DNA from: Shewanella psychromarinicola
GTDB taxonomy: Bacteria > Pseudomonadota > Gammaproteobacteria > Enterobacterales > Shewanellaceae
Assembly (NCBI RefSeq): GCF_003855155.1
Contig: NZ_CP034073.1
Coordinates: 4,774,001-4,838,000 of the forward strand
Length of the DNA: 64,000 bases
Direction: 5' to 3'
In this document: one piece after another, positions 1 to 64,000 of the stretch
How the letters are laid out: every line of letters begins with the position of its first letter
Position numbering within the stretch: position 1 is the first letter of the stretch
The notes under the pieces: model-generated
Database searches by the model: none
Told to the model about the DNA's origin: nothing
Seen by the model: only the letters and a program-made list of their open reading frames with translations
Made by a program: the position numbers and the translations under genes

Positions 1-486
1 ATCTTCTGCCACTGTGGGTGCCGATAATAATTCGCCATTAGCTTGCGTAGACCACACAACGTCACCCGTTGCCTCATCAAGCGCGACTAATAAGCCCGTT
101 TCGCCACCAATAAACACTTTACTGCGTGCCGCAGTAACACCCGCAGCTAAACGAATGCCTTTAGTTTTGGTTCCAAGCTGCTGTTCGAAGACATCATTAA
201 AGTCTTGCTTCCAAAGCTCATCACCACTTGTTTCGTCAAAAGCGACAACTATACCGTTGCGATCAGCAACAAACACTTTGCCATAACGGACGCTGGGACG
301 AAGTTGCGAATAATAATCGCCGACGCCATCACCAACACTGGTATCCCAAATAATTTCAGGAAACACCGTTGCTTGTATATCAACTAATTCACTAACAGGC
401 TCTTCTTCAACATCACTTGAAGAACAAGCAGACATAAGAGCAACACTTAACCCAACGGCAAGTAAATTTTTGCACCACGACTTCAT
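1..486 (-). CDS. bamB: Outer membrane protein assembly factor BamB, N-terminal part (cut by window edge)
   Basis: This is the first 162 codons of BamB, the lipoprotein beta-propeller of the BAM complex that inserts beta-barrel proteins into the outer membrane. The reverse-strand translation starts MKSWCKNLL and has a short hydrophobic signal ending in a lipobox, LMSAC. PQQ-like propeller repeats follow, such as VFVADRNGIVVAFDETSG and VFIGGETGLLVALDEATG. The start is ATG at 486. The gene lies 12 nt after a YfgM-like gene on the same strand, the arrangement usual in gammaproteobacteria. The rest of the propeller lies beyond base 1. The identification is firm and only the C-terminus is unseen. 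Confidence 0.95.
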   Translation of the reverse strand, partial: MKSWCKNLLAVGLSVALMSACSSSDVEEEPVSELVDIQATVFPEIIWDTSVGDGVGDYYSQLRPSVRYGKVFVADRNGIVVAFDETSGDELWKQDFNDVFEQQLGTKTKGIRLAAGVTAARSKVFIGGETGLLVALDEATGDVVWSTQANGELLSAPTVAED

Positions 487-498
487 CGGCTAAGTTCC

Positions 499-1119
499 TT
501 ATGCCTTATTTAGATTATCTAACTTCATGGTCAGCGCTGGACTGGTTAACGCACCACCATTATCCACTGCTGCTTGATAAGCTAATTTGGCTTTATCCAA
601 GTCACCTTGACGCACTAAAAAGTCACCTTTTAATTCTTCACGTTGAGAAGCAAATGCTTTATCAGTCACTTGATCTAACGTGGCTAACGCCATGCCTACA
701 TTATTTTGCTCAGCTTGAATACGCGCTAAACGGATCATCGCGACCATGCCCAAACCAGCACCAGGTTGCGCCGCAATCACTTTGGTAAATGAAACTTCTG
801 CTTTAGCCAAATCACCCGCTTCAACTGCCGATTTTGCTATTATCAATTCGAGTAGCGCTTGATAACCTTGCTGATCATGTTCTGATGCAAAGCTTTCTGC
901 CTGAACCAATAATGCAGCAGGATTATTCACCTGTGTCACGATAGACTGAAATGACTCTGAAGCTTCTTCAGCCGCCGTCACTTGCATGTCTGAATAAGTA
1001 TTCCATCCATATAAGCCACCAAGGCCTACCACGGCACCCACGACAATCGAGGTACCATAATCTTTCCAGAACTGCTTGATAGCATCTACTTGTTGTTCTT
1101 CTGTGCTATAAATTTCCAC
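499..1119 (-). CDS. yfgM: YfgM family TPR protein (SecYEG/periplasmic chaperone ancillary factor)
   Basis: A protein of about 206 residues with a cytoplasmic N-terminus (MEIYSTEEQQVDAIKQFWKD), one membrane segment (about residues 22-40, TSIVVGAVVGLGGLYGW) and a periplasmic TPR-like helical domain. This is the architecture of YfgM, which in E. coli associates with SecYEG and the chaperone PpiD. The longest frame begins at a GTG at 1125. I prefer the GTG at 1119 because the GGGG of AAAAGGGGAA then sits 8 nt upstream and the protein begins MEIY like its relatives. It is followed closely by bamB and preceded 14 nt away by hisS, so it is probably cotranscribed with both. Confidence 0.9.
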   Translation of the reverse strand: MEIYSTEEQQVDAIKQFWKDYGTSIVVGAVVGLGGLYGWNTYSDMQVTAAEEASESFQSIVTQVNNPAALLVQAESFASEHDQQGYQALLELIIAKSAVEAGDLAKAEVSFTKVIAAQPGAGLGMVAMIRLARIQAEQNNVGMALATLDQVTDKAFASQREELKGDFLVRQGDLDKAKLAYQAAVDNGGALTSPALTMKLDNLNKA

Positions 1120-1133
1120 TGGCACTTCCCCTT

Positions 1134-2408
1134 TTAAATCAGTTCTGCAATTTTAGTTACGAGTTCACTACGCGTAACCAATTGTTGTTCGTTGTTAGTT
1201 CGTAATGGCTTAATAGCGACTTGATTACTGGCCAATTCATTTTCACCAATAATTAACGCAAACTGAGCACCGCTTTTATCGGCACGCTTCATTTGCTTTT
1301 TAACGTTACCGCCACCGCAATGACTCATGACTTTAAGCCTTGGTAAATGTTGACGCAACTCTTGAGCCACTTTAATGGCTTCTACTACGCAGTTATCGCC
1401 CATTGCTGTGACATAAACATCCACTTCAGCGGCAATGTCACTGGTTAACTCGAGCGTTTCAAGCAATAGTACAATCCGCTCAAGACCCATAGCAAAACCA
1501 ACAGCGGGGGTATCTTTACCACCAAGTTGACCGACTAAACCGTCGTAACGTCCACCTGCCAATACCGTACCTTGCGAGCCCAAACTAGTGGTAACCCATT
1601 CAAATACAGTACGGTTATAGTAATCTAAACCACGGACTAAACGCGGATTGATGGTGTATTGGATGCCAACAGCGTCTAAGAGTTCACACAAAGTTGAAAA
1701 ATGTGTCTTTGATTCTTCACCAAGGTATTCCATCAATACTGGTGCATCGCTTAAAATAGCCTGCACTTGTTGCGATTTACTGTCTAGCACACGTAATGGA
1801 TTTGAATACATCCGACGTTGGCTATCTTCATCTAATTTGTCTTTGTGTTGCTCTAAAAAAGCAATTAACGCATCGCGGTAAGCAGCACGCTCAGCGGGAT
1901 CGCCTAGGGTATTAAGCTCCAGCGCAACATGTTCTTTAATGCCTAACTGGTCCCATAAACGGGCAGATAACATTAATACTTCAGCATCAACATCGGCGCT
2001 GCCGATCCCGAAAACTTCAACACCAAACTGATGAAATTGACGATAACGACCTTTTTGTGGACGCTCATGACGAAACATGGGTCCCATATACCATAAACGT
2101 TGTTCTTGGTTATACAGAAGGCCGTGCTCATTACCCGCGCGAACGGTTGAGGCGGTGCCTTCAGGGCGTAAGGTTAAGCTGTCATTGTTACGATCGCCAA
2201 AAGTGTACATTTCTTTTTCAACAATATCGGTCACTTCACCAATAGAGCGTTTAAAAAGATCAGTACTTTCAACAATAGGAGTGCGAATTTCGCTATAACC
2301 AAATGCACTAACTGATGAGCGCAATACGGCTTCGACTTTTTGCCATAAAGGACTTTGCGTTGGCAGAATATCATTCATACCGCGAATAGCTTGGATTTGC
2401 TTTGCCAC
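1134..2408 (-). CDS. hisS: Histidine--tRNA ligase
   Basis: Class II aminoacyl-tRNA synthetase that charges tRNA-His in the cytoplasm. With a GTG start at 2408 the protein is 424 residues, the usual length, and begins [16 protein letters not shown], the typical HisS start. An in-frame TTG at 2423 would add five residues. Visible motifs are the class II motif 2 region ([20 protein letters not shown]), the histidine-A motif ([15 protein letters not shown]) and motif 3 (GFAMGLERI). The C-terminal anticodon-binding domain follows. It sits between ispG and yfgM as in related genomes. Confidence 0.97.
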
Positions 2409-2506
2409 TGTTAACTTGCCCAATTCTTGAATTAGCTTGCACTAATAAAATGTAAATATACCCTCAACATAGACAACACTTAGGTTGTCATGCACAGGAT
2501 TAATGA

Positions 2507-3622
2507 TTATTCAGTTTTGTCGGTGATCGCGATGCGATTTGCCATCATGCTTGCTTTAGCACGGATTTTGGCTTCTAAGCCATCGATAATATTTTTATTG
2601 TCAAAGCGCTCTTTTTGACGCACTCCGCCATCATAATAACCGCTCTTTGCATGGCCGCCAGTTAAGCCAATATCTGACACCAGTGCTTCACCTGGACCAT
2701 TAACCACGCAACCAATAATGGACACGTCCATTGCAGTGGTAATGTCTTCAAGACGACGCTCAAGTTCATTGACGGTACTAATCACATCAAATTCTTGGCG
2801 CGAACAAGAAGGACAAGCAATAAAGTTAATCCCACGGCTACGAATGCGTAAAGACTTTAAAATATCAAAGCCCACTTTAATTTCTTCAACGGGATCGGCC
2901 GCTAACGAAATACGTATGGTATCACCGATGCCTTCTGCCAATAACAGACCCAAACCGACCGCTGATTTGACTGAGCCTGCGCGCAGGCCGCCAGCTTCGG
3001 TAATGCCTAAATGCAAGGGTTGACGAATTTGTTTCGCCAGTAAGCGGTATGATGCAACAGCAAGGAAAACATCTGAGGCTTTAACGCTGACTTTAAATTG
3101 ATCAAAATTTAAACGGTCTAAAATATCTACATGACGCATTGCTGATTCTAATAAGGCTTCAGCCGTTGGCTCGCGATATTTGTCCATTAAATCTTTTTCA
3201 AGCGATCCACCATTCACTCCAATACGGATTGGAATGTTGTTATCGCGCGCGCACTCAACAACACTGCGAATACGTTGTTCATTACCAATATTACCCGGGT
3301 TAATACGTAAGCAATCTGCACCGTATTCTGCCACTTTAAGGGCAATACGATAGTCAAAATGAATGTCGGCCACTAAGGGAACATTCACTGACTGTTTAAT
3401 CATTTTAAAGGCTTCAGCTGCGTCCATCGTCGGTACAGAAATACGCACAATATCAGCACCGACTTTTTCTAACGCCCGGATTTGCGCAACGGTTGCTTCA
3501 ACATCGTTGGTATTAGTGTTCGTCATCGATTGCACAGCAATCGGCGCACCATCACCAATAGGCACATTGCCCACATATATACGTGTAGATGGTCTGCGAA
3601 TAATTGGGGATTCGTTATACAT
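2507..3622 (-). CDS. ispG: 4-hydroxy-3-methylbut-2-en-1-yl diphosphate synthase (flavodoxin), IspG/GcpE
   Basis: Penultimate enzyme of the MEP isoprenoid pathway. It reductively converts methylerythritol cyclodiphosphate to HMBPP using a [4Fe-4S] cluster. The 371-residue protein has the TIM-barrel N-terminal half ([45 protein letters not shown]). The C-terminal cluster domain has the cysteine pattern [13 protein letters not shown] and the later CVVNGPGEA. The cluster ligands are the two cysteines of CPSC and the one in GCVVNG, with a conserved glutamate after it. It lies between rodZ and hisS on the same strand. Confidence 0.97.
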
Positions 3623-3652
3623 GCGAATATGCTCTATTGCTATGCTAAAGCA

Positions 3653-4630
3653 TTATGACGCTTTAGGCAGGGTTAATCTTGCTACTCGGCCGTCGGAAAA
3701 CGCAGCTAAACTGACGTTATTACCATCGAGACTGATACTGGCTACTTGAGGCGCACCCAGGATCACTTTAAAAGGTTTTGTACCACGGACTTCTATTCTT
3801 TGTGCCGCATTTTTCACACCATCAACCATCACTTTGCCATTGGCATCAGTTACGTTAACCCAACAGTCACCCGAAAGTTCAATCGTTAACACACTCTCAG
3901 AACTTGATACGCTCGTCTCTGTTATGGTTGACGATGGCGTACTCGGTTGAGTTAATGCCTGAGTTGAGCTCGCCGCGTTTTGCGCTGTTTGGATAAGATT
4001 ATCTTCAGCTTCGATCGCAGCCCTGCTAGCTGCATCAGTTGAACTATCGATGCCTTCAGTCACATAATCTGACTCACTGGTGGTGTTTTCAGCTTGCGAT
4101 TGTCCAGATTCACTGCGAATGATTTGCTGCGGATCAAGCATGCTACTTTCCGCGGCAATTTCTTCAACGGTTGGCTGTGATAAATCAACATTTGTCAGTA
4201 ACGATGATTTTTGGACCCACCATAACACCAGCATCGCTATTAATATGGCAACAATAAGGTAAGTCACTAAATTAAGCCGACTATTGCGAGCTTGATGGAT
4301 CGTCTTACGTGAAAAACTTTGCATTACCGGTGCCACGATTTCAGGCACTTGACGGCTTAAACATTGCTGTATTACAGCCATGTCGGCGCTAACAAAACGA
4401 GCATAATTCTTAATATAGCCTCTCACATAAGTGATAGAAGCTATATTAATAAAAATATCATTTTCAAGATCATCGATGATCTTGGGACGTAAATGCAATT
4501 GGGTTGCAACGGTCTCAATCGAGATCCCCTTTGCTTCGCGAGCCGCTTTTAAAATGGTGCCGGCTGTCACTACGTCTTTTAACAAATCCGCTTTTTCTGC
4601 GTCTTGTTCTACTTCGAATTCATTAGTCAT
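3653..4630 (-). CDS. rodZ: Cytoskeleton protein RodZ
   Basis: A 325-residue bitopic membrane protein that links MreB to the cell-wall elongation machinery. The N-terminal third is a Cro/C1-like helix-turn-helix domain (AGTILKAAREAKGISIETVATQL). A basic juxtamembrane stretch (SFSRKTIHQARNSRLN) precedes a single membrane helix (about residues 120-138, LVTYLIVAILIAMLVLWWV). A long Ser/Thr/Gln-rich linker then leads to the C-terminal DUF4115 domain (LTIELSGDCWVNVTDANGKV). The start codon overlaps the pilW stop by one base (TAATG), which indicates translational coupling. ispG follows after 30 nt. Confidence 0.95.
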   Translation of the reverse strand: MTNEFEVEQDAEKADLLKDVVTAGTILKAAREAKGISIETVATQLHLRPKIIDDLENDIFINIASITYVRGYIKNYARFVSADMAVIQQCLSRQVPEIVAPVMQSFSRKTIHQARNSRLNLVTYLIVAILIAMLVLWWVQKSSLLTNVDLSQPTVEEIAAESSMLDPQQIIRSESGQSQAENTTSESDYVTEGIDSSTDAASRAAIEAEDNLIQTAQNAASSTQALTQPSTPSSTITETSVSSSESVLTIELSGDCWVNVTDANGKVMVDGVKNAAQRIEVRGTKPFKVILGAPQVASISLDGNNVSLAAFSDGRVARLTLPKAS

Positions 4631-5415
4631 TAATTCAAGTTAGCTCTATAATTTTTGGCTTGTGGAGATGCAGGAAACTTCGCAATTAATAAAATGCCAA
4701 ATCGTTTTACGGCCTCTACATCGTTCGCCGCCCGCTCAATCTTAATCCCTAAGGCTAAACTTTCTGCTGATTCACTAGCAACTCGATGGTATCTTGCGAG
4801 TTGTTCGCGCGCATTGCCGTAGTCAGCATCTTCCATGGCTAACTCGGTTAGTTCTAACAACGTTACTTGCCGTCTTTTATCATACTTTAACGCCATATTA
4901 AAATACTGTCGCGCTTTTTCTTTATCACCTGCTTTGCGACTGCACACCCCTAAGTTTTCATAACTCGATGCTGTGCGGGTATATTTAGGTGTTTCAATCG
5001 CAGCAAGAAACATTTTCTCAGATTCGACAAATTTATTTTGTTGACACAAAAACACCCCAAAGTTATTCCGCGCATCACCAGTGACATCACTAAAGCTAAT
5101 GGCCTTTTCGTATGATGCTTCGGTTCGCTCTAAATCACCTACGGTTTGGTAATAATAAGCCATTGCCATATGAACTTCGCTGGTATTGGGTGCATATTCA
5201 ACTGCTTTATTTAAATTATACTTAGCTTGTTCGCTATTACCACGATTTAGATAAGTAAGTCCGAGATGCATACGCTCTCTAGCGGCCCCCTGCTTATCAA
5301 ACTGACGTTCAGCTACAGGGATATCAGTACCACTGTAGGTACGCTCAGTCACACAAGCAGTGACAGACAAAGCCAATAAGGTAATCAGACCAACCTTTTG
5401 CATTCCGTGCATCAT
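4630..5415 (-). CDS. pilW: Type IV pilus biogenesis/stability lipoprotein PilW (PilF)
   Basis: A 261-residue TPR lipoprotein that acts as pilotin for the PilQ secretin at the outer membrane. The N-terminus is a lipoprotein signal peptide with lipobox LSVTAC. About six TPR units follow (for example RERMHLGLTYLNRGNSEQAKYN and ARNNFGVFLCQQNKFVESEKM). ATG codons at 5415, 5412 and 5403 are all possible starts, and the chosen one keeps the longest frame. It is downstream of rlmN (31 nt) and overlaps rodZ by one base, as in most gammaproteobacteria. Confidence 0.93.
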   Translation of the reverse strand: MMHGMQKVGLITLLALSVTACVTERTYSGTDIPVAERQFDKQGAARERMHLGLTYLNRGNSEQAKYNLNKAVEYAPNTSEVHMAMAYYYQTVGDLERTEASYEKAISFSDVTGDARNNFGVFLCQQNKFVESEKMFLAAIETPKYTRTASSYENLGVCSRKAGDKEKARQYFNMALKYDKRRQVTLLELTELAMEDADYGNAREQLARYHRVASESAESLALGIKIERAANDVEAVKRFGILLIAKFPASPQAKNYRANLN

Positions 5416-5446
5416 TTATAAGCCTATTATCTATGTAAACAACGAG

Positions 5447-6568
5447 TTATTCCATTGTGACTGAAATCTGATTCTGTTGCATTTGTTTTTTTGCTAAACG
5501 CTTTGTTCTATCACGAATATCACCCGCTAACTGGCCACAAGCAGCATCAATATCATCCCCACGGGTTTTACGCACAATAACGGTGAGGCCATGTTCTATC
5601 AATACTTTAGAAAAACGGTCTATGCGTGAGTTAGATGAACGGCCGTAAGGAGAACCAGGATACGGGTTAAACGGAATTAAGTTAATCTTACATGGAGTAT
5701 CTTTCATTAACGTTGCAAGTTCATGCGCTTGGTCTGTGCTGTCATTAATATGATCAAGCATCACATATTCAACCGTTACGCGGCCGCGATTTGCATTAGA
5801 CTTTGCTAAATAACGACGAATGCCCGCTAAAAATTCTTGTAATGGATATTTTTTGTTAACCGGAACCAACACATCGCGCAGTTCATCATTAGGGGCGTGG
5901 ATACTAACCGCTAATGCCACATCAATAACGTCACCGAGTTTATCAAGCGCAGGTACCACACCAGAGGTTGATAAGGTCACGCGACGTTTAGATAAACTAA
6001 AGCCAAAATCATCAAGCATAATATCCATCGCAGGGATCACATTGGCAAGGTTAAGCAAAGGCTCACCCATACCCATCATCACTACGTTAGAAATGGGTCT
6101 ATCGCCGGTGTCTTTATGGAAACCTAAAAATTGCGATACTCTCCAGACTTGACCGACGATCTCCGATACCGTTAAGTTACGGTTAAAACCTTGCTGACCA
6201 GTAGAGCAGAAAGTACATTCTAAAGCGCAACCCACTTGCGACGACACGCATAACGTCGCGCGGTCCTCTTCTGGAATATATACCGTTTCGACTTCTTGAC
6301 CCTGACCAACATTGATCGCAAATTTAATGGTGCCATCAGCAGACTCTTGAAAATTAGCAATTTCAGGCGCAACAATTTCATATTTCGCAGCCAATTTTCC
6401 ACGTAGAACTTTGTTTATGTTGTTCATTTTTTCAAAATCAGTGACCCCAAAGTGATAAATCCACTTCATTAACTGATCGGCACGAAACGGTTTTTCGCCC
6501 ATTTCACTGAACAACGCACGTAGTCCTTTACGATTAAAATCTAATAAATTGATTTTTTTTACACTCAT
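5447..6568 (-). CDS. rlmN: Dual-specificity RNA methyltransferase RlmN
   Basis: Radical-SAM enzyme that methylates C2 of A2503 in 23S rRNA and A37 of some tRNAs. The 373-residue protein carries the CxxxCxxC cluster motif (C114, C118 and C121 in [12 protein letters not shown]) and the GEPLLN motif. The conserved C-terminal cysteine used for the methyl-transfer intermediate lies in [12 protein letters not shown]. The start at 6568 begins [15 protein letters not shown]. Its upstream region runs into a 64-bp tandem repeat array, so the promoter must lie in the roughly 55 bp before the array or within it. Confidence 0.97.
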
Positions 6569-6624
6569 CTGCCTAACCTCAAAACACCAAAACCTGTAAC
6601 AGGGCGGCGAATTATACAGTTAGC

Positions 6625-7035
6625 ATCACGTTTTAGCCAGTATCTCGAGCATCGAGTTTACTCAATATATCTAGTATCGTGTTCGTGTCGTGTTTTAGCC
6701 ACTGTCGCGAGTCCATCGAGTTGACTCAATATCGCTATTGTCGTGTTCGTGTCGTGTTTTAGCCACTGTCGCGAGTGCATCGAGTTTACTCAATATCGCT
6801 ATTGTCGTGTTCATGTCGTGTTTTAGCCACTGTCGCGAGTCCATCAAGTTTACTCAATATCGCTATTGTCGTGTTCGTGTCGTGTTTTAGCCTCTGTCGC
6901 GAGTCCATCGAGTTGACTCTGTATCGCTAGTATAGTGTTTTAGTTACTGTAGAGAGTGAATCGGATGTTTACTCAGTATCGCTATTGTCGTGTTCATGTC
7001 GTGTTTTAGCCACTGTAGCGAGTGCATCGGATGTT
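6625..7035. repeat. Tandem array of about seven 64-bp repeats
   Basis: The block TGTTTTAGCCACTGTCGCGA recurs at about 6629 (as CGTTTTAGCC), 6691, 6755, 6819, 6883, 6936 (as TGTTTTAGTT) and 7002. The steps are 62, 64, 64, 64, 53 and 66 bp. Each unit continues with a GTCCATCGAGTT-like block, ACTCAATATCGCTATTGTCG and TGTTCGTG. The central units are nearly identical and the outer ones are diverged or shortened by about 11 bp. The array fills the gap between divergently transcribed rlmN and the CNNM gene. No ORF runs through it. The unit length and the lack of spacers rule out a CRISPR array. Confidence 0.95.
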
Positions 7036-7092
7036 ATGATAGAATTGATACAGTTTATTTAGTCTACCTCGAGGAAGTTTCTACTTACATTT

Positions 7093-8151
7093 ATGTTAAC
7101 TCTTTTTTTGATTGTCTTTTTTGCTATTTTCATTTCATTTCTATGCAGTATTTTTGAAGCAGTCCTCTTATCTGTTACTCCAAGTTATATCGAAACCCTC
7201 AAAGAAACTCACCCCTTTATTGCTGCACGCCTCGATAAGCAAAAGCAAAATATTGATTCTCCATTAGTCTCTATCTTAACGATAAATACCATCTCACATA
7301 CCATGGGGGCTTCTGTTGCTGGTGCAAAGGCGGCCATCATATTTGGTAGTGAAATGCTTGGCGTATTCTCTGCTGTTCTGACTTTTTTAATTTTATTCTT
7401 CTCAGAAATCATTCCTAAAACCTTAGGGGCTAATTACTGGCGCAAATTGGCTCCATCGGTATCACTATGTTTATATTGGATGGAAAAGATGACGATGCCT
7501 TTAATTTGGATGACTCAAAAAGTCACCAATCTCTTCGGCAAAGGCGAAAAAGGTCAATACATTCGTCAAGAACTCAGCGCAATGACCCAAATGGGGAAAG
7601 ACAGTGGCGAATTAAGTGAGCAAGAATCACAGATGTTAACGCAAATGTTGTCGATGAAAGACATGCACGTCAGTGACATCATGACCCCCCGCACAGTGAT
7701 TTTTAAATTACCAACTCACATCACTAATGAGCAATTTATCGACCAGTATTTGTCCAGTACTTTTACCCGGATCCCGATTTATCAAGGTGATCGTGACAAT
7801 GTGATTGGTTATGTCAATCGTAATGATATTATACTTCAGTCTCGCCAAGCCCCAGATACTGAAATTGGAGAGCATTTAAAAAATTTACTCGTCGTCCCCT
7901 CTTCCGTAAGAGTATTGCCGCTGTTTCAATTAATGATCAATCGTAGTTCAAAAATCGCCTTGGTGGTTGATGAATACGGTTCAAGCGAAGGCATTGTGAC
8001 GATTGAAGATATCATCGAAACCTTAATTGGTTTAGAAATCGTTGACTCAAAGGATTTAACGCCCAATATGCAAGCATTGGCGCGCAAACTTTGGCAACGA
8101 CGGATAAAAAGTAAAGGTTTAGTCATATACGATGAAAATAATATGGGTTAA
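7093..8151 (+). CDS. CNNM/CBS-domain membrane protein (HlyC/CorC-type, DUF21)
   Basis: A 352-residue inner-membrane protein. The N-terminal DUF21/CNNM transmembrane domain spans about residues 1-165, with a first helix LTLFLIVFFAIFISFLCSIFEAVLLS and the signature FSEIIPKTLGANYW. A CBS pair follows (DIMTPRTVIFKLPTHITNEQF, TRIPIYQGDRDNVIGYVNRND, ALVVDEYGSSEGIVTIEDIIE). The family is linked to magnesium or other divalent-cation transport. The C-terminal CorC_HlyC domain seen in longer relatives is absent. A GAGGAAG lies 15 nt before the ATG, which is rather far. Substrate is not deducible from sequence. Confidence 0.88.
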   Translation: MLTLFLIVFFAIFISFLCSIFEAVLLSVTPSYIETLKETHPFIAARLDKQKQNIDSPLVSILTINTISHTMGASVAGAKAAIIFGSEMLGVFSAVLTFLILFFSEIIPKTLGANYWRKLAPSVSLCLYWMEKMTMPLIWMTQKVTNLFGKGEKGQYIRQELSAMTQMGKDSGELSEQESQMLTQMLSMKDMHVSDIMTPRTVIFKLPTHITNEQFIDQYLSSTFTRIPIYQGDRDNVIGYVNRNDIILQSRQAPDTEIGEHLKNLLVVPSSVRVLPLFQLMINRSSKIALVVDEYGSSEGIVTIEDIIETLIGLEIVDSKDLTPNMQALARKLWQRRIKSKGLVIYDENNMG

Positions 8152-8167
8152 TTGAGCCTCCGTTATT

Positions 8168-8219
8168 GGCTATAAAATCAGACTAACCAATTATTAACAT
8201 TCAATTTATAGCCTTTTTT
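8168..8219 (+). terminator. Possible rho-independent terminator after the CNNM gene
   Basis: A perfect 9-bp stem, GGCTATAAA (8168-8176) with TTTATAGCC (8205-8213), is followed by six T. The loop is 28 nt, unusually large, so termination efficiency is uncertain. Confidence 0.45.
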
Positions 8220-8767
8220 ATACCAACTGAATGATGTATATTCAAATTTATCTTAATCATTAACAATGTTAACAGCAATTCGATTAACTAATTGTTAAAA
8301 AAGGTGTTTTACCATTGTTAACCCACTAAACTTGTTGTGATCACGGGGCTAATAGTCAATCCTGCGTTAGCCTCAATCCATACCATAGTACAGTGTAAAT
8401 ATGTCGCATTATTATCTATAACCTCATCTCTGGACAATCCTTAAGATAATAAACCGTTCTCAAATCGCTTTTTGTCCCGCGATCGAAGTGGCATTGACTT
8501 GCAACAACAGCGCTATTATCGCCTTTACTCGCAAAACAAAAGGCAAGGTTAATAAACCAGACAACACGCTAATTTATATCACTTTATCTTACTTATACCA
8601 GAATTGAAGTTAAGTACGATCAATAAAAGACTCTTAGGTATTCTGTTTCTGCGTTACATGGCAACTCTTGCGCCAACAAGCTTAAATTGAAAGACCAGGG
8701 GAAACGCTGAGTGATTACATATTTAATGAAATGGGTATAATATACCGACATTAAATTGAGGGAAAAA
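8220..8767. other. Intergenic region upstream of the 5'-nucleotidase gene
   Basis: This AT-rich gap shows no convincing ORF. A TATAAT hexamer within GGGTATAATATACC at about 8735-8740 is a plausible -10 element for the gene starting at 8768, giving a leader of roughly 20 nt. A Shine-Dalgarno GAGGG lies at 8758-8762. I see nothing recognisable in the remaining stretch. Confidence 0.5.
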
Positions 8768-10504
8768 ATGCCAAATATTTATCGTTTATCTATTGCTCAC
8801 ATTAATGACACTCATTCTAACTTCGAACCTAGTCCAGTCCATTTTAGCCTGACAGCCCAACAGCACACTTATAAACTAGAAGCCCATTCTGGTGGCTATG
8901 CGCGTTTAGGTTATCAAATAGAACAGGCAAGACAGCAAGCCGCGGCCCAGCAAACTCCATTTCTATTTTTACATGGCGGCGATAGCTTTCAAGGCACTTT
9001 ATATTTTAGAGAGTTTAAAGGTGCAGCCAATGCCCATTTACTAAACCTGCTAAAGCCCGATGCTATGGTCATAGGTAATCATGAAATCGATGCGGGTAAC
9101 AGCCCTGTTCAAGCGTTTTTAAATCGTATCGATTTTCCGATATTAGCCGGTAATATGGATTTAAGTCAGGAAGACCGCCAGAAAACAGGCCGACTTTATG
9201 GCCATCCAATGCTATACGACTTTGATGACTCAACTGAAACGGCCAAAGTATTAATTAAGCCGTTTTATGATACCAAGCTAGCGATAATTGGCATCACTCT
9301 TGATCAAATGCGCTTAATTGCCAGACCGGATCCTGATACCCACTTTGTCAATGCCATCGAGACCACGGAGCGAACAATACAACGCTTGCACCAACAAGGT
9401 ATTCATCACATTATCGTCCTGAGCCATTTAGGCTTAGATCAAGATAGGGAACTGGCCGCAAAAGTTGATGGCATAAGCCTGATTGTAGGTGGTCACTCGC
9501 ATACGCTCCAAGGCGAGCTGAGTGATATTGGCCTGAGTAATATCCCTTATGGCGAAACAATTAATTCAACGCCGATTTTACATGCCGGTAAATATGCTGA
9601 AACGGTTGGTTTAGCTGAAATATGTTTTGACCAACAAGGTAAGGTTGTCGAACTGTTGGGTAACAATTACTTTATGCTCGATAACAAGATTACCGTAACC
9701 ACAAAACAAGGCACTGTTGCTGACAGTCATACTTCAGCGGCATTAATTGAACAACTTTTTAGTCACCCTTGTATTAAAGATGCCCAACATGATGAAGAGA
9801 TCCACTCGGTCATTCACACCCAATATAGACCATCATTAGACGCAATAGAAAATCAAATTCTAACCCATATCCCGCGCGATTTTGTCCATACTCGCCTGCC
9901 CAGTAAACATTTTCCTCACGGCAGTGAAATTGCGCCTTGGGTCAGTAGAAGCATGTATAAAGCCGCAAAAAATATTGAACCGAATATTGATTTTGCCCTC
10001 CATAATGCTGGCGGTGTTAGACAGTCGTTGAATAAAGGCCAATTGTCATTAGCGGATGTAGTAGGACGGATTTTACCTTTTGATTTACCCCTGACCTTGT
10101 ACCAAATCCAAGGGAAATATGTCATTGAAGCGCTTGAGTCTTCAATTAACTCGGCAACCAATAATGGTATTATGGGTACTGGCGCAGGTAGTTTTCCTTA
10201 TCCTTACGGATTGCGTTACTTCTATGATGGTAAGCAAATTAAAGGGCAACGGATCACCCAAGTCGAAATTTACAAACAAGATCAATGGCAAACCCTTGAT
10301 CCTAAAAAGCTGTATCTCGGGGTATCAAGTTCTTATACCGCTGCGGGTAAAGAAGGATATGAGGCATTGTTGCTGGCACATTGGCAACAATCGATAACGG
10401 ATCAAACATTACCAGAAGCGTTTATCGATTTTGTCAGTCAATATGGACACCTCATTAACGGACTACTATTGGCCAATGTACATTATATTAGCCACCGCGA
10501 TTAA
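8768..10504 (+). CDS. 5'-nucleotidase / UDP-sugar hydrolase-type metallophosphatase
   Basis: A 578-residue two-domain metallophosphoesterase of the UshA/5'-nucleotidase family. The N-terminal dinuclear-metal domain shows IAHINDTHSNFEP, LHGGDSFQGTLYF, VIGNHEIDAGN, VLSHLGLDQD and VGGHSHTL, the canonical metal-binding motifs. The C-terminal 5'-nucleotidase domain (NAGGVRQSLNKGQLSLADV, LPFDLPL) binds the nucleotide. An in-frame TTG at 8756 would add four residues. The ATG at 8768 is preferred because GAGGG sits 5 nt upstream. No signal peptide is visible, unlike periplasmic UshA, so a cytoplasmic location or unusual export is likely. Confidence 0.88.
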   Translation: MPNIYRLSIAHINDTHSNFEPSPVHFSLTAQQHTYKLEAHSGGYARLGYQIEQARQQAAAQQTPFLFLHGGDSFQGTLYFREFKGAANAHLLNLLKPDAMVIGNHEIDAGNSPVQAFLNRIDFPILAGNMDLSQEDRQKTGRLYGHPMLYDFDDSTETAKVLIKPFYDTKLAIIGITLDQMRLIARPDPDTHFVNAIETTERTIQRLHQQGIHHIIVLSHLGLDQDRELAAKVDGISLIVGGHSHTLQGELSDIGLSNIPYGETINSTPILHAGKYAETVGLAEICFDQQGKVVELLGNNYFMLDNKITVTTKQGTVADSHTSAALIEQLFSHPCIKDAQHDEEIHSVIHTQYRPSLDAIENQILTHIPRDFVHTRLPSKHFPHGSEIAPWVSRSMYKAAKNIEPNIDFALHNAGGVRQSLNKGQLSLADVVGRILPFDLPLTLYQIQGKYVIEALESSINSATNNGIMGTGAGSFPYPYGLRYFYDGKQIKGQRITQVEIYKQDQWQTLDPKKLYLGVSSSYTAAGKEGYEALLLAHWQQSITDQTLPEAFIDFVSQYGHLINGLLLANVHYISHRD

Positions 10505-10645
10505 ACCAGCATGCCTAACAGCTGGGAGACCGCAATAATTCGTAGTAGATCACAGACCTCAGTGAACAGAGATGGTTAAATAGCATAAAGTTGAGCGAAT
10601 CTCGTTATCCATTATCATCTGTAGATAAAAAATAGGAATACATAC

Positions 10646-10948
10646 ATGAAAGCTAAATTAATCGCATTTGCAGCAGCGGCCACCTTGGCTATAGGTGTAT
10701 CTTCAGCATGGGCACAAGGCGCTTTACATCAAGCTGAAGTTCTCGACACCATGAATGGCGGTGGTTATACCTATGTTCAGTTAAAAGAAGCTGACAAAAC
10801 ATACTGGGCAGCAGGTCCGCAAACTGAAGTAAGCAAAGGTGACAAGGTCGAAGTGTCAGAGCAAATGTGGATGAGTGACTTTAAAAGCTCAAGCCTCAAC
10901 AGAACATTTGATAAAATCATGTTTGTTGGTGATATTAATAAAAAATAG
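10646..10948 (+). CDS. Small secreted NrfJ-like protein
   Basis: A 100-residue protein with a clear signal peptide (MKAKLIAFAAAATLAIGVSSAWA, cut after AWA). The mature part contains VLDTMNGGGYTYVQLKEADK and TYWAAGPQTEVSKGDKVEVSE. The GGYTYVQ/YWAA pattern resembles small periplasmic proteins annotated as NrfJ-related, probably with an OB-like fold. I recognise the pattern but not a proven function. The start has AGGAA at a good distance. A strong terminator follows 30 nt after the stop, so the gene is probably monocistronic. Confidence 0.6.
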   Translation: MKAKLIAFAAAATLAIGVSSAWAQGALHQAEVLDTMNGGGYTYVQLKEADKTYWAAGPQTEVSKGDKVEVSEQMWMSDFKSSSLNRTFDKIMFVGDINKK

Positions 10949-10978
10949 TACGTTTTATTGCTAAAACCTTACATAATT

Positions 10979-11005
10979 GACCAATCTTATCGATTGGTCT
11001 TTTTT
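10979..11005 (+). terminator. Rho-independent terminator of the NrfJ-like gene
   Basis: A perfect 8-bp stem GACCAATC / GATTGGTC with loop TTATC is followed by six T. The T-run directly abuts the ATG of the next gene at 11006. Confidence 0.88.
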
Positions 11006-11512
11006 ATGCAAAATTCATTTCCTCATCCTTATCAAATCGTGGATTTTTCTGCGTCAAATGCAACTCAAATCAGTCAATTGTACCATTGTGCCGTGCAAGG
11101 TATTATTCATCCAAGATACCCAAAATTAAAACTCAATGCATGGTCCTCAGCACCCCGTTCCGCTAAATTTTGGCAACTAAGATACAAACGAAATAAAGCA
11201 TGGTTAGCGCTTGATAACCAGCACGTTATTGGCTTTATTAGTGTGGAAACACACTTTAAATATCAAGGTTACATAGACTGCTTATATGTGCACCCCAACT
11301 ACCAACACCAAGGCATCGCCAGCGCCTTATACAGTCACTTACAGCATTGGGCAATACAGCAACAATATTCCAACCTCAGTGTTGATGCATCATGCTTATC
11401 TAAGCCCTTGTTTGAAACCATGGGCTTTATCTTGCAACACACAAGCTATCAGCAAAAACGCGGTCAAACCTTTACCGGCTTTTACATGAAAAAACCTATT
11501 CTAAAAGCCTAG
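11006..11512 (+). CDS. GNAT family N-acetyltransferase
   Basis: A 168-residue acetyl-CoA-dependent acetyltransferase with motif A, CLYVHPNYQHQGIASALYSHL (Q/RxxGxA type), at about residues 92-112. A C-terminal GFxxxxTSYQ segment follows. The open frame extends upstream to a TTG at 10958, but that would translate the terminator hairpin, so the ATG at 11006 is chosen. No Shine-Dalgarno is visible because the T-run of the terminator occupies that position. Substrate is unknown. Expression may depend on readthrough or a leaderless message. Confidence 0.8.
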   Translation: MQNSFPHPYQIVDFSASNATQISQLYHCAVQGIIHPRYPKLKLNAWSSAPRSAKFWQLRYKRNKAWLALDNQHVIGFISVETHFKYQGYIDCLYVHPNYQHQGIASALYSHLQHWAIQQQYSNLSVDASCLSKPLFETMGFILQHTSYQQKRGQTFTGFYMKKPILKA

Positions 11513-11803
11513 GTGCTAGGACGCTTCGCGGCTAGATCCTATAACAGCGGTAGAACTAGAGCTAGAACGATAACTGCACGCCATTGCGTGGCCTCAAAAA
11601 GGGCGCTAACGAGCGAACGCTTTGACCGCTTTATTTAGCAGCGTAGCGATCTAGCAGGACGCAGTCCGCCCTAGCCTCTAGGCTGTTACGCTTGTTATCG
11701 CTCTTCCCTGCTTTATTTAGCAGCGTAGCGATCTAGCAGGACGCAGTCCGCCCTAGCCTCTAGCCTCTAGGCTGTTATCGCTTGTCATCGCTTGTTACCC
11801 GCT
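11513..11803. repeat. Intergenic cluster of dispersed CTAGCAGGACGCAGTCCG-type repeats
   Basis: This stretch contains two nearly identical copies of a block beginning GCTTTATTTAGCAGCG, at 11628 and 11710 (82 bp apart). Each continues through CTAGCAGGACGCAGTCCG and CCTAGCCTCTAG. Flanking shorter pieces are GCTTCGCGGCTAGATCC and CTGTTATCGCTTGTCATCG. The same modules recur at 47.3-47.7 kb and 62.2-62.4 kb, so this is a dispersed family rather than a local accident. It separates two convergent genes. Confidence 0.85.
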
Positions 11804-12019
11804 TCAACGCTTTAACAGCGGTTGTAGCATTTCTTCCAATCCATTGAGTTTCACTTCATACATTAATGCGAGTTGCTCACCGAGCTTGCCCTCTGGAAAA
11901 CCTTTAGAATGAAACCAGACCAAATACGGTTCAGGTAAATGCAATAATTTACGTCCAGCATATTTACCAAATGGCATGGTTTGATTAATCGCTTCTAACA
12001 ATTGCTGCTCATTCATCAC
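11804..12019 (-). CDS. DUF3820 family protein
   Basis: A 71-residue protein matching the small DUF3820 family, with the characteristic MPFGKYAGRKLLHLPEPYLVW segment at residues 15-35 and a basic C-terminus. Relatives have been described as putative quorum-sensing-regulated factors, but the biochemical role is not known. Two adjacent ATG codons (12019 and 12016) are possible starts. The stop lies inside the edge of the neighbouring repeat cluster. Confidence 0.8.
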   Translation of the reverse strand: MMNEQQLLEAINQTMPFGKYAGRKLLHLPEPYLVWFHSKGFPEGKLGEQLALMYEVKLNGLEEMLQPLLKR

Positions 12020-12755
12020 TATGGCTCCAGGCCTTTGATTATCAATAAGGTTATTGTATTACCCATCACATTAACTATTTTATCAGCTCAGAGTCATTTT
12101 CAAAACTGCTTTAGGCTACGCCAAATCAACAGATAATGGATCTGTTTGCTATAGCGGGCCGTAAAGGCACCAGCAACGGAATAGCATAACTGACGGATGT
12201 CGAGTTAATGGCCATTCATGTCAAATCAGCACCAAGTTCACTTCAAAAACAAGCTCAAGTGACAATATCGAGCATTAATAAAGCGACTAATAAAGCCACT
12301 GCTAAAGTAAATGCTAAAGTTAAATACCCTATTTGACCTCAATTCTGGTTAATAAACGCTTATCAAACAGCCCTTAGCTTAAAAATAACCCATTTAGCTG
12401 CATCATCAAGTTATATCAATTAGCTATATTAAAATCATCCTATAGTCATTTAATGTATATAAATTGGTTATCTCGTTGCTGCCAATATTAAAACGGTGTC
12501 AGCACACTGGATTGTTAACCGTATTTAACTGGCGTAAGTCATTATTAAATTTAACCTTTAAGTAACATTGACGCATGTAAACTAGCGCCGTCAATTTTCT
12601 GTCTAAACACTCAACACAGTCAAATAACCGCCCAGATGACATTAATAAAAAACTGTCAAAAATCAACTAATTGACTAAACCCGCATCCATAATTACAGTG
12701 AGTTATCAATTACATTTAACGATGTAAGTTAATTTATATTGGGAGGGCAACGTCC
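12020..12755. other. Long intergenic region upstream of the ParA-like gene
   Basis: About 736 bp without a confident gene. The only candidate is a 42-codon frame at 12208-12336 (+), encoding a Lys/Ala/Thr-rich peptide (INKATNKATAKVNAKVKYP). It has no clear ribosome site and I do not call it. The last 300 bp are AT-rich and probably hold the promoter of the gene at 12756, which has a strong GGGAGGG ribosome site. I do not see a parS-like palindrome. Confidence 0.4.
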
Positions 12756-13502
12756 ATGATCATATTAGTTGGTGGTGAAAAAGGCGGCAGTGGTAAAAGC
12801 TGTCTTGCGCAAAATATTGCGGTATTCCTGACCAAAGAGGCGAATGCAAGCGTGATTATGGTCGACTGTGATCCACAACGAACCACATCAGACTGGATCC
12901 AAGCCCGTAACAATAATCCTAAATTACCTGCTATTAACTGCGTGCAACTCTATGGAAAAATTCGTAATGACTTACTCAGCTTAGAGCAACATTACGACTA
13001 CGTTATTGTCGATTGCGGTGGCCAAGATAATTTAGCCCTTAGAGCAACCATGTCAGTGGCATCCCATGTGTTAATGCCATTACGCCCCAAACGACGCGAC
13101 TTAAAAACCGTCAGTCATTTAGACGATATCGTCGCCACTTGTTTGATGATTAACCCAAAAATGAAAGCGTCATTCGTGATCACGCAGTGCCCAAGTTTAC
13201 CTAATCAGGCAAGCAGAATTATAGAAGCAAAAGATGTTTGTCGTACCTACGACATTAACGTGTTAGATGCGGTTAACTACAGTCGTAATATTTACGACGA
13301 TAGTGAAGAATCGGGATTATCTGTATTTGAATTAGAGCCAAAAGGTAAAGCGGCATTAGAAATGCGCAGTATTGCCTGCGAATTACTCGAAATTACCGAT
13401 GCAAAACAACTCATCGAACAGCGCAATACTGCATCAAATGTGACCACATTGAGAGGAAATTATGGGACTAGCCGATCTCAAGAAAAACGCTTCGTTATGT
13501 AA
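12756..13502 (+). CDS. Orphan ParA/MinD-family ATPase
   Basis: A 248-residue deviant-Walker ATPase. GGEKGGSGKSCLAQNIA (residues 6-22) is the ParA P-loop with the signature lysine, VIMVDCDPQRTTSDW is the switch region, and YDYVIVDCGGQD is Walker B. It lacks an N-terminal DNA-binding domain, so it is the small ParA (type Ib-like) form. It is not next to gidA/gidB and its partner is not ParB. A ribbon-helix-helix-type gene overlaps its 3' end by 41 nt in another frame. The pair resembles plasmid partition or positioning modules. The cargo is unknown. Confidence 0.85.
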   Translation: MIILVGGEKGGSGKSCLAQNIAVFLTKEANASVIMVDCDPQRTTSDWIQARNNNPKLPAINCVQLYGKIRNDLLSLEQHYDYVIVDCGGQDNLALRATMSVASHVLMPLRPKRRDLKTVSHLDDIVATCLMINPKMKASFVITQCPSLPNQASRIIEAKDVCRTYDINVLDAVNYSRNIYDDSEESGLSVFELEPKGKAALEMRSIACELLEITDAKQLIEQRNTASNVTTLRGNYGTSRSQEKRFVM

Positions 13503-13884
13503 AAATACCACTAACATTGCGGTATCGATTGATGACTTTATTGCGGCAGCCGATTTATATGCTGCGGGTCAAGACCGTCCTCAACATGATGCAAAGCAAA
13601 CAATTACGACAACCAATGCCGATAACCAGAGCAATATAATCGATTTTCTACAGCGTAAATATCCACAGTATCTTGAACCAATGGTGTCTGCGAATAAAAG
13701 CAAAAAACAGCCTTACAAACACTGTACATTTACCTTAAGTGAAACGGCAATAAATGAACTAACATTACTGAGCCAACAAGGAGTCATAGCAAAATCAAAA
13801 CTCATCAGGCAATTGATTTCACAACATTTCAGTCTATCACCACAACAACAAAAAATGTTAGAGGCTAATTTTTCAGACCAGTAA
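13462..13884 (+). CDS. ParA-partner candidate with C-terminal ribbon-helix-helix domain
   Basis: A 140-residue protein whose ATG at 13462 has the good ribosome site GAGAGGAAATT and lies inside the upstream parA-like gene (41-nt overlap). The N-terminal 70 residues are polar and low in structure. The C-terminal half (about 85-130, KHCTFTLSETAINELTLLS...SKLIRQLISQHF) has the strand-helix-helix pattern of Arc/CopG DNA-binding proteins. By analogy with plasmid ParA plus small RHH centromere-binding pairs, it may be the adaptor or DNA-binding partner. This is inference. I do not recognise a named family. Confidence 0.65.
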   Translation: MGLADLKKNASLCKNTTNIAVSIDDFIAAADLYAAGQDRPQHDAKQTITTTNADNQSNIIDFLQRKYPQYLEPMVSANKSKKQPYKHCTFTLSETAINELTLLSQQGVIAKSKLIRQLISQHFSLSPQQQKMLEANFSDQ

Positions 13885-14209
13885 TACATCTTAAATACAC
13901 CTAATAATTGCAAATAAGTACTCTTTTCTCCCCACCCTTTTGCTGGCAACAAATATGAGGTTAATATTTGTTAGTCAGTGCTTTTTTTTAAAGTTTAATG
14001 CCTTCATTCCAACCAAAAAGTTAATAGCCGACACCCTGATCACTATTTAGTTTTCACTAAAGCTTGAATTTGTTCAATCGCTACCCCATTAATTATTAAT
14101 ACTCACAGTATGAAAAAATGAGCAATGCACTCATCGGCAAGCTCCAGTAATCAATAATGATGGGTTCGAGACAATAATTTAACTCCCCTTCGACCACCAG
14201 GACATGTCT
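13885..14209. other. Intergenic region between the ParA pair and mtfA
   Basis: About 325 bp with no supported ORF, hairpin terminator or repeat. AGGA at 14199-14202 is the ribosome site of the next gene. Confidence 0.4.
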
Positions 14210-15034
14210 ATGATCGCGATTATAATATTGCTCGTTATATCAATGATAGCCGTGGGGTGGATCGTCAGTAGTCAATGGCGTATCAACCGTCAACGTAATA
14301 TCGTCACCCGTCAGCCATTTCCCACACGATGGCGTAACATATTGAAAACCCGCTTTCCATACTTTAAAGCCATGCCGACGGATTTGCAGCTTCAGCTCAA
14401 AAAACATATTCAAATCTTTATCGATGAAAAACAATTTGTGGGTTGTAACGGATTCGAAATTAATGACGAAGTAAAAGTCACCATCGCAGCCCAAGCCTGT
14501 TTATTATTACTCAACCGTAAAACCGACTATTACCCTAAACTGAAGCAAATTTTAGTCTACCCAAGTGCATTTATTGTTGAGCAAAACCGAACTGGCCTCG
14601 GGGGAGTACAATCGACCCAACGTAATGTCTTGCTAGGTGAATCATGGGAGTATGGTAAAGTTGTTTTATCATGGAACAGCACTGTAGAAGGCGCGGCAGA
14701 TCCATTTGATGGCAGTAATGTGGTCATACACGAATTTGCTCATCAACTTGATCAAGAAGATGGCAGCGCCAATGGCGCTCCTCCACTGCGAGATATCACT
14801 TCATATCGCTCATGGTCAACAACACTGGGGCAAGAGTTTCAGCAACTTCAGTATTGCGCTCAGCATCATATCCCGTCATTATTCAATTATTATGGCGCGA
14901 CCAATCCGGCGGAGTTTTTTGCGGTGATCAGTGAAACTTTTTTCGAACGACCTGTAGAGTTTTATCAACAACATCAACAATTGTATAAAGAATTGAGCCA
15001 ATTTTATCAGCTAGATCCCATAAATTGGCACTAG
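14210..15034 (+). CDS. mtfA: MtfA-like zinc metallopeptidase (M90 family)
   Basis: A 274-residue protein of the MtfA family. In E. coli MtfA binds the repressor Mlc and so affects glucose PTS expression, and it also has aminopeptidase activity. The zinc motif is VVIHEFAHQLDQEDG (HExxH near residue 175), and the downstream AEFFAVISETFFERP supplies the third ligand region. A hydrophobic N-terminal segment (IAIIILLVISMIAVGWIV) suggests a membrane anchor. The frame opens at ATG 14204, but AGGA at 14199-14202 is better placed for the ATG at 14210. Confidence 0.9.
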   Translation: MIAIIILLVISMIAVGWIVSSQWRINRQRNIVTRQPFPTRWRNILKTRFPYFKAMPTDLQLQLKKHIQIFIDEKQFVGCNGFEINDEVKVTIAAQACLLLLNRKTDYYPKLKQILVYPSAFIVEQNRTGLGGVQSTQRNVLLGESWEYGKVVLSWNSTVEGAADPFDGSNVVIHEFAHQLDQEDGSANGAPPLRDITSYRSWSTTLGQEFQQLQYCAQHHIPSLFNYYGATNPAEFFAVISETFFERPVEFYQQHQQLYKELSQFYQLDPINWH

Positions 15035-15085
15035 AATACTAATAGTAAAAACATCATAATAATTCACAATATGAAAAGGGATACT

Positions 15086-15691
15086 ATGCAATCAATTATC
15101 CACCGACTCGGTTTTATTGCCGTGTTAATGACCACAGTGACGGCTTTTGACTTACACGCAACGCAGGCGGAAGAATTAACCACAGAACAAAGTCAAACCG
15201 AGCCGAAAAATGAACACGTGAGTCAACAAGTGAGCTCCGAAAGCGAAGCTGTGATTAAAGACATCAATCAAAAAAACGAGTTAATTGACAGCCAAGGTTT
15301 ATCTGCAAAAGACAGCCAAGCTGTTAGTGGCTTATTAAATCAATTACATGAAAGTGCTGCTGCAGCAGACTGGAGTACTTATTTTAGTCTTTATCACCCA
15401 CAAGCCGTGTTTATTGGCACCGATGCATCAGAGCGTTGGAATATGATTGAATTTGAGCGCTATGCTAAACCCACTCAAGGTTGGCACTACGATGTAAAAT
15501 CGCGTCACTTGTTACAAATTGACGATACGATTGTATTTGACGAACAGCTCTACAGCCCAGCTTATGGCGTCAGCCGTGGTACTGGCGCGTTAGTACAAAC
15601 AGTTGATGGTTGGAAAATTGCTCAGTATCATTTGAGTTTCCCAATCCCAAACGACAAAGCTAAACGTATTACCAGCTTAATTATGCAATAA
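15086..15691 (+). CDS. Secreted SnoaL/NTF2-like (DUF4440-type) protein
   Basis: A protein of about 201 residues with an N-terminal signal peptide (MQSIIHRLGFIAVLMTTVTAF) and a polar linker rich in Glu/Gln/Ser. The C-terminal 120 residues have the NTF2-like pattern (LNQLHESAAAADWSTYFSLYHP, FIGTDASERWNMIEFERYA, GALVQTVDGWKIAQYHLSF). The ATG at 15071 is possible, but AAAAGGG at 15074-15080 serves the ATG at 15086. The function is unknown; related folds are used in calcium/calmodulin-kinase association and small-molecule binding. It follows mtfA by about 50 nt and may share its transcript. Confidence 0.7.
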   Translation: MQSIIHRLGFIAVLMTTVTAFDLHATQAEELTTEQSQTEPKNEHVSQQVSSESEAVIKDINQKNELIDSQGLSAKDSQAVSGLLNQLHESAAAADWSTYFSLYHPQAVFIGTDASERWNMIEFERYAKPTQGWHYDVKSRHLLQIDDTIVFDEQLYSPAYGVSRGTGALVQTVDGWKIAQYHLSFPIPNDKAKRITSLIMQ

Positions 15692-15743
15692 GGATTTAAG
15701 GATATGGTGGCCATTGTCGATTATCATGACCACCATAAAACTG

Positions 15744-15787
15744 AATACCTAATACCTAATACCTAATACCTAATACCTAATATCTAA
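15744..15787. repeat. 7-bp microsatellite (AATACCT)6
   Basis: Five perfect AATACCT units and a sixth AATATCT stand in the gap between the NTF2-like gene and the convergent HDOD gene. The array is outside coding sequence. Confidence 0.95.
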
Positions 15788-15850
15788 AGCTTAGCTTTTA
15801 AGATTGTCGGTAATTGCACAACATTCAGCATTCAAGAATCAATAATCCTT

Positions 15851-17314
15851 CTATGTCATTGACACCCTAAAACACACATTCGCTAGTTCACTAAAGTGTG
15901 TAAAACTGTCGAAATCTTCTTGCTCAAAATGACGTTCAGAACCCTGCCTATCGGCATAGAATAACCCTAACACTTTATGACCTACACAGAGTGGCGCTAA
16001 TAAAAAACCATGTTGAGAAAAACGTTCAACTAGCACATCATCAACTTGTACTTTGCATTCATTACTGGTTGGTGTATTTACCCAAAAGCTCTTTTTTTGC
16101 CCCACACATTGAGTGAAAACCGATGTTGGATCATCAAGTTCAATCACAAAGGCTTGTTTTAATAACTCTGCACCATCACCCATCATCACTCTGGGTTGTA
16201 ATAATTTACGGCTCGGTGATAGTAACAACACGCCACAACGATCCAAGCCAACACCGGTTAGCATCCCTTCTAATGTGGTGTGCATTATTTGATTAAAATC
16301 AGTTTTCTCCACCGCATAATGAGTGAGTTGCCTCAATTTTCTTAATTGATAACCTTGGTTGGTTTGTCGTATCTCTGTGGGCTCAATCGGAGAATCGGCT
16401 TTTTCTAATACGTCGCCAGTATTAGGTAAATAAGACACTATGGCTTTGGCACCATATTCAATGGCTAACTTATGGGTGATGTCACTGCAATCAATGAATC
16501 GTTGTGTAAACTCATCCACACTGATGTCTAACATGTCTGCGGCTTGGGATAAGCGCTTATGTAATTCTTCAGCATTAACGTTAGGCTGAGAAACAATTTC
16601 TGATAACTTATTCGCTAAAAATATACAACGGATCTCAGGCATGCGCTCATCAGGTTGTGCTAAAGACTTAATCAATACTTCACCTAAACCCCAACTTCTG
16701 GCAATACTTTGGGTAAGCTGAGGAAATGAGGTGCCAAGTTCAGCTCGGATCAGTGATTTTTGCTCAATGTTATCCTCAATGGTTAATAATTTTTTATCCA
16801 GTTGCTCGGTCTGCTCACCACCCATACTCCAAAAAGCACTTTCACCTATCCGATATAACAAAGAGGCAATAAACACTTCTTCACGCAACGACTCGCCCTT
16901 GTCGCTCATCATCATTCGAGCCAACATCGCCGCTTGAAATGACTGCGCCATCAGCTTTAATAAACGCTGGTAAACACCTTCTGAAAGGTGTTTATTTTCT
17001 AATAAGCTGGTCAGTAATTTAGCGGTAAGACAGATATTGCGAATAGTATCAAAACCTAGCACCACAGCCGCGCGGCTAACCGTTGAGACTTGACTAATGC
17101 CTTTGTTGTATATGGCGCTGTTAGCCACTCGTAAAATACGTGACGTTAATGCGTTATCGTGCATCACACTTCGACCTAATAAAGATAACGAAGACACATC
17201 GTCTTTTGCCAGCCTTTCTAAATCAAGCACGGTTGAACATAATGCAGGCATTTCTTGATCACTGATCCGTTTAGTCCAGTAATCAGCCCCTTTTTGCGGA
17301 GTCATAGGTTTCAA
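15851..17314 (-). CDS. HDOD domain protein with C-terminal GAF domain
   Basis: A 487-residue cytoplasmic signalling protein. Residues about 15-220 form an HDOD domain (MPALCSTVLDLERLAKDDV, LTSRILRVANSAIYN, AAVVLGFDTIRNICL), an HD-like fold lacking the full catalytic HD metal set. Residues about 330-480 are GAF-like (FNQIMHTTLEGMLTGVGLDRCGV, FLLAPLCVGHKVLGLFYADR). Proteins of this build are common in Shewanella and Vibrio, and the partners are usually unknown. It is a lone minus-strand gene with no close operon partner. Confidence 0.88.
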   Translation of the reverse strand: MKPMTPQKGADYWTKRISDQEMPALCSTVLDLERLAKDDVSSLSLLGRSVMHDNALTSRILRVANSAIYNKGISQVSTVSRAAVVLGFDTIRNICLTAKLLTSLLENKHLSEGVYQRLLKLMAQSFQAAMLARMMMSDKGESLREEVFIASLLYRIGESAFWSMGGEQTEQLDKKLLTIEDNIEQKSLIRAELGTSFPQLTQSIARSWGLGEVLIKSLAQPDERMPEIRCIFLANKLSEIVSQPNVNAEELHKRLSQAADMLDISVDEFTQRFIDCSDITHKLAIEYGAKAIVSYLPNTGDVLEKADSPIEPTEIRQTNQGYQLRKLRQLTHYAVEKTDFNQIMHTTLEGMLTGVGLDRCGVLLLSPSRKLLQPRVMMGDGAELLKQAFVIELDDPTSVFTQCVGQKKSFWVNTPTSNECKVQVDDVLVERFSQHGFLLAPLCVGHKVLGLFYADRQGSERHFEQEDFDSFTHFSELANVCFRVSMT

Positions 17315-17835
17315 AAAAACAGCCTAAATGTAACAAATATTATTTTCAGTATACTCAATTTCATCACAGTGTCTTGTAGATATTGTTACTCGCTCAAGCT
17401 AGCTCACGTATCAACGCAAAAACAACACTTTCGGCATCCTCAATCATACTGACTGGCAAGTTAACAAAATTGACTCTAGCACACTGAATAAACGACAATT
17501 TATATTGTGATTAATCACTTTATTTAGGCTCTGCTTATCTTTTTGCTTAGGAGTGGTCTGAGGTGCAACCCACCAATGCCATATTAAGGTCAATCCGTGG
17601 GATTTTTGGATAAATGAGTAGGTAAAAAAAAACGGCTCGCAAGAGCCGCAATCACAAATAATGTGGTTAAAAAAGCTTACCGGGAGGAAGTACCCAAACA
17701 ATCAGGATCAACAACTAAGCATATACTTATAATCCATCATACTTGGATAAAAATCCCGTACGACCTGTAGGTGAGCCGCACGGGGTTACAACAGTCACAA
17801 AGTGACTAAGCTTGTAAAATGGTCAGGCAACTATC
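17315..17835. other. Intergenic region between aceA and the HDOD gene
   Basis: About 520 bp. It contains the aceA-side terminator at 17624-17648 and presumably the promoter of the HDOD gene. An 85-codon frame on the minus strand (17444-17701) runs through the terminator hairpin and looks like chance. Nothing else is recognised. Confidence 0.5.
17624..17648 (-). terminator. Rho-independent terminator of aceBA
   Basis: Stem CGGCTC / GAGCCG with a GCAA loop (17633-17648). On the minus strand it is followed by nine T. It lies 188 nt past the aceA stop and closes the aceB-aceA unit. Confidence 0.85.
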
Positions 17836-19152
17836 TTAGAACTGTTCTTCTTCAGTAGAGCCCGTTAGTGCAGTTACTGAAGACTTACCGCCTTGGATAC
17901 ATGTTGTTACTTGATCGAAGTAACCAGTACCCACTTCTTGCTGATGCGACACGAAAGTGTAACCTTTCTTAGCTGCAGCAAATTCAAGTTCTTGTACTTT
18001 TTCAACATAATGCTTCATGCCTTCGCCACGTGCATAGTCATAGGCTAAATCGAACATGTTGTACCACATGTTATGAATGCCTGCTAACGTGATGAACTGG
18101 TACTTGTAGCCCATGTTTGATAACTCTTGCTGGAATTTAGCAATTGTTACATCATCCAAGTTCTTCTTCCAGTTGAACGAAGGAGAACAGTTATAAGCAA
18201 GTAGTTGATCTGGGTACTGTGCATGAATGGCATCAGCAAACTTCTTCGCTTCTTCAAGACAAGGTTTAGCGGTTTCACACCAAATTAAGTCAGCATAAGG
18301 TGCGTAGGCAAGACCACGAGAAATCGCTTGGTCTAAGCCAGCTTTAACGCGGTAGAAACCTTCGTTAGTTCGCTCGCCTGTCACAAAGTCACGGTCATAT
18401 TCATCACAATCTGAAGTCATTAAATCGGCAGCATTAGCATCAGTACGTGCAATAACTAACGTATCTACACCGCTCACATCTGCAGCTAAACGGGCAGCAA
18501 CAAGCTTTTGTACTGCTTCTTGGGTTGGCACTAGAACTTTACCGCCCATGTGACCACACTTTTTAACAGACGCGAGTTGGTCTTCAAAGTGAACCCCAGC
18601 AGCACCAGCATCAATCATCGACTTCATTAGTTCGAAAGCATTTAGTACGCCACCAAAACCCGCTTCTGCATCTGCAATAATAGGTAGGAAATAGTCAGTG
18701 TAATTGTCATCACCAGGATTGACTTCTTTGCCCCATTGAATTTGGTCAGCGCGGCGGAATGAGTTATTAATACGGCTTACTACTGCTGGTACAGAGTTAG
18801 CTGGGTATAGTGATTGGTCAGGATACATAGTGCCCGCTAAGTTAGCGTCCGCAGCAACCTGCCAGCCTGATAAATAAATCGCTTCAATACCCGCTTTTGC
18901 TTGTTGTACAGCTTGACCACCTGTAAGTGCACCAAGAGAGTTAACGTAGCCTTTCTTAGCGCCGCCATTAACCAGAGCCCACAATCTTGCGGCACCCAGT
19001 TTCGCAATCGTATTTTCTGGCACGACAGAGCCACGTAATGCGACGACTTCTTCAGCGGTAAAAGGACGCTTAACCGATTTCCAACGTGGATTTTCAGCCC
19101 AATCTTTCTTAATAGCATCAACCTGTTGCTGACGAGTTAGTTGTGTAGTCAT
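17836..19152 (-). CDS. aceA: Isocitrate lyase
   Basis: Cleaves isocitrate to glyoxylate and succinate, the first step of the glyoxylate bypass needed for growth on acetate and fatty acids. The 438-residue protein has the catalytic [16 protein letters not shown] motif and the ICL/PEPM barrel ([17 protein letters not shown]). The frame extends to 19185, but the ATG at 19152 is chosen: it has GGAAGGAG 7 nt upstream and gives the usual start [14 protein letters not shown]. It lies 96 nt after aceB, with an intervening hairpin. Confidence 0.97.
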
Positions 19153-19180
19153 AATGTCGCTCCTTCCTGTGTAATGGGTC

Positions 19181-19206
19181 GGCAAAGTGAATTTTTCGAC
19201 TTTGCC
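19181..19206 (-). other. Hairpin in the aceB-aceA intergenic gap
   Basis: A perfect 8-bp inverted repeat, GGCAAAGT / ACTTTGCC, with a 10-nt loop lies between aceB and aceA. There is no T-run after the stem on the transcribed strand, so it looks like an mRNA stability or processing hairpin rather than a terminator. Confidence 0.6.
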
Positions 19207-19248
19207 TAATTCAGTAGTGTTGTAATTAATATTCTGATAACTGGCGTA

Positions 19249-20901
19249 TTAAGCCGTTAGCAGTTCATATCCTGGTAATGTTAAGAAATCGACTAGCTCA
19301 TCTGAAGTGGTAATTTGCTCGAACAGCCCTGCTGCTACAGTGAACTTGCCAGCATTAAAACGTTCAGCACCGAGCTCTTTCTTCACGTTGGCCATTTCTT
19401 CTTTCAACATGTCTTTAAATAATGTTTTGGTGACTAATTTGCCATTTGATAAGCTCTTGCCGTGTTGGATCCACTGCCAAATTGAAGTGCGCGATATCTC
19501 TGCTGTAGCAGCATCTTCCATCAAACCGTAAATCGGTACGCAACCATTACCCTGGATCCATGCTTCGATGTACTGCAAAGCAATGCGGATGTTCAAACGC
19601 ATTCCCGCTTCCGTCTTCTCTCCATCGCAAGGCTCAAGTAATTCGCTGGCTAAAATCGGCGCATCCACATCACGGGTAATATGCAATTGATTGGTTCTAT
19701 CGCCACCAATATAATCATTAAAAATTTTCATTGCGGTGTCGGCTAAACCTGGATGAGCAACCCAAGTACCATCGTGACCATTTCGGGCTTCTAACTCTTT
19801 ATCGCCACGTACTTTTTGCAATACGAGTTCGTTAGTCGCTTCATCTTTGGCTGGAATAAACGCCGCCATACCACCCATCGCTAATGCGCCGCGTTTATGG
19901 CAGGTTTTAATCAGTAAGCGTGAATAGGCGCTTAAAAACTTAGTGTCCATGGTCACGGCTTGACGGTCTGGTAACACACGATCAGGGTATTTCTTTAATG
20001 TCTTAATATAGCTAAAGATATAGTCCCAACGACCACAATTAAGCGCGACAATGTTCGAACGAAGCTCATAAAGGATCTCCTCCATTTCAAACACCGCAGG
20101 TAAAGTCTCAATTAAACACGTACATTTAATCGTGCCAGGCTGTAAGCAAAAACGCTCTTCCACAAAGGCAAAGACTTTCGCCCACCAACGCGCTTCCAGA
20201 TGGCTTTCTAACTTAGGAATATAAAAGTAAGGTCCTGAGTTGTTAGCTAACAGTTGGCGATAGTTATGATAAAAGTACATTGCAAAATCAACTAAACCAC
20301 CAGGAATAGGTTTACCTTTGTATTCAATGTGTTTTTCAATAAGATGCAAACCACGTACACGTGCAATTAATACCGCAGGGTCTGGATTAAGCGAATAATG
20401 CTTACCTGTTCCTGGGGCGGTAAAATCAATATCACCACGTACGGCATCACGAAGGTTAATTTGACCTTCTACAATCTTTAGCCAGCTTGGTGCTAAGGAG
20501 TCCTCAAAGTCAGCCATAAACACTTTTACATTGGCGTTCATCGCGTTGATGATCATTTTACGGTCAACCGGACCGGTAATTTCAACACGTCGGTCAGTTA
20601 GATCTTCAGGCATGCCGCGAATAGTCCAATCACCATCACGTATCGCACGAGTTTCAGGTAAAAAGTCTGGCAACTCACCGCCATCAATACGAGCTTGTTT
20701 ATGTTGACGTTTACTTAACAACTCAGGTACTTCATCAACAAACTTTGCGCATAACGAATCAAGGAAAGTCACGGCGCCAGAGTTAAAGACCTCATCTTGG
20801 CCGTTGACAGTGGGACCAATAAACGTGAGATCGGTTTTAAGCGAATCATCAGCATTTGCTGTGGACTTACTGTATTGAGCTACCAATTGTTCTGCGGTCA
20901 T
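19249..20901 (-). CDS. aceB: Malate synthase A
   Basis: Condenses glyoxylate with acetyl-CoA to malate, the second glyoxylate-bypass step. The 550-residue length and motifs fit the malate synthase A subfamily: VFMADFEDSLAPSW, CTCLIETLPAVFEMEEILYE, ALNCGRWDYIFSYIK and GHDGTWVAHPGL. The ATG at 20901 is preceded by GGGAGCC. It is the promoter-proximal gene of aceBA. No aceK is present in this window. Confidence 0.97.
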   Translation of the reverse strand: MTAEQLVAQYSKSTANADDSLKTDLTFIGPTVNGQDEVFNSGAVTFLDSLCAKFVDEVPELLSKRQHKQARIDGGELPDFLPETRAIRDGDWTIRGMPEDLTDRRVEITGPVDRKMIINAMNANVKVFMADFEDSLAPSWLKIVEGQINLRDAVRGDIDFTAPGTGKHYSLNPDPAVLIARVRGLHLIEKHIEYKGKPIPGGLVDFAMYFYHNYRQLLANNSGPYFYIPKLESHLEARWWAKVFAFVEERFCLQPGTIKCTCLIETLPAVFEMEEILYELRSNIVALNCGRWDYIFSYIKTLKKYPDRVLPDRQAVTMDTKFLSAYSRLLIKTCHKRGALAMGGMAAFIPAKDEATNELVLQKVRGDKELEARNGHDGTWVAHPGLADTAMKIFNDYIGGDRTNQLHITRDVDAPILASELLEPCDGEKTEAGMRLNIRIALQYIEAWIQGNGCVPIYGLMEDAATAEISRTSIWQWIQHGKSLSNGKLVTKTLFKDMLKEEMANVKKELGAERFNAGKFTVAAGLFEQITTSDELVDFLTLPGYELLTA

Positions 20902-21759
20902 ATTTGGCTCCCTAAGTGCTATCAGTGTTGATAGTGCTATATGTGTTGATGTTGGTTGTCATGCTTCATTACTTAAACAGACTAGTTATTGCTATCACTC
21001 ACATTGAATCGTAAAGCTAAGCACCACTATCACGGCCTACGCTTAAATGTTTCAAATCAAGTTCAATAAAAAGTATGCCCATAATCGTTAACTGAAACTG
21101 ACGGTTAACCTGAAAGTTAAAAATACAAACGTTCAAATGTTTGTTTCGTACTAAAAACTAACCAAAAACGTTTGTAATTGCAACAGTTAATACTTTACCA
21201 AAACCGCCTTAAACACAGTGTCGACGATCACACAAATTGGTAATACCAAAGAATAAAAAGCAATTAAGCTAATGATTAATATTAACTTTAATAATTAGAG
21301 TTTATACTTTAAACGAGTGGGTACAAATTCATCTTACCAATTGACCAGTAAACTGAAATAGTATAAAAGCTTGTAATTTAATTACTTAATGTAAATATAT
21401 ATTTACATAACTTTAGTCTAAATTGTTGAATTAAACAATTTGATAACGTTTTTAACTTACCTATACGTAACTACATTTTATTGTTTAAAAACAAGATACT
21501 AAACTAAAGCAGTCAACTCAAAAATTTAAACAACCGTTTTAAATTTACGTTCACGTAAACGTTATAAAAAAAGACATTAGGACGTTTAAAAGTGTGAGTT
21601 ACGTCACCCGATCAACAAGATCAAGCAGATTGGTCTGTTTTAAATAAAATTAAATTTTTTTTTTAAAAAATGAAAAAAGTTCACGAATGGGGCAATAGAG
21701 AACCAAAATGGTGCAGTCGAAAGTATTAAACAGCGGTGATCGCAACGCTACGCTCACTG
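20902..21759. other. AT-rich region upstream of aceB, next to IS66
   Basis: About 860 bp with no supported gene. It must hold the aceBA promoter. A CAAAC...GTTTG type inverted pattern occurs near 21129 (AAACGTTCAAATGTTTG). A good CRP-like palindrome lies far upstream at 21593-21608. The composition is markedly AT-rich around 21350-21680. Confidence 0.5.
21593..21608. promoter_or_regulatory. CRP-like site
   Basis: TGTGAGTTACGTCACC fits TGTGA-N6-TCACA with one mismatch. It is about 690 bp upstream of aceB and 160 bp from the IS66 end, so its target is unclear. It may belong to the pre-insertion intergenic region. Confidence 0.4.
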
Positions 21760-21767
21760 CATGGCAG

Positions 21768-21787
21768 TAAGCGGTCAATTAAGCGGT
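21768..21787. repeat. IS66 left inverted repeat
   Basis: GTAAGCGGTCAATTAAGCGG, directly preceded by the target duplication GCATGGCA. Confidence 0.93.
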
Positions 21788-21801
21788 GGAGCCCGATATC
21801 A

Positions 21802-23307
21802 TCAAGCTTTTAGATCGGCATGCCAAGGTAATAAATCACTTAAATCAGCAAATTTATCCCGTTGTGGCAGTTCCGTGAAAAGTTTTTGGAAGTAAAAGTA
21901 CGGGTTAATATCGTTGGCACGGCAAGTCATCACCAAGCTATAAAGTGCAGCACTGGCTTTTGCACCATTTACCGATTGGCAGAACATCCAGTTTTTCCGC
22001 CCCGTCGTAAACGGCCTGATATCGCGTTCAGTGACATTATTATCAATGCCTAATTCACCTGATTCAAGGTAACGCCTCAGTTTTTCCCACTGATTCAATG
22101 TGTACTTGATTGCTACCCCAATTTTACTTTTGGGCAGGACTGTTTTCTCGCTTTTTTCTAACCATTCATGCAACGATGTTAAGATTGGCTCAGCCTTTTC
22201 CTGCCGGAGTGATTTTCGCTTATCGGGCGGTAATGTTTTTGCCCGCTTTTCTATTGCATACAGTTTTTGAATATAATTGATACCGACTGTTGCTTTGCCG
22301 GTTTTCTTCGGTTGCACCGCTAAGGCATCGTGGAATTTGCGTCTGGCGTGTGCCCAGCACCCGACTGGCATTATTCCTTCTATATTGTCGTAAACACTGT
22401 AACCATCACATTGTAAATATCCGGCATAATCTGCTAGAAATGCTTCTGGGCAACTGCGTGCACGACTCGGTTGATAATCATAAATAACAACAGGGTTATC
22501 GCTAAATTCATTGCTGCGATAGACCCACATATAGGATTTAGTTGCTGCTTTTCTATCTGGTTCATCCAATACTTGCACCGTTGTTTCATCTGCGCACAGC
22601 GTTGATTGAGCGAGTAGATTAGCTTTCATCGCAGCAATTAACGGCCTAACTAATTCGGCACTGGCTATGCACCAATTGGCCAGTGTAGCGCGGCTAATAT
22701 TTAAACCGCCACGGGCAAATATGTCGGTTAACCGATAAAGCGGTAGGGCATCACAGTATTTGGCGGTCACCACAGCCGCAAGCGCTTCAGGGCTGGCGAT
22801 ACTCTGGGGGATCGGCTGTGCAGGCTTAGGCGCGGTAATGACAGAGGTACTGGTTGATGTTGTTTCACATTCACGGCAAGCATACTTGGTTTGCCTGTGC
22901 TTAATGACGCTGATCTTCTCTGGAATAATGTTGACTTGTTCGCTTTCTTGCACACCGCATTCACGCATCACATGACCACAGCAATCGCACATAGGGCTGT
23001 CAAGAGTATAAGATCTTTCTTCACGTTCAAGGTGCTCAGGTAATCGTTTTCGACCCGTTTTACCTTGTTGTTTATTTTCATTTTTATTTGTGGATTGATC
23101 CTGCTCAGCTTCATTGAATGTGCCTTTCGGCATTTTCTCACTGCGTTGACCAAACTGCTTATTGCGGTTGAGTTGCAATTGTTCCAAAGCGATATTAAGG
23201 CGGTTTTCCAAGTCTTTATTTTTAGCATTGAGCACCTGATTTTCATGCTGCAACATTGCCAGCATTTTTTTTAGTTGTTCAATATTATCAGGCTGTTCAG
23301 TTGTCAT
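21802..23307 (-). CDS. tnpC: IS66 family transposase TnpC
   Basis: The 501-residue DDE transposase of the element. Residues 1-50 form a leucine-zipper-like coiled coil (IEQLKKMLAMLQHENQVLNAK). A TnpC zinc-binding region with CDCCGHVMRECG and YACRECE follows, then the catalytic core (LCADETTVQVLDEP, LQCDGYSVYDNIEG, GELGIDNNVTERDIRPFTTGRKNWMF broken across the acidic site). The C-terminal IS66 domain (YSLVMTCRANDINPYFYF) is complete. It appears intact. Confidence 0.96.
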   Translation of the reverse strand: MTTEQPDNIEQLKKMLAMLQHENQVLNAKNKDLENRLNIALEQLQLNRNKQFGQRSEKMPKGTFNEAEQDQSTNKNENKQQGKTGRKRLPEHLEREERSYTLDSPMCDCCGHVMRECGVQESEQVNIIPEKISVIKHRQTKYACRECETTSTSTSVITAPKPAQPIPQSIASPEALAAVVTAKYCDALPLYRLTDIFARGGLNISRATLANWCIASAELVRPLIAAMKANLLAQSTLCADETTVQVLDEPDRKAATKSYMWVYRSNEFSDNPVVIYDYQPSRARSCPEAFLADYAGYLQCDGYSVYDNIEGIMPVGCWAHARRKFHDALAVQPKKTGKATVGINYIQKLYAIEKRAKTLPPDKRKSLRQEKAEPILTSLHEWLEKSEKTVLPKSKIGVAIKYTLNQWEKLRRYLESGELGIDNNVTERDIRPFTTGRKNWMFCQSVNGAKASAALYSLVMTCRANDINPYFYFQKLFTELPQRDKFADLSDLLPWHADLKA

Positions 23308-23391
23308 TAATTAGCGTTCAAGACCAATAGATAGCGCTAGTTTGCCTGCTGTATTTGATCATGCAACCGCTATTTAGCGATCCAGTGATGA

Positions 23392-23742
23392 TCACCTCAC
23401 TGTCAGGCCATTTAAGGGTTTATGCCCATGGGATACTTCTAACGATAAGCCTGATAGTAACCAATTTAGCTGATGCTGGTTGATTGTCAGCGCGTCTTGT
23501 TCGTCGTTAGCGCCAGGCCACTTAAAGCGACCTTTTTCTAGCCGCCGATAGTAAAGCCAAAAACCATTAGTATCCCAAAATAAAATCTTAATTTTGTCCC
23601 GGTGGCGATTACAAAAAATAAACCAGGCTTGATTCAACGGATCCATTTCCAATACATCACTGACGATTAAAGATAAGCCATCAATGGCTTTACGCATGTC
23701 GGTATGGCCGGTAACAAGATAAATCTGCTTATGTGGTGTCAT
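23392..23742 (-). CDS. tnpB: IS66 accessory protein TnpB (Orf2)
   Basis: A 116-residue protein with the IS66 Orf2 signature: IYLVTGHTDMRKAIDGLSL, FIFCNRHRDKIKILFWDTNG and FWLYYRRLEKGRFKWP. It is required with TnpA and TnpC for IS66 transposition. Its start overlaps the tnpA stop (ATGA), indicating translational coupling. Confidence 0.95.
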   Translation of the reverse strand: MTPHKQIYLVTGHTDMRKAIDGLSLIVSDVLEMDPLNQAWFIFCNRHRDKIKILFWDTNGFWLYYRRLEKGRFKWPGANDEQDALTINQHQLNWLLSGLSLEVSHGHKPLNGLTVR

Positions 23743-24041
23743 GCTGATAGCACGCGTAAAAATTGTTGTAATTTGCTTGGCGCTAATGAGGCTGGAAAAG
23801 AAAACAGATAGCCGTTGGGCAATGCCAGCGTGAGTGGCTGGTCAGGTTTAATTTCAAGAAAAATCAGCGGCACCACTTTTTGCTTAGTTGATGACGAATG
23901 CGGGTTAAGTTTTTTAGTCCACGCATAAAATGTAGATAGGGTTAAGTCATTGGTTTTACAAAATTCAGCTTTGGTTAATTTACTTTCAGTTTGCTGCTGA
24001 AAAATGCGTTGCCAGTATTGTATTTTATCGTTTTTTGACAT
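23739..24041 (-). CDS. tnpA: IS66 accessory protein TnpA (Orf1)
   Basis: A 100-residue protein with an N-terminal helix-turn-helix-like region (YWQRIFQQQTESKLTKAEFC, LTLSTFYAWTKKL), as in IS66 Orf1. It is the first gene of the element, 62 nt inside the right inverted repeat. Confidence 0.92.
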   Translation of the reverse strand: MSKNDKIQYWQRIFQQQTESKLTKAEFCKTNDLTLSTFYAWTKKLNPHSSSTKQKVVPLIFLEIKPDQPLTLALPNGYLFSFPASLAPSKLQQFLRVLSA

Positions 24042-24102
24042 GATTATTTTCCTAGATTTAGTTAGGAAATAATCATGTCACATTTGAAGATTATTGGTAT
24101 GT

Positions 24103-24122
24103 GCGGTTAATTGAGCGCTTAC
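24103..24122. repeat. IS66 right inverted repeat
   Basis: Reverse complement GTAAGCGCTCAATTAACCGC, directly followed on the plus strand by the target duplication GCATGGCA. Confidence 0.93.
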
Positions 24123-24378
24123 GCATGGCAGTTATCGACTTATCGATAATTCATCAACCATTTCTAGCGTGAACAGAGTCATGCTTATACGCTACGTGGC
24201 GGGAAAAATTGAGAAAGCGTTGAGAAAGAGCTAACAAAGAGAGTCATAAGGTGGGCGGTTAATGTTTGCTACAAGGGGGCTTGATAGGATTTTGCTTTAA
24301 GCAACTTGGGGCAGAGACTTTACCCTCTTAACCACAACAGCTGGGGGCCGATTTTAGCCGCAATGACATGGGGTGCTA

Positions 24379-26166
24379 TCATAAGCCTGATTCGATTATT
24401 GTCAGCTTGTCTGATGACGGCGGTTTCATGGTGTCGTTGTAACATACCGCACAATTTCGACCGTTATGTTTGGCCTTATAAAGGGCTAAATCGGCACGGT
24501 GAATTAATGGATCAAGGCTTAAATCATTTTTATCGACACTGCTAATGCCACAACTGATGGTAACCGTAAAATCGTGGCCAGAGAAACGAGTGTTAATATT
24601 GGCAACTTCACTGCGGATCTGTTCGGCTAAATCAGCAGCTATATTTTCAGTCTGCTTGGGCATAAAGATAGCAAACTCTTCCCCGCCCATTCGAGTAAAA
24701 ATATGAGTAGAGTTCAACATATCACCAATCACATGAGTCACCTTTTTTAATACCCAGTCACCGGTGGCATGGCCATATTGATCATTAATATTTTTAAATA
24801 AGTCCAAATCCATCAACATAACTGAGAATGACTCGCCAAGCGTTTGAGCTTGAATGAATTCATTTTCCGCCATCTCTTGTCCTGTACGGCGGTTAAAAAT
24901 CCCCGTTAATCCATCTCGCTGCGCTTGTTTCATAAATTGATTACGTTGCAACCAAGCAGATACCAATAACAATAATAAACCAACAGAAAGACCCACAAGT
25001 AACGTTGAGATCATGATGGAGGAGCTTTTTTCCTTCATGACTAAATCTTTTTGTTTTATCAGTAACTCGTGATCTTGGATCAAACTGGTATTCTCACGAT
25101 TTTTTTCAACGCTATCAAAGCGGGCCATTTGATAAGCATTTTCTTTTACTTTCTGTTCATCAAGCAATTGCTTAGCCAGTGCAGAAGCGACAACTTGATA
25201 TTGGTACGCTTTATCAAAGTGACCACGTTTACCTGCAATCAAAGAAAGGACTTCATTAACACGCTTTTTTACTTGCATGTTACTGGGTTTATTAGGTAAA
25301 GCATTGACTAATTGGGCAAACATTTTAGCTTGTTGGTAATCGCCTGAATGAAAATAAATAACGCTTAAATAAGACTGTATTTCATTTATTTCAACTTTAA
25401 ATTTAAACTTTTGGTAGCGTTCTAAAGCCACTAGGTACAAACTTTCGGCTGCCGCATATTGTCCTTTATCAAACAGCACATTGCCTTGCCCCTTAATAGA
25501 CATAATCTCAATTAAAGGAAGGCCATGATCTTTACAATACACTCGGGTGTCTTTGAATAATGTTTCAGCTTGATCAAAGTGCTGTAATTTTAAATGCGCT
25601 ACAGAAAGGAGTAGCATTGAAAAACATTGATTTCGTGGATCTGCACCCTGGTTTAAACTCAGTGCTAATTGTGAAATTCGTAGCATTTCGTCATAAGCAC
25701 CGAGTTGTAAGTACACGTTCGACAAGCGATTATAAGACTTTATTTTTATGCTGTTATCTTGATAATTTTCGATACGAGAAAAATTTTCCTCTAAGAGAGA
25801 AAAAGCTCGTTGATAGTTTCGCTGCGCTATATTTACGGTAATTTTAAATAAATAAATATTTGTCAGAACTTCCCCTGTTGGGTTAAACGTTAACGCTTTA
25901 TCTAATGCCTTATCCGCTTCAACAAAATCGCCCAAATAAATATACTTTGCACTTAATAACCCATACAAACGACTGTGTTGTTGAGCCGTTAACAATGACT
26001 CAGAAGATAATGCAGCATCAATTTGTTCAATGGCTTGATTAATATCAGTCTGCAATGACTTTTCAATAGCATCTAAGCCTTTATCATAATCAATGCTAGC
26101 GGCAATCGCCGTACAGCTCAAAAACGATACAAAGATTATAAATATGTAGGGTAATTTTTTTAACAA
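24379..26166 (-). CDS. TPR sensor diguanylate cyclase (GGDEF), third gene of the borosin locus
   Basis: A 595-residue protein with a signal peptide (LKKLPYIFIIFVSFLSCTAIAA) and a TPR-rich extracytoplasmic region (about 25-340). A coiled-coil and one membrane helix near 385-408 (IMISTLLVGLSVGLLLLLVSAW) lead to a cytoplasmic GGDEF domain with the active motif GGEEF (about 494-498). The inhibitory I-site RxxD is not present five residues before it (the bases encode NSTH). It should make cyclic-di-GMP in response to a periplasmic protein or peptide cue. The start is TTG at 26166, only 5 nt after the stop of the borosin precursor, without a strong ribosome site, so translational coupling is likely. 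Confidence 0.88.
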   Translation of the reverse strand: MLKKLPYIFIIFVSFLSCTAIAASIDYDKGLDAIEKSLQTDINQAIEQIDAALSSESLLTAQQHSRLYGLLSAKYIYLGDFVEADKALDKALTFNPTGEVLTNIYLFKITVNIAQRNYQRAFSLLEENFSRIENYQDNSIKIKSYNRLSNVYLQLGAYDEMLRISQLALSLNQGADPRNQCFSMLLLSVAHLKLQHFDQAETLFKDTRVYCKDHGLPLIEIMSIKGQGNVLFDKGQYAAAESLYLVALERYQKFKFKVEINEIQSYLSVIYFHSGDYQQAKMFAQLVNALPNKPSNMQVKKRVNEVLSLIAGKRGHFDKAYQYQVVASALAKQLLDEQKVKENAYQMARFDSVEKNRENTSLIQDHELLIKQKDLVMKEKSSSIMISTLLVGLSVGLLLLLVSAWLQRNQFMKQAQRDGLTGIFNRRTGQEMAENEFIQAQTLGESFSVMLMDLDLFKNINDQYGHATGDWVLKKVTHVIGDMLNSTHIFTRMGGEEFAIFMPKQTENIAADLAEQIRSEVANINTRFSGHDFTVTISCGISSVDKNDLSLDPLIHRADLALYKAKHNGRNCAVCYNDTMKPPSSDKLTIIESGL

Positions 26167-26171
26167 AATAA

Positions 26172-26384
26172 CTACTCTGTTGGATTTAGCACAATCAAAT
26201 ACATCGCCATTTCTTTGTCGCCGGACAACTGGCTGATGCGCGTTTTGTCGCCAGACATTACCGCTTCAATCTCTTCTTCTGTTAATCCATTTGATTTCAT
26301 TACGCCGCGAGGATCACGCTTATATGCTTCTAATAGCGCAGCATTAGTCCCCAGTTTAGTAAAAAATGTACTTATGTTCGACAT
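26172..26384 (-). CDS. SonA-like borosin precursor peptide
   Basis: A 70-residue peptide. Residues 1-58 form the helical borosin-binding (LigA-like) domain, with STFFTKLGTNAALLEAYKRD and GVMKSNGLTEEEIEAVMSGD. The C-terminal tail MAMYLIVLNPTE (59-70) is a hydrophobic core with the run YLIVL. In split borosins such as SonA of Shewanella oneidensis, residues in this tail receive backbone N-methyl groups from a separate methyltransferase. A matching SonM-like gene lies upstream. The pattern differs from LigA dioxygenase subunits, which would sit beside LigB. A TATAAT and an AGAG ribosome site precede the ATG at 26384. Confidence 0.85.
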   Translation of the reverse strand: MSNISTFFTKLGTNAALLEAYKRDPRGVMKSNGLTEEEIEAVMSGDKTRISQLSGDKEMAMYLIVLNPTE

Positions 26385-26410
26385 GTTATTGCTCTCTATT
26401 TTAAGAATTT

Positions 26411-26416
26411 ATTATA
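26411..26416 (-). promoter_or_regulatory. Possible -10 element for the borosin precursor gene
   Basis: On the minus strand TATAAT lies 27 nt before the precursor ATG. The -35 region is poor. It could give the precursor its own promoter in addition to readthrough from the methyltransferase gene. Confidence 0.4.
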
Positions 26417-26508
26417 GTTTTTTATTGTTAATTCATAATCATAATGACATAACAGGTTGCAACTCAACACCTAAAGAGCATGCTACTGATTTAGCTAGCG
26501 TTCATAAG

Positions 26509-26531
26509 CTGGAGTGTACTTTACACTCCAG
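26509..26531 (-). other. Strong hairpin between methyltransferase and precursor genes
   Basis: A perfect 10-bp stem, CTGGAGTGTA / TACACTCCAG, with a 3-nt loop lies in the 350-nt gap of the borosin operon. No T-run follows on the minus strand. It could be a processing or stabilising element that sets precursor level above enzyme level, or a protein-binding site. The rest of the gap shows no ORF. Confidence 0.6.
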
Positions 26532-26734
26532 TGGAATTAACAACAAACGGTGCTAGTTGTTACCCTTACATTAGCTGACAATTTCAATGAGCCATATTCT
26601 AAATGTGCCGATTAACATTGGCAAAAGGGTATTCCATCATTGCTGCATCCATATCCAGCATTATAAAAAAATCGTCATGTTAACCATAATAACTCTCTTA
26701 TTGTATCGTATAATCTTTTAATTTTAACAGTCAC

Positions 26735-27571
26735 TTACCCCATATCTAATGCTGTTATGCCTAATTTAGCCAACATTTCATGGTTAAGAGTGATTTGGCT
26801 CGCAGGAGGGATCAATAATGTGCTAATCGTCGTTAACCTAGCCTCTGGCAATGCCGACAGCGATATACGCTCTATCACTGGTGATTGAAATGGCAAATTT
26901 GCTGCTTCATATATAATCACTTGATGGTTAAGCGGATACCACTGAGATAAATGTTCAACCAAAACCTGCAATCTCGCTTCAGTGGTACTAAATTGAGTCA
27001 AGGTGTGTTCGCCAGCAAGGGCTATCTGCCAAAGTAACAGGTGCGTGGTAGGATCAGGGACATGGTGATAAAGCATGAATTGAGTAGCCTCAAAGCTTTG
27101 GTGACCACTATTGCCAGGATCGATGCCTAAATCGGCCCACAAACACGCTTCGGCTGAAATCCCCGGTAACATGCTCGCGTCGTAACCTTCAGCACGGGCT
27201 TGTTTAATGGATAAATGCGCCACACAAGCAAACACCCCTGGGTGCCCATATAATGCGCACACAACTAATTTCCCTAGGCGCACTTCATCTAAAACGGCAT
27301 TGATCATTTCAGCATAAGTATCACGGCGATTTTTTATCTCATCGTGTTGAGCATAGTAAACTTGTAGTGAACGCACATCAGCATTAAGCGACATCAGCCA
27401 CCGTTCAGAAAAACCATCGGGCACTAACGAAAACACCACATCAGCATGTTCAATATAACTCAAACTTAATAAGCCTATTTGCCCAGCAAGCTGTAACCCG
27501 GTTCCAACACAAATAAGCTTACCTTGGTTTGCACTAGCTAATGTTGTTACCTGCGATGGATGAATAGTCAT
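26735..27571 (-). CDS. SonM-like borosin peptide backbone (alpha-N) methyltransferase
   Basis: A 278-residue protein of the SAM-dependent tetrapyrrole methylase fold. Visible motifs are LICVGTGLQLAGQIGLLS (19-36), the KNRRDTYAEM segment (80-89), VVCALYGHPGVFACV (103-117), MLPGISAEACLWADLGIDPG (134-153), HQSFEATQFMLYHH and PDPTTHLLLWQIALAGEH. This closely follows the split-borosin enzyme SonM, including the YGHPG and GISAEACLWADLGIDPG segments, rather than CobA/CysG-type porphyrin methylases. No porphyrin or cobalamin gene is nearby. It methylates backbone amides of a separate precursor, here the 70-residue peptide gene 350 nt downstream. Confidence 0.88.
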   Translation of the reverse strand: MTIHPSQVTTLASANQGKLICVGTGLQLAGQIGLLSLSYIEHADVVFSLVPDGFSERWLMSLNADVRSLQVYYAQHDEIKNRRDTYAEMINAVLDEVRLGKLVVCALYGHPGVFACVAHLSIKQARAEGYDASMLPGISAEACLWADLGIDPGNSGHQSFEATQFMLYHHVPDPTTHLLLWQIALAGEHTLTQFSTTEARLQVLVEHLSQWYPLNHQVIIYEAANLPFQSPVIERISLSALPEARLTTISTLLIPPASQITLNHEMLAKLGITALDMG

Positions 27572-27883
27572 GGTGGTTTCTTATTATTGTAATCACTACA
27601 ACTTATATAAAATATAAATTATCAGTGACTTATACATAAATAGCATTTGATATCGACAAATATTAGCTCGAGCGTTTTAAATCGAACAATTTAACAACAT
27701 CTTACCAACATTTCTGCTGTAACGATAAATAAAAATGAAAATTTACTATAAATTTATTTCTCCGAAAAATGGAACTTAGCGCGCTAAATTGACTCAAAGC
27801 CACAACATCTTCTAATAGCCCCTTGTCAGCATAGGGACAGCTTGGGTATGATGACCGACAGAATTTAGGAAGTAGCGCAGACA
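27572..27883. other. Divergent promoter region of bamE and the borosin operon
   Basis: About 310 bp of AT-rich sequence between divergent genes. It must hold both promoters. I can point to AGGAAG before bamE (about 27868) as a ribosome site, but no clear operator. A short minus-strand frame here (27702-27884) looks like chance. Confidence 0.4.
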
Positions 27884-28387
27884 ATGATAAACAAAAAACA
27901 AAGTCTTACCCTTGTAAGCGCAGTAGCGCTTTCATTATCTCTTAGCGGATGCAGTGTGTTTGATTGGTTGATTTATAAACCAGACGTGCCGCAAGGCAAC
28001 TACATGGAAACACAGCAAGTCGATAAACTTCGTATCGACATGACTAAAGAGCAAACCGAATATATTTTAGGTCGCCCAGTATTGCGCGACAGCTTCTCCG
28101 ATGACACTTGGTATTATGTGTATCATTTCAAAAGTGGTCGAGATGCTAGCATTACCCATAAAGAATTGATTATTCACTTTAATGGCGACAAAGTTTCCAG
28201 TGTTGTCGGTGATTATGACCTCAGTAACGATTTTAATACCCCGCTTGGGCAAAGCTCATTACCCTCGGTCAACCAGCCTGATCTTAAGCCTTTATTACCT
28301 GAAGTTCGCCCAGATGCGAAACCTTTGGTTGAAGAGCAACGTCCGACGTTAAAAAATCAAGCTAAAACCGATAATGAAGCGTTATAA
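27884..28387 (+). CDS. bamE: Outer membrane protein assembly factor BamE
   Basis: Small lipoprotein of the BAM complex that stabilises BamA-BamD. The signal peptide ends at the lipobox LSLSGC (Cys at about 23). The SmpA/OmlA fold is clear: LRIDMTKEQTEYILGRPVLRD, DTWYYVYHF and ELIIHFNGDKVSSV. At 167 residues it is longer than E. coli BamE because of a Pro-rich C-terminal tail (LLPEVRPDAKPLVEEQRP). A strong terminator follows. Confidence 0.95.
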   Translation: MINKKQSLTLVSAVALSLSLSGCSVFDWLIYKPDVPQGNYMETQQVDKLRIDMTKEQTEYILGRPVLRDSFSDDTWYYVYHFKSGRDASITHKELIIHFNGDKVSSVVGDYDLSNDFNTPLGQSSLPSVNQPDLKPLLPEVRPDAKPLVEEQRPTLKNQAKTDNEAL

Positions 28388-28410
28388 GTCAAATGCCACC
28401 ATGTGATTTA

Positions 28411-28459
28411 AGCAAAAAAAAGCAGGACCTCTATTGAGGAGCCTGCTTTTTTTTTGCTA
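28411..28459. terminator. Bidirectional terminator between bamE and rnfH
   Basis: Stem AGCAGG-CCTC / GAGG-CCTGCT with a TATT loop, an A-tract on the left and nine T on the right. It can serve bamE (+) and the convergent rnfH-ratA pair (-). Confidence 0.88.
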
Positions 28460-28549
28460 TATAGCTCATCTCTTAGCCCGAGTTGAGATTGATTAACCTT
28501 AGTTCGGCATAAGGGCGGTTTGATAACCGTTTAGTATCCTAAGCGAAGG

Positions 28550-28885
28550 TTAGTTGACTTTGGCACCGGTAATTTTATTAATACGACCTTCATCTTTGGC
28601 CTTTTCGGCGCGCTTACGACGCACATCTTTAGGATCTGCAATTAACGGGCGATAAATTTCGACACGCTGCCCAGGAACGAGCACTTCATCATGTTTAGCC
28701 TGACGGCTAAATACCCCAAGCTTAACCTCTTCAAGGTTAATATCAGGAAAAAATAGCACCATATCACTTTGCTTAACGGCTTCAATAAATGTGGTTCCTG
28801 GCGACACCATAATCGGAATAATTTTCTGTTGTTTTGGCAATGCATAAATAACATCTACCGAGAATTTTTCTGTTGCATTAATCAC
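28550..28885 (-). CDS. rnfH: RnfH family ubiquitin-like protein
   Basis: A 111-residue protein of the UPF0125/RnfH family with a beta-grasp fold (FSVDVIYALPKQQKIIPI, GTTFIEAVKQSD, LGVFSRQAKHDEVLVPGQRVEIYRPL). A basic C-terminal tail (DPKDVRRKRAEKAKDEGR) follows. In E. coli it is also called RatB and pairs with ratA. Here the two overlap by 8 bp. The precise function is unproven. Confidence 0.92.
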   Translation of the reverse strand: MINATEKFSVDVIYALPKQQKIIPIMVSPGTTFIEAVKQSDMVLFFPDINLEEVKLGVFSRQAKHDEVLVPGQRVEIYRPLIADPKDVRRKRAEKAKDEGRINKITGAKVN

Positions 28886-29312
28886 GATAAATCACCTTTG
28901 CCCTGTCGGTAAATGCCATCACCATCGACGACATTAAATCCTTAAATACCTTACCAAACGCCATATCAACAAGCACACTAGAAAATTCGAAGTCTAAATC
29001 GAATTCAACTTTACAGGCATCTTCAGTCAGCTCGGTAAATGTCCACAAGCCATGCATATACTTAAACGGGCCATTTTCCAATTCAAGTGAAATCGATTTG
29101 GCGCGAACAACTTGATTGCGCGTGGTAAATGTTTTACTGATCCCCGCTTTACTGACATCAACCGAAGCCACCATGGTTTTACCATCAAACTCAAGCACCT
29201 TCCCCCCAACACATCCGGGTAGAAAAGCATGATACGATTCAACATCATTGACTAAATCATACATCTGTAAGGCACTAAATCTAACCAGTACATTCTTGGA
29301 AATCTTGGGCAT
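28878..29312 (-). CDS. ratA: RatA family START-domain protein (coenzyme Q-binding/RatA)
   Basis: A 144-residue START/polyketide cyclase-like protein. Motifs include VRFSALQMYDLVNDVESYHAFLPGC and WTFTELTEDACKVEFDLDFEFSS. RatA has been reported as a 50S-association inhibitor in E. coli, while homologues (COQ10) bind coenzyme Q. The location divergent from smpB is conserved. It overlaps the downstream rnfH by 8 bp. Confidence 0.93.
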   Translation of the reverse strand: MPKISKNVLVRFSALQMYDLVNDVESYHAFLPGCVGGKVLEFDGKTMVASVDVSKAGISKTFTTRNQVVRAKSISLELENGPFKYMHGLWTFTELTEDACKVEFDLDFEFSSVLVDMAFGKVFKDLMSSMVMAFTDRAKVIYRD

Positions 29313-29562
29313 CTGACATCACTATCCTTAATACAATAGCCCGATTTTATCACGTTAAACAAAAAAGGCATCTTTGAGAGTGTTAAATCACGTTGGAAAT
29401 AACACAATCACTAAGAAACTGGGTATAATCGTTGAAAGATCAAAAATCTCCCCCATATCTATTAGTTAATAGATTAACTTAATAGAGTTTATCAAATGGG
29501 CTCACTGCGGGTTGTCCAGCACCATCCTTCAGGTCAATAACGGCAATCAGACGGTAATAACT

Positions 29563-30054
29563 ATGGTAAAAAAGAAATCAGCAAAAAATTCCTCAGCGAG
29601 CATCGCACGTAATAAACGCGCGACCTTTGAATACCGCATCGAAGAAAAGGTCGAAGCGGGATTACAACTTATGGGCTGGGAAGTTAAGTCCATTCGTATG
29701 GGGAAAGTCAACTTATCTGATTGTTATGTATATATTAAAGAGGGTGAAGCCTTTATGCATGGTTGTACTATTCAACCACTTAATACCGCTTCAACCCATG
29801 TAATATGTGATCCCATCAGAACAAAAAAACTGCTATTAAAGCGCAAAGAAATTGACAAACTTGCCGGCCTAATTGAACGTCAAGGCTACACCTTAGTGCC
29901 ATTATCAATGTACTGGCGTAAAGGCGCTTGGGTAAAAGTAGAAATAGGTTTAGGTAAAGGTAAAAAAGATCACGATAAACGTGAAGACACCAAAGAACGC
30001 GAATGGAAAATTGAAAAAGCGCGTGTCATGAAAAAAGACAAAGAGAACGCTTAA
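29563..30054 (+). CDS. smpB: SsrA-binding protein SmpB
   Basis: Delivers tmRNA to stalled ribosomes. With the ATG at 29563 the protein has 163 residues and starts [20 protein letters not shown], the family norm. An open frame extends to 29512 but lacks family similarity there. Core motifs are [25 protein letters not shown] split over the OB fold, and [16 protein letters not shown]. The basic C-terminal tail ([20 protein letters not shown]) enters the ribosomal mRNA channel. ssrA follows 162 bp downstream, the usual pair. Confidence 0.96.
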
Positions 30055-30216
30055 TCTCATCAATAGACCTTTGAAGTGAATAACACTGATAAGTCTTTAA
30101 CTAACAGAGCTCTATTACGAAGTTGAGCCTATTACGAACAGATAGTGAACAAACGATTATATTTTGTTAATGGACGCTAGGTATTCATCTAACAACACGC
30201 TATAGTTAACTCAATT

Positions 30217-30572
30217 GGGGGCGATTCTGGATTCGACAGGATTCACGAAACCCAAGGAGCATGTCGAGGGGCGGTTGGCCTCGTAAAAAGCCGCACCGTT
30301 ATAGTTGCAAACGACTCTAACTACTCTCTAGCAGCTTAGGCTAGCTAGCCATCAACCACACGTTTCGCACGTGGACAGTGGATTCTGATGGTCATATTAC
30401 AGTGTGCTAGCGAGGGAACTCCGTCCGGGGGTGAACCGCGAAACAGTACCGGACTCACCAAGTAGCATCCTGTCTTTCGGAGACTGCTTGGTTAAATAAA
30501 AGAGAGACTAAACATGTAGTGCCGAGGATGTAGGCTTTCTGGACGCGGGTTCAAGTCCCGCCGCCTCCACCA
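30217..30572 (+). ncRNA. ssrA: Transfer-messenger RNA (tmRNA)
   Basis: The 5' end GGGGGCGATTCTGGATTCGA and the 3' end ...GTTCAAGTCCCGCCGCCTCCACCA form the tRNA-like acceptor stem (GGGGGCG pairs with CGCCTCC). The tag reading frame starts at GCA 30307 and ends at TAG 30337-30339, encoding ANDSNYSLAA. Interior segments such as GGGGCGGTTGGCCTCGTAAAA match the conserved pseudoknot region. A terminator follows 8 nt after the CCA end. Confidence 0.97.
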
Positions 30573-30580
30573 ATTTATAG

Positions 30581-30613
30581 AAGGGCTTAGCAGCAATGCT
30601 AAGCCCTTTTTGT
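30581..30613 (+). terminator. Rho-independent terminator of ssrA
   Basis: Stem AAGGGCTTAGCA / TGCTAAGCCCTT with a GCAA loop, continuing into five T. Confidence 0.93.
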
Positions 30614-31366
30614 TTGTCTATTTTTGGGTGGCAACATTTTATACTTCGATTAACTGGTCGTAATCATTCAATTTAAAAAATAACATCAACGTCGTGGCGC
30701 TTCGCCCACACCAGACCAAGAGGAAATCAACGGCTATTCCCTCTTGGAACTCCCAGCCGCCCCGCAACATTTTCAAACAGCGAAAAGGTCGCCATGGGGT
30801 CAGATCCAGCTTTTAACCTCATTTGAATCTTGCCTCGGTCTTATTCGAAAATGCTAACGCTTCCGATAGGCCATCCTTGGCCAACGAAAGCTAGCCTGAC
30901 GTCCTGTCAGGCTCACGCTATTTTCTTCAACGTCCTCAAGTTCAGAGTTGAATTTGTCCCTTTTAAAGTCAGTATATCTGACACGTTTATGCCCCATTAC
31001 GCGTTAGCAAGGGAACGAAGCACCGCCAATATAGCCTTATATTATCTAATCCATTGTGACTAAAGTCAGTATCAATCTAAAAGTACTAGTTAGATAATTA
31101 CGCTGTTAGAGTTCTACACTGATATCCATGTGAAAAAAGAGCTAAAAACTGTCATTTAATGCTCGATTATCCTCCTCTATTTCGATAGGCTGTTATGTAA
31201 CCAGTTAAATTTTGAGAAAAAATGAAGCCAGTAGTTCCTGCGAGTGAAAGAGTTTTTAGACTCTATCTATCATATTGTGTAAGTCCAACCCTAGACACGT
31301 TGTTTAACTTACTAAACGCAATAGCTCACTTATTTGCAGGGCGTTATAATTACAGGAATTAGTATT
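30614..31366. other. Gene-poor start of the accessory block downstream of ssrA
   Basis: About 750 bp. It contains degenerate sequence including an ATGGGGTCAGATC stretch near 30794. The same GGGGTCAG motif occurs beside the REP-associated transposase at 41041. The 77-codon frame at 30830-31063 has no ribosome site and no recognisable domain, and I regard it as repeat-derived. GGGCGTTATAA at about 31339-31349 resembles the end of an integron attC site and directly precedes the next gene. Confidence 0.4.
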
Positions 31367-31777
31367 GTGAGAAAATTTATATCCATATTTATTCTGTTTA
31401 TTTTCCCATTAGATATTTTAGCCTCTCCAATTGAGGATCAGGTTATCATAGATCTTGCAATGGCCAATGTAGCATGTGCCGCAGTCCAAAGCGTTAACCC
31501 AGAGGCCGTTAACTCCTCATATGGTAATTTTTTCAATGATTCAGTTCATTTATATCATCAGTTTCATGGTATGAGTAAAGAAAAATCAGAAAAAAATCAA
31601 AAGGCTTTTTACAAAATAATAACCTCAGAAAATGCTGTTAAAGCCCAGTCATTAAATTCAGTTGTTGGTGCAAAAAAATATCTATCACAATATTTAATTA
31701 AAACTGATGCAAACTCATGTAGTGAGTTGAAAAAAATAGCAAACAAAGTTTTAGTTAAATACGATGTCGAGTTATAA
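31367..31777 (+). CDS. Hypothetical secreted protein
   Basis: A 136-residue protein starting at GTG 31367 with AGGA 10 nt upstream. An N-terminal signal peptide (RKFISIFILFIFPLDILAS) leads to a mature region with two cysteines (VACAAV and NSCSEL). I do not recognise the family. The frame could extend to a TTG at 31334, but that region looks like a recombination-site remnant. The gene starts right after GGCGTTATAA and ends just before GTTATAACAAGG, as gene cassettes do. Confidence 0.6.
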   Translation: MRKFISIFILFIFPLDILASPIEDQVIIDLAMANVACAAVQSVNPEAVNSSYGNFFNDSVHLYHQFHGMSKEKSEKNQKAFYKIITSENAVKAQSLNSVVGAKKYLSQYLIKTDANSCSELKKIANKVLVKYDVEL

Positions 31778-31900
31778 CAAGGTCAAGCAACATCGTTCGC
31801 TTCGCTCTCTGGACAGACTTGCGCTTGCACCTTTAGTACATGGCTTCGACATTGTTGCACAAAATTCACAATCACAGGACTGCCGTTGGCGGCGATATAA
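31772..31900. repeat. Possible attC-like element between two orphan ORFs
   Basis: The stretch begins GTTATAACAAGGTCAAGC and ends GGCGGCGATATAAG. It contains an inverted pair GCAACATCG ... CGACATTGTTGC. The length (about 125 nt) and the TTATAAC / GCG-TATAA ends resemble Vibrio/Shewanella chromosomal-integron repeats, but the outer arms pair poorly. There is no integrase in the window. Tentative. Confidence 0.3.
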
Positions 31901-31914
31901 GTGCGAGTAGTTTT

Positions 31915-32487
31915 ATGGAAAAATCAAAACAAAATTTGCTTCTGCTAGAGAAAGCACTCGATCGTATCAAGTTACCACGTTCCGATAATGTAATGGTTTC
32001 TAGCTCGTATTACTCGATATGTATGGAGCATTATCGTTCAATTTTAATCTTGCTTGAATTACGCCTCTACAGTTCAGCAAGTGCACTGTTAAGAAGCCTT
32101 TTCGAAAGTTATGTTAGAGGGTTATGGTTTTACTATTGTTCTAGTGACAGCGATATTACTTTGTTAAAAAAGGACAAATTTGAAAAGGAATTTGGGATGT
32201 TGGTAAAAGAAATTGAAAAGAATACTGTAGCGGGCTTATTAAGTGCCAAGAAAAATAATTGGGGCACTCTAAATGGGTTAACACACTCAGGAGCAGGACA
32301 AGTTTTTCGAAGAGTTTCTGATGATAATATATCTTCTAATTTTGATGCCGGATTTATTGAAGACACTATGAAATTTGCGAATAACTACGGTTTGCTTGCT
32401 GCTGGTCAGCTTGCCTTGATAAGTGGTGATAAGAAAGCTCAGGCAGCAGTCCTTGAAATAAAGAAAGCTTCAGATATAGATAAATAG
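31915..32487 (+). CDS. Hypothetical helical protein
   Basis: A protein of about 190 residues if started at ATG 31915 (MEKSKQNLLLLEKALDRI). An upstream ATG at 31840 would translate the presumed attC-like segment and is less likely. The sequence is mainly helical (YYSICMEHYRSILILLELRL, SSASALLRSLFESYVRGLWF) and has NGLTHSGAGQVFRR near the middle. It resembles DUF5677/DUF6988-type proteins of mobile regions. No function can be assigned. Confidence 0.55.
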   Translation: MEKSKQNLLLLEKALDRIKLPRSDNVMVSSSYYSICMEHYRSILILLELRLYSSASALLRSLFESYVRGLWFYYCSSDSDITLLKKDKFEKEFGMLVKEIEKNTVAGLLSAKKNNWGTLNGLTHSGAGQVFRRVSDDNISSNFDAGFIEDTMKFANNYGLLAAGQLALISGDKKAQAAVLEIKKASDIDK

Positions 32488-32597
32488 TACTTATCAGCTA
32501 ATCAAGAGTGATTCGGTACTGGTGGCGTTTTGGTATTTAAGTACTATGCTGCTTGGTTATTGTGCTTCACTGCTTAAATGAGCGTTACAGTGTGCTC

Positions 32598-32671
32598 GAA
32601 CACCATATATTTACTAATCCCACGACATATCTTTAGACCCTTTACTCTAAGTTATTTTTGTCCAAAAGAGA
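32598..32671. repeat. Diverged direct repeat, left copy
   Basis: This 74-bp segment (GAACACCATATATTTACTAA ... TTTGTCCAAAAGAGAG) matches 41063-41136 at about 64 of 74 positions in the same orientation. The two copies enclose the MFS fragment, cio operon, MocR gene, deoC, EamA gene and REP-associated transposase. Confidence 0.85.
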
Positions 32672-32723
32672 GCTTGGAAGTGACCAAACATTATTATGGT
32701 GGTAAAAATAGGACTCAGTTCGA

Positions 32724-32951
32724 TTTGTTGGACTAATCCCTACTATGGCTTCCGATTTGAATGTATCCATACCATCAGCAGGGTTGCTAGTTAGCCTTTA
32801 TGCCCTTGGTGTAGCCATCGGCGCACCTGTTTTGACCGCGTTAACTGGAAGGTTGAACCGTAAATATGTATTGCTCGCCGTGATGTCTTCATTTGTGGTT
32901 GGCAACTTGTTGTCATGGCTAGCTCCAAGTTATGATACTTTGATTGTGGCC
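32724..32951 (+). pseudogene. MFS transporter fragment
   Basis: The translation from 32724 reads FVGLIPTMASDLNVS, then LVSLYALGVAIGAPVLTALT, then an SSFVVGNLLSWLAPSYDTL segment. This corresponds to roughly residues 20-95 of a drug-resistance MFS permease (AraJ/YdhP type). An in-frame TAG precedes it and similarity stops abruptly after LIVA at 32951. Only a gene fragment is present. The ATG at 32745 belongs to the middle of the ancestral gene. Confidence 0.8.
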
Positions 32952-32994
32952 CCGTATTTTGATCAACTAGTCATTTTATGTTCAGTATTTTCCT

Positions 32995-33049
32995 CCTTTT
33001 GCTTTCGCGTAACTATCTTTGTAGATTAAATTACGCAAAAGCAAAAAGG
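32995..33049. other. Long imperfect hairpin
   Basis: CCTTTTGCTTTCGCGTAA pairs with TTACGCAAAAGCAAAAAGG across an 18-nt loop, with only two imperfections. It lies between the MFS fragment and the end of the cio operon. It may be a terminator for the minus-strand operon or a relic of a mobile-element end. Confidence 0.55.
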
Positions 33050-33144
33050 TTTACTGAATTTAGGTGAAAAGGCTAATTAAATATATACCTTTTAGTGTTT
33101 ACTTCTAATAAAGTTTCTATAATTTTGATTTTGTTATGGATTAC

Positions 33145-33273
33145 TTAAGATTTAAATCCTGCCGCAGTCATCAATAATTTAAATCCCATAGATACTATGC
33201 CTAACGAAAGCACACTTATAACCCAGATACTCAGAAGCCATAGCCATTGCTGGAGTGCTCTATTGAGTTTCAT
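33145..33273 (-). CDS. DUF2474 family small membrane protein of the CIO-type bd oxidase
   Basis: A 42-residue ORF starting at ATG 33273, with a strong GGAGG ribosome site. It begins MKLNRALQQWLWLLSIWVIS and has one membrane helix through VLSLGIVSMGFKLLM. DUF2474 proteins are found directly downstream of cyanide-insensitive bd oxidase genes and are thought to be small subunits analogous to CydX. It starts 22 nt after the cioB stop. It is below usual ORF-size cutoffs and easily missed. Confidence 0.8.
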   Translation of the reverse strand: MKLNRALQQWLWLLSIWVISVLSLGIVSMGFKLLMTAAGFKS

Positions 33274-33294
33274 TTTAACCTCCGTAATGATTAA

Positions 33295-34303
33295 TTAGTG
33301 GTAAGCTTCGCCTTCTTTTACTTTTCCGGCGAAGACGTAATAACTCCAAAATGTATATGCAAGGATCACAGGAAGAATGATCAACGCACCATAAAGCATG
33401 AAACTGAGGCTTTCTTTTGGGGGCTGCAGCTTGCCATATTGAAATGTTAGGAGGAATGATGTTGGGCCATAGGCTGATCCCAAGACCAGCAAAGCCAAGA
33501 AAAAAAATCATTAATGCCATTAAAAAGGGTGATGTTTCTTTTTGCTTTTTGACTGAATCAAATGTTTTCCAGCACAAAACAGCAGTCAGTAAGGGCACTG
33601 GAGCTAATAGGAATAGATTGGGTAGCGTAAACCAACGTTCGGCAATGGATACGCTAGTAAGTGGTGTCCATACGCTCACAACAATTATCGCAACAATAAG
33701 TAAGCTGAGAATGTTAGGCACGAAAGTAAATATGGTCTGTTGCAGCTCACCTTCAGTTTTCGTTAGCAACCAAGTGCTACCAAGTAATGCATATGCTGCC
33801 AACAGACCAAAGCCACAAAATAGTGGGAATGGAGTGAGCCAATCTAACTGCCCACCTGCAAATACACAACCTTCAACAGTAAATCCTTGAACGACAGCAC
33901 CAACGACGACACCTTGGCAATAGGTGGTAATAATTGAGCCTACCATAAAGGCGCGATCCCAGAATTTAAGGTGACTAGGTAGTGCTTTAAAACGAAACTC
34001 AAAGGCAACGCCCCGAAAAATTAGTGCGACTAGCATCAGTGTCAGTGGAATGGTTAACGCTTCAAGAATTATCGAGTAAGCGAGTGGGAAGGCGCCAAAT
34101 AGCGCTGCGCCACCAAGTACTATCCACGTTTCATTACCATCCCAAACGGGGGCAACACTATTAACCATGACATCTTTTTGTGAACTGCTTTGAACAAAAG
34201 GCATCACAATTCCTATGCCTAAATCAAAACCATCCATGAAAATGTACATCAAGGTAGCAAAGATGATGATACCAAACCAAACAACCGAAAGATCCAATTC
34301 CAT
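33295..34303 (-). pseudogene. cioB: Cytochrome bd (CIO-type) oxidase subunit II with a frameshift
   Basis: Subunit II of a quinol oxidase. Residues 1-295 are intact (VVWFGIIIFATLMYIFMDGFDLG, VWDGNETWIVLGGAALFGAF). The frame then slips near 33415-33423, inside a CCCCCAAAA run on the coding strand. In the first frame the protein continues as KRKPQFHALWC. In the second frame the expected ending appears: PKESLSFMLYGALI, VILAYTFWSYYVF, GKVKEGEAYH, ending at 33295. A single extra base explains this. The rest looks functional, so a sequencing error, recent mutation or programmed slippage are all possible. The start has GAGGT upstream. Confidence 0.88.
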
Positions 34304-34331
34304 AACGATTACCTCAAGTCATGCCGTAAAT

Positions 34332-35705
34332 TTAAAGTCGACCAGAAATTGTAGAAATTTCATGGGAGCCAGTGTTGTGAGCATCATCTAGCTGAGGCCC
34401 CTGTTTCATTTGGCGTATCATGTAGAAGTAACCAAATCCAAAGACGAGGCTGTAAACAATGAAGAAACATAGAAGGCTAATACTCATTTGTAAGTCACTA
34501 TGGGCCGATACAGCATCTTTAGTTTTCATCAGTCCGTATACAACCCAAGGCTGACGACCGACTTCGGTGGTAAACCAACCTGCAAGTATGGCAATTAACC
34601 CGGCTGGCCCCATTAAAAGACAGAACTTTAGATACCAACCTGTATTATAAAGGCGCTGTTTTTTACGCAGCCAAAGACTGTAGAAACCTTGTAAAATCAT
34701 GAGTATTCCAAGTGCGACCATAATTCTAAAAGACCAAAATACGACTAGTGAGTTAGGTCTTTCATCCTTTGGAAAGTCTTTCAATGCTGGAATGGGTTCT
34801 ACCAAACTGTGTTTGAGTATCAAGCTGCCAAGGACTGGTATTTCAAGCGCGTAGTCAGTACGTTCTGTTTCCATATTCGGGAATCCAAACAGAATCAATG
34901 GACTTGGGCCACCGTCAGAGTTATCCCAGTGCCCTTCTATCGCTGCAATTTTTGCAGGTTGATGTTCAAGCGTATTAAGGCCATGTATGTCCCCTATATA
35001 GGCTTGGATCGGTGCAACAAGAACTAACATCCACATTGCCATCGAAAACATTTTCTTTACTGGGCCAGTTTTGTTGCCCTTGAGCAGATGCCAGGCTGCG
35101 CAAGCACCGACAAATACAGCAGTGCTGAGAAATGCTGCGACACCCATATGAACTAATCTGTATGGAAATGAAGGGTTAAAAATGACAGCAAACCAATCGG
35201 TTGGGACTACTTGACCATTGATAATCTCGTAACCGGTTGGGGTTTGCATCCAACTGTTAGAGGCGAGGATCCAAAAAGTGGAGAGTATGGTTCCCAGAGC
35301 TACCATACAGGTGGCAAAAAAGTGTAGCTTATCGCCTACTCGCTGCCAGCCAAAGAGCATAACACCAAGAAAACCTGCTTCTAAGAAAAAAGCGGTCAGC
35401 ACTTCATAGGTGAGTAACGGCCCTGTAATACTACCGGCAAAATATGAAAAACCACTCCAATTTGTTCCAAATTGATAGGCCATAACAAGGCCTGAAACAA
35501 CACCCATACCAAAGTTTACAGCAAAAATCTTTGACCAAAAAAGGTAGAGAATTTTGTAGTCAGGATTGCGTGTTTTGAGGCTTAAACCCTCCAAAACGGC
35601 AAGATAGCTAGCCAGTCCAATGGTTATTGTTGGAAAAATAATGTGGAAAGATACTGTAAATGCAAACTGTATCCGTGCTAATAAAAAAGCATCGAACTCG
35701 AACAT
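34332..35705 (-). CDS. cioA: Cytochrome bd (cyanide-insensitive type) oxidase subunit I
   Basis: A 457-residue multi-helix membrane protein and quinol oxidase subunit carrying hemes b and d. It begins MFEFDAFLLARIQFAFTVSF with the axial-ligand His in SFHIIFPT, and has the GxGW-type GFLGVMLFGWQRV helix. The Q-loop is short (GHWDNSDGGPSPLILFGFP), typical of CioA/CIO-type rather than long-loop CydA. AAGG lies 8 nt before the ATG. cioB starts 28 nt downstream. The gene set is a self-contained accessory respiratory operon. Confidence 0.93.
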   Translation of the reverse strand: MFEFDAFLLARIQFAFTVSFHIIFPTITIGLASYLAVLEGLSLKTRNPDYKILYLFWSKIFAVNFGMGVVSGLVMAYQFGTNWSGFSYFAGSITGPLLTYEVLTAFFLEAGFLGVMLFGWQRVGDKLHFFATCMVALGTILSTFWILASNSWMQTPTGYEIINGQVVPTDWFAVIFNPSFPYRLVHMGVAAFLSTAVFVGACAAWHLLKGNKTGPVKKMFSMAMWMLVLVAPIQAYIGDIHGLNTLEHQPAKIAAIEGHWDNSDGGPSPLILFGFPNMETERTDYALEIPVLGSLILKHSLVEPIPALKDFPKDERPNSLVVFWSFRIMVALGILMILQGFYSLWLRKKQRLYNTGWYLKFCLLMGPAGLIAILAGWFTTEVGRQPWVVYGLMKTKDAVSAHSDLQMSISLLCFFIVYSLVFGFGYFYMIRQMKQGPQLDDAHNTGSHEISTISGRL

Positions 35706-35852
35706 AAGCTAGCCTTATTCATTTTAGAAGGTCGTAATATTAATTGATGGACAAGGAGATCAGTAGACACAGAAATTAAGTCTGAATATATAACAGATGG
35801 TTTTTATCGGTGTTATAATCTGGAAGGTGTTAATTGTTATGGTGAATTCGAA

Positions 35853-37295
35853 TTGGCAAAGTATGAAGATCTGGTTTATCAACTCAAACGTCAGATAAAA
35901 TCTGGAGTCTGGCGTGCGGGCGATAAATTACCGTCGCTTAGAAAACAGTCTGCACATAGTGGTCTAAGTTTGATGACAGTTTTACATGCTTATCAAGTCT
36001 TGGAGTCTCAAGGTTATGTGGTTTCTCAAGCGCGTTCAGGCTATCGTGTGACACCTGAGTTAAAAGAAACTGAACCTCATCTGCATGCTGCGGTGTCGTT
36101 AACTGAAAAAGTTGATATTAACGACTTTGTGTTTGAAGTGCTGCAAGCAGGTCGTAACCCGTATATGGTTAATTTTGGTTTCGCGTATCCAGATCCTAGT
36201 TTGTATCCACGCCAACAAGTTAATCGTTCGCTAATGTCTGCCGCCCGAAATCTACCTATTTCTAGTACATTCGATAATTTACCGCCTGGTAATGAAGAGT
36301 TAAGAACGATCCTTGCTAAACGGTATGCGACAAAAGGAGTTAACATATCGCCTGAGGAGATTGTGATTACCGCCGGAGCACTCGAAGCGTTAAATCTCAG
36401 CTTGCAAGTGTGCACCAAACCGGGTGATTGGGTGGTGGTTGAATCTCCCACGTTTTATGGTGCGCTTCAATCATTAGAGCGACTGGGATTAAAGGCCTTG
36501 TCGGTAAGAACGGATACAATAACAGGAATTGATCTCGATGCTTTGGAAAAGGCATTTCAATCCCATGATGTAAAGGCGTGTTGGTTGATGAGCAATCATC
36601 AGAATCCACTGGGTTTTACACTGACATTAGAGAAGAAGCAGTCGTTAAATGATCTGCTTAATCGTTATAACGTGGCCTTGATTGAAGATGATGTCTATGG
36701 AGAGCTTTATCAAGAAGGCACTCCCGTTATGCCAGTCAAACAGTTTGATCAAATCGGAAACGTAATGCTTTGTTCTTCTTTTTCAAAATCTTTGGTTTCG
36801 GGGTTCAGAATAGGTTGGGTAGCAGCAGGGAAACGTGCGTTGGAGATGCAAAAGTTGCAATTAATGAGCACGCTCGCAACAAGTGCGCCAATTCAATTAG
36901 CGCTAACTGATTACTTAAGTAAGTGTAATTACGAAACCCATTTAAAGCAGTTGAGAAAAAAACTTCACGAACGAAAAGGGCAGATGGAGTGTTTACTTAC
37001 TAAGTACTTACCTTCAGGAGTTAATATAACGAGTCAGCTGGGAGGTTATTTTATTTGGGTAGAACTTCCGCTTGGTATTGATGCTGTGGATGTATTTCAT
37101 GCTGCTATAAAACAAAACATCAGCATTGCGCCGGGAAAAATGTTCAGTGTGACCGAACACTACAATCATTGTATGAGATTGAACGCGTCCTTTGCACTGA
37201 ATGACAAAACAGTACAAGCAATAATGACATTAGGACAAATAATCAGTGAATGTATGGTGGCGAATGAATCAACAATATTAGCAACTTCGGTATAA
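35853..37295 (+). CDS. MocR-type transcriptional regulator (GntR wHTH plus aminotransferase domain)
   Basis: A 480-residue PLP-dependent regulator. Residues 1-70 are a GntR winged helix (YEDLVYQLKRQIKSGVWRAGD, LPSLRKQSAHSGLSLMTVLHA). The rest is a fold-type I aminotransferase domain with the PLP lysine region SSFSKSLVSGFRIGWVAAG and the HQNPLGFTL and EDDVYGELY motifs. The likely start is TTG 35853. A TATAAT stands at 35814-35819. It is divergent from cioA and upstream of deoC and an EamA transporter; such regulators often control a neighbouring transporter. Confidence 0.9.
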   Translation: MAKYEDLVYQLKRQIKSGVWRAGDKLPSLRKQSAHSGLSLMTVLHAYQVLESQGYVVSQARSGYRVTPELKETEPHLHAAVSLTEKVDINDFVFEVLQAGRNPYMVNFGFAYPDPSLYPRQQVNRSLMSAARNLPISSTFDNLPPGNEELRTILAKRYATKGVNISPEEIVITAGALEALNLSLQVCTKPGDWVVVESPTFYGALQSLERLGLKALSVRTDTITGIDLDALEKAFQSHDVKACWLMSNHQNPLGFTLTLEKKQSLNDLLNRYNVALIEDDVYGELYQEGTPVMPVKQFDQIGNVMLCSSFSKSLVSGFRIGWVAAGKRALEMQKLQLMSTLATSAPIQLALTDYLSKCNYETHLKQLRKKLHERKGQMECLLTKYLPSGVNITSQLGGYFIWVELPLGIDAVDVFHAAIKQNISIAPGKMFSVTEHYNHCMRLNASFALNDKTVQAIMTLGQIISECMVANESTILATSV

Positions 37296-37545
37296 CGCTT
37301 TAAATTCATGTGTAAAATGATGAAAGATTTTTATATTACTAGCACCCATTAGTTAGTTTTAAACTTGAGATAACGCATCTAAGTTCTAACCCGAAAGCTC
37401 TGATGCTCAAGATCTGATATAGATATAGCCGTCATTTCTGTATCTACTTTCGTATGCCCTCTACTTTTATAATGCCGTTCCTTTATTTGTGTTCAAGGTT
37501 TGTAGAGCCTTGGGTATAGATTTTTACTACGTATCGGAAATACTA

Positions 37546-38325
37546 ATGAGTAATGTAAAAACAGCAGCACTACGTGCGCTCCAATTGATGGACCTAACAA
37601 CCTTAAGCGACAGTGATACCGATGATAAAATTATCGAGTTGTGTAAGCTTGCTAAAACCCTTGTCGGTAATACCGCTGGCATATGCATCTATCCGCGCTT
37701 CATTCCTATCGCCAAAAAACAACTGAGAGCACAAGGTACATCCAACATTCGAGTGGTCACTGTGACTAATTTTCCTCATGGAAATGATGATGTTGAAATA
37801 GCCGTTGCTGAAACAAAAGCTGCAGTTGCCTATGGCGCAGATGATGTCGATGTTGTGTTTCCATATCGCGCGTTAATATCGGGTAATGAGGATGTTTGTT
37901 TTGAGCTTATTGAGCAATGTAAAGCTGCTTGCGGTAGTAATATTTTCTTCAAAGTGATTATTGAGTCTGGTGAGCTAAAAACGCCTGAACTAATCAAAAG
38001 AGCCTCCGAAATATCCATTAAAGCGGGTGCTGATATGATCAAAACCTCTACGGGGAAAGTGCCCGTCAATGCGACGCCAGAAGCTGCTGAAATTATGTTA
38101 TCAGTCATCAAACAGATGGGCGTTGAAAGTAGCGTTGGTTTTAAGGCCTCTGGTGGCGTTCAGACTGCAGAAGAAGCCAAACTATATTTAGATATGGTTG
38201 ATAATATTATTGGGGACGGTTGGGCCGACAACTCTAAACACTATCGTTTTGGTGCTTCTAGCTTGTTATCTAATCTACTTCATACGCTAGGTGAAGCAAA
38301 AATAGACGTTGACGCTAAATATTAG
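37546..38325 (+). CDS. deoC: Deoxyribose-phosphate aldolase (isolated copy)
   Basis: A 259-residue class I aldolase that splits 2-deoxyribose-5-phosphate. The catalytic Schiff-base lysine lies in [12 protein letters not shown], with the second lysine in [12 protein letters not shown] and the aspartate in [13 protein letters not shown]. The longer frame from 37489 has no family match upstream, and ATG 37546 has GGAAA 7 nt before it. The usual partners deoA, deoB and deoD are not adjacent, so this may be a paralogue tied to the MocR/EamA cassette. Confidence 0.92.
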
Positions 38326-38453
38326 ATTGAGCATTTATGAGCGTTCCGATTCGACAAGATGTTATCGATAACTCTTCGCTGTGCTAGTAGCAAATCATCG
38401 CTATTGACCATAAGCACTTTGACTAAATACTACATAAATCGTGGTGGTTTTTT

Positions 38454-39329
38454 TTGAATAATACCAAGGGCAGTTTTTTTATGGTTGCTTCGATGGCGGC
38501 GTTTTCCGTTGAAGATATGCTTATCAAAGCGGCGGCAGAGACGGCATCAATTGGCCAAATTTTAGCATTATTTGGTCTAGGTGGAATGCTTGTGTTTATA
38601 TTTTTAACTTGGCGTAAGGGAGGGCGAGTTTTTCATCCTGCCATACTCTCAGCACCATTATTAATACGCGCCGTTTGTGAAGTTATTGGTCGATTCTGTT
38701 TCGCTTTAGCGATCACGTTAACACCGTTATCGAGTGCATCGGCGATTTTGCAGGCCACACCATTGATAGCAATGGTTGGTGCAGCTTTGTTGTTCGGTGA
38801 GAGTATCGGATTTAAGAGGTGGTTGGCTGTTTTCGTCGGTTTTGTGGGCGTACTGATGATTATTCGCCCCGGTTTCGCCGGCTTTGAGGTCAACTCTATT
38901 TTTGCGGTGGTGGCTACCTTAGGCTTTGCTGGCCGTGATTTAGCGACACGTGCCGCTCCACCTGTGCTTTCTAACACTCAAATTGGAGTCTATGGTTTTT
39001 CGGTGTTAATTCCAACAGGTTTGGTGATAATGGCTTATCAAGGTCAACCATTTCAATTTGGTTTTATGTTAGCGGCGCAGATTGTAGGGGCAATAGTCTT
39101 TGGTGTTATGGCCTATAATGCGTTGACCATCGCTATGCGTACTGGTGATGTATCAGTAGTGTCTCCATTTCGTTATTCCCGTTTATTATTTGCTTTGATT
39201 TTAGGTATTTTCATTTTTGGAGAGTCTCTTGATGTGCCCACTTTACTCGGGAGTCTGCTAATCGTGTTGAGTGGTGGTTATACGCTAATTCAAAATCGTA
39301 AAAAAGTACCTGAAAATCTAAGTATCTAG
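38454..39329 (+). CDS. EamA/DMT family transporter
   Basis: A 291-residue, ten-helix inner-membrane transporter made of two EamA repeats (about 5-137 and 148-282). Typical segments are LTPLSSASAILQATPLIAMVGAALLFGE split across helices 4-5, and VSPFRYSRLLFALILGIFIFG. The frame opens at TTG 38454, with GGTGG 5 nt upstream; ATG 38481 is an alternative. The substrate is unknown. It follows deoC by 128 nt and may be controlled by the MocR regulator upstream. Confidence 0.85.
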   Translation: MNNTKGSFFMVASMAAFSVEDMLIKAAAETASIGQILALFGLGGMLVFIFLTWRKGGRVFHPAILSAPLLIRAVCEVIGRFCFALAITLTPLSSASAILQATPLIAMVGAALLFGESIGFKRWLAVFVGFVGVLMIIRPGFAGFEVNSIFAVVATLGFAGRDLATRAAPPVLSNTQIGVYGFSVLIPTGLVIMAYQGQPFQFGFMLAAQIVGAIVFGVMAYNALTIAMRTGDVSVVSPFRYSRLLFALILGIFIFGESLDVPTLLGSLLIVLSGGYTLIQNRKKVPENLSI

Positions 39330-39953
39330 TATGTGTAATGGCTAACTGAATCTAGCCTCTTGTTTCGAAGTTATCAGTACTGTAGTGGCATAGTTATTTT
39401 GGCCACTACAATGCAACCTTCACTGTCCAGTTGTGCGCATTAGTAAATTCGTCTCGATTCAACGCTATACCACTAAAGTTTAGAATCTTATAAAAAAACA
39501 CTTTCAAAGTAATGTAACCAATATCAAATACATTAATATATTTCTGTATTTGATATTGGATACAAAATATTATCTATGTCTCTATTTAAGATTGCAATGT
39601 AACTAAGAAGTCTCTCGAACGTAAGTGGTTTGAACTAAGGTTTTTTGTACTAACACTTTAACATGGCCATATATGGACGCTCCCGGTGAGTCAAGATAAT
39701 ACTCTGCTCACCGAAGGCTTTTGGGCCTTAGTTTTCTATTCTACTGCTTCACTCTTGTCATTGCTTTTGATGCGACTCATTTACCGCTAAAAGCGGTTGT
39801 ACTGTCATATATACGGGCTTAACAGTCTAGCTGCGCCCCTAATGAAATCCGTACCACTGCGCCTGTATATGTCACTTTTTACATGGCCACCCATGATTAC
39901 TGGCTAAATATCTAACAATAACCTACGCTTTATTTACCCTTTCAAAATGGTAA
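39330..39953. other. Intergenic region upstream of the REP-associated transposase
   Basis: About 620 bp without a supported gene. ACATGGCCA occurs twice (about 39662 and 39882), near each end of a 230-bp segment that precedes the transposase, and may mark element-associated repeats. Several short palindromic bits (CCATATATGG) are present. I see no terminator I would call. Confidence 0.4.
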
Positions 39954-39959
39954 TTGAAG

Positions 39960-40937
39960 ATGGCCAGACCAAGACGAACAATTGTTAGTTTAGATGACAC
40001 ACCTTATTACCACTGCTGTTCACGTGTGGTGCGTAAGGCTTTTCTGTGTGGTATCGATAATTCAACAGGCGAGAATTTTGAGCATCGGCGTGAATGGGTT
40101 GGTTTACGCATCCTTGAATTGGCGACCATCTTTGCTATTGATATATGTGCCTACGCAGTCATGAGCAATCACTTAGATGTCGTGATTAAGGTTAATGCAG
40201 ATAAAGTGAAACACTGGTCAGATAAAGACGTGCTGGTACAGTGGCACAAAGGTTTTAAAGGGACATTACTGACGCAGAAATTTGTTAAGGGTGAAGACCT
40301 AAACCAATTTGAGCGACAAACGGTCAATGAATGCATCACAGAGTATCGTAAACGGTTAATTGATATCAGTTGGTTTATGCGCTCCCTGAGTGAGCCGATT
40401 GCCAGACAGGCAAATAAAGAAGATAAATGTACTGGCAGATTCTGGGAAGGGCGGTTTAAATCGCAAGCATTATTAGACGAAGCAGCCGTTCTGAGCTGTA
40501 TGGCTTATGTCGATTTGAATCCTATCCGGGCCAAAATGGCCAGCACACCAGAAATGTCAGATTACACCAGTATTCAACGCCGAATAAACTCAGCGATAAA
40601 AGGTGAACAACCAACAGCGTTATTGCGTTTTGTCGGTAATGAGCGTGTAAACATGCCTAATGGTTTAATGTTCAGTGTAAAAGACTATATTGTGCTGGTG
40701 GAAGATACTGGGCGAATTATTCGAGAGGATAAACGGGGTGCAATTAGTTCAAGCAGCCAAGCTATTCTCAATAGACTCAACATACCTGCCGAGAACTGGC
40801 TAAAAATTACTACAGAGTTTGGCTCATTATTCAAAGGCGCGGTAGGGGCGTTACCTGCCTTAACAGAATATTGTGAGCATTTAGAACGGAAGCGACGCCA
40901 AGGCGCGGCAAACTGCCAGCGTTGGTTGTGTGCTTAA
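39960..40937 (+). CDS. REP-associated tyrosine transposase-like protein (Y1 family)
   Basis: A 325-residue Y1-type protein related to TnpA_REP/IS200. It begins MARPRRTIVSLDDTPYYHCC. The metal-binding HUH motif, expected as HxH, appears as SNHLDVVIKV, so the second histidine is not evident. The GRFWEGRFKSQALLDEAAVL and YVDLNPIRA segments are characteristic of this family. A TTG at 39954 is a possible alternative start. Such genes are domesticated mobile elements linked to extragenic palindromes. Confidence 0.85.
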   Translation: MARPRRTIVSLDDTPYYHCCSRVVRKAFLCGIDNSTGENFEHRREWVGLRILELATIFAIDICAYAVMSNHLDVVIKVNADKVKHWSDKDVLVQWHKGFKGTLLTQKFVKGEDLNQFERQTVNECITEYRKRLIDISWFMRSLSEPIARQANKEDKCTGRFWEGRFKSQALLDEAAVLSCMAYVDLNPIRAKMASTPEMSDYTSIQRRINSAIKGEQPTALLRFVGNERVNMPNGLMFSVKDYIVLVEDTGRIIREDKRGAISSSSQAILNRLNIPAENWLKITTEFGSLFKGAVGALPALTEYCEHLERKRRQGAANCQRWLCA

Positions 40938-41062
40938 ACGCTAACTCTTAACTCTATAACACCACTTTCCACTTGATTGATATCAGGCTTTTCTGCTGTG
41001 TTAAATCGACCATAAACTTTATAAACTTTATAAACTTTGTGGGGTCAGTGTAAACTTTGTTT

Positions 41063-41136
41063 GAACACCATACATTTACTAATCCCACGATCCACCTTTA
41101 GACCCTTTGCTCTAAATGATTTATGTCCAAAAGTGA
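41063..41136. repeat. Diverged direct repeat, right copy
   Basis: Same orientation as 32598-32671, about 86 percent identical by eye, starting GAACACCATACATTTACTAA and ending TGTCCAAAAGTGAG. Confidence 0.85.
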
Positions 41137-41357
41137 GTTAGAGCGCTTAGTTACAAACAAGGTTGAATCGAAGATAACTAAACGACAGGTGCAATCGCGG
41201 CTGTGACCATCGAGAACATGGATGTTTTCGCAGAGCGCCCATGGATGGGTTTACAGCGTGTCACAGAAGTGATTTCACTTGGGGATCACCACTGGGCAAG
41301 CATGCGTTCGGGCATTTCTAAACAATATACCTTTGGAACAACAAGAACCCGTTCAGG

Positions 41358-41383
41358 TGTGGCGGCGGGACTTGAACCGGTGT
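41358..41383 (-). repeat. Degenerate inverted copy of the ssrA 3' end
   Basis: Reading the minus strand, TGGACACCGGTTCAAGTC and then CCGCCGCC match the 3' end of tmRNA (TGGACGCGGGTTCAAGTC and CCGCCGCC at 30540-30565) at 24 of 26 positions. The acceptor end and CCA are lost. It may be a remnant of an attachment site for an element that integrated at ssrA. Confidence 0.6.
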
Positions 41384-41387
41384 CCAT

Positions 41388-41427
41388 AAAAAATCCCCGT
41401 TGGCATTGCTGCCTGCGGGGATTTTTT
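41388..41427. terminator. Bidirectional terminator-like hairpin
   Basis: AAAAAATCCCCG pairs with CGGGGATTTTTT across a 16-nt loop, with A and T tracts on both sides. It lies downstream of the minus-strand phnA. A second small palindrome, AATCAGC / GCTGATT, follows at 41431-41449. Confidence 0.75.
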
Positions 41428-41493
41428 GTTAATCAGCCTAAAGCTGATTAATGGTCACTTACATGTGATTTACTATGTTCTGCTCAATCGTTA

Positions 41494-41838
41494 TTAGCTT
41501 TGTTTTTTAACAAACTTTGATTTCAGCATCATTTGGCCATTGCCATCGACTTTACAATCGATGTCGTGGTCGCCATCGACAAGGTGGTTAATCACGGCTT
41601 TGGTGCCAACTTTAAGCACTAGCGATGAGCCTTTGACTTTAAGATCTTTGATTAAGGTGACTTTGTCGCCTTCTGCTAATAAGTTGCCGTTGGCATCTTT
41701 TAAAATGATAGCGTCTGGATCAACCACTTCTTCATTTGGGTTCCATTCATTAGCACATTCTGGGCAAATTAATAATGTACCGTCTGAATAAGCGTACGGA
41801 GACTCACATTTTGGGCATGGCGGGATTACATCACTCAT
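41494..41838 (-). CDS. yjdM: PhnA/YjdM family zinc-ribbon protein
   Basis: A 114-residue protein with an N-terminal zinc ribbon ([27 protein letters not shown], four cysteines) and a C-terminal PhnA beta-barrel ([39 protein letters not shown]). The family was once linked to phosphonate use but is widespread as a stand-alone gene of unclear role. It is the first conserved gene after the accessory block. Confidence 0.92.
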
Positions 41839-42040
41839 ATCTTTACTCTCTGTGTTCTTGGCAGTTGTCGAACATGTTAATAGCGCTAATACGCAGTTCG
41901 ACAGGCTTTATCGATTGGCGTGAGATAGAAAAGTATCTACCCTGCCGAATATTGTAATGGCATTATAATGCTATTATCACAAGTTGACTACCCTAGGCAG
42001 TGCAGCAACCGAATTAACTTAACGATAGTGAAGACCAACG

Positions 42041-42232
42041 TTAGCTTTTCACTTGTGGATTGGGACGACTTTGGCTATCACTAAAACTCACATCGTGCTT
42101 TTGCAGATATTCACGAATAAGCTGACGAGTGACTTGTGATGGCGTGAGATCTTGAGCGGCACACAGCTGCTCAAATGCCTGCTTTTTTAACGGGTCCATT
42201 AATACGGTAAAACGTGCAGTTTTATTTTCCAC
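42041..42232 (-). CDS. Small ribbon-helix-helix (CopG-like) protein
   Basis: A 63-residue protein with the strand-helix-helix pattern ARFTVLMDPLKKQAFEQLC, LTPSQVTRQLIREYLQKH, then a polar tail. It is likely a dimeric DNA-binding protein. No toxin partner is adjacent; the neighbours are phnA and an LRR kinase. Regulatory target unknown. Confidence 0.72.
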   Translation of the reverse strand: MENKTARFTVLMDPLKKQAFEQLCAAQDLTPSQVTRQLIREYLQKHDVSFSDSQSRPNPQVKS

Positions 42233-42390
42233 TGTGGGCGAGCCTTTAATGACAACATGATAATTTGATTGTAATGCAGTGTGTTGATAAAGGCCATATT
42301 CTGTATTGGTTATTTACGCTGAAATTCATTCGAACTCAGGCGTCATTAGGTTGATTTACCTAAATGAGCCTTAACTCGAATGTTTATGGT

Positions 42391-43716
42391 TTAAGCAATA
42401 CTCGCTATACGCGGTAACAATGTATTAAAGCACGGTCTGGACGATACATCATCTAGCAGGCAATCTTGCACTACCTGGCGCAACATCGTGGCTTGTGACG
42501 TATCTGGGTTATCGATGAGGTTTAGCATATCATCGACCAAATAACCAAACGCCCTAACCTCAATCGCTTGGATTAACTGCCGCCGCTGTGGGGTAAATTG
42601 TTTTAAATTTGATGCCGCGCCAAAATCGCCAAATAATACATAATCGTCTTGGTTTATCATGATGTTGTGGGCATAAAGATCACCATGGCTAATGCCATTT
42701 TGATGTAAATGAGCCAAAATATCAGCCATTTGGCTAGCAATATAAGTAATGCGCTGCCAAGTAAATACCGTTTGCGGCTCAAAAGTGTCGCGGCTACAGG
42801 TTTGCAACGACGGTGGTAAACCTAAATTGCCGAAGCTTGGCGGAATAAGTTGCATCACTAAGCCCAGTTGATCGGGCTGATTAATTTGTGCCACCACATT
42901 AATTAAATTAGGGTGTTCACCCGCGGTTAGGCAGCAATCAAGCTCATCTGCTGGATAACCGTCACTGGTGATCATACCTTTAAACAGCTTAATGGCGATA
43001 TCTACGTCGCTGCTAAAGTGGCTAATGTTTGAGTTTCCTGCATGGTGACCTGCTTGATAAATTAGCCCAGATGCACCCTGACCGAGCAACTGACCTAAGC
43101 TAAATTGGCGTAATGGCACGGTGGGAACTCGAGTATTGTCGCAATGTTCAACATGACTAAATGCATTACCCGCAAAAGCCAGCCAGGCTAAGTTAGGTAA
43201 TTGAAATAACCACTCAGGTAAATCGGTAAGCTGGTTTGCAGATAAACGAATAAGTGCCAATTGATGGCAATTTGCCATGCTAGCGGGTAGCGAGGTGAGC
43301 CTATTACCTGCTAGTGCCAGCTTCTCGAGGCGATAACATTGACCTAAACTGTCAGGCAACTGCTCTATCTGGTTGTCGGTTAAGATTAACCAGCGGGTTT
43401 GTTTTGGAATGGCACTGTCTGGCACGCTGCGGATTTGATTGGCTTTAAAACCTATCATCTCTAAATTAGGACATTGACCTAATACTGCTGGCAGATGATC
43501 AAATAGGTTATTAGACAAAAATAGGATTTTAAGTTGATGCAAGTCGGCAAAGTTAGCCGGCAATGACGACAATTGGTTGTTGCTAAGATCAAGTACTTCT
43601 AAGGTATCGGCTAGCTCAAACAAGTTAACCGGAAACTCAGTGAGTTGTGCTGCGATATTGACCCGTTGATAACCCAGTAACAAACCATCGTTTAATTGTT
43701 GCAGTGTTTGCATCAT
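42391..43716 (-). CDS. Leucine-rich-repeat protein kinase
   Basis: A 441-residue protein joining two modules. Residues about 35-200 hold seven or so LRRs (LEVLDLSNNQLSSLPANFAD, LKILFLSNNLFDHLPAVLG, LEKLALAGNRLTSLPASMA). Residues 210-440 form a Hanks-type kinase: glycine loop LLGQGASGLIYQ, VAIK-like IAIKLFK, catalytic HGDLYAHNIM, and metal site FGDFGAAS. All key residues are present, so kinase activity is plausible. The catalytic loop has HGD in place of the usual HRD, as in arginine-lacking kinases. No signal peptide. Substrate unknown. Confidence 0.88.
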   Translation of the reverse strand: MMQTLQQLNDGLLLGYQRVNIAAQLTEFPVNLFELADTLEVLDLSNNQLSSLPANFADLHQLKILFLSNNLFDHLPAVLGQCPNLEMIGFKANQIRSVPDSAIPKQTRWLILTDNQIEQLPDSLGQCYRLEKLALAGNRLTSLPASMANCHQLALIRLSANQLTDLPEWLFQLPNLAWLAFAGNAFSHVEHCDNTRVPTVPLRQFSLGQLLGQGASGLIYQAGHHAGNSNISHFSSDVDIAIKLFKGMITSDGYPADELDCCLTAGEHPNLINVVAQINQPDQLGLVMQLIPPSFGNLGLPPSLQTCSRDTFEPQTVFTWQRITYIASQMADILAHLHQNGISHGDLYAHNIMINQDDYVLFGDFGAASNLKQFTPQRRQLIQAIEVRAFGYLVDDMLNLIDNPDTSQATMLRQVVQDCLLDDVSSRPCFNTLLPRIASIA

Positions 43717-43780
43717 GCATCTCTTTGCCTAAAATTGCCGACATAGTAATAGACAGCACTCACTGAGACAAATTTCTGAC

Positions 43781-43810
43781 AAAAAAAAGACCACAGCAAA
43801 AGCAGTGGCC
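43781..43810 (-). terminator. Terminator of the old yellow enzyme gene
   Basis: On the minus strand, GGCCACTGC-TTTT-GCTGTGGTC is followed by eight T. It has one internal mismatch. It is located 160 nt past the stop of the minus-strand gene at 43969. Confidence 0.7.
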
Positions 43811-43968
43811 AAGACGGAAACTAAAAAACACAAATTGGGGTTGATAATTTTAGCGCCACTTCTCACACATAAAATAGCTGTTAGAAGTGGATTCCTACAA
43901 AATACGTTTAACTAACCTCTACTGAAGTTAATAACGCAAAAAACAACAAACAAAAAACAAAAACAAGG

Positions 43969-45012
43969 TTAAATCAATTCAGCTAACATAGCGCCGTCGT
44001 AGCTGACTAATTCAACGCCATCACGTATTTTTGCTACGTAATCAGGATTGGCAATAAATGGACGACCAATAGCCAGTAAATCAAACTTGTTCTCGCTAAT
44101 CGCTGTGCTACCCGTTTCAGCAGTGTAGCTACCCACACCCACTAACGTACCGGTATAAACACTGCGCATATAAGCCGATATACTGCCACCTAAGTAATCA
44201 AACTGCATTGAGTCGTCAAAAATACCACCATGTAAAAAGGCTAAATTTCGTTTCGCCAACTCAGGTAATAAATAGTCAAAAACATCACGGTCGCGAGGAT
44301 CTGCTGCCATATTGAAATAGGCGCCAGGAGAGACTCGAAGAGCGGTGCGATCTGCGCCAATTCTGGCAACCACAGCATCAACCACTTCTAAGGCAAAGCG
44401 AGACATGTTTTCTGGTGTTTGACCGTATTCGTCTACACGACGGTTGTTATCATAGTGTAAGAATTGGTCAATTAAATAGCCATTTGCACCATGAATTTCG
44501 ACACCATCAAAGCCAGCATCAATTGCGTTTGCAGCGGCTTGGGAATAATCAGCTACTAATTGCTTAATATCGTCTACCGTGGCGGCCTTTGGGGTTTGAT
44601 AAACCAATTCGCGCATTCTAGGCACAGTGCCTTCCACGACTTGTGCTGAAGAAGATAATACATCGCCACCACCAAAAAAGTGCGGGTGTGCAACACGGCC
44701 GGTATGCCAAAGCTGAGCAAAGATTTTACCGTTATTTTTGTGTACGGCATCGGTAACGACACGCCAGCCATCAATTTGAGCCGGGGTAAATAAACCTGGG
44801 GTATTTGGGTAGCCCTGGCCATCTGGACGAATAATTGTCGCTTCGCTGATAATAAGACCCGCTTCAGCTCGGCGTGCATAATAATCGGCAATCATCTGTG
44901 TCGGCACAAGGTCATCATCTGCCATACAACGCGTTAATGGTGCCATTAAAATCTTGTTTGATAATGTTAGGGTGTCGTTAAGTTTGTAAGGGGTAAATAA
45001 ACTCGCCGTCAT
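43969..45012 (-). CDS. nemA: Old yellow enzyme family alkene reductase (NemA-like)
   Basis: A 347-residue FMN-dependent, NADPH-linked ene-reductase acting on electrophilic alkenes and nitro compounds. Motifs include LSNKILMAPLTRCMADDD, IFAQLWHTGRVAH, GFDGVEIHGANGYLIDQFLHY (catalytic H-x-x-N) and LLAIGRPFIANPDYV. The frame runs to 45165, but ATG 45012 is chosen: AAAGGAG is 8 nt upstream and the protein begins MTASLFTPYKLND. It is divergent from a TetR gene, with operators between, as in nemRA. Confidence 0.94.
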   Translation of the reverse strand: MTASLFTPYKLNDTLTLSNKILMAPLTRCMADDDLVPTQMIADYYARRAEAGLIISEATIIRPDGQGYPNTPGLFTPAQIDGWRVVTDAVHKNNGKIFAQLWHTGRVAHPHFFGGGDVLSSSAQVVEGTVPRMRELVYQTPKAATVDDIKQLVADYSQAAANAIDAGFDGVEIHGANGYLIDQFLHYDNNRRVDEYGQTPENMSRFALEVVDAVVARIGADRTALRVSPGAYFNMAADPRDRDVFDYLLPELAKRNLAFLHGGIFDDSMQFDYLGGSISAYMRSVYTGTLVGVGSYTAETGSTAISENKFDLLAIGRPFIANPDYVAKIRDGVELVSYDGAMLAELI

Positions 45013-45027
45013 GTGATAATCTCCTTT

Positions 45028-45073
45028 CTTGAATATGCGTTCAAGATTAATCTTATTTGAATACACATTCAAG
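45028..45073. promoter_or_regulatory. Two palindromic TetR-type operators
   Basis: CTTGAATATGCGTTCAAG at 45028-45045 and TTTGAATACACATTCAAG at 45056-45073 share the pattern TTGAAT-N4-[AG]TTCAAG, spaced 28 bp centre to centre. A third half-site, TTTTGAATAG, lies at about 45077. They overlap the start region of the old yellow enzyme gene and face the TetR gene, consistent with autoregulation and repression of nemA. Confidence 0.8.
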
Positions 45074-45156
45074 TAATTTTTGAATAGTCGAGCTATTTTA
45101 GTTAGACTAAACCGAAATGAGTTATCACGCTTTGTTGTTACCAGAAGTGACAGAAT

Positions 45157-45744
45157 ATGAGACATGCTGAATTTGATAGAGAAAAAGTATTAAGAGCAGC
45201 CATGAGTGCTTTTACGGTGAACGGTTATGCCAAAACCAGCATGCAGGATCTTACCAAAGCCACTGGCTTACATCCTGGGTCAATTTATTGTGCGTTTGAC
45301 AATAAAAAAGGCTTACTGCTTGCAGCCATAGGTCAATATCAACAAGACAGAGGCCAGCAATTTCAGCAACTGTTTACTGATGAAAACTCGATAATAGACA
45401 ACTTACGTCGATACTTGGATAGCATTTTACAGGAATGCTTAAGTTGCGATGCTAGCCAATCATGTTTATTAACTAAAACACTCAGTGAAATGGGCGAGCA
45501 AGATGACGATATTCGCCAAATGTCGGCCCAATGTTTAGCCACTTGGCATGGCTCATTAGTGCAAGTATTCGAACAAGTAAAAGCAAAAAAATTAATTCCT
45601 GCCGACAGCGACTGTGATTTTTTAGCCCAATATATGATGATGGGAATATATGGGATGCGCACCATCGCTCATACCAATCCTAGCAAAACGCTATTGCAGG
45701 CGTTAGCGGATAAACTGCTCGATGATTTACTACGATGTGATTAG
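45157..45744 (+). CDS. TetR/AcrR family repressor of the divergent ene-reductase
   Basis: A 195-residue regulator. The N-terminal HTH is FDREKVLRAAMSAFTVNGYA, KTSMQDLTKATGLHPGSIYCAFDNKKGL. The C-terminal ligand domain contains several cysteines (SILQECLSCDASQSCLL), as in NemR-type regulators that sense electrophiles by cysteine modification. Gene orientation and operators suggest control of the neighbouring ene-reductase. Confidence 0.88.
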   Translation: MRHAEFDREKVLRAAMSAFTVNGYAKTSMQDLTKATGLHPGSIYCAFDNKKGLLLAAIGQYQQDRGQQFQQLFTDENSIIDNLRRYLDSILQECLSCDASQSCLLTKTLSEMGEQDDDIRQMSAQCLATWHGSLVQVFEQVKAKKLIPADSDCDFLAQYMMMGIYGMRTIAHTNPSKTLLQALADKLLDDLLRCD

Positions 45745-45801
45745 CATTATTATTTCATGCTAAACAACATAAAACGTGCATAAAAAACACCAAAAAAGCA
45801 T

Positions 45802-45826
45802 AAAAAAAAGACACACTCGGTGTCTT
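45802..45826 (-). terminator. Terminator of the minus-strand gene at 45858
   Basis: Stem AAGACAC / GTGTCTT with loop ACTCG; on the minus strand it runs into eight or more T. Confidence 0.7.
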
Positions 45827-45857
45827 CTTGGTTATGTTAGCTTGATGACTACTATCT

Positions 45858-46103
45858 TTAGCTCACGACACGTTGTGAAAAAACACGTTCACCCAATGAG
45901 TTAAGTATTTTGCACTCGCCTTCTAATACCGCAATAATCGATTTACCTCGGCGAAACGACTCAGGGATAATTACGCGTCCACTGTGACTGACTTGCAGAT
46001 CGGTCATCACAGCATTATGCATTTCTAAGCCAACAGGGGCTTCGTAATACAAAATAGTCACTGTCGGATTTGAAGTTTGACCTTCGGCAGATACAGATTT
46101 CAT
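45858..46103 (-). CDS. Conserved small protein (TIGR02922-like)
   Basis: An 81-residue protein (TVTILYYEAPVGLEMHNAVM, GRVIIPESFRRGKSIIAVLEGE, ILNSLGERVF). It resembles a family of small proteins seen in Shewanella and related marine bacteria, which I recall as TIGR02922. No function is known. It is predicted mainly beta and cytoplasmic. It stands alone between the TetR gene and a YebC/YeeN gene. Confidence 0.65.
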   Translation of the reverse strand: MKSVSAEGQTSNPTVTILYYEAPVGLEMHNAVMTDLQVSHSGRVIIPESFRRGKSIIAVLEGECKILNSLGERVFSQRVVS

Positions 46104-46525
46104 ATTCGGACTCTCATTTCAACATACTGATTCAGTGTAGAAATGATATTGATAATGTCACTTATCAACACATCTCAGAGTAAAATGGATGAACCAATAG
46201 ACTCTTTGTACTGAATTCATCCAGGGAGAGAAGTCCTTTCTCATTATTTTTATATTTTGGTTTTAAACAACCTTTTACAATTAAATCGTATTTTAGATTT
46301 ATTATCGATGGTAGGCGTTTAAACATGAACTTAACACATTTGATGTGTAAATATGAATAGTGATAGCCTAAAAGTATGACGTGCTAGATCTAAATTCTAT
46401 AATACCTATCGGGTTATCAAGCCTATTTATGTGAAATTTAGAACCAGCACCTAAACAGCACAACTTATTCCTGCTAGAATCGGTGACAATTTTTAGCCTT
46501 AAACATTTAATAAAACGAGATTAAG
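46104..46525. other. Intergenic region upstream of the YebC/YeeN gene
   Basis: About 420 bp, AT-rich, with promoters for both divergent neighbours expected. I see no ORF, repeat or clear operator. The ribosome site before 46526 is GAGATT. Confidence 0.4.
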
Positions 46526-47254
46526 ATGGGCAGAGCATATCAAAATAAAAAAGAGGACATGGCGAAAACCGCTGGCCAAAAGACACGTATTTACTCACGT
46601 TATGGTAAAGAGATTTATATTTGCGCTAAAGGTGGCGTTGACCCAGAGGGCAACTTAGCCCTACGTAGCTTGATCGCCCGCGCGAAGAAAGATCAAGTTC
46701 CGGCACACGTTATTGAACGTGCCATTGAAAAAGCACGTGGTGGTGGTGGTGAAGATTATGATACCGCCCGCTATGAAGGTTTTGGTCCTGGCGGATGTAT
46801 GGTTATTGTTGACTGTTTAACTGACAACAGTAACCGCACATTTACTCAAGTTCGCCAAGCGTTTGTTAAAAATGATGCCAAGCTGGGCGGCCCTGGTACT
46901 GTTGGCCATATGTTCGAACATCAAGCAGTATTTGTGTTTGATGGTGATGATGATGATGATGAAGCCATTTTAGAACTGCTTATGATGGCTGACGTCGACG
47001 TTGCCGATGTAGAACTAGAAGATGGTATCATCAGCGTATTTACGCCAGTATCAGAGTTTAATAATGCCCGCACTGTGTTAATTGAAGCCTTTCCTAAGAT
47101 TGACTTTAAGGTAGAAAACTTAGCCTTTGTGCCACAAACCATGACTGAACTGACTGGTGAAGATATTGAAAATTTTGATAAGTTCTTAGCGGCTCTTGAT
47201 GATTGTGATGACGTGCAACACGTGTATCACAATGCTGAGATTGATGAAGAATAA
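46526..47254 (+). CDS. YebC/PmpR family protein (YeeN-type)
   Basis: A 242-residue protein of the YebC family, which recent work links to relief of ribosome stalling at proline stretches and older work to transcription control. It begins [20 protein letters not shown] and contains [35 protein letters not shown] and [13 protein letters not shown]. The N-terminus is of the YeeN subtype rather than canonical YebC beside ruvC. A repeat cluster follows directly downstream. Confidence 0.9.
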
Positions 47255-47269
47255 ATCAAACTAGAACGA

Positions 47270-47690
47270 GAGACTATAAAAGCCTAGGAACTAGATCGCT
47301 TCGCTGCTAGATGCTATAAAATCTAAAGCATAGAGCCTAGTACGCTAGGCGGCTAGATCCTATAACAGAGATGACAAGCGCTGACAGTCGATGGCAAGCC
47401 AAGAGCCTAGAACGCTGCTAGTACGCTACGCGGCTAGAGACTATAAAATCTTGGTAGCTAGCGATAACGAGCGATGACATCCGATAACAAGCCAAGTGCT
47501 AGACCGTTCTATCCGTGAGCGTAGCGTTCGCTTGTTATCGTTTCCTAGCAGGACGCAGTCCGCCCTAGCAGCGAAGCGATACTAGCAGGACGCAGTCCGT
47601 CCTAGCAGCGAAGCGATACTAGCAGGACGCAGTCCGTCCTAGCAGCGAAGCGATACTAGCAGGACGCAGTCCGCCCTAGCATCTAGCCTT
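47270..47690. repeat. Dispersed repeat cluster with four 37-bp tandem units
   Basis: CTAGCAGGACGCAGTCCG starts at 47545, 47582, 47619 and 47656, exactly 37 bp apart. Each of the first three units continues with a variant of TCCTAGCAGCGAAGCGATA. The preceding 270 bp carries looser pieces (GCTACGCGGCTAGA, GATAACAAGCCAAG, GCGTAGCGTTCGCTTG). It shares modules with 11.5-11.8 and 62.2-62.4 kb. Part of a short minus-strand frame (47639-47833) lies here but is a shadow. Confidence 0.9.
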
Positions 47691-47710
47691 CTTACCTTTA
47701 CCGAATCAAA

Positions 47711-47740
47711 CAAAAAAACGCAGCTTAAGCTGCGTTTTTT
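47711..47740. terminator. Bidirectional terminator between the YebC/YeeN gene and hpf
   Basis: The perfect palindrome ACGCAGCTTAAGCTGCGT has A and T tracts on its two sides. It probably ends hpf on the minus strand. Confidence 0.85.
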
Positions 47741-47765
47741 GGCGTCGTTTAATAAACGATTTTGG

Positions 47766-48122
47766 TTAGCGTAAGTCCATTTCTTGAACTTTTTCGTAGG
47801 CGATTTCAGGCGCAGTGACATCTGGTTTTTCATGTAAATCTGCTTTTAATTGGCCTTTACGATGCTTTAGTGCCGCATCTAATTTTCTAGCGGCGCTCGT
47901 AATAGCCGGATACATGACTAAATCAGTACCTTTAGCTGCAATGCTAGTTCCTTCATAGTTAGTTCTAATTTCAACATCATACTCACCATGCTCTTTAGCA
48001 ATGATGATATCTAGCGAGATAAGCGTGGGAAAATGGTTAGCTATTTTAGCGAATTTTTCATCTACGTGTTGTTTGACAGTATCCGTAACATCAACATGGT
48101 GACCAGAAAGATTTATTTTCAT
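47766..48122 (-). CDS. hpf: Ribosome hibernation promoting factor (HPF/RaiA family)
   Basis: A 118-residue protein that binds the 30S decoding region in stationary phase. It begins MKINLSGHHVDVTDTVKQHV and has ANHFPTLISLDIIIAKEHGEYDVEI and the YPAITSAARKLDAALKHRKGQ helix. It is a short-form HPF with an extra C-terminal tail of about 20 residues. It stands alone here rather than next to rpoN/ptsN, so it may be a second, RaiA-like copy. Confidence 0.92.
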   Translation of the reverse strand: MKINLSGHHVDVTDTVKQHVDEKFAKIANHFPTLISLDIIIAKEHGEYDVEIRTNYEGTSIAAKGTDLVMYPAITSAARKLDAALKHRKGQLKADLHEKPDVTAPEIAYEKVQEMDLR

Positions 48123-48558
48123 AGATTGTCCTTAAAAGAATTTACTTGCCAAATTTATCGCGTGTTACAACTGCATGCTGACATAAATAGGCTTGTTGTA
48201 CAAATGCAGGCTGACATATTTAGACATGGGACATGAGCTTTGTGTCACAAGTACTCAAGTCTACAAAGTGTTTTATATCTACTTGTGAACTTCAACTACT
48301 ATGCCATTAATAAAAGTTGATTAAAACGTGCATGGGGTATATCAAACTGACCTAACCCTTACTTGATTAAACACCAGATTACTGATTAAGTATAGACACA
48401 ATTTAGTGACAAAGGTTGCAACTTTTGGGTTGTTTACACAAGTGATTACAAACCAAACAAATAATTACTAAAAGCAGTTGTTTTATAAACAACTATACAT
48501 TTTTTGCCTGTTAAGGCTTATATAAATGAAACCGAATTAATCATTAGAAAGGATAATT
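48123..48558. other. Divergent intergenic region of hpf and the DsbA-like gene
   Basis: About 435 bp, AT-rich. A short imperfect direct repeat, GCATGCTGACATAAATA (about 48173) and GCAGGCTGACATATTTA (about 48205), lies 50-100 bp upstream of hpf and may be regulatory. AAAGGA precedes the gene at 48559. Nothing else is recognised. Confidence 0.4.
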
Positions 48559-49209
48559 ATGGCCACTAATCAACTCCAAATCGATATTATTTCAGACGTA
48601 ATGTGCCCTTGGTGTATTGTCGGCTACCGTCGTCTTGAACAAGCACTAAGTCAATTTAATGATTTAGAGGTTAAAATACAGTGGCATCCGTTTGAACTTA
48701 ACCCCACGATGGGGCCAGAAGGTCAACACTTAGGCGAACACATTGCTGAGAAATACGGTTCAACACCGGAGCAAAGTGCTCAAAATCGTCAACGATTAAC
48801 CCAAATGGGTGCTGATTTAGGCTTTGAATTTAATTTTTCTGATTCATCACGCATTTACAACACGCTACTTGCCCACCAGCTGCTGTATTGGGCTGCAGAG
48901 TCAGGTAAGCAAACCGAATTAAAACTGGCTTTATTTAGCAGCTACTTTACTCAGCAGCAGAATCCCGATGACATTGAAGTCTTAATTAATATTGCCACGC
49001 AGGTTGGCTTAGATGCCGATGAAGCTAGAGTTGTACTCAGCGACAAGCGCTATGAAAAAGCCGTTAAAGAAGCAGAGCAACTTTGGATCAGTCGCGGGAT
49101 TCAAGCTGTGCCAGCTATAGTGTTTAATCAGCAATATCTAGTGTCTGGGGCACAAGAACCCGCCACTATTGCTGAATTGATCACCAAGCTGACCACCGAA
49201 GAAGCTTAA
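48559..49209 (+). CDS. DsbA family oxidoreductase (FrnE-like)
   Basis: A 216-residue thioredoxin-fold protein with the active site DVMCPWCIVGYRRLEQAL (CPWC, residues about 16-19), an all-helical insertion and a C-terminal cis-Pro loop (GIQAVPAIVFNQQYLVSGAQ). It lacks a signal peptide, so it is the cytoplasmic 2-hydroxychromene-2-carboxylate isomerase/FrnE subgroup, linked to redox stress. Confidence 0.92.
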   Translation: MATNQLQIDIISDVMCPWCIVGYRRLEQALSQFNDLEVKIQWHPFELNPTMGPEGQHLGEHIAEKYGSTPEQSAQNRQRLTQMGADLGFEFNFSDSSRIYNTLLAHQLLYWAAESGKQTELKLALFSSYFTQQQNPDDIEVLINIATQVGLDADEARVVLSDKRYEKAVKEAEQLWISRGIQAVPAIVFNQQYLVSGAQEPATIAELITKLTTEEA

Positions 49210-49662
49210 TTGGTTTACCTCACCTCAACTCGGGTTAAAAAATGGGGAGAATAAGCTAACATCGGAATAATTGATTATCTCAGTTTAAAACCCAAACTGA
49301 GTTTAGTGAGCCTCAGTGGGCAACTCATGGCGTTCACATAGACTGATTTATCTTTATAGCCCTATTTAAAGCCAAACTGTGGCTAAATAAACAAAACCAG
49401 CGCAAGCTAGTTTTTGTTTATTTAAAGAGATAGGCGTAGCCTCTTTGCCCTCGGTTTTAAAATTCGTGATATCAAACCGAACAGTAGCTTGCCTGTAGTG
49501 AATAGATGCCATTTTTATATCTGTTTTCTCGAGCGAGTCCATGGACATTCAGCTACGCTTGGTGTTGAATCAACAGATGTTAGTTATCGTTTAAGTCAGC
49601 ATCTATAAACGGTATGTTAAATCGTTATAAATACCACTATTAGGTGGTTTTGGGAGTACAAA
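49210..49662. other. Intergenic region between the DsbA-like gene and osmC
   Basis: About 450 bp. A 60-codon minus-strand frame (49366-49548) has no ribosome site and no recognisable domain, and I take it as non-coding or repeat-derived. The osmC-like gene may have its promoter just before 49663. Confidence 0.4.
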
Positions 49663-50097
49663 ATGAGCTTTAAATTAACGGTGAATTGGCAATCTTCACC
49701 AAGTGAAGACGGTGAATTTAATCGCGACCATGAGGTGAAATTTGGCAGTGGACAAACGATCCAAGCCTCGTCGGCATCAGAATACAAAGGCAATGCAGAC
49801 AAAGTTAACCCAGAAGAAAGCTTACTAGCAGCTTTGTCGTCGTGCCACATGTTGACCTTTTTAGCGATTGCCCATTTAAAGCGACTGCCAGTGACCCATT
49901 ATGTTGATAATGCCACCGCTGATTTAGGTAAAAATGATGCCGGTAAAGTCGCCGTGGTCAAAATGACGCTTGAACCCAAAGTCACTTTTGCTGAAGGGAT
50001 TGAAGTAGACCAAGAGACATTGGCAAAAATTCATGCCAAGGCCCATGCAAACTGCTTTATTGCCAATTCATTAGCGTGTGTAGTTGAGATAAAATAG
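49663..50097 (+). CDS. OsmC family peroxiredoxin-like protein
   Basis: A 144-residue protein of the OsmC/Ohr superfamily, which reduces organic hydroperoxides. The two reactive cysteines are in LLAALSSCHMLTFLAIAHL (residue about 64) and ANCFIANSLACVVEI (about 130-140). Start ATG 49663 with a GGGAG ribosome site. The subgroup is closer to YhfA/OsmC-like than to Ohr. A bidirectional terminator follows. Confidence 0.9.
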   Translation: MSFKLTVNWQSSPSEDGEFNRDHEVKFGSGQTIQASSASEYKGNADKVNPEESLLAALSSCHMLTFLAIAHLKRLPVTHYVDNATADLGKNDAGKVAVVKMTLEPKVTFAEGIEVDQETLAKIHAKAHANCFIANSLACVVEIK

Positions 50098-50162
50098 CGC
50101 AAGCGTAATGGTTGCAATAGCTTCATATGCCCGCGCAACATAAGTACATTGAACCCATATCT

Positions 50163-50194
50163 ACAAAAACCCCAAGTAATCACTTGGGGTTTTG
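50163..50194. terminator. Bidirectional terminator
   Basis: AAAACCCCAAGT / ACTTGGGGTTTT with an AATC loop, shared by the osmC-like gene (+) and the convergent S41 protease gene (-). Confidence 0.92.
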
Positions 50195-50209
50195 TCAATA
50201 AGCTAATCA

Positions 50210-53200
50210 TTATCGCGGTTTTATATCCGCAGCCGGCCCTATTTTAGGTAAAGGCTGACCTTGTAAAGGGTTGATCGGTTGTTGTACTAACTCATCTTTT
50301 AAATAGCTAATCGCCGCATTCAGCTGAGCGTCTTTACCGTTAAAAGTCGCATAAGGTAAATTATCAACCTCAATGTCGGGGTCAACCCCATGACCTTCGA
50401 CGATCCAACGCCCATCAATGGCATATTGTGGATATTCTGCCACCCTCGCCATGCCATTATCGGTCACCGAATTACGCCCCGATAACCACACGCCAGCGCC
50501 GGCAGTTTGTTTACCAATAATCGGCGCGATGCTTAATGCTTTGATCCCAGCGGAAAAGGTTTCACCATCTGAGTAAGTCATTTGATCAGCCAACACCACT
50601 AAGTGACCTCTGAACGTTTGCTGCATATTGGCATTGGTGCTGCCGTGTGTTGGCTGCCAAAATGCCCATGCACGGCGCAATAGCTTTTCAATAATCCAAC
50701 TGTCAATGTTGCCACCGCGATTTCGGCGCACATCAATAATTAACCCGTCTTTGTCGTAATTGGTATAAAACTCGCGGGCAAAACTTTCTACATCACCAGA
50801 GCCCATGGCATACAAATGTAAATAGCCAATGTTGCCATTGGAGGCTTTGGCGACTTTGTCGCCATTATGCTCTACCCAGTCCAGATAACGTAGTTTGGCA
50901 TCGGTGCCAATATCGTGCGGCGTCACTACGGTATTAATGGCCGTTTTACCCCGCATCAGTCCCAGTAGCACTTGTTTATTGCCTTGGTTACGCAGCAATT
51001 GAGTCACATCGGCAATATTAGTCACTTTTTTACCGTTAATGGCGCGAATAATATCCTCTTCTTGGGCATCCACTTCAATACGCGCCAGCGGTGATGCAGA
51101 CAATGGCAATTCGGCATCGGTTTGATAAATATGGCTAATAAGCACACCTTTATCGGTTTGAGTCAGCCTAGCACCTAATGCAGCTGCTTTGGCAGCATCC
51201 GCGTCTTGGGTAATATCACCGCCGCGCACTTGTGAATGTAACGAGTTAAGCTCGCCCATCATTTGCATAAAAATATCATTGAGCTCGTTGCGATCGGTTA
51301 ACCTATCAACCAAAGGTTGGTACTTGGTTTTGGCGGCTTGCCAATCTACCCCACGCATTTTAGGGTCAAAAAACGAGTCACGGTGCATTAGCCATGCATC
51401 TTCAAAGATCTGCTGCCATTCTTGCGGTGGTGATATACTCAATTGCCATTGATCTGTACTGACTTTCGCTCGCGATACATCGCTTGGCAGTTTGTCGCCC
51501 GCATCCACAATCATGATGTTTTTAGGATCTGATTGCTTACGCAGCATTAATTTACTGCCATCTTTTGATAACGAATATTGGCCCACATCCTCGCTAAAGG
51601 TATCGACTTTAAGGTTTAGCGGATCAAACTTAATCAGTTTTAGCTCGCTGCTTTGTTCATTGCCATCAAGTAAATACAGTTTGTCTTTTGCCGCCGTTAA
51701 GCTTTGGTAATTACCCGCATCAACAGGCACTTGCCATAGGCGTTGGTTTAATCCATCCCAATCCACCTTGGTTCTACCGCCCATTTCCTGCTCTTTATCC
51801 GTTTTTTTAGCCTCTTTTTTGACAGTCAGTTCCGTTGGTTTTGCAAATGGGAATGACGCTTTAGCATCTAACGCTAAAGCAAATATTTGGGTCCGTTTGT
51901 CAAAAATAGGCCCCATATTGCGGTCGCCCCATGGCGAGCCAGGATTGGCTTTAAATTCGCGATTAGACAAGAAATACAACCATTTACCGTCGTGGCTAAA
52001 ACTCGGTGAAAACGACTCGTATTTGTCTGTGGTTAAGGTTTGTGCTTTTGACTCGTTAATTGAATACAACACGATTTGTGGCCGCTGTTTACCAATTTCA
52101 GCTTTTGTCAGGGCAATAAACCGACTGTCACCAGACCATTTAATGTCTTGATAAGGACCAAGGCCTTCGCCATTTTTGATGATTTTCTGGTTATTGTCGC
52201 GAGTTAAATCCAGTAACCACACGTTGCCCATGTAATCGTCGGAGACCAAATAACGTCCATTAGGTGATAACGACAAGCTGGTACGCAAGGTGTTGCCATC
52301 TTTGGTTAACTGTTTGGCCCCAGCAGAGCCGTCTGCAGGATATTGCCAAATTTCTTGCTCTCCCGATGCATCGCTAATGCCATAAACCCATTTACCATCA
52401 TCACTAAGCAGTGCATCGCGCACGCGGCTATTGGCTGATGAGTCTATTTGCACTAAGCGGCGGCCATCATTACTGGCAATAGCCACATGGCTACGGGCAG
52501 TAATTACCACGTTGTCGCCTTGATGGGCAAAGACGGTTGAGGTGGCGAAATCCATTGGGTCGTTAACCCATTGCTCGCGGCGATGGGCAAAGTCACTGGT
52601 GAGTTCGATATTTAACCTTGATTGGGCAAGATCGGCTAAGTTTAACAACTTGATATCGGCGCCCTGCTGGAACACAATGCGGCCATTATTAAGCTGGGCA
52701 TCGCGCACCTGCCAATCGGTATATTGAGTGTGTTGTTTACTATCTTTGCCATCTAGGGTCATCGACCAAATATTGTCATTACCAGACTTATCACTGACAA
52801 AATAGACCCGTTGATTCCATAACATCGGCTGCTTAACAGAACCCTCATGGGCACTGGTTAACTGCTGTGCTTCTTGTTTACTACCCAGCTTATAACGCCA
52901 AATTTCACCTTTAGCGCCGCCGCGATAGACTTTGACATTATCGCCACTGACTTGCAGACCAAATTGAGTAAAGTAAACATACTCACCTTTGTCATCAATA
53001 GTGCCTTCTACGGCGTCAGCTAAGGGTAAGTCTGTGATGGTTAACGTTTGCGGGTTAACGGTTTTTAACACCCAAAAATTAGCGGGCCCAAAGGCATTGT
53101 CGGTGGAATATAACACCTCTCCTGATGCGGTCCAGCCTTGCAGGCGCACCCGGCTGTTTTCAAAACTTACCCGCTTAGCCACTCCGCCCTGAATAGGCAT

Positions 53201-53491
53201 CACATACACTTCGGTTGCGCCTTCATAATTGGCGGTGTAAGCCACCCACTTGCCGTCTTTTGAAATAGTTGCGTCCATTTCTTCGGCGGCCAAACTGGTT
53301 AAGCGACTGGCTTTAGTTTGGTTGAGTTGGGTTATCCACAGATCGCCTTCGGCGGTAAACACTAAGGTTTGATCGTGCAATGCTGGGGCGCGGTAATAGC
53401 CTTGATTTGAGGCATTAGCCACGACTATTGATGAGCAAGCTAAAGTACCTAAAACCAACATACAATGCACAACGGAGCGACGAAGTTTCAT
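50210..53491 (-). CDS. Tricorn protease-like S41 peptidase, secreted
   Basis: A 1093-residue protein with an N-terminal signal peptide (VVHCMLVLGTLACSSIVVANA). About 600 residues of TolB/WD40-like beta-propellers follow (for example KWVAYTANYEGATEVYVMPI, RYLVSDDYMGNVWLL). Next come a core domain, a PDZ domain (about 800-880, IRAINGKKVTNIADVTQLLR) and the S41 catalytic domain. The latter has VRRNRGGNIDSWIIEKLLRR and the nucleophile segment MTYSDGETFSAGIK. This is the Tricorn architecture, found widely in marine gammaproteobacteria. It is probably periplasmic and degrades peptides. Confidence 0.93.
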   Translation of the reverse strand: MKLRRSVVHCMLVLGTLACSSIVVANASNQGYYRAPALHDQTLVFTAEGDLWITQLNQTKASRLTSLAAEEMDATISKDGKWVAYTANYEGATEVYVMPIQGGVAKRVSFENSRVRLQGWTASGEVLYSTDNAFGPANFWVLKTVNPQTLTITDLPLADAVEGTIDDKGEYVYFTQFGLQVSGDNVKVYRGGAKGEIWRYKLGSKQEAQQLTSAHEGSVKQPMLWNQRVYFVSDKSGNDNIWSMTLDGKDSKQHTQYTDWQVRDAQLNNGRIVFQQGADIKLLNLADLAQSRLNIELTSDFAHRREQWVNDPMDFATSTVFAHQGDNVVITARSHVAIASNDGRRLVQIDSSANSRVRDALLSDDGKWVYGISDASGEQEIWQYPADGSAGAKQLTKDGNTLRTSLSLSPNGRYLVSDDYMGNVWLLDLTRDNNQKIIKNGEGLGPYQDIKWSGDSRFIALTKAEIGKQRPQIVLYSINESKAQTLTTDKYESFSPSFSHDGKWLYFLSNREFKANPGSPWGDRNMGPIFDKRTQIFALALDAKASFPFAKPTELTVKKEAKKTDKEQEMGGRTKVDWDGLNQRLWQVPVDAGNYQSLTAAKDKLYLLDGNEQSSELKLIKFDPLNLKVDTFSEDVGQYSLSKDGSKLMLRKQSDPKNIMIVDAGDKLPSDVSRAKVSTDQWQLSISPPQEWQQIFEDAWLMHRDSFFDPKMRGVDWQAAKTKYQPLVDRLTDRNELNDIFMQMMGELNSLHSQVRGGDITQDADAAKAAALGARLTQTDKGVLISHIYQTDAELPLSASPLARIEVDAQEEDIIRAINGKKVTNIADVTQLLRNQGNKQVLLGLMRGKTAINTVVTPHDIGTDAKLRYLDWVEHNGDKVAKASNGNIGYLHLYAMGSGDVESFAREFYTNYDKDGLIIDVRRNRGGNIDSWIIEKLLRRAWAFWQPTHGSTNANMQQTFRGHLVVLADQMTYSDGETFSAGIKALSIAPIIGKQTAGAGVWLSGRNSVTDNGMARVAEYPQYAIDGRWIVEGHGVDPDIEVDNLPYATFNGKDAQLNAAISYLKDELVQQPINPLQGQPLPKIGPAADIKPR

Positions 53492-53615
53492 GGTGAGGAG
53501 CGTCCTTATAAAGTCGATATCTAGAGTTAAATCAATATCAATTAACGTATTATATTTATCCGTTCACATTATCAGAGTTGTGGCTAATTTTGCAGCAAAA
53601 ATATGTAACGAACCA

Positions 53616-53680
53616 CAATTTGAAATAATAAACAGCTCAGCAGTAATTCAATTTGAGATAATAAACGGCTAAGCAGTGAT
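53616..53680. repeat. 33-bp tandem duplication
   Basis: CAATTTGAAATAATAAACAG (53616) and CAATTTGAGATAATAAACGG (53649) start two adjacent 33/32-bp units with only a few differences. The second unit carries the left arm of the hairpin at 53664-53692. Confidence 0.85.
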
Positions 53681-53692
53681 CGCTTAGCCGTT
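53664..53692 (-). terminator. Hairpin downstream of the sigma factor operon
   Basis: A perfect 11-bp stem, AACGGCTAAGC / GCTTAGCCGTT, with a 7-nt loop, 25 bp past the minus-strand gene. The following T-run is short (TTTATTAT), so terminator strength is uncertain. Confidence 0.6.
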
Positions 53693-53717
53693 AGTGTTTT
53701 AATGTCTCGTATTTCCC

Positions 53718-54551
53718 TTACTGCGAAGTCAGTTGCAGTACAATTTTATGGTATTGCTCATAAAGTGGGTGGGACGGATCAGATAGCTCAGGGAAGCGTT
53801 GATCTATGGTGATCATATAACGTTCAGCCTGAATCAGTTTATTGTCGGCCATTAGTGCTTGTAACCGAGCCAAGGCGACATCAGCAGTATCTAATTGAAT
53901 GTCCCCTTTTAACGATCCATTAAATGACTGTTTCACTTGTAGTCCCTCCTTGGCATGGCTGCTTGAGTGCAGTTCTAGTACTTTCTTTTGTCCTTCTTCA
54001 TTTACTTTGGCAGGTGTTGGCGCCGCACTCATTACCGCGGATGATTTATCTGCCATTTGAGATTCAACTGTTCCGTTGTTATCAGATGCTTCACTCATTG
54101 CTTCACGATTAACACGTTCGTTATTCATTGGCGCTGAACTCATCGATAATCCCTGAACGGCAATTGATTCTGCTGCTGCGGCATCTTCAACTGGTGACTC
54201 AGTTAGTTTAGGCACGTCCGATGTCGATTTGGCCTGCTTAAATGATGACTGCTGAGCAGGTACGCCTTGTTCAATATCAATTCCAACTTGTTTTTGCAGG
54301 CTTGGGGTTAACATAAACAATCCCGCCACCAGCAATACCGACGCCGCGCTTGAAAACACCCATGCATTGCGTTGCCACATTGATTTTTTAGGTGAACTGA
54401 CTTTAGATACATTCGCATCCGAACGCGCTTTGGTTAATATGGCCTCATCCAGTTCAGCCGATGGTTGTTCCAGTGGTTTCTGGTGATAAGCATCTTTGAT
54501 TTCTGTTTGTAATGCAGTGAACTCTGCATCATGATCTAATTGTTTATTCAT
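53718..54551 (-). CDS. Membrane-anchored protein of an ECF sigma operon (possible anti-sigma factor)
   Basis: A 277-residue protein starting MNKQLDHDAEFTALQTEIKD at ATG 54551, with GGCAGGAG upstream. The cytoplasmic N-terminal 60 residues precede one membrane helix (AWVFSSAASVLLVAGLFML, about residues 66-84). A long Ser/Ala/Gln-rich periplasmic region ends in a short helical domain. The ATG overlaps the sigma factor stop (ATGA). Topology and position fit an anti-sigma factor, but no ZAS-type HxxxCxxC motif is present. Confidence 0.7.
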   Translation of the reverse strand: MNKQLDHDAEFTALQTEIKDAYHQKPLEQPSAELDEAILTKARSDANVSKVSSPKKSMWQRNAWVFSSAASVLLVAGLFMLTPSLQKQVGIDIEQGVPAQQSSFKQAKSTSDVPKLTESPVEDAAAAESIAVQGLSMSSAPMNNERVNREAMSEASDNNGTVESQMADKSSAVMSAAPTPAKVNEEGQKKVLELHSSSHAKEGLQVKQSFNGSLKGDIQLDTADVALARLQALMADNKLIQAERYMITIDQRFPELSDPSHPLYEQYHKIVLQLTSQ

Positions 54552-55165
54552 AATGTTGTCTCCTGCCTTTGGGTAGCAATACATTGCTTAATACTCTGAT
54601 AAGCATAACGAATACGGCTTTTGGTGGCTTCTAAGGTGACGTTGGCGATGTCGCTGATCATCGCAGCGGTCATGCCCATTTCGATGTTGAGTAAAAAAGC
54701 CTCTTTTTGCACTGGCGGCAGTTTGGCAATGCAATTTTTCATCATCTCAACTTGTTGCTGTTGCTGTACTTGTGGCTCAGGCGAGGCTTGATCATCTGCT
54801 TGTAGGCTATCCATGGTTTCACCTTCACCAAGCGGTGTCACCTTGTCGAGCGGCTTAACAGCACGCACATGGTCAATCAATAAGTTATGGGCAATTTTAT
54901 ATAACCAAGTGGTGAATTTGGCCGTGACTTGATATTGCCTCACCGCATTAATCACCTTACCCCAGGTGTCTTGATACAAATCTTCGGCTAATTGTTGGTT
55001 ATGTAATTGGCGAACAAAATAACGATACAAAGGCCCTTTGTGTTTAAGGTACAAGGCCTCGAACGCGCGGACGTCACCCGCTTGGTAGTCGAGCATCAGT
55101 TGCTCGTCACTTCCCACTTGGGGAATTAACGGCTCATCCTTAGGGTATATTGATGTTTGCACCAT
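54548..55165 (-). CDS. ECF-type RNA polymerase sigma factor
   Basis: A 205-residue sigma-70 family factor. Region 2 is FEALYLKHKGPLYRYFVRQL, AEDLYQDTWGKVINAVRQY and TAKFTTWLYKIAHNLLIDHV. Region 4 is IAKLPPVQKEAFLLNIEMGMT and IANVTLEATKSRIRYAYQSIK. The frame opens at 55186, but ATG 55165 has AAAGGATAAA upstream. It lies between a vWA lipoprotein gene (21 nt upstream) and a membrane protein overlapping its stop, forming one operon. Confidence 0.92.
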   Translation of the reverse strand: MVQTSIYPKDEPLIPQVGSDEQLMLDYQAGDVRAFEALYLKHKGPLYRYFVRQLHNQQLAEDLYQDTWGKVINAVRQYQVTAKFTTWLYKIAHNLLIDHVRAVKPLDKVTPLGEGETMDSLQADDQASPEPQVQQQQQVEMMKNCIAKLPPVQKEAFLLNIEMGMTAAMISDIANVTLEATKSRIRYAYQSIKQCIATQRQETTL

Positions 55166-55186
55166 TTTATCCTTTTTGTGACGCAT

Positions 55187-57019
55187 TTATTGGCTAACCG
55201 AACGAGTGTCTGGCTCAGTAATCATAAGCTGTCTCTCGAGTACACTTGCGGTTTTTAGCATTTGCACAAACTCATGGCGATAACCAAATCGGTCTTGGCC
55301 CATTGCAGACTGAGCAAGTACAATTAACTTAGCATAATCAGTATCGTGGACATAATTATTATGATTAAGCAATTGCCCAAACCCCGCGACTGCGGCGGCA
55401 AAGCGGAAATCATCGCTGGCTTGATGCAAATGAGTCAGCTGCTGATCGCGGCTAATGGGATAAGCGATTAATTGACTGTTTTGCTCGCCACTCGCTTTAT
55501 AACGCAGCTTTAAATAAGCCACTTCATTTGCAATGTGTTGATGAACTTTAGCTTCATCAATTTGCGTCGATTCTGTGACAGCATAACGCAGCGGATCCAC
55601 TAAACGATTTTGGCTATCGTTATAACGTATCTCGTACAGCGCGGTGACGGTATGACCCGCACCAATCTCGCCTGCATCAATAGCGTCGTTATTAAAGTCA
55701 CTACGATTTAACAACCGGTTTTCGTAACCAATAAGTCGATACTCAGACACCACCGCCGGGTTAAATTCAATTTGCACTTTGACATCGTGGGCAATAGTTA
55801 ACAGTGTGGCACTGAGTTGATCAACTAGCACTTTTCGCGCTTCATTTAAGGTATCGATAAACGCATATTGACCGTTAGCTTTATTTGATAATTGTTCCAG
55901 CAAATGGTCATTATAACTGGCAGTAGCAGAACCCAGACCAAAGGCAAGCGTAGATAAACCAATACCACTTTTACTTTGACTGGTGACAAAATCAACCAAT
56001 TGCTGATGATCTGTCATCCCCAAGTTAAAGTCACCGTCGGTGGCCAAAATAACTCGGTTACTGCCGTTTTCGATAAAGTGCTTTTGCGCTAATTGATACG
56101 CTAACTGAATACCTTGGCTACCATTAGTGCCACCTTGTGCAGTTAACTGACTAAGGGCTGTTTTAATGGCGGTAAAGTCATTACCTGCAACACCGTCAAG
56201 CACCACACCGCTGGCACCGGCGTACACCACTATCGATACTTTATCTTGCGCCGATAATTGCTGACTCAGCATCAGCATGGCTTGTTTCAATAAAGGCAAT
56301 TTATCAGCAGACGACATAGAGCCTGACACATCAAGCAGTAGCACTAAATTACTTGCACCAAGCTGGTCTGCTGCAACATCAAAACCTTTAATGCCAATGC
56401 GCAATAACTGAGTATCAGCATTATACGGTGAGGGTGCTAATTCAGTATTAACGCTAAAGGGCTGCTCAGTGGTTGTCGGTACTGGGTAGTCATAACTAAA
56501 GTAGTTCACTAACTCTTCTACCCTAACGGTATTCTTAACCGGCAGTTGGCCTTGATTGATTAATCTGCGGGTGGTGCTGTAACTGCCAGTATCAACATCG
56601 ATTGAAAACGTCGATACCGGCGTTTCACCGGCAACCATATTGCCGTTTTGTACTAGCGACTCAAATTTGTCATTAGCATTAGGTGCTAATAACAAGCTGC
56701 GATCGCTTGCGCTGACATGCTGAGGACTCACAATACGCTGCGCCATTGACGCTGCCATGACTTTAGCGCTGCGATGCACCTCCTTTGATCCTTGGTATGC
56801 ATCAGCCTGTGGCTCAGATGCCATCACTAAACCTGCTACCTCAGATAACTCGGGACGCGCTTGTGCAGAGGAATCCGTTTTACTCGCGGATTGAATTTTA
56901 GAAGCGGGCTGACTTTGTTTCGCACTGTCTTTGGACTCTTGCGCACAACCACTGACAATAATCGCGCTAATGACTATGGCTAATGCACTGCGAGTGAGTT
57001 GCTTATTGACATCGTTCAT
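55187..57019 (-). CDS. vWA domain lipoprotein with DUF3520 (YfbK-like)
   Basis: A 610-residue protein. ATG 57019 is chosen because GAGGG is 7 nt upstream and it opens a lipoprotein signal (MNDVNKQLTRSALAIVISAI) ending at lipobox IVSGC. An N-terminal YfbK domain includes VSTFSIDVDTGSYSTTRRLI. A von Willebrand A domain has an intact MIDAS motif (LLLDVSGSMSSADK) and ATDGDFNLG. A C-terminal DUF3520 follows. The gene heads the operon with an ECF sigma factor. The role is unknown; the context suggests envelope stress or surface sensing. Confidence 0.9.
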   Translation of the reverse strand: MNDVNKQLTRSALAIVISAIIVSGCAQESKDSAKQSQPASKIQSASKTDSSAQARPELSEVAGLVMASEPQADAYQGSKEVHRSAKVMAASMAQRIVSPQHVSASDRSLLLAPNANDKFESLVQNGNMVAGETPVSTFSIDVDTGSYSTTRRLINQGQLPVKNTVRVEELVNYFSYDYPVPTTTEQPFSVNTELAPSPYNADTQLLRIGIKGFDVAADQLGASNLVLLLDVSGSMSSADKLPLLKQAMLMLSQQLSAQDKVSIVVYAGASGVVLDGVAGNDFTAIKTALSQLTAQGGTNGSQGIQLAYQLAQKHFIENGSNRVILATDGDFNLGMTDHQQLVDFVTSQSKSGIGLSTLAFGLGSATASYNDHLLEQLSNKANGQYAFIDTLNEARKVLVDQLSATLLTIAHDVKVQIEFNPAVVSEYRLIGYENRLLNRSDFNNDAIDAGEIGAGHTVTALYEIRYNDSQNRLVDPLRYAVTESTQIDEAKVHQHIANEVAYLKLRYKASGEQNSQLIAYPISRDQQLTHLHQASDDFRFAAAVAGFGQLLNHNNYVHDTDYAKLIVLAQSAMGQDRFGYRHEFVQMLKTASVLERQLMITEPDTRSVSQ

Positions 57020-57374
57020 GGTTTTTCCCTCATCTATCGACTTGTTATTCATATTGGTTACGTCAACAAAGTGACCTTGCATACAGCTAATAACGAGCGA
57101 AATAGGTAAAAGGGTTACAAAAAGAATTCTTTACTCCATTATTCATCAATGTTCGATACGAACTTGTGGTGAATATAAAATGTGTTTAAATAGTTTTCGT
57201 ATTTAGAAACTGAGTGTTAGCCTCAAGAAACACTGAAATGCAGCCAACAGAGCACGGCTTATGCTATTATTTAGCACCTTTTTTATCGCCTTAATATTGA
57301 CGTTAATCGCCCGCGGTTCCTACTGAGCGAATTAGCCAAATATACTAATAGAATAAGTACGTTAAGGAGTTAAC
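57020..57374. other. Divergent promoter region of purEK and the vWA operon
   Basis: About 355 bp. AAGGAG at 57363-57368 is the purE ribosome site. I do not find a clear PurR box (ACGCAAACGTTTGCGT-like). No ORF is supported. Confidence 0.45.
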
Positions 57375-57866
57375 ATGCAAGCCCTAGTTGCTGTTGTAAT
57401 GGGTTCTAAAAGTGATTGGCCTACAATGGAAGCCGCCGCTGAAATTATGGATAAGTTACAAGTGCCTTATCATGTTGAAGTCGTTTCAGCCCACAGAACA
57501 CCAGACAAGCTAATGGAATTTGCACGTTCTGCTGCAGATAAAGGCTATAAAGTCATTATTGGTGGTGCAGGCGGAGCAGCCCATTTACCTGGCATGATAG
57601 CCTCTAAAACCCGCTTGCCTGTATTGGGTGTCCCAGTGCAAAGCAAGGCCTTATCTGGCATGGACAGTTTATTGTCGATTGTACAAATGCCTAAAGGGAT
57701 TGCCGTTGGCACCTTAGCCATTGGTACTGCCGGCGCGTTTAACGCAGGTTTATTAGCCAGCCAAATTTTGGCGATTAGCGATGCCGCTTTAGCTGAGCGT
57801 TTAGAAGCATTTCGTGATGAGCAAACTCGCGCGATCCTTGATAATCCCGATCCGAGAGAAGACTAA
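57375..57866 (+). CDS. purE: N5-carboxyaminoimidazole ribonucleotide mutase
   Basis: Converts N5-CAIR to 4-carboxy-AIR in purine synthesis. The 163-residue class I PurE has [34 protein letters not shown] and [18 protein letters not shown]. The start has AAGGAG 6 nt upstream. The stop overlaps the purK start by one base (TAATG), so the two are coupled. Confidence 0.97.
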
Positions 57867-58951
57867 TGACCTTGCCAAAAAATCTATGGGTATTGGGCGA
57901 TGGTCAATTAGGTGCCATGCTCAGTCATGCAGGCCAACCGCTAGGTATTAATGTGCGTCCGGTTGATATTATGACACCATCAGATGTGCAGTTACCGCTT
58001 GAAGCTGACGACATCATTACCGCCGAACGCGAACAATGGCCAGAGTCACAGCTGAGTTTACAACTCAGCCAACACCCACATTTTATTAATGGCCCAGTAT
58101 TTGGTCGTTTAGCTGATCGTTTTAGCCAAAAAAGTCTGCTCGATGAATTAGCTGTCGCCACATCGCCTTGGCAGTTAATTAATGACAATACCACCACGCA
58201 AACACTACATAATGCCTATGGTGAACGGGTATTATTAAAACGTCGCACCGGCGGTTATGACGGTAAAGGCCAACATTGGCTCAAGCAGGCAGAAGCGACA
58301 ACCATCCCTGCCGATTGGCGCAATGAAGCCATCGCCGAACAAGCGATTAACTTTGATGAAGAAGTGTCGTTAGTGGGTGTGCGCACCCAAGACGGGCGCT
58401 GTTTATTTTATCCGTTGGCGTTAAACCTACATCAAGACGGTATTTTAATGGCATCGATTGCGCCATTAACTCGCTTAGCACCTTTGCAGGCCGAAGCTGA
58501 AGACATGCTCAGTAAGGTGATGCATGACCTTGAATATGTGGGCGTGATGGCGATGGAGTGTTTCCGTGTTGGTGAACACTTAATGGTCAATGAGTTAGCC
58601 CCTAGAGTGCACAACTCGGGCCATTGGACTCAAGCGGGTTGTCACATAAACCAGTTTGAATTGCACTTACGTGCCTTATGCAATTTACCTTTGCATCAGC
58701 CACAAGTGAACTTTCAATGTGTGATGGTTAACCTGATTGGGATTGATAAAGACGATAGATGGTTAAGCCTGCCAAATGCTGAACTGTTTTGGTACAACAA
58801 AGAAGTTCGCGTGGGCCGTAAAGTGGGTCACTTGAATCTGTCTGTGCATAATAAAGCGATGTTAGATGACAGCATTAGCCAACTAAAAGCTTGGATGCCA
58901 CAGCAATATCAAGCACCGCTGGATTGGATTTTGGCCGAATTTATCAAATAG
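57866..58951 (+). CDS. purK: 5-(carboxyamino)imidazole ribonucleotide synthase
   Basis: ATP-grasp enzyme making N5-CAIR from AIR, bicarbonate and ATP. The 361-residue protein has the N-terminal LWVLGDGQLGAMLSHAG, the ATP-grasp core LLKRRTGGYDGKGQHWLK and the metal site NELAPRVHNSGHWTQAGC. It overlaps purE by one base, and a strong terminator follows. Confidence 0.96.
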   Translation: MTLPKNLWVLGDGQLGAMLSHAGQPLGINVRPVDIMTPSDVQLPLEADDIITAEREQWPESQLSLQLSQHPHFINGPVFGRLADRFSQKSLLDELAVATSPWQLINDNTTTQTLHNAYGERVLLKRRTGGYDGKGQHWLKQAEATTIPADWRNEAIAEQAINFDEEVSLVGVRTQDGRCLFYPLALNLHQDGILMASIAPLTRLAPLQAEAEDMLSKVMHDLEYVGVMAMECFRVGEHLMVNELAPRVHNSGHWTQAGCHINQFELHLRALCNLPLHQPQVNFQCVMVNLIGIDKDDRWLSLPNAELFWYNKEVRVGRKVGHLNLSVHNKAMLDDSISQLKAWMPQQYQAPLDWILAEFIK

Positions 58952-58989
58952 GTTTATCACATAAAGTTGCCAATAAGTATGTTAAATAA

Positions 58990-59016
58990 CAAAAAAGGAG
59001 CCTAGGCTCCTTTTTT
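58990..59016. terminator. Bidirectional terminator after purK
   Basis: AAAAAAGGAGCC / GGCTCCTTTTTT with a short TA centre. It serves purK (+) and the convergent lipoprotein gene (-). Confidence 0.92.
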
Positions 59017-59033
59017 GTTATTTAACGTATGGG

Positions 59034-59651
59034 TTAACCAAAAAACACTCGCCATAACCATGACGAATCTAAATTTTCTTTACATTGATGATATTGCGCC
59101 GCGTAGGTTTTTGAACGTTTATCCACTTTATTGGCTACTGGCGTTAACCATTTTTTGGCTTTATAACTGCCGCGTTTATAACCGCCCCAACCTTCGTGAT
59201 AATTTAAGTATTGGTTTTTAGCGTCCCACTTAGACACGCCATTAATTTTATGGGTTTTGTAAATAAACCAGCCCATAAAGTCCATCGCATCGTCAAAATC
59301 ACTGCGGCTAGACCAACTATTACCGGTTTCTCGAACGTAATCATCCCAGGTCATGGTTTTAGCTTGCGCGTAACCATAGGCGTCACTGGCACGGCCGGTG
59401 GGAATAAAACCTAAAAAGTATTGCATTGGTGGTGCAGCATTATGTTTGAATGAACTTTCTTGATACATCATGGCTAAGGGGACATGAACTGGCACGCCCC
59501 ATTTTTCACGCGTATTGACTGCAGCGTCATACCACGAGCGATGTTCTTTAAAAATAGCACACAGGTCATCTGGCTCTTGCGGTGGCGACGTGGCGCATCC
59601 CGTTAATGACAGTAATACCGTTGCGCTAACTACGCCTAAAAAACACTTCAT
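59034..59651 (-). CDS. Lipoprotein with SLT-like (transglycosylase) domain
   Basis: A 205-residue lipoprotein with signal peptide and lipobox SLTGC. It is lysozyme-like: MMYQESSFKHNAAPP gives the catalytic Glu of SLT domains, and YGYAQAKTMTWDDYVRETG and YLNYHEGWGGYKRG follow. It probably cuts peptidoglycan at the outer membrane. It stands alone, convergent to purK. Confidence 0.82.
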   Translation of the reverse strand: MKCFLGVVSATVLLSLTGCATSPPQEPDDLCAIFKEHRSWYDAAVNTREKWGVPVHVPLAMMYQESSFKHNAAPPMQYFLGFIPTGRASDAYGYAQAKTMTWDDYVRETGNSWSSRSDFDDAMDFMGWFIYKTHKINGVSKWDAKNQYLNYHEGWGGYKRGSYKAKKWLTPVANKVDKRSKTYAAQYHQCKENLDSSWLWRVFFG

Positions 59652-59812
59652 AACACCTCTGCCAGTATCTAAGATATTGATTCTTGACTTAGTTTTACAT
59701 CAATTAAAAACCAATGCAATTATCCTTAGGAAACAACCATTATTTCAACAATGCGCCTCAAACTGAAAAAACTGAGTGGCTCTGATTGAGCACATAATTA
59801 ATGGAATTGGTA

Positions 59813-60247
59813 TTACCGTTTCATTTCACATTGATGCGATTCTGTTTGCCATACAACAGGCTGCCAATACAATGAATTTTGGCCTATATAGATTTTGTCG
59901 GTATTGAATTTGGCGCCAATATGATAACGCTGATCGGCTGCAACATTGACCGTAAATACTTTCACCTTACGAGCAGACAATAACACTTTTAATTCAGGTG
60001 AGTTGATCAGTTCAGCAACAGTAAACTTATGCTCACCTGGCGATAATAAATAATTGGGTCTTGAAATAACCGCAACATCATCTAAGTGAGTCACCACTAC
60101 ACGGTATAAATTGGCACTGTTGTCGGGCGCTAAGTAGCTCGATACTGTGCCACATTGAACCATTTCATCTGGCGATGAAGCACAGCCATTTAGGGCTAAT
60201 GCCGCTACCGCGACAACCAGCACTCGCCAAGATGAAAAAAACTGCAT
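59813..60247 (-). CDS. Hypothetical lipoprotein downstream of gshA
   Basis: A 144-residue lipoprotein with signal peptide and lipobox ALNGC. The mature part is probably beta-rich (YRVVVTHLDDVAVISRPNYL, HKFTVAELINSPELKVLLSA, YIGQNSLYWQPVVWQ). I do not recognise a named family. It starts 2 nt after the gshA stop, so it is almost certainly cotranscribed and coupled. Confidence 0.75.
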   Translation of the reverse strand: MQFFSSWRVLVVAVAALALNGCASSPDEMVQCGTVSSYLAPDNSANLYRVVVTHLDDVAVISRPNYLLSPGEHKFTVAELINSPELKVLLSARKVKVFTVNVAADQRYHIGAKFNTDKIYIGQNSLYWQPVVWQTESHQCEMKR

Positions 60248-60249
60248 GA

Positions 60250-61875
60250 TTATTTCGCCTCGAAAGTGCCCGCAGGAACCACATCACAAAAATAGTTTTC
60301 TAAGAAAGTGGTAAAATTATCTTGTGGTTGAGCCTCTAGACTTTGCTGTTCAAGTAAAGAGAGTTTGGCCTCATTTTTATAGGTTTGCTCAATATCATGG
60401 CTTAATGGGTAATGACTTAAAAACTGATGATAATCATCGGCCAATTGCTTAACCCACACACTGTGATCTGTGCCCTTAACAACGACCTCTTGCATCACCT
60501 TGCCTGATAACGTTTTATCAGGATCATCAATCGCTTCAGCCCATGTGCTTAACGCGTCTTGGTAAGCATGGCTAGCATCACCATCGAGTAACTTCGCGAG
60601 AGTCGCTAATTGTTCAAATAGCTCGTGCATCCATTGCGTTAAGCTAATGGCCTTAGCATTACGCTGTAATTCAAGTCCAGGCTTGCGCCCTTCTAATACA
60701 ACGGCTTTCAGGTTAGCACCAATTTCAGCTTCACCGACCGCGTCGGTGTCTTCAGATGGCGACAATAAGCAGTACAATAAAAATAGATCCAGAAAACGCA
60801 CTTGAGTGGCATCGATCCCAACCGGGCTAAATGGATTGACATCTAAAGCGCGCACTTCAATATACTCAACGCCTGCACGCGATAGGGCCTGCGAAGGTTT
60901 TTCACCTTTTTGGGCAACACGTTTAGCGCGAATAGGTGCATAAAACTCATTTTCAATCTGCAAAATATTACTGTTTAACTGACGAAATTCACCATCAACA
61001 TTGACACCAATTTGCTCAAACTGTTTCGATGGCATTTTAATTGCGGCGCCCACGCCCTCAAGATAATCAGGCAATGAGTTATAGCTAATATTGAGCGTAT
61101 CTTGTTCTTTGTTGGTATAACCTAAATCACTCATGCGCAATGATGTTGCATAAGGAAGATATAAGGTGCCTTTACCGGTTTTTTCAAACTCAAAATCGAC
61201 GTCTTGATCTTTTATAAATGAGCTACATAATGCCGGTGTTGAGCCAAATAAATACGGTAATACCCATACTAAACGGCGGTAATTACGGATCAGTCCAAAA
61301 TAAGATTCAGAAATGAAGTCTTCAAAATTAATACTTTTGCTACAACAAGCGCTGCCATTGCCGTTAGCAATTTTGTCGTCATATAGACGTTGCCATAAAT
61401 CTTGCGAAACAGAGAAATTAAAATGAACCCCGGAAATAATCTGCATTAACGCACCATAACGATGGGTTAATCCTTTACGATATAAGGTTTTCATTTTACC
61501 GTTATTGGAGGTTCCATAATGTGCTACAGGGATATCGCTTACTTTACCTACATAGCATGGCATGCTAACAGGCCAGAGTTTTTGACCGTTTAAGTTACGC
61601 ACACTGTAAGCATGTGTTTGGGTTAACCCCTCTAATAATTCATCAATGCTATGACAAACTGGCGTAATAAATTCTAATAGGGACTCGCTATAATCGGTAG
61701 TAATACGCGAATGCGTCAGCGCAGAACCGAGCGATTTTGGATGTTCATCTTGTGCTAAATGACCATTTTCATCAATACGCAATGCTTCACGCTCAATTCC
61801 ACGTAACATGCCCAATAAAGACTCACGGCCTTGAGTGTCGCTTAAGTGTTCGACTTTTTCATTGAAAGACTTCAA
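60250..61875 (-). CDS. gshA: Glutamate--cysteine ligase
   Basis: First enzyme of glutathione synthesis, joining glutamate and cysteine. The 541-residue gammaproteobacterial GshA has GMLRGIEREALRIDENGHLA, ITTDYSESLLEFITPV, GVHFNFSVSQDLW and YIEVRALDVNPFSPVGID. It is slightly longer than E. coli GshA. ATG 61875 begins MKSFNEKVEHLSDTQGR, with an AGAGAG ribosome site. Confidence 0.96.
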   Translation of the reverse strand: MKSFNEKVEHLSDTQGRESLLGMLRGIEREALRIDENGHLAQDEHPKSLGSALTHSRITTDYSESLLEFITPVCHSIDELLEGLTQTHAYSVRNLNGQKLWPVSMPCYVGKVSDIPVAHYGTSNNGKMKTLYRKGLTHRYGALMQIISGVHFNFSVSQDLWQRLYDDKIANGNGSACCSKSINFEDFISESYFGLIRNYRRLVWVLPYLFGSTPALCSSFIKDQDVDFEFEKTGKGTLYLPYATSLRMSDLGYTNKEQDTLNISYNSLPDYLEGVGAAIKMPSKQFEQIGVNVDGEFRQLNSNILQIENEFYAPIRAKRVAQKGEKPSQALSRAGVEYIEVRALDVNPFSPVGIDATQVRFLDLFLLYCLLSPSEDTDAVGEAEIGANLKAVVLEGRKPGLELQRNAKAISLTQWMHELFEQLATLAKLLDGDASHAYQDALSTWAEAIDDPDKTLSGKVMQEVVVKGTDHSVWVKQLADDYHQFLSHYPLSHDIEQTYKNEAKLSLLEQQSLEAQPQDNFTTFLENYFCDVVPAGTFEAK

Positions 61876-62491
61876 TTTACTACTCTCTTTTATGGATTCG
61901 CATTGCGAGTAAACAGCTAGACCTGATGATAAACGAGATGATTAGTGATACGCGAAAAAAATGTAACTAAGTATAAATCAACTTGTTTATAGGTCTTAAA
62001 TTAAAAATGGCAACACTCTCTGTCACCCTTGATGGAGCCTTAAACATTATCTTTTATTTAGCGGATAACCGACACAAAATGATATGACGATTAAAGCACA
62101 CCAATTAGCTCAACCTATTATATACCCAAGTCACTTCAACATGCTCGTTTCAGTACTCCTGTAGGATAACAGAACAGGGCAGTGATTGAAGACAATGGTG
62201 ACGCCTTACCGAGAGCGTCGCTTCGCGACTGATAGGTTCTAGGAACTCGCAAGCTCGCCAGAGGGCGGTGCTTCGCTCCTTCTAGGTGCTAGGTTTTAGG
62301 TCCTAGATTCTAGAAGCGTAGCGTCCTCGAAGACCGCAGGTTGTCCTAGCAGCCGCAGGCGCTCTATTCCTAGACCCTAGTTGGACGCAGTCCGCCTAGA
62401 ACCTAGCAGCGAAGCGTATATGTCCTGTATATATGGTTAACACTAGCGTATTTCAAGGCTAGTGTTAACCTTCGTAGTAACAAGTGTTCAA
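61876..62491. repeat. Intergenic region with the third dispersed-repeat cluster (about 62200-62420)
   Basis: The first 300 bp is the gshA upstream region with no special signal. From about 62200 the sequence carries pieces of the dispersed family: GCGTCGCTTCGCGACTGATA, GGTGCTAGGTTTTAGG, GAAGCGTAGCGTCC, GGACGCAGTCCGCCTAGA and ACCTAGCAGCGAAGCGTATA. These match modules at 11.6 and 47.5 kb. Confidence 0.8.
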
Positions 62492-64000
62492 CTAGTCGAC
62501 AAGTGTCACCATTTCAATCTGATACCCCAGCGCTTTTAGTTGAGGTTCAACGATGGATTTATCACCGACAACTAACATCACCATCGTATTGATATCTAAT
62601 AATTTACTGGCAAGTTTATTTAACTCATCCGTCGAAATGGTTTTAACAATTTCATCTTGCTGAGCGGTAAAGTTTCTATCTAACTGATAGCGCTGGATCA
62701 TCCTTAAAAAACCGGCTTTTTGATACGGAGTTTCGTATTCTAACGCTTGGCTTTGCGCAATCGAACTGCGCATAAAGGCACTTTCTTCGTCGGTCATACC
62801 TGATGCTTGGTAAGCATTAATTTCGTTGACAAACTCAGCCAACGCTAAGCCGGTCACATCGCTTCTGACGCTGGCATTGGCAATAAACTGACCCGAATCT
62901 TCAGCACCACTAAATTGAGTGCGAGCGCCATAAGTGTAACCTTTATCTTCACGTAGATTAAGATTGATACGGCTGTTAAATGCTCCCCCTAATGGATAGT
63001 TCATCAAATAAGCCTTAAAGTAATCACCCGTTGTGTCGTAAGGTAACGACACTTGGCCAATATCAATGACCGACTGAGCGGCTCCCGGTTTATCAATCAA
63101 ATAAATGGTGTTTTTATGGTGTGTTGGCAGTGCAGGTAATGCGGCAACCTGAGTCGCCTCGCCTTGCCATTCATTAAACATCGACAATTTTGGCATGATC
63201 TGTTGCTGATTTAAGTCTGACACCACCACCATTTGAGCATTACCGGCACGATATTGCTGCTGATAAAATTGCTTCACATCAGCCAGTGTTAATGCCGATA
63301 TTGAGGTTATGGTGCCATCACTGCTGATCCCCATTGGGCTATCGGCACCGTATAGCAATTTTGAAAAGCCACTGCGAGCAAGATAGTTCGCATCGGACAT
63401 TTGATGTTGCAAGCCTTGCAACTGCTGCTGCTTCAGTCTTTCAAAATCTGCCGCCACAAAACCTGGGCTAAATAAGCGCTCTTTAACGATGGCAAGCGTG
63501 GCATCAAGATTTTCGGTCAAACTTGATACTTTAATGTAACTCTGTGAATTACTCGCGCCAAAGCTAATTGACGAACCCAGCAGATCAAGCGCGCCAGCCA
63601 GTGCTTCACTGCTGCGTTGCGCACTTGACTCATTAAGCATGGACGCAGTTAACTCGGCCAGACCCGCCTGATTGATGGGTGCTAAGCGATGACCGCCATC
63701 TAAATAAATAAGCAATTCGACCGTTGGGGTTTCATCACTTTCGGTGCCCATGACGTTAATGCCATTGGCGAGTTGACTGTCCCACAATTGTGGCACGGTC
63801 AATAACGGTGCGGCGGCAGACGACGGCATTTTATTACGATCAAATGAGGATTTAGCTAAGGTAATATCGGTTAATCCCGTTACCGCATCTTGTGCTATTG
63901 GCAAGGTACTAGGCTCGAAATTATCAGCATGGGCAATCAATTGCGTTTGCCCTTCTGGCACCACACTCATCACTACCATTGGCTTATTTTTAATGTAGGT
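62492..64000 (-). CDS. M16 family (insulinase-type) peptidase, C-terminal part (cut by window edge)
   Basis: At least 502 codons reading in from beyond base 64000. An internal ATG at 63979 exists, but TYIKNKP continues in frame upstream of it. The visible part matches the second half of a large two-domain M16 peptidase (LLIYLDGGHRLAPINQAGLA, QQQLQGLQHQMSDANYLARS, GGAFNSRINLNLREDKGYTY). This half lacks the zinc HxxEH motif, which would lie in the unseen N-terminal half. It is probably exported. Confidence 0.9.
   Translation of the reverse strand, partial: TYIKNKPMVVMSVVPEGQTQLIAHADNFEPSTLPIAQDAVTGLTDITLAKSSFDRNKMPSSAAAPLLTVPQLWDSQLANGINVMGTESDETPTVELLIYLDGGHRLAPINQAGLAELTASMLNESSAQRSSEALAGALDLLGSSISFGASNSQSYIKVSSLTENLDATLAIVKERLFSPGFVAADFERLKQQQLQGLQHQMSDANYLARSGFSKLLYGADSPMGISSDGTITSISALTLADVKQFYQQQYRAGNAQMVVVSDLNQQQIMPKLSMFNEWQGEATQVAALPALPTHHKNTIYLIDKPGAAQSVIDIGQVSLPYDTTGDYFKAYLMNYPLGGAFNSRINLNLREDKGYTYGARTQFSGAEDSGQFIANASVRSDVTGLALAEFVNEINAYQASGMTDEESAFMRSSIAQSQALEYETPYQKAGFLRMIQRYQLDRNFTAQQDEIVKTISTDELNKLASKLLDINTMVMLVVGDKSIVEPQLKALGYQIEMVTLVD

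Follow-up and report, generated by a model that had tools for sequence, protein, structure and literature searches.

Joint exchange of a peptide core and a sensor domain was found in split borosin loci of Shewanella. In close relatives, the C-terminal core of the precursor and the tetratricopeptide (TPR) sensor of the protein encoded beside it are exchanged together, while the methylase, the leader and the GGDEF domain stay more alike. The locus was analyzed in a window of 64,000 nucleotides, the whole stretch of Shewanella psychromarinicola DNA under study, in which a first-pass annotation had recognized a split borosin made of a SonM-like methyltransferase and a SonA-like precursor. That pair was upheld; the reading was incomplete in that it stopped short of a third, co-varying gene (Table 1). 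The split borosin pair as such is already known, and the sensor linkage with exchangeable output and the joint core–sensor exchange are shown here.

Table 1. Features of the borosin locus in window coordinates
Feature	Position	Strand	Basis
SonM-like backbone alpha-N-methyltransferase, 278 aa, ATG start	26735..27571	(-)	PDB SonM match, PF00590, invariant Tyr/Arg
SonA-like precursor, 70 aa, ATG start	26172..26384	(-)	PDB SonA match; same-strand precursor in 109/109 bamE-type loci
Borosin binding domain (BBD) = leader, residues 1-53	26226..26384	(-)	SonA alignment; limits as given in the main text of PMC8429565
Predicted core YLIVLNPTE, residues 62-70	26175..26201	(-)	Alignment to SonA; SonA methyl sites as given in the main text of PMC8429565
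TPR-GGDEF diguanylate cyclase, 595 aa, TTG start	24379..26166	(-)	GGDEF E 1.5e-42, TPR_12 E 3.3e-13
Predicted cyclase signal peptide, ~residues 1-23	26098..26166	(-)	Read from sequence; N-terminal hydropathy peak 2.31
TPR sensor domain, ~residues 27-333, with Cys181 and Cys211	25168..26088	(-)	TPR Pfam matches; AlphaFold2
Predicted transmembrane helix, ~residues 380-402	24961..25029	(-)	Hydropathy peak 2.61 before GGDEF; within model helix 317-416
GGDEF domain, residues 415-571, GGEEF motif	24454..24924	(-)	Pfam; motif scan

The borosin pair and its third gene

Residues 17–278 of the methylase matched SonM in the PDB (7ltc_A, E 1.4e-130), with residues 1–16 outside the match, and the protein also matched PF00590 (Pfam, E 4.6e-20). 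SonM ranked first among 26 PDB matches and was followed by the fungal borosin methylases. The open reading frame was found where the first-pass annotation had placed it, all three segments quoted there as SonM-like are present in the translation, and the search against SonM bore out the assignment. Four SonM residues, Y58, R67, Y71 and Y93, were mutated in the experiments described in the main text of PMC8429565; they correspond to Y73, R82, Y86 and Y108 of the window methylase and are invariant in 11 aligned methylases (alignment A1). The methylases of the window and of Shewanella frigidimarina KCTC 23109 share 85% identity. A best match to a porphyrin or cobalamin methylase, which the annotation had named as evidence against itself, did not occur, and such an enzyme was ruled out: the sole classical TP-methylase among the 26 PDB matches was a precorrin-2 C20-methyltransferase (E 1.8e-4), and the protein scored below the curated NCBIfam cut-offs for YabN (40 bits versus 525) and cobI_cbiL (30.7 versus 163.25).

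The 70-residue reading frame proposed as the precursor was likewise found after the methylase, and its residues 1–66 aligned without gaps to SonA (7ltc_B, E 2.7e-17). No Pfam or NCBIfam profile matched it over cut-off (LigA 19.6 bits versus 25.3; Os1348-family 19.6 versus 40). The host genome (5.13 Mb) holds one convincing copy (E 3.2e-41), the only other match having E 0.7. SonA is N-methylated at L63 and I65 according to the main text of PMC8429565; L63 and V65 of the window precursor align with these positions, as annotated, and are probably its N-methyl sites. The core differs from that of SonA, also as annotated, with YLIVLNPTE here versus YLVISHGNGD in L317, a locus that encodes SonA over the 66 residues compared and in which a TPR-GGDEF gene of 596 aa comes immediately next.

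The methylase and precursor are thus separate, adjoining genes, one a SonM homologue with the four key residues and the other with a SonA-like BBD, as in type IV (split) borosins, which have already been reported to be common in Shewanella. From the matches, the kept key residues and the aligned methyl sites, the pair is therefore classified by sequence as a SonM orthologue and a SonA-type precursor, a type IV borosin that has a core of its own. It shares with SonM/SonA of S. oneidensis (main text of PMC8429565; PDB 7LTC) the separate methylase and BBD precursor, the key residues, the aligned methyl sites and the locus type, and differs in the core, in 16 extra N-terminal methylase residues and in a methylase–precursor gap of 350 bases instead of 44. 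Long gaps of 266–350 bases were seen in six S. frigidimarina-like loci. A decayed precursor inside the gap was ruled out, as the best BBD match there in the window (E 0.71) is not a real one. The gap does contain an inverted repeat at 26509–26531, whose 10-base arms are perfect and enclose a loop of 3 bases; it has no clear T-run, and among five relatives aligned, an imperfect version occurs in L155 only.

The third gene starts 5 bases after the precursor stop. From sequence and hydropathy, its product would begin with a signal peptide and carry its TPR domain in the periplasm, with a single membrane helix leading to a GGEEF cyclase in the cytoplasm. The GG(D/E)EF motif expected of diguanylate cyclases is present in the window protein and intact in 93 of 100 full-length orthologues, of which 97 have the N-terminal hydrophobic stretch and all 100 the stretch before GGDEF; a motif scan of the window GGDEF domain found no RxxD inhibitory site. 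AlphaFold2 modeled the full cyclase with pLDDT 93.4 and pTM 0.67, and the TPR part alone (residues 22–345) with pLDDT 95.1 and pTM 0.89. The best 50 matches listed for the full-length model were mostly GGDEF-containing structures, and the TPR domain was then modeled alone; this model resembles Rap/NprR, but APPBP2, LGN and APC subunits are equally among the best. By phmmer, PDB matches of the TPR domain were weak (best E 3.8e-5) and comprised consensus or designed TPRs, LGN, kinesin light chain and a few others. Variability showed no clear difference between TPR helices A and B, and therefore no binding groove is claimed. Cys181 and Cys211 are both present in 99/99 Shewanella-type orthologues; in alignment A2, Cys181 occurs in 40/40 and Cys211 in 39/40 GGDEF members, and both are missing from 14 of the 15 kinase-type members, L234 being the exception. 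A Cys181–Cys211 disulfide would fit a periplasmic location. Just downstream of the cyclase lies an IS66-family element (21802–24041) encoding a transposase (PF03050), TnpB (PF05717) and a third ORF with no Pfam match.

Gene linkage within Shewanella and in other genera

Across the genus, a methylase match was found in 113 of 129 genomes; the match in G043 (only E 7e-5) was not counted as SonM. The bamE-type comparison set consisted of 109 loci, 108 from Shewanella and one from Parashewanella. Methylase, precursor and TPR-GGDEF cyclase gene follow one another in the same order and on the same strand in all 109, the precursor–cyclase gap having a median of 6 bases and lying between -30 and 30 in 94, and bamE is divergently upstream in the rows examined. 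Some cyclase genes seem to be interrupted, among them L155, L067, L071, L076 and L065. A second locus family, without bamE (L133–L154 and L159–L174), has methylases 46–55% identical to that of the window and precursors with mostly strongly acidic tails, two or three of them per locus in L135, L153, L160, L165, L170 and L173. In this set of 39 loci (38 from Shewanella plus L052 from Alteromonadaceae), the next gene longer than 450 aa is a GGDEF gene in 36, of a TPR-GGDEF-like kind; L137 ends at the contig end, and L163 and L165 gave partial cyclase matches only.

Loss was checked in 21 genomes of the genus, namely the 16 without a methylase match together with G043, G005, G011, G053 and G067. 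The bamE locus was recovered in 19 of them with up to 1.5 kb of flank. One (L279) retains a methylase in two frames plus a precursor; at the other 18 (18/18), neither a methylase nor a precursor match was present at the bamE locus, and a cyclase was missing from 16, the remaining two holding a 58-aa GGDEF-like fragment (L294) and a cyclase-like gene (L291).

Beyond the genus, an alignment search of 394 genomes from the order and 398 from the phylum gave matches in 95 and 15 genomes, respectively, the two sets overlapping. Methylase matches outside Shewanella came from 72 genomes (68 plus 4 new), 45 of which were sampled by hand before their neighbouring genes were seen. The 60 stretches fetched, from 46 genomes and including a second Shewanella locus (L278), are not independent, because several genomes gave two or three; adding L051–L053 brought the set to 63 loci. 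The next gene could be scored in 60 of these, 59 from other genera. Unscored were L053, which is cut, and L255 and L262, in which the methylase lies inside a long ORF (600–2516, 638 aa, and 3454–6978, 1174 aa, respectively) and the precursor was not found; these are other borosin-like architectures. Where no precursor was detected (10/60: L229, L240, L242, L247, L248, L253, L263, L264, L268 and L277), the gene after the methylase was scored. The next-gene ORF was assigned by hand in L219, L224, L234, L257, L259, L261, L270 and L278, and the wrong-frame L259 ORF remains in A2.

The next gene encodes a GGDEF protein in 40 of the 60 loci, a histidine kinase in 15, TPR only in 4 (L244, L272, L273 and L276) and an HD-GYP protein in one. 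TPR matches were found in 14 of the 15 kinases; the other, L234, shows HisKA only and ends at the contig end. In A2 as a whole, 41 of the 61 members are matched by TPR_12 alone. In 32 of the 60 fetched stretches, the GGDEF gene directly adjoins a detected precursor, with the order methylase–precursor–GGDEF in 20, precursor–GGDEF–methylase in 11 and the methylase on the opposite strand in one. Given these arrangements and the differing outputs, the precursor and sensor thus stay together, and the position of the methylase and the output vary. Six more stretches (L240, L242, L247, L248, L253 and L263) have no detected precursor but a GGDEF gene after the methylase.

Two further observations concern the genes after the methylase. 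Tandem pairs of GGDEF genes occur there in L232, L237, L247, L249 and L261. The HD-GYP-like protein of L229 (4003–5262; HD_5, DUF3391), downstream of a SonM-like gene, is not a TPR sensor and carries a c-di-GMP-related domain.

Joint exchange of precursor core and TPR sensor in close relatives

Protein distances were compared over 99 of the 109 bamE-type loci, 10 having been dropped for a cyclase shorter than 550 aa or a methylase shorter than 250 aa. Mean distances were 0.287 for the methylase, 0.458 for GGDEF, 0.468 for the leader, 0.672 for TPR and 0.801 for the core. The partial correlation of core with TPR was 0.638 given methylase and GGDEF (p 0.001, 999 permutations) and 0.522 with the leader controlled as well; that of core with GGDEF, given methylase and TPR, was 0.069 (p 0.014), and that of core with methylase, given the rest, was -0.083. 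When core types (35 by clustering) were mapped on FastTree trees, the TPR tree required 35 changes, the GGDEF tree 42 and the methylase tree 44, against a minimum of 34. For the second family, 32 of 39 rows could be used (3 lacked a next gene longer than 450 aa and 4 a precursor match), and the partial correlations, computed without permutation, were 0.32 for core–TPR versus 0.09 for core–GGDEF.

These correlations have to be weighed against an ordinary split borosin with an antimicrobial or metal-related product, whose neighbouring cyclase recombines with the precursor in a block merely through adjacency. Core and TPR are contiguous, and the leader co-varies in part, with a leader–TPR correlation of 0.506 given methylase, GGDEF and core, which counts against a core-specific reading. 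Nor is any final product of a type IV borosin known according to the discussion of PMC8429565. Along the cyclase, the core link has r 0.37–0.60 in windows with start positions from residue 1 to residue 341, but it falls to 0.28–0.16 at windows 361–401 and to between -0.17 and 0.09 at 421–561, and it is small on the other side too, with r -0.03 to 0.11 in methylase windows, the 3′ end included (GGDEF alone as control). TPR sensors, moreover, adjoin the precursor across several gene orders and with either of two outputs, and the genes were mostly missing together in the genomes checked. Adjacency of an ordinary borosin thus seems unlikely to us as the explanation.

The exchange stands out among the 85 close pairs (methylase distance <0.06), in which core–TPR rho was 0.85 and core–GGDEF 0.30. 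TPR distances were 0.003–0.150 in the 22 pairs with near-identical cores (distance <0.1) and 0.358–0.551 in the 38 with different cores (>=0.5, that is, at least 0.5); between the same two groups, mean distances were 0.056 versus 0.107 for GGDEF and 0.033 versus 0.097 for the leader. Peptide and sensor thus co-vary while the flanks do not, as in polymorphic pheromone–receptor systems, with the leader co-varying in part; recombination of the block alone could also give rise to such a pattern. If the TPR cyclase instead sensed something else, such as a surface, a metal or another protein, and c-di-GMP controlled production or use of the peptide, precursor and sensor would merely be co-regulated. 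The TPR-GGDEF protein RcbB of Vibrio vulnificus, which according to PMC12282931 is under the control of a partner protein that contacts its TPR, offers a precedent, but such sensing leaves unexplained why TPR type in close pairs is tracked by the core more closely than by leader and methylase, and we give it a rather poor chance.

At the DNA level, L317 (SonA type) and L057 are 96% identical over methylase and leader and 52% over the core; their cyclase genes are 38–68% identical through the signal peptide and TPR domain to residue 330 and 80–96% identical thereafter. Six further pairs have a similar profile; it is less sharp in two of them, L092/L095 and L038/L040, with an identity of just 72–84% in the cyclase beyond residue 331. 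Two same-type control pairs were 78–100% identical throughout. A second, partly decayed precursor lies upstream in L058, L065, L078, L081, L312 and L313, in several cases of the other core type: L313 and L081 have an upstream FLLVNHGN precursor and an active one of YLI/VIS type, and L065 has an upstream YLIISHGN precursor and the active core FLLVNHGNN. In L058, a first precursor, a signal-peptide-like start (weak cyclase match) and a methylase fragment precede the active precursor and cyclase. The old-type precursor in some loci is a scar. A polymorphic cassette with remnant precursors also resembles toxin–immunity exchange, in which the peptide would hit competitors, the TPR protein would protect or warn the producer, and switching would reflect competition. 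We think this very improbable, as a signalling output (GGDEF or histidine kinase), needless for immunity, was found in 55 of the 60 further loci.

Proposed signalling role and known systems

The conserved linkage and the co-variation of core and sensor suggest that the peptide serves as a signal for which the linked sensor is the receptor. We consider it fairly probable that the linked TPR receptor reads the N-methylated peptide as a polymorphic signal, the output being c-di-GMP here and a phosphorelay elsewhere; the signalling role, with the peptide as the sensor's ligand, we infer from linkage, co-variation and fold. The SonM-like enzyme would bind the precursor leader and N-methylate the C-terminal core; by analogy with SonM/SonA, L63 and V65 are the probable sites here. 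Once cut off, the core would pass into the periplasm or out of the cell, and its N-methylation may ease passage across membranes. There, the periplasmic TPR domain encoded by the next gene would bind the matching peptide, and the membrane helix would relay the signal to the GGDEF domain, with a change in c-di-GMP; in related loci, the output of a like sensor would be a histidine kinase. The peptide would be swapped together with its sensor domain, as in pheromone–receptor types, so that each lineage would answer mainly to its own peptide.

For gammaproteobacterial split borosins as a class, we see an even chance that they are backbone-N-methylated peptide pheromones with a cognate periplasmic TPR receptor and an exchangeable output (diguanylate cyclase, histidine kinase or hybrid kinase), core and sensor switching as one cassette. 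This would establish a Gram-negative family of RiPP cell–cell signals and give type IV borosins a function. The narrower reading, if true, would mean a polymorphic modified-peptide signal feeding c-di-GMP in Gram-negative bacteria, with ligand–sensor pairs predictable from sequence. SonM/SonA of S. oneidensis, a laboratory strain, have been crystallised after purification; there, the link to a co-varying TPR sensor provides a concrete function that can be tested.

Coupling of TPR to GGDEF has precedents in Vibrio. We take ScrJ and ScrL of V. parahaemolyticus to be two cyclases of that species that have been described elsewhere without names. ScrJ and ScrL appear as TPR-GGDEF proteins in the relevant passages of PMC9303241, and those of PMC12282931 mention, unnamed, a pair of V. 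parahaemolyticus cyclases whose TPR domains are predicted to be periplasmic. Like the window cyclase, ScrJ/ScrL and RcbB couple TPR to GGDEF; RcbB is predicted to be cytoplasmic (PMC12282931), unlike the window cyclase, and the same passages of the two papers name no peptide ligand for ScrJ/ScrL or RcbB. The words diguanylate, GGDEF, tetratricopeptide and TPR are absent from the main text of PMC8429565, whose supplement may show the neighbour gene. Among open-licence papers, none was found that joins a borosin with a diguanylate cyclase, a RiPP precursor peptide with tetratricopeptide and GGDEF, or a pherotype with a diguanylate cyclase; later split-borosin surveys may show the neighbour gene.

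Peptide receptors with TPR folds are familiar from the RRNPP family (Rap and NprR), which are cytoplasmic, bind re-imported peptides and carry an HTH or Rap-type N-terminal effector. The window cyclase is predicted to share neither this location nor such an effector, its sequence showing a putative signal peptide, a predicted membrane helix and a C-terminal GGDEF domain (a kinase in related loci). ComX–ComP and AgrD–AgrC combine a modifying enzyme, a variable peptide and an adjacent membrane receptor whose sensor part co-varies. The borosin loci resemble them in the linkage of genes for a putative signal, its modifying enzyme and a putative receptor, that is, in a modifying enzyme, a variable peptide and an adjoining membrane protein with a co-varying sensor. 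They differ in being Gram-negative and in their borosin chemistry, soluble TPR sensor domain and, among the loci compared, mostly GGDEF output.
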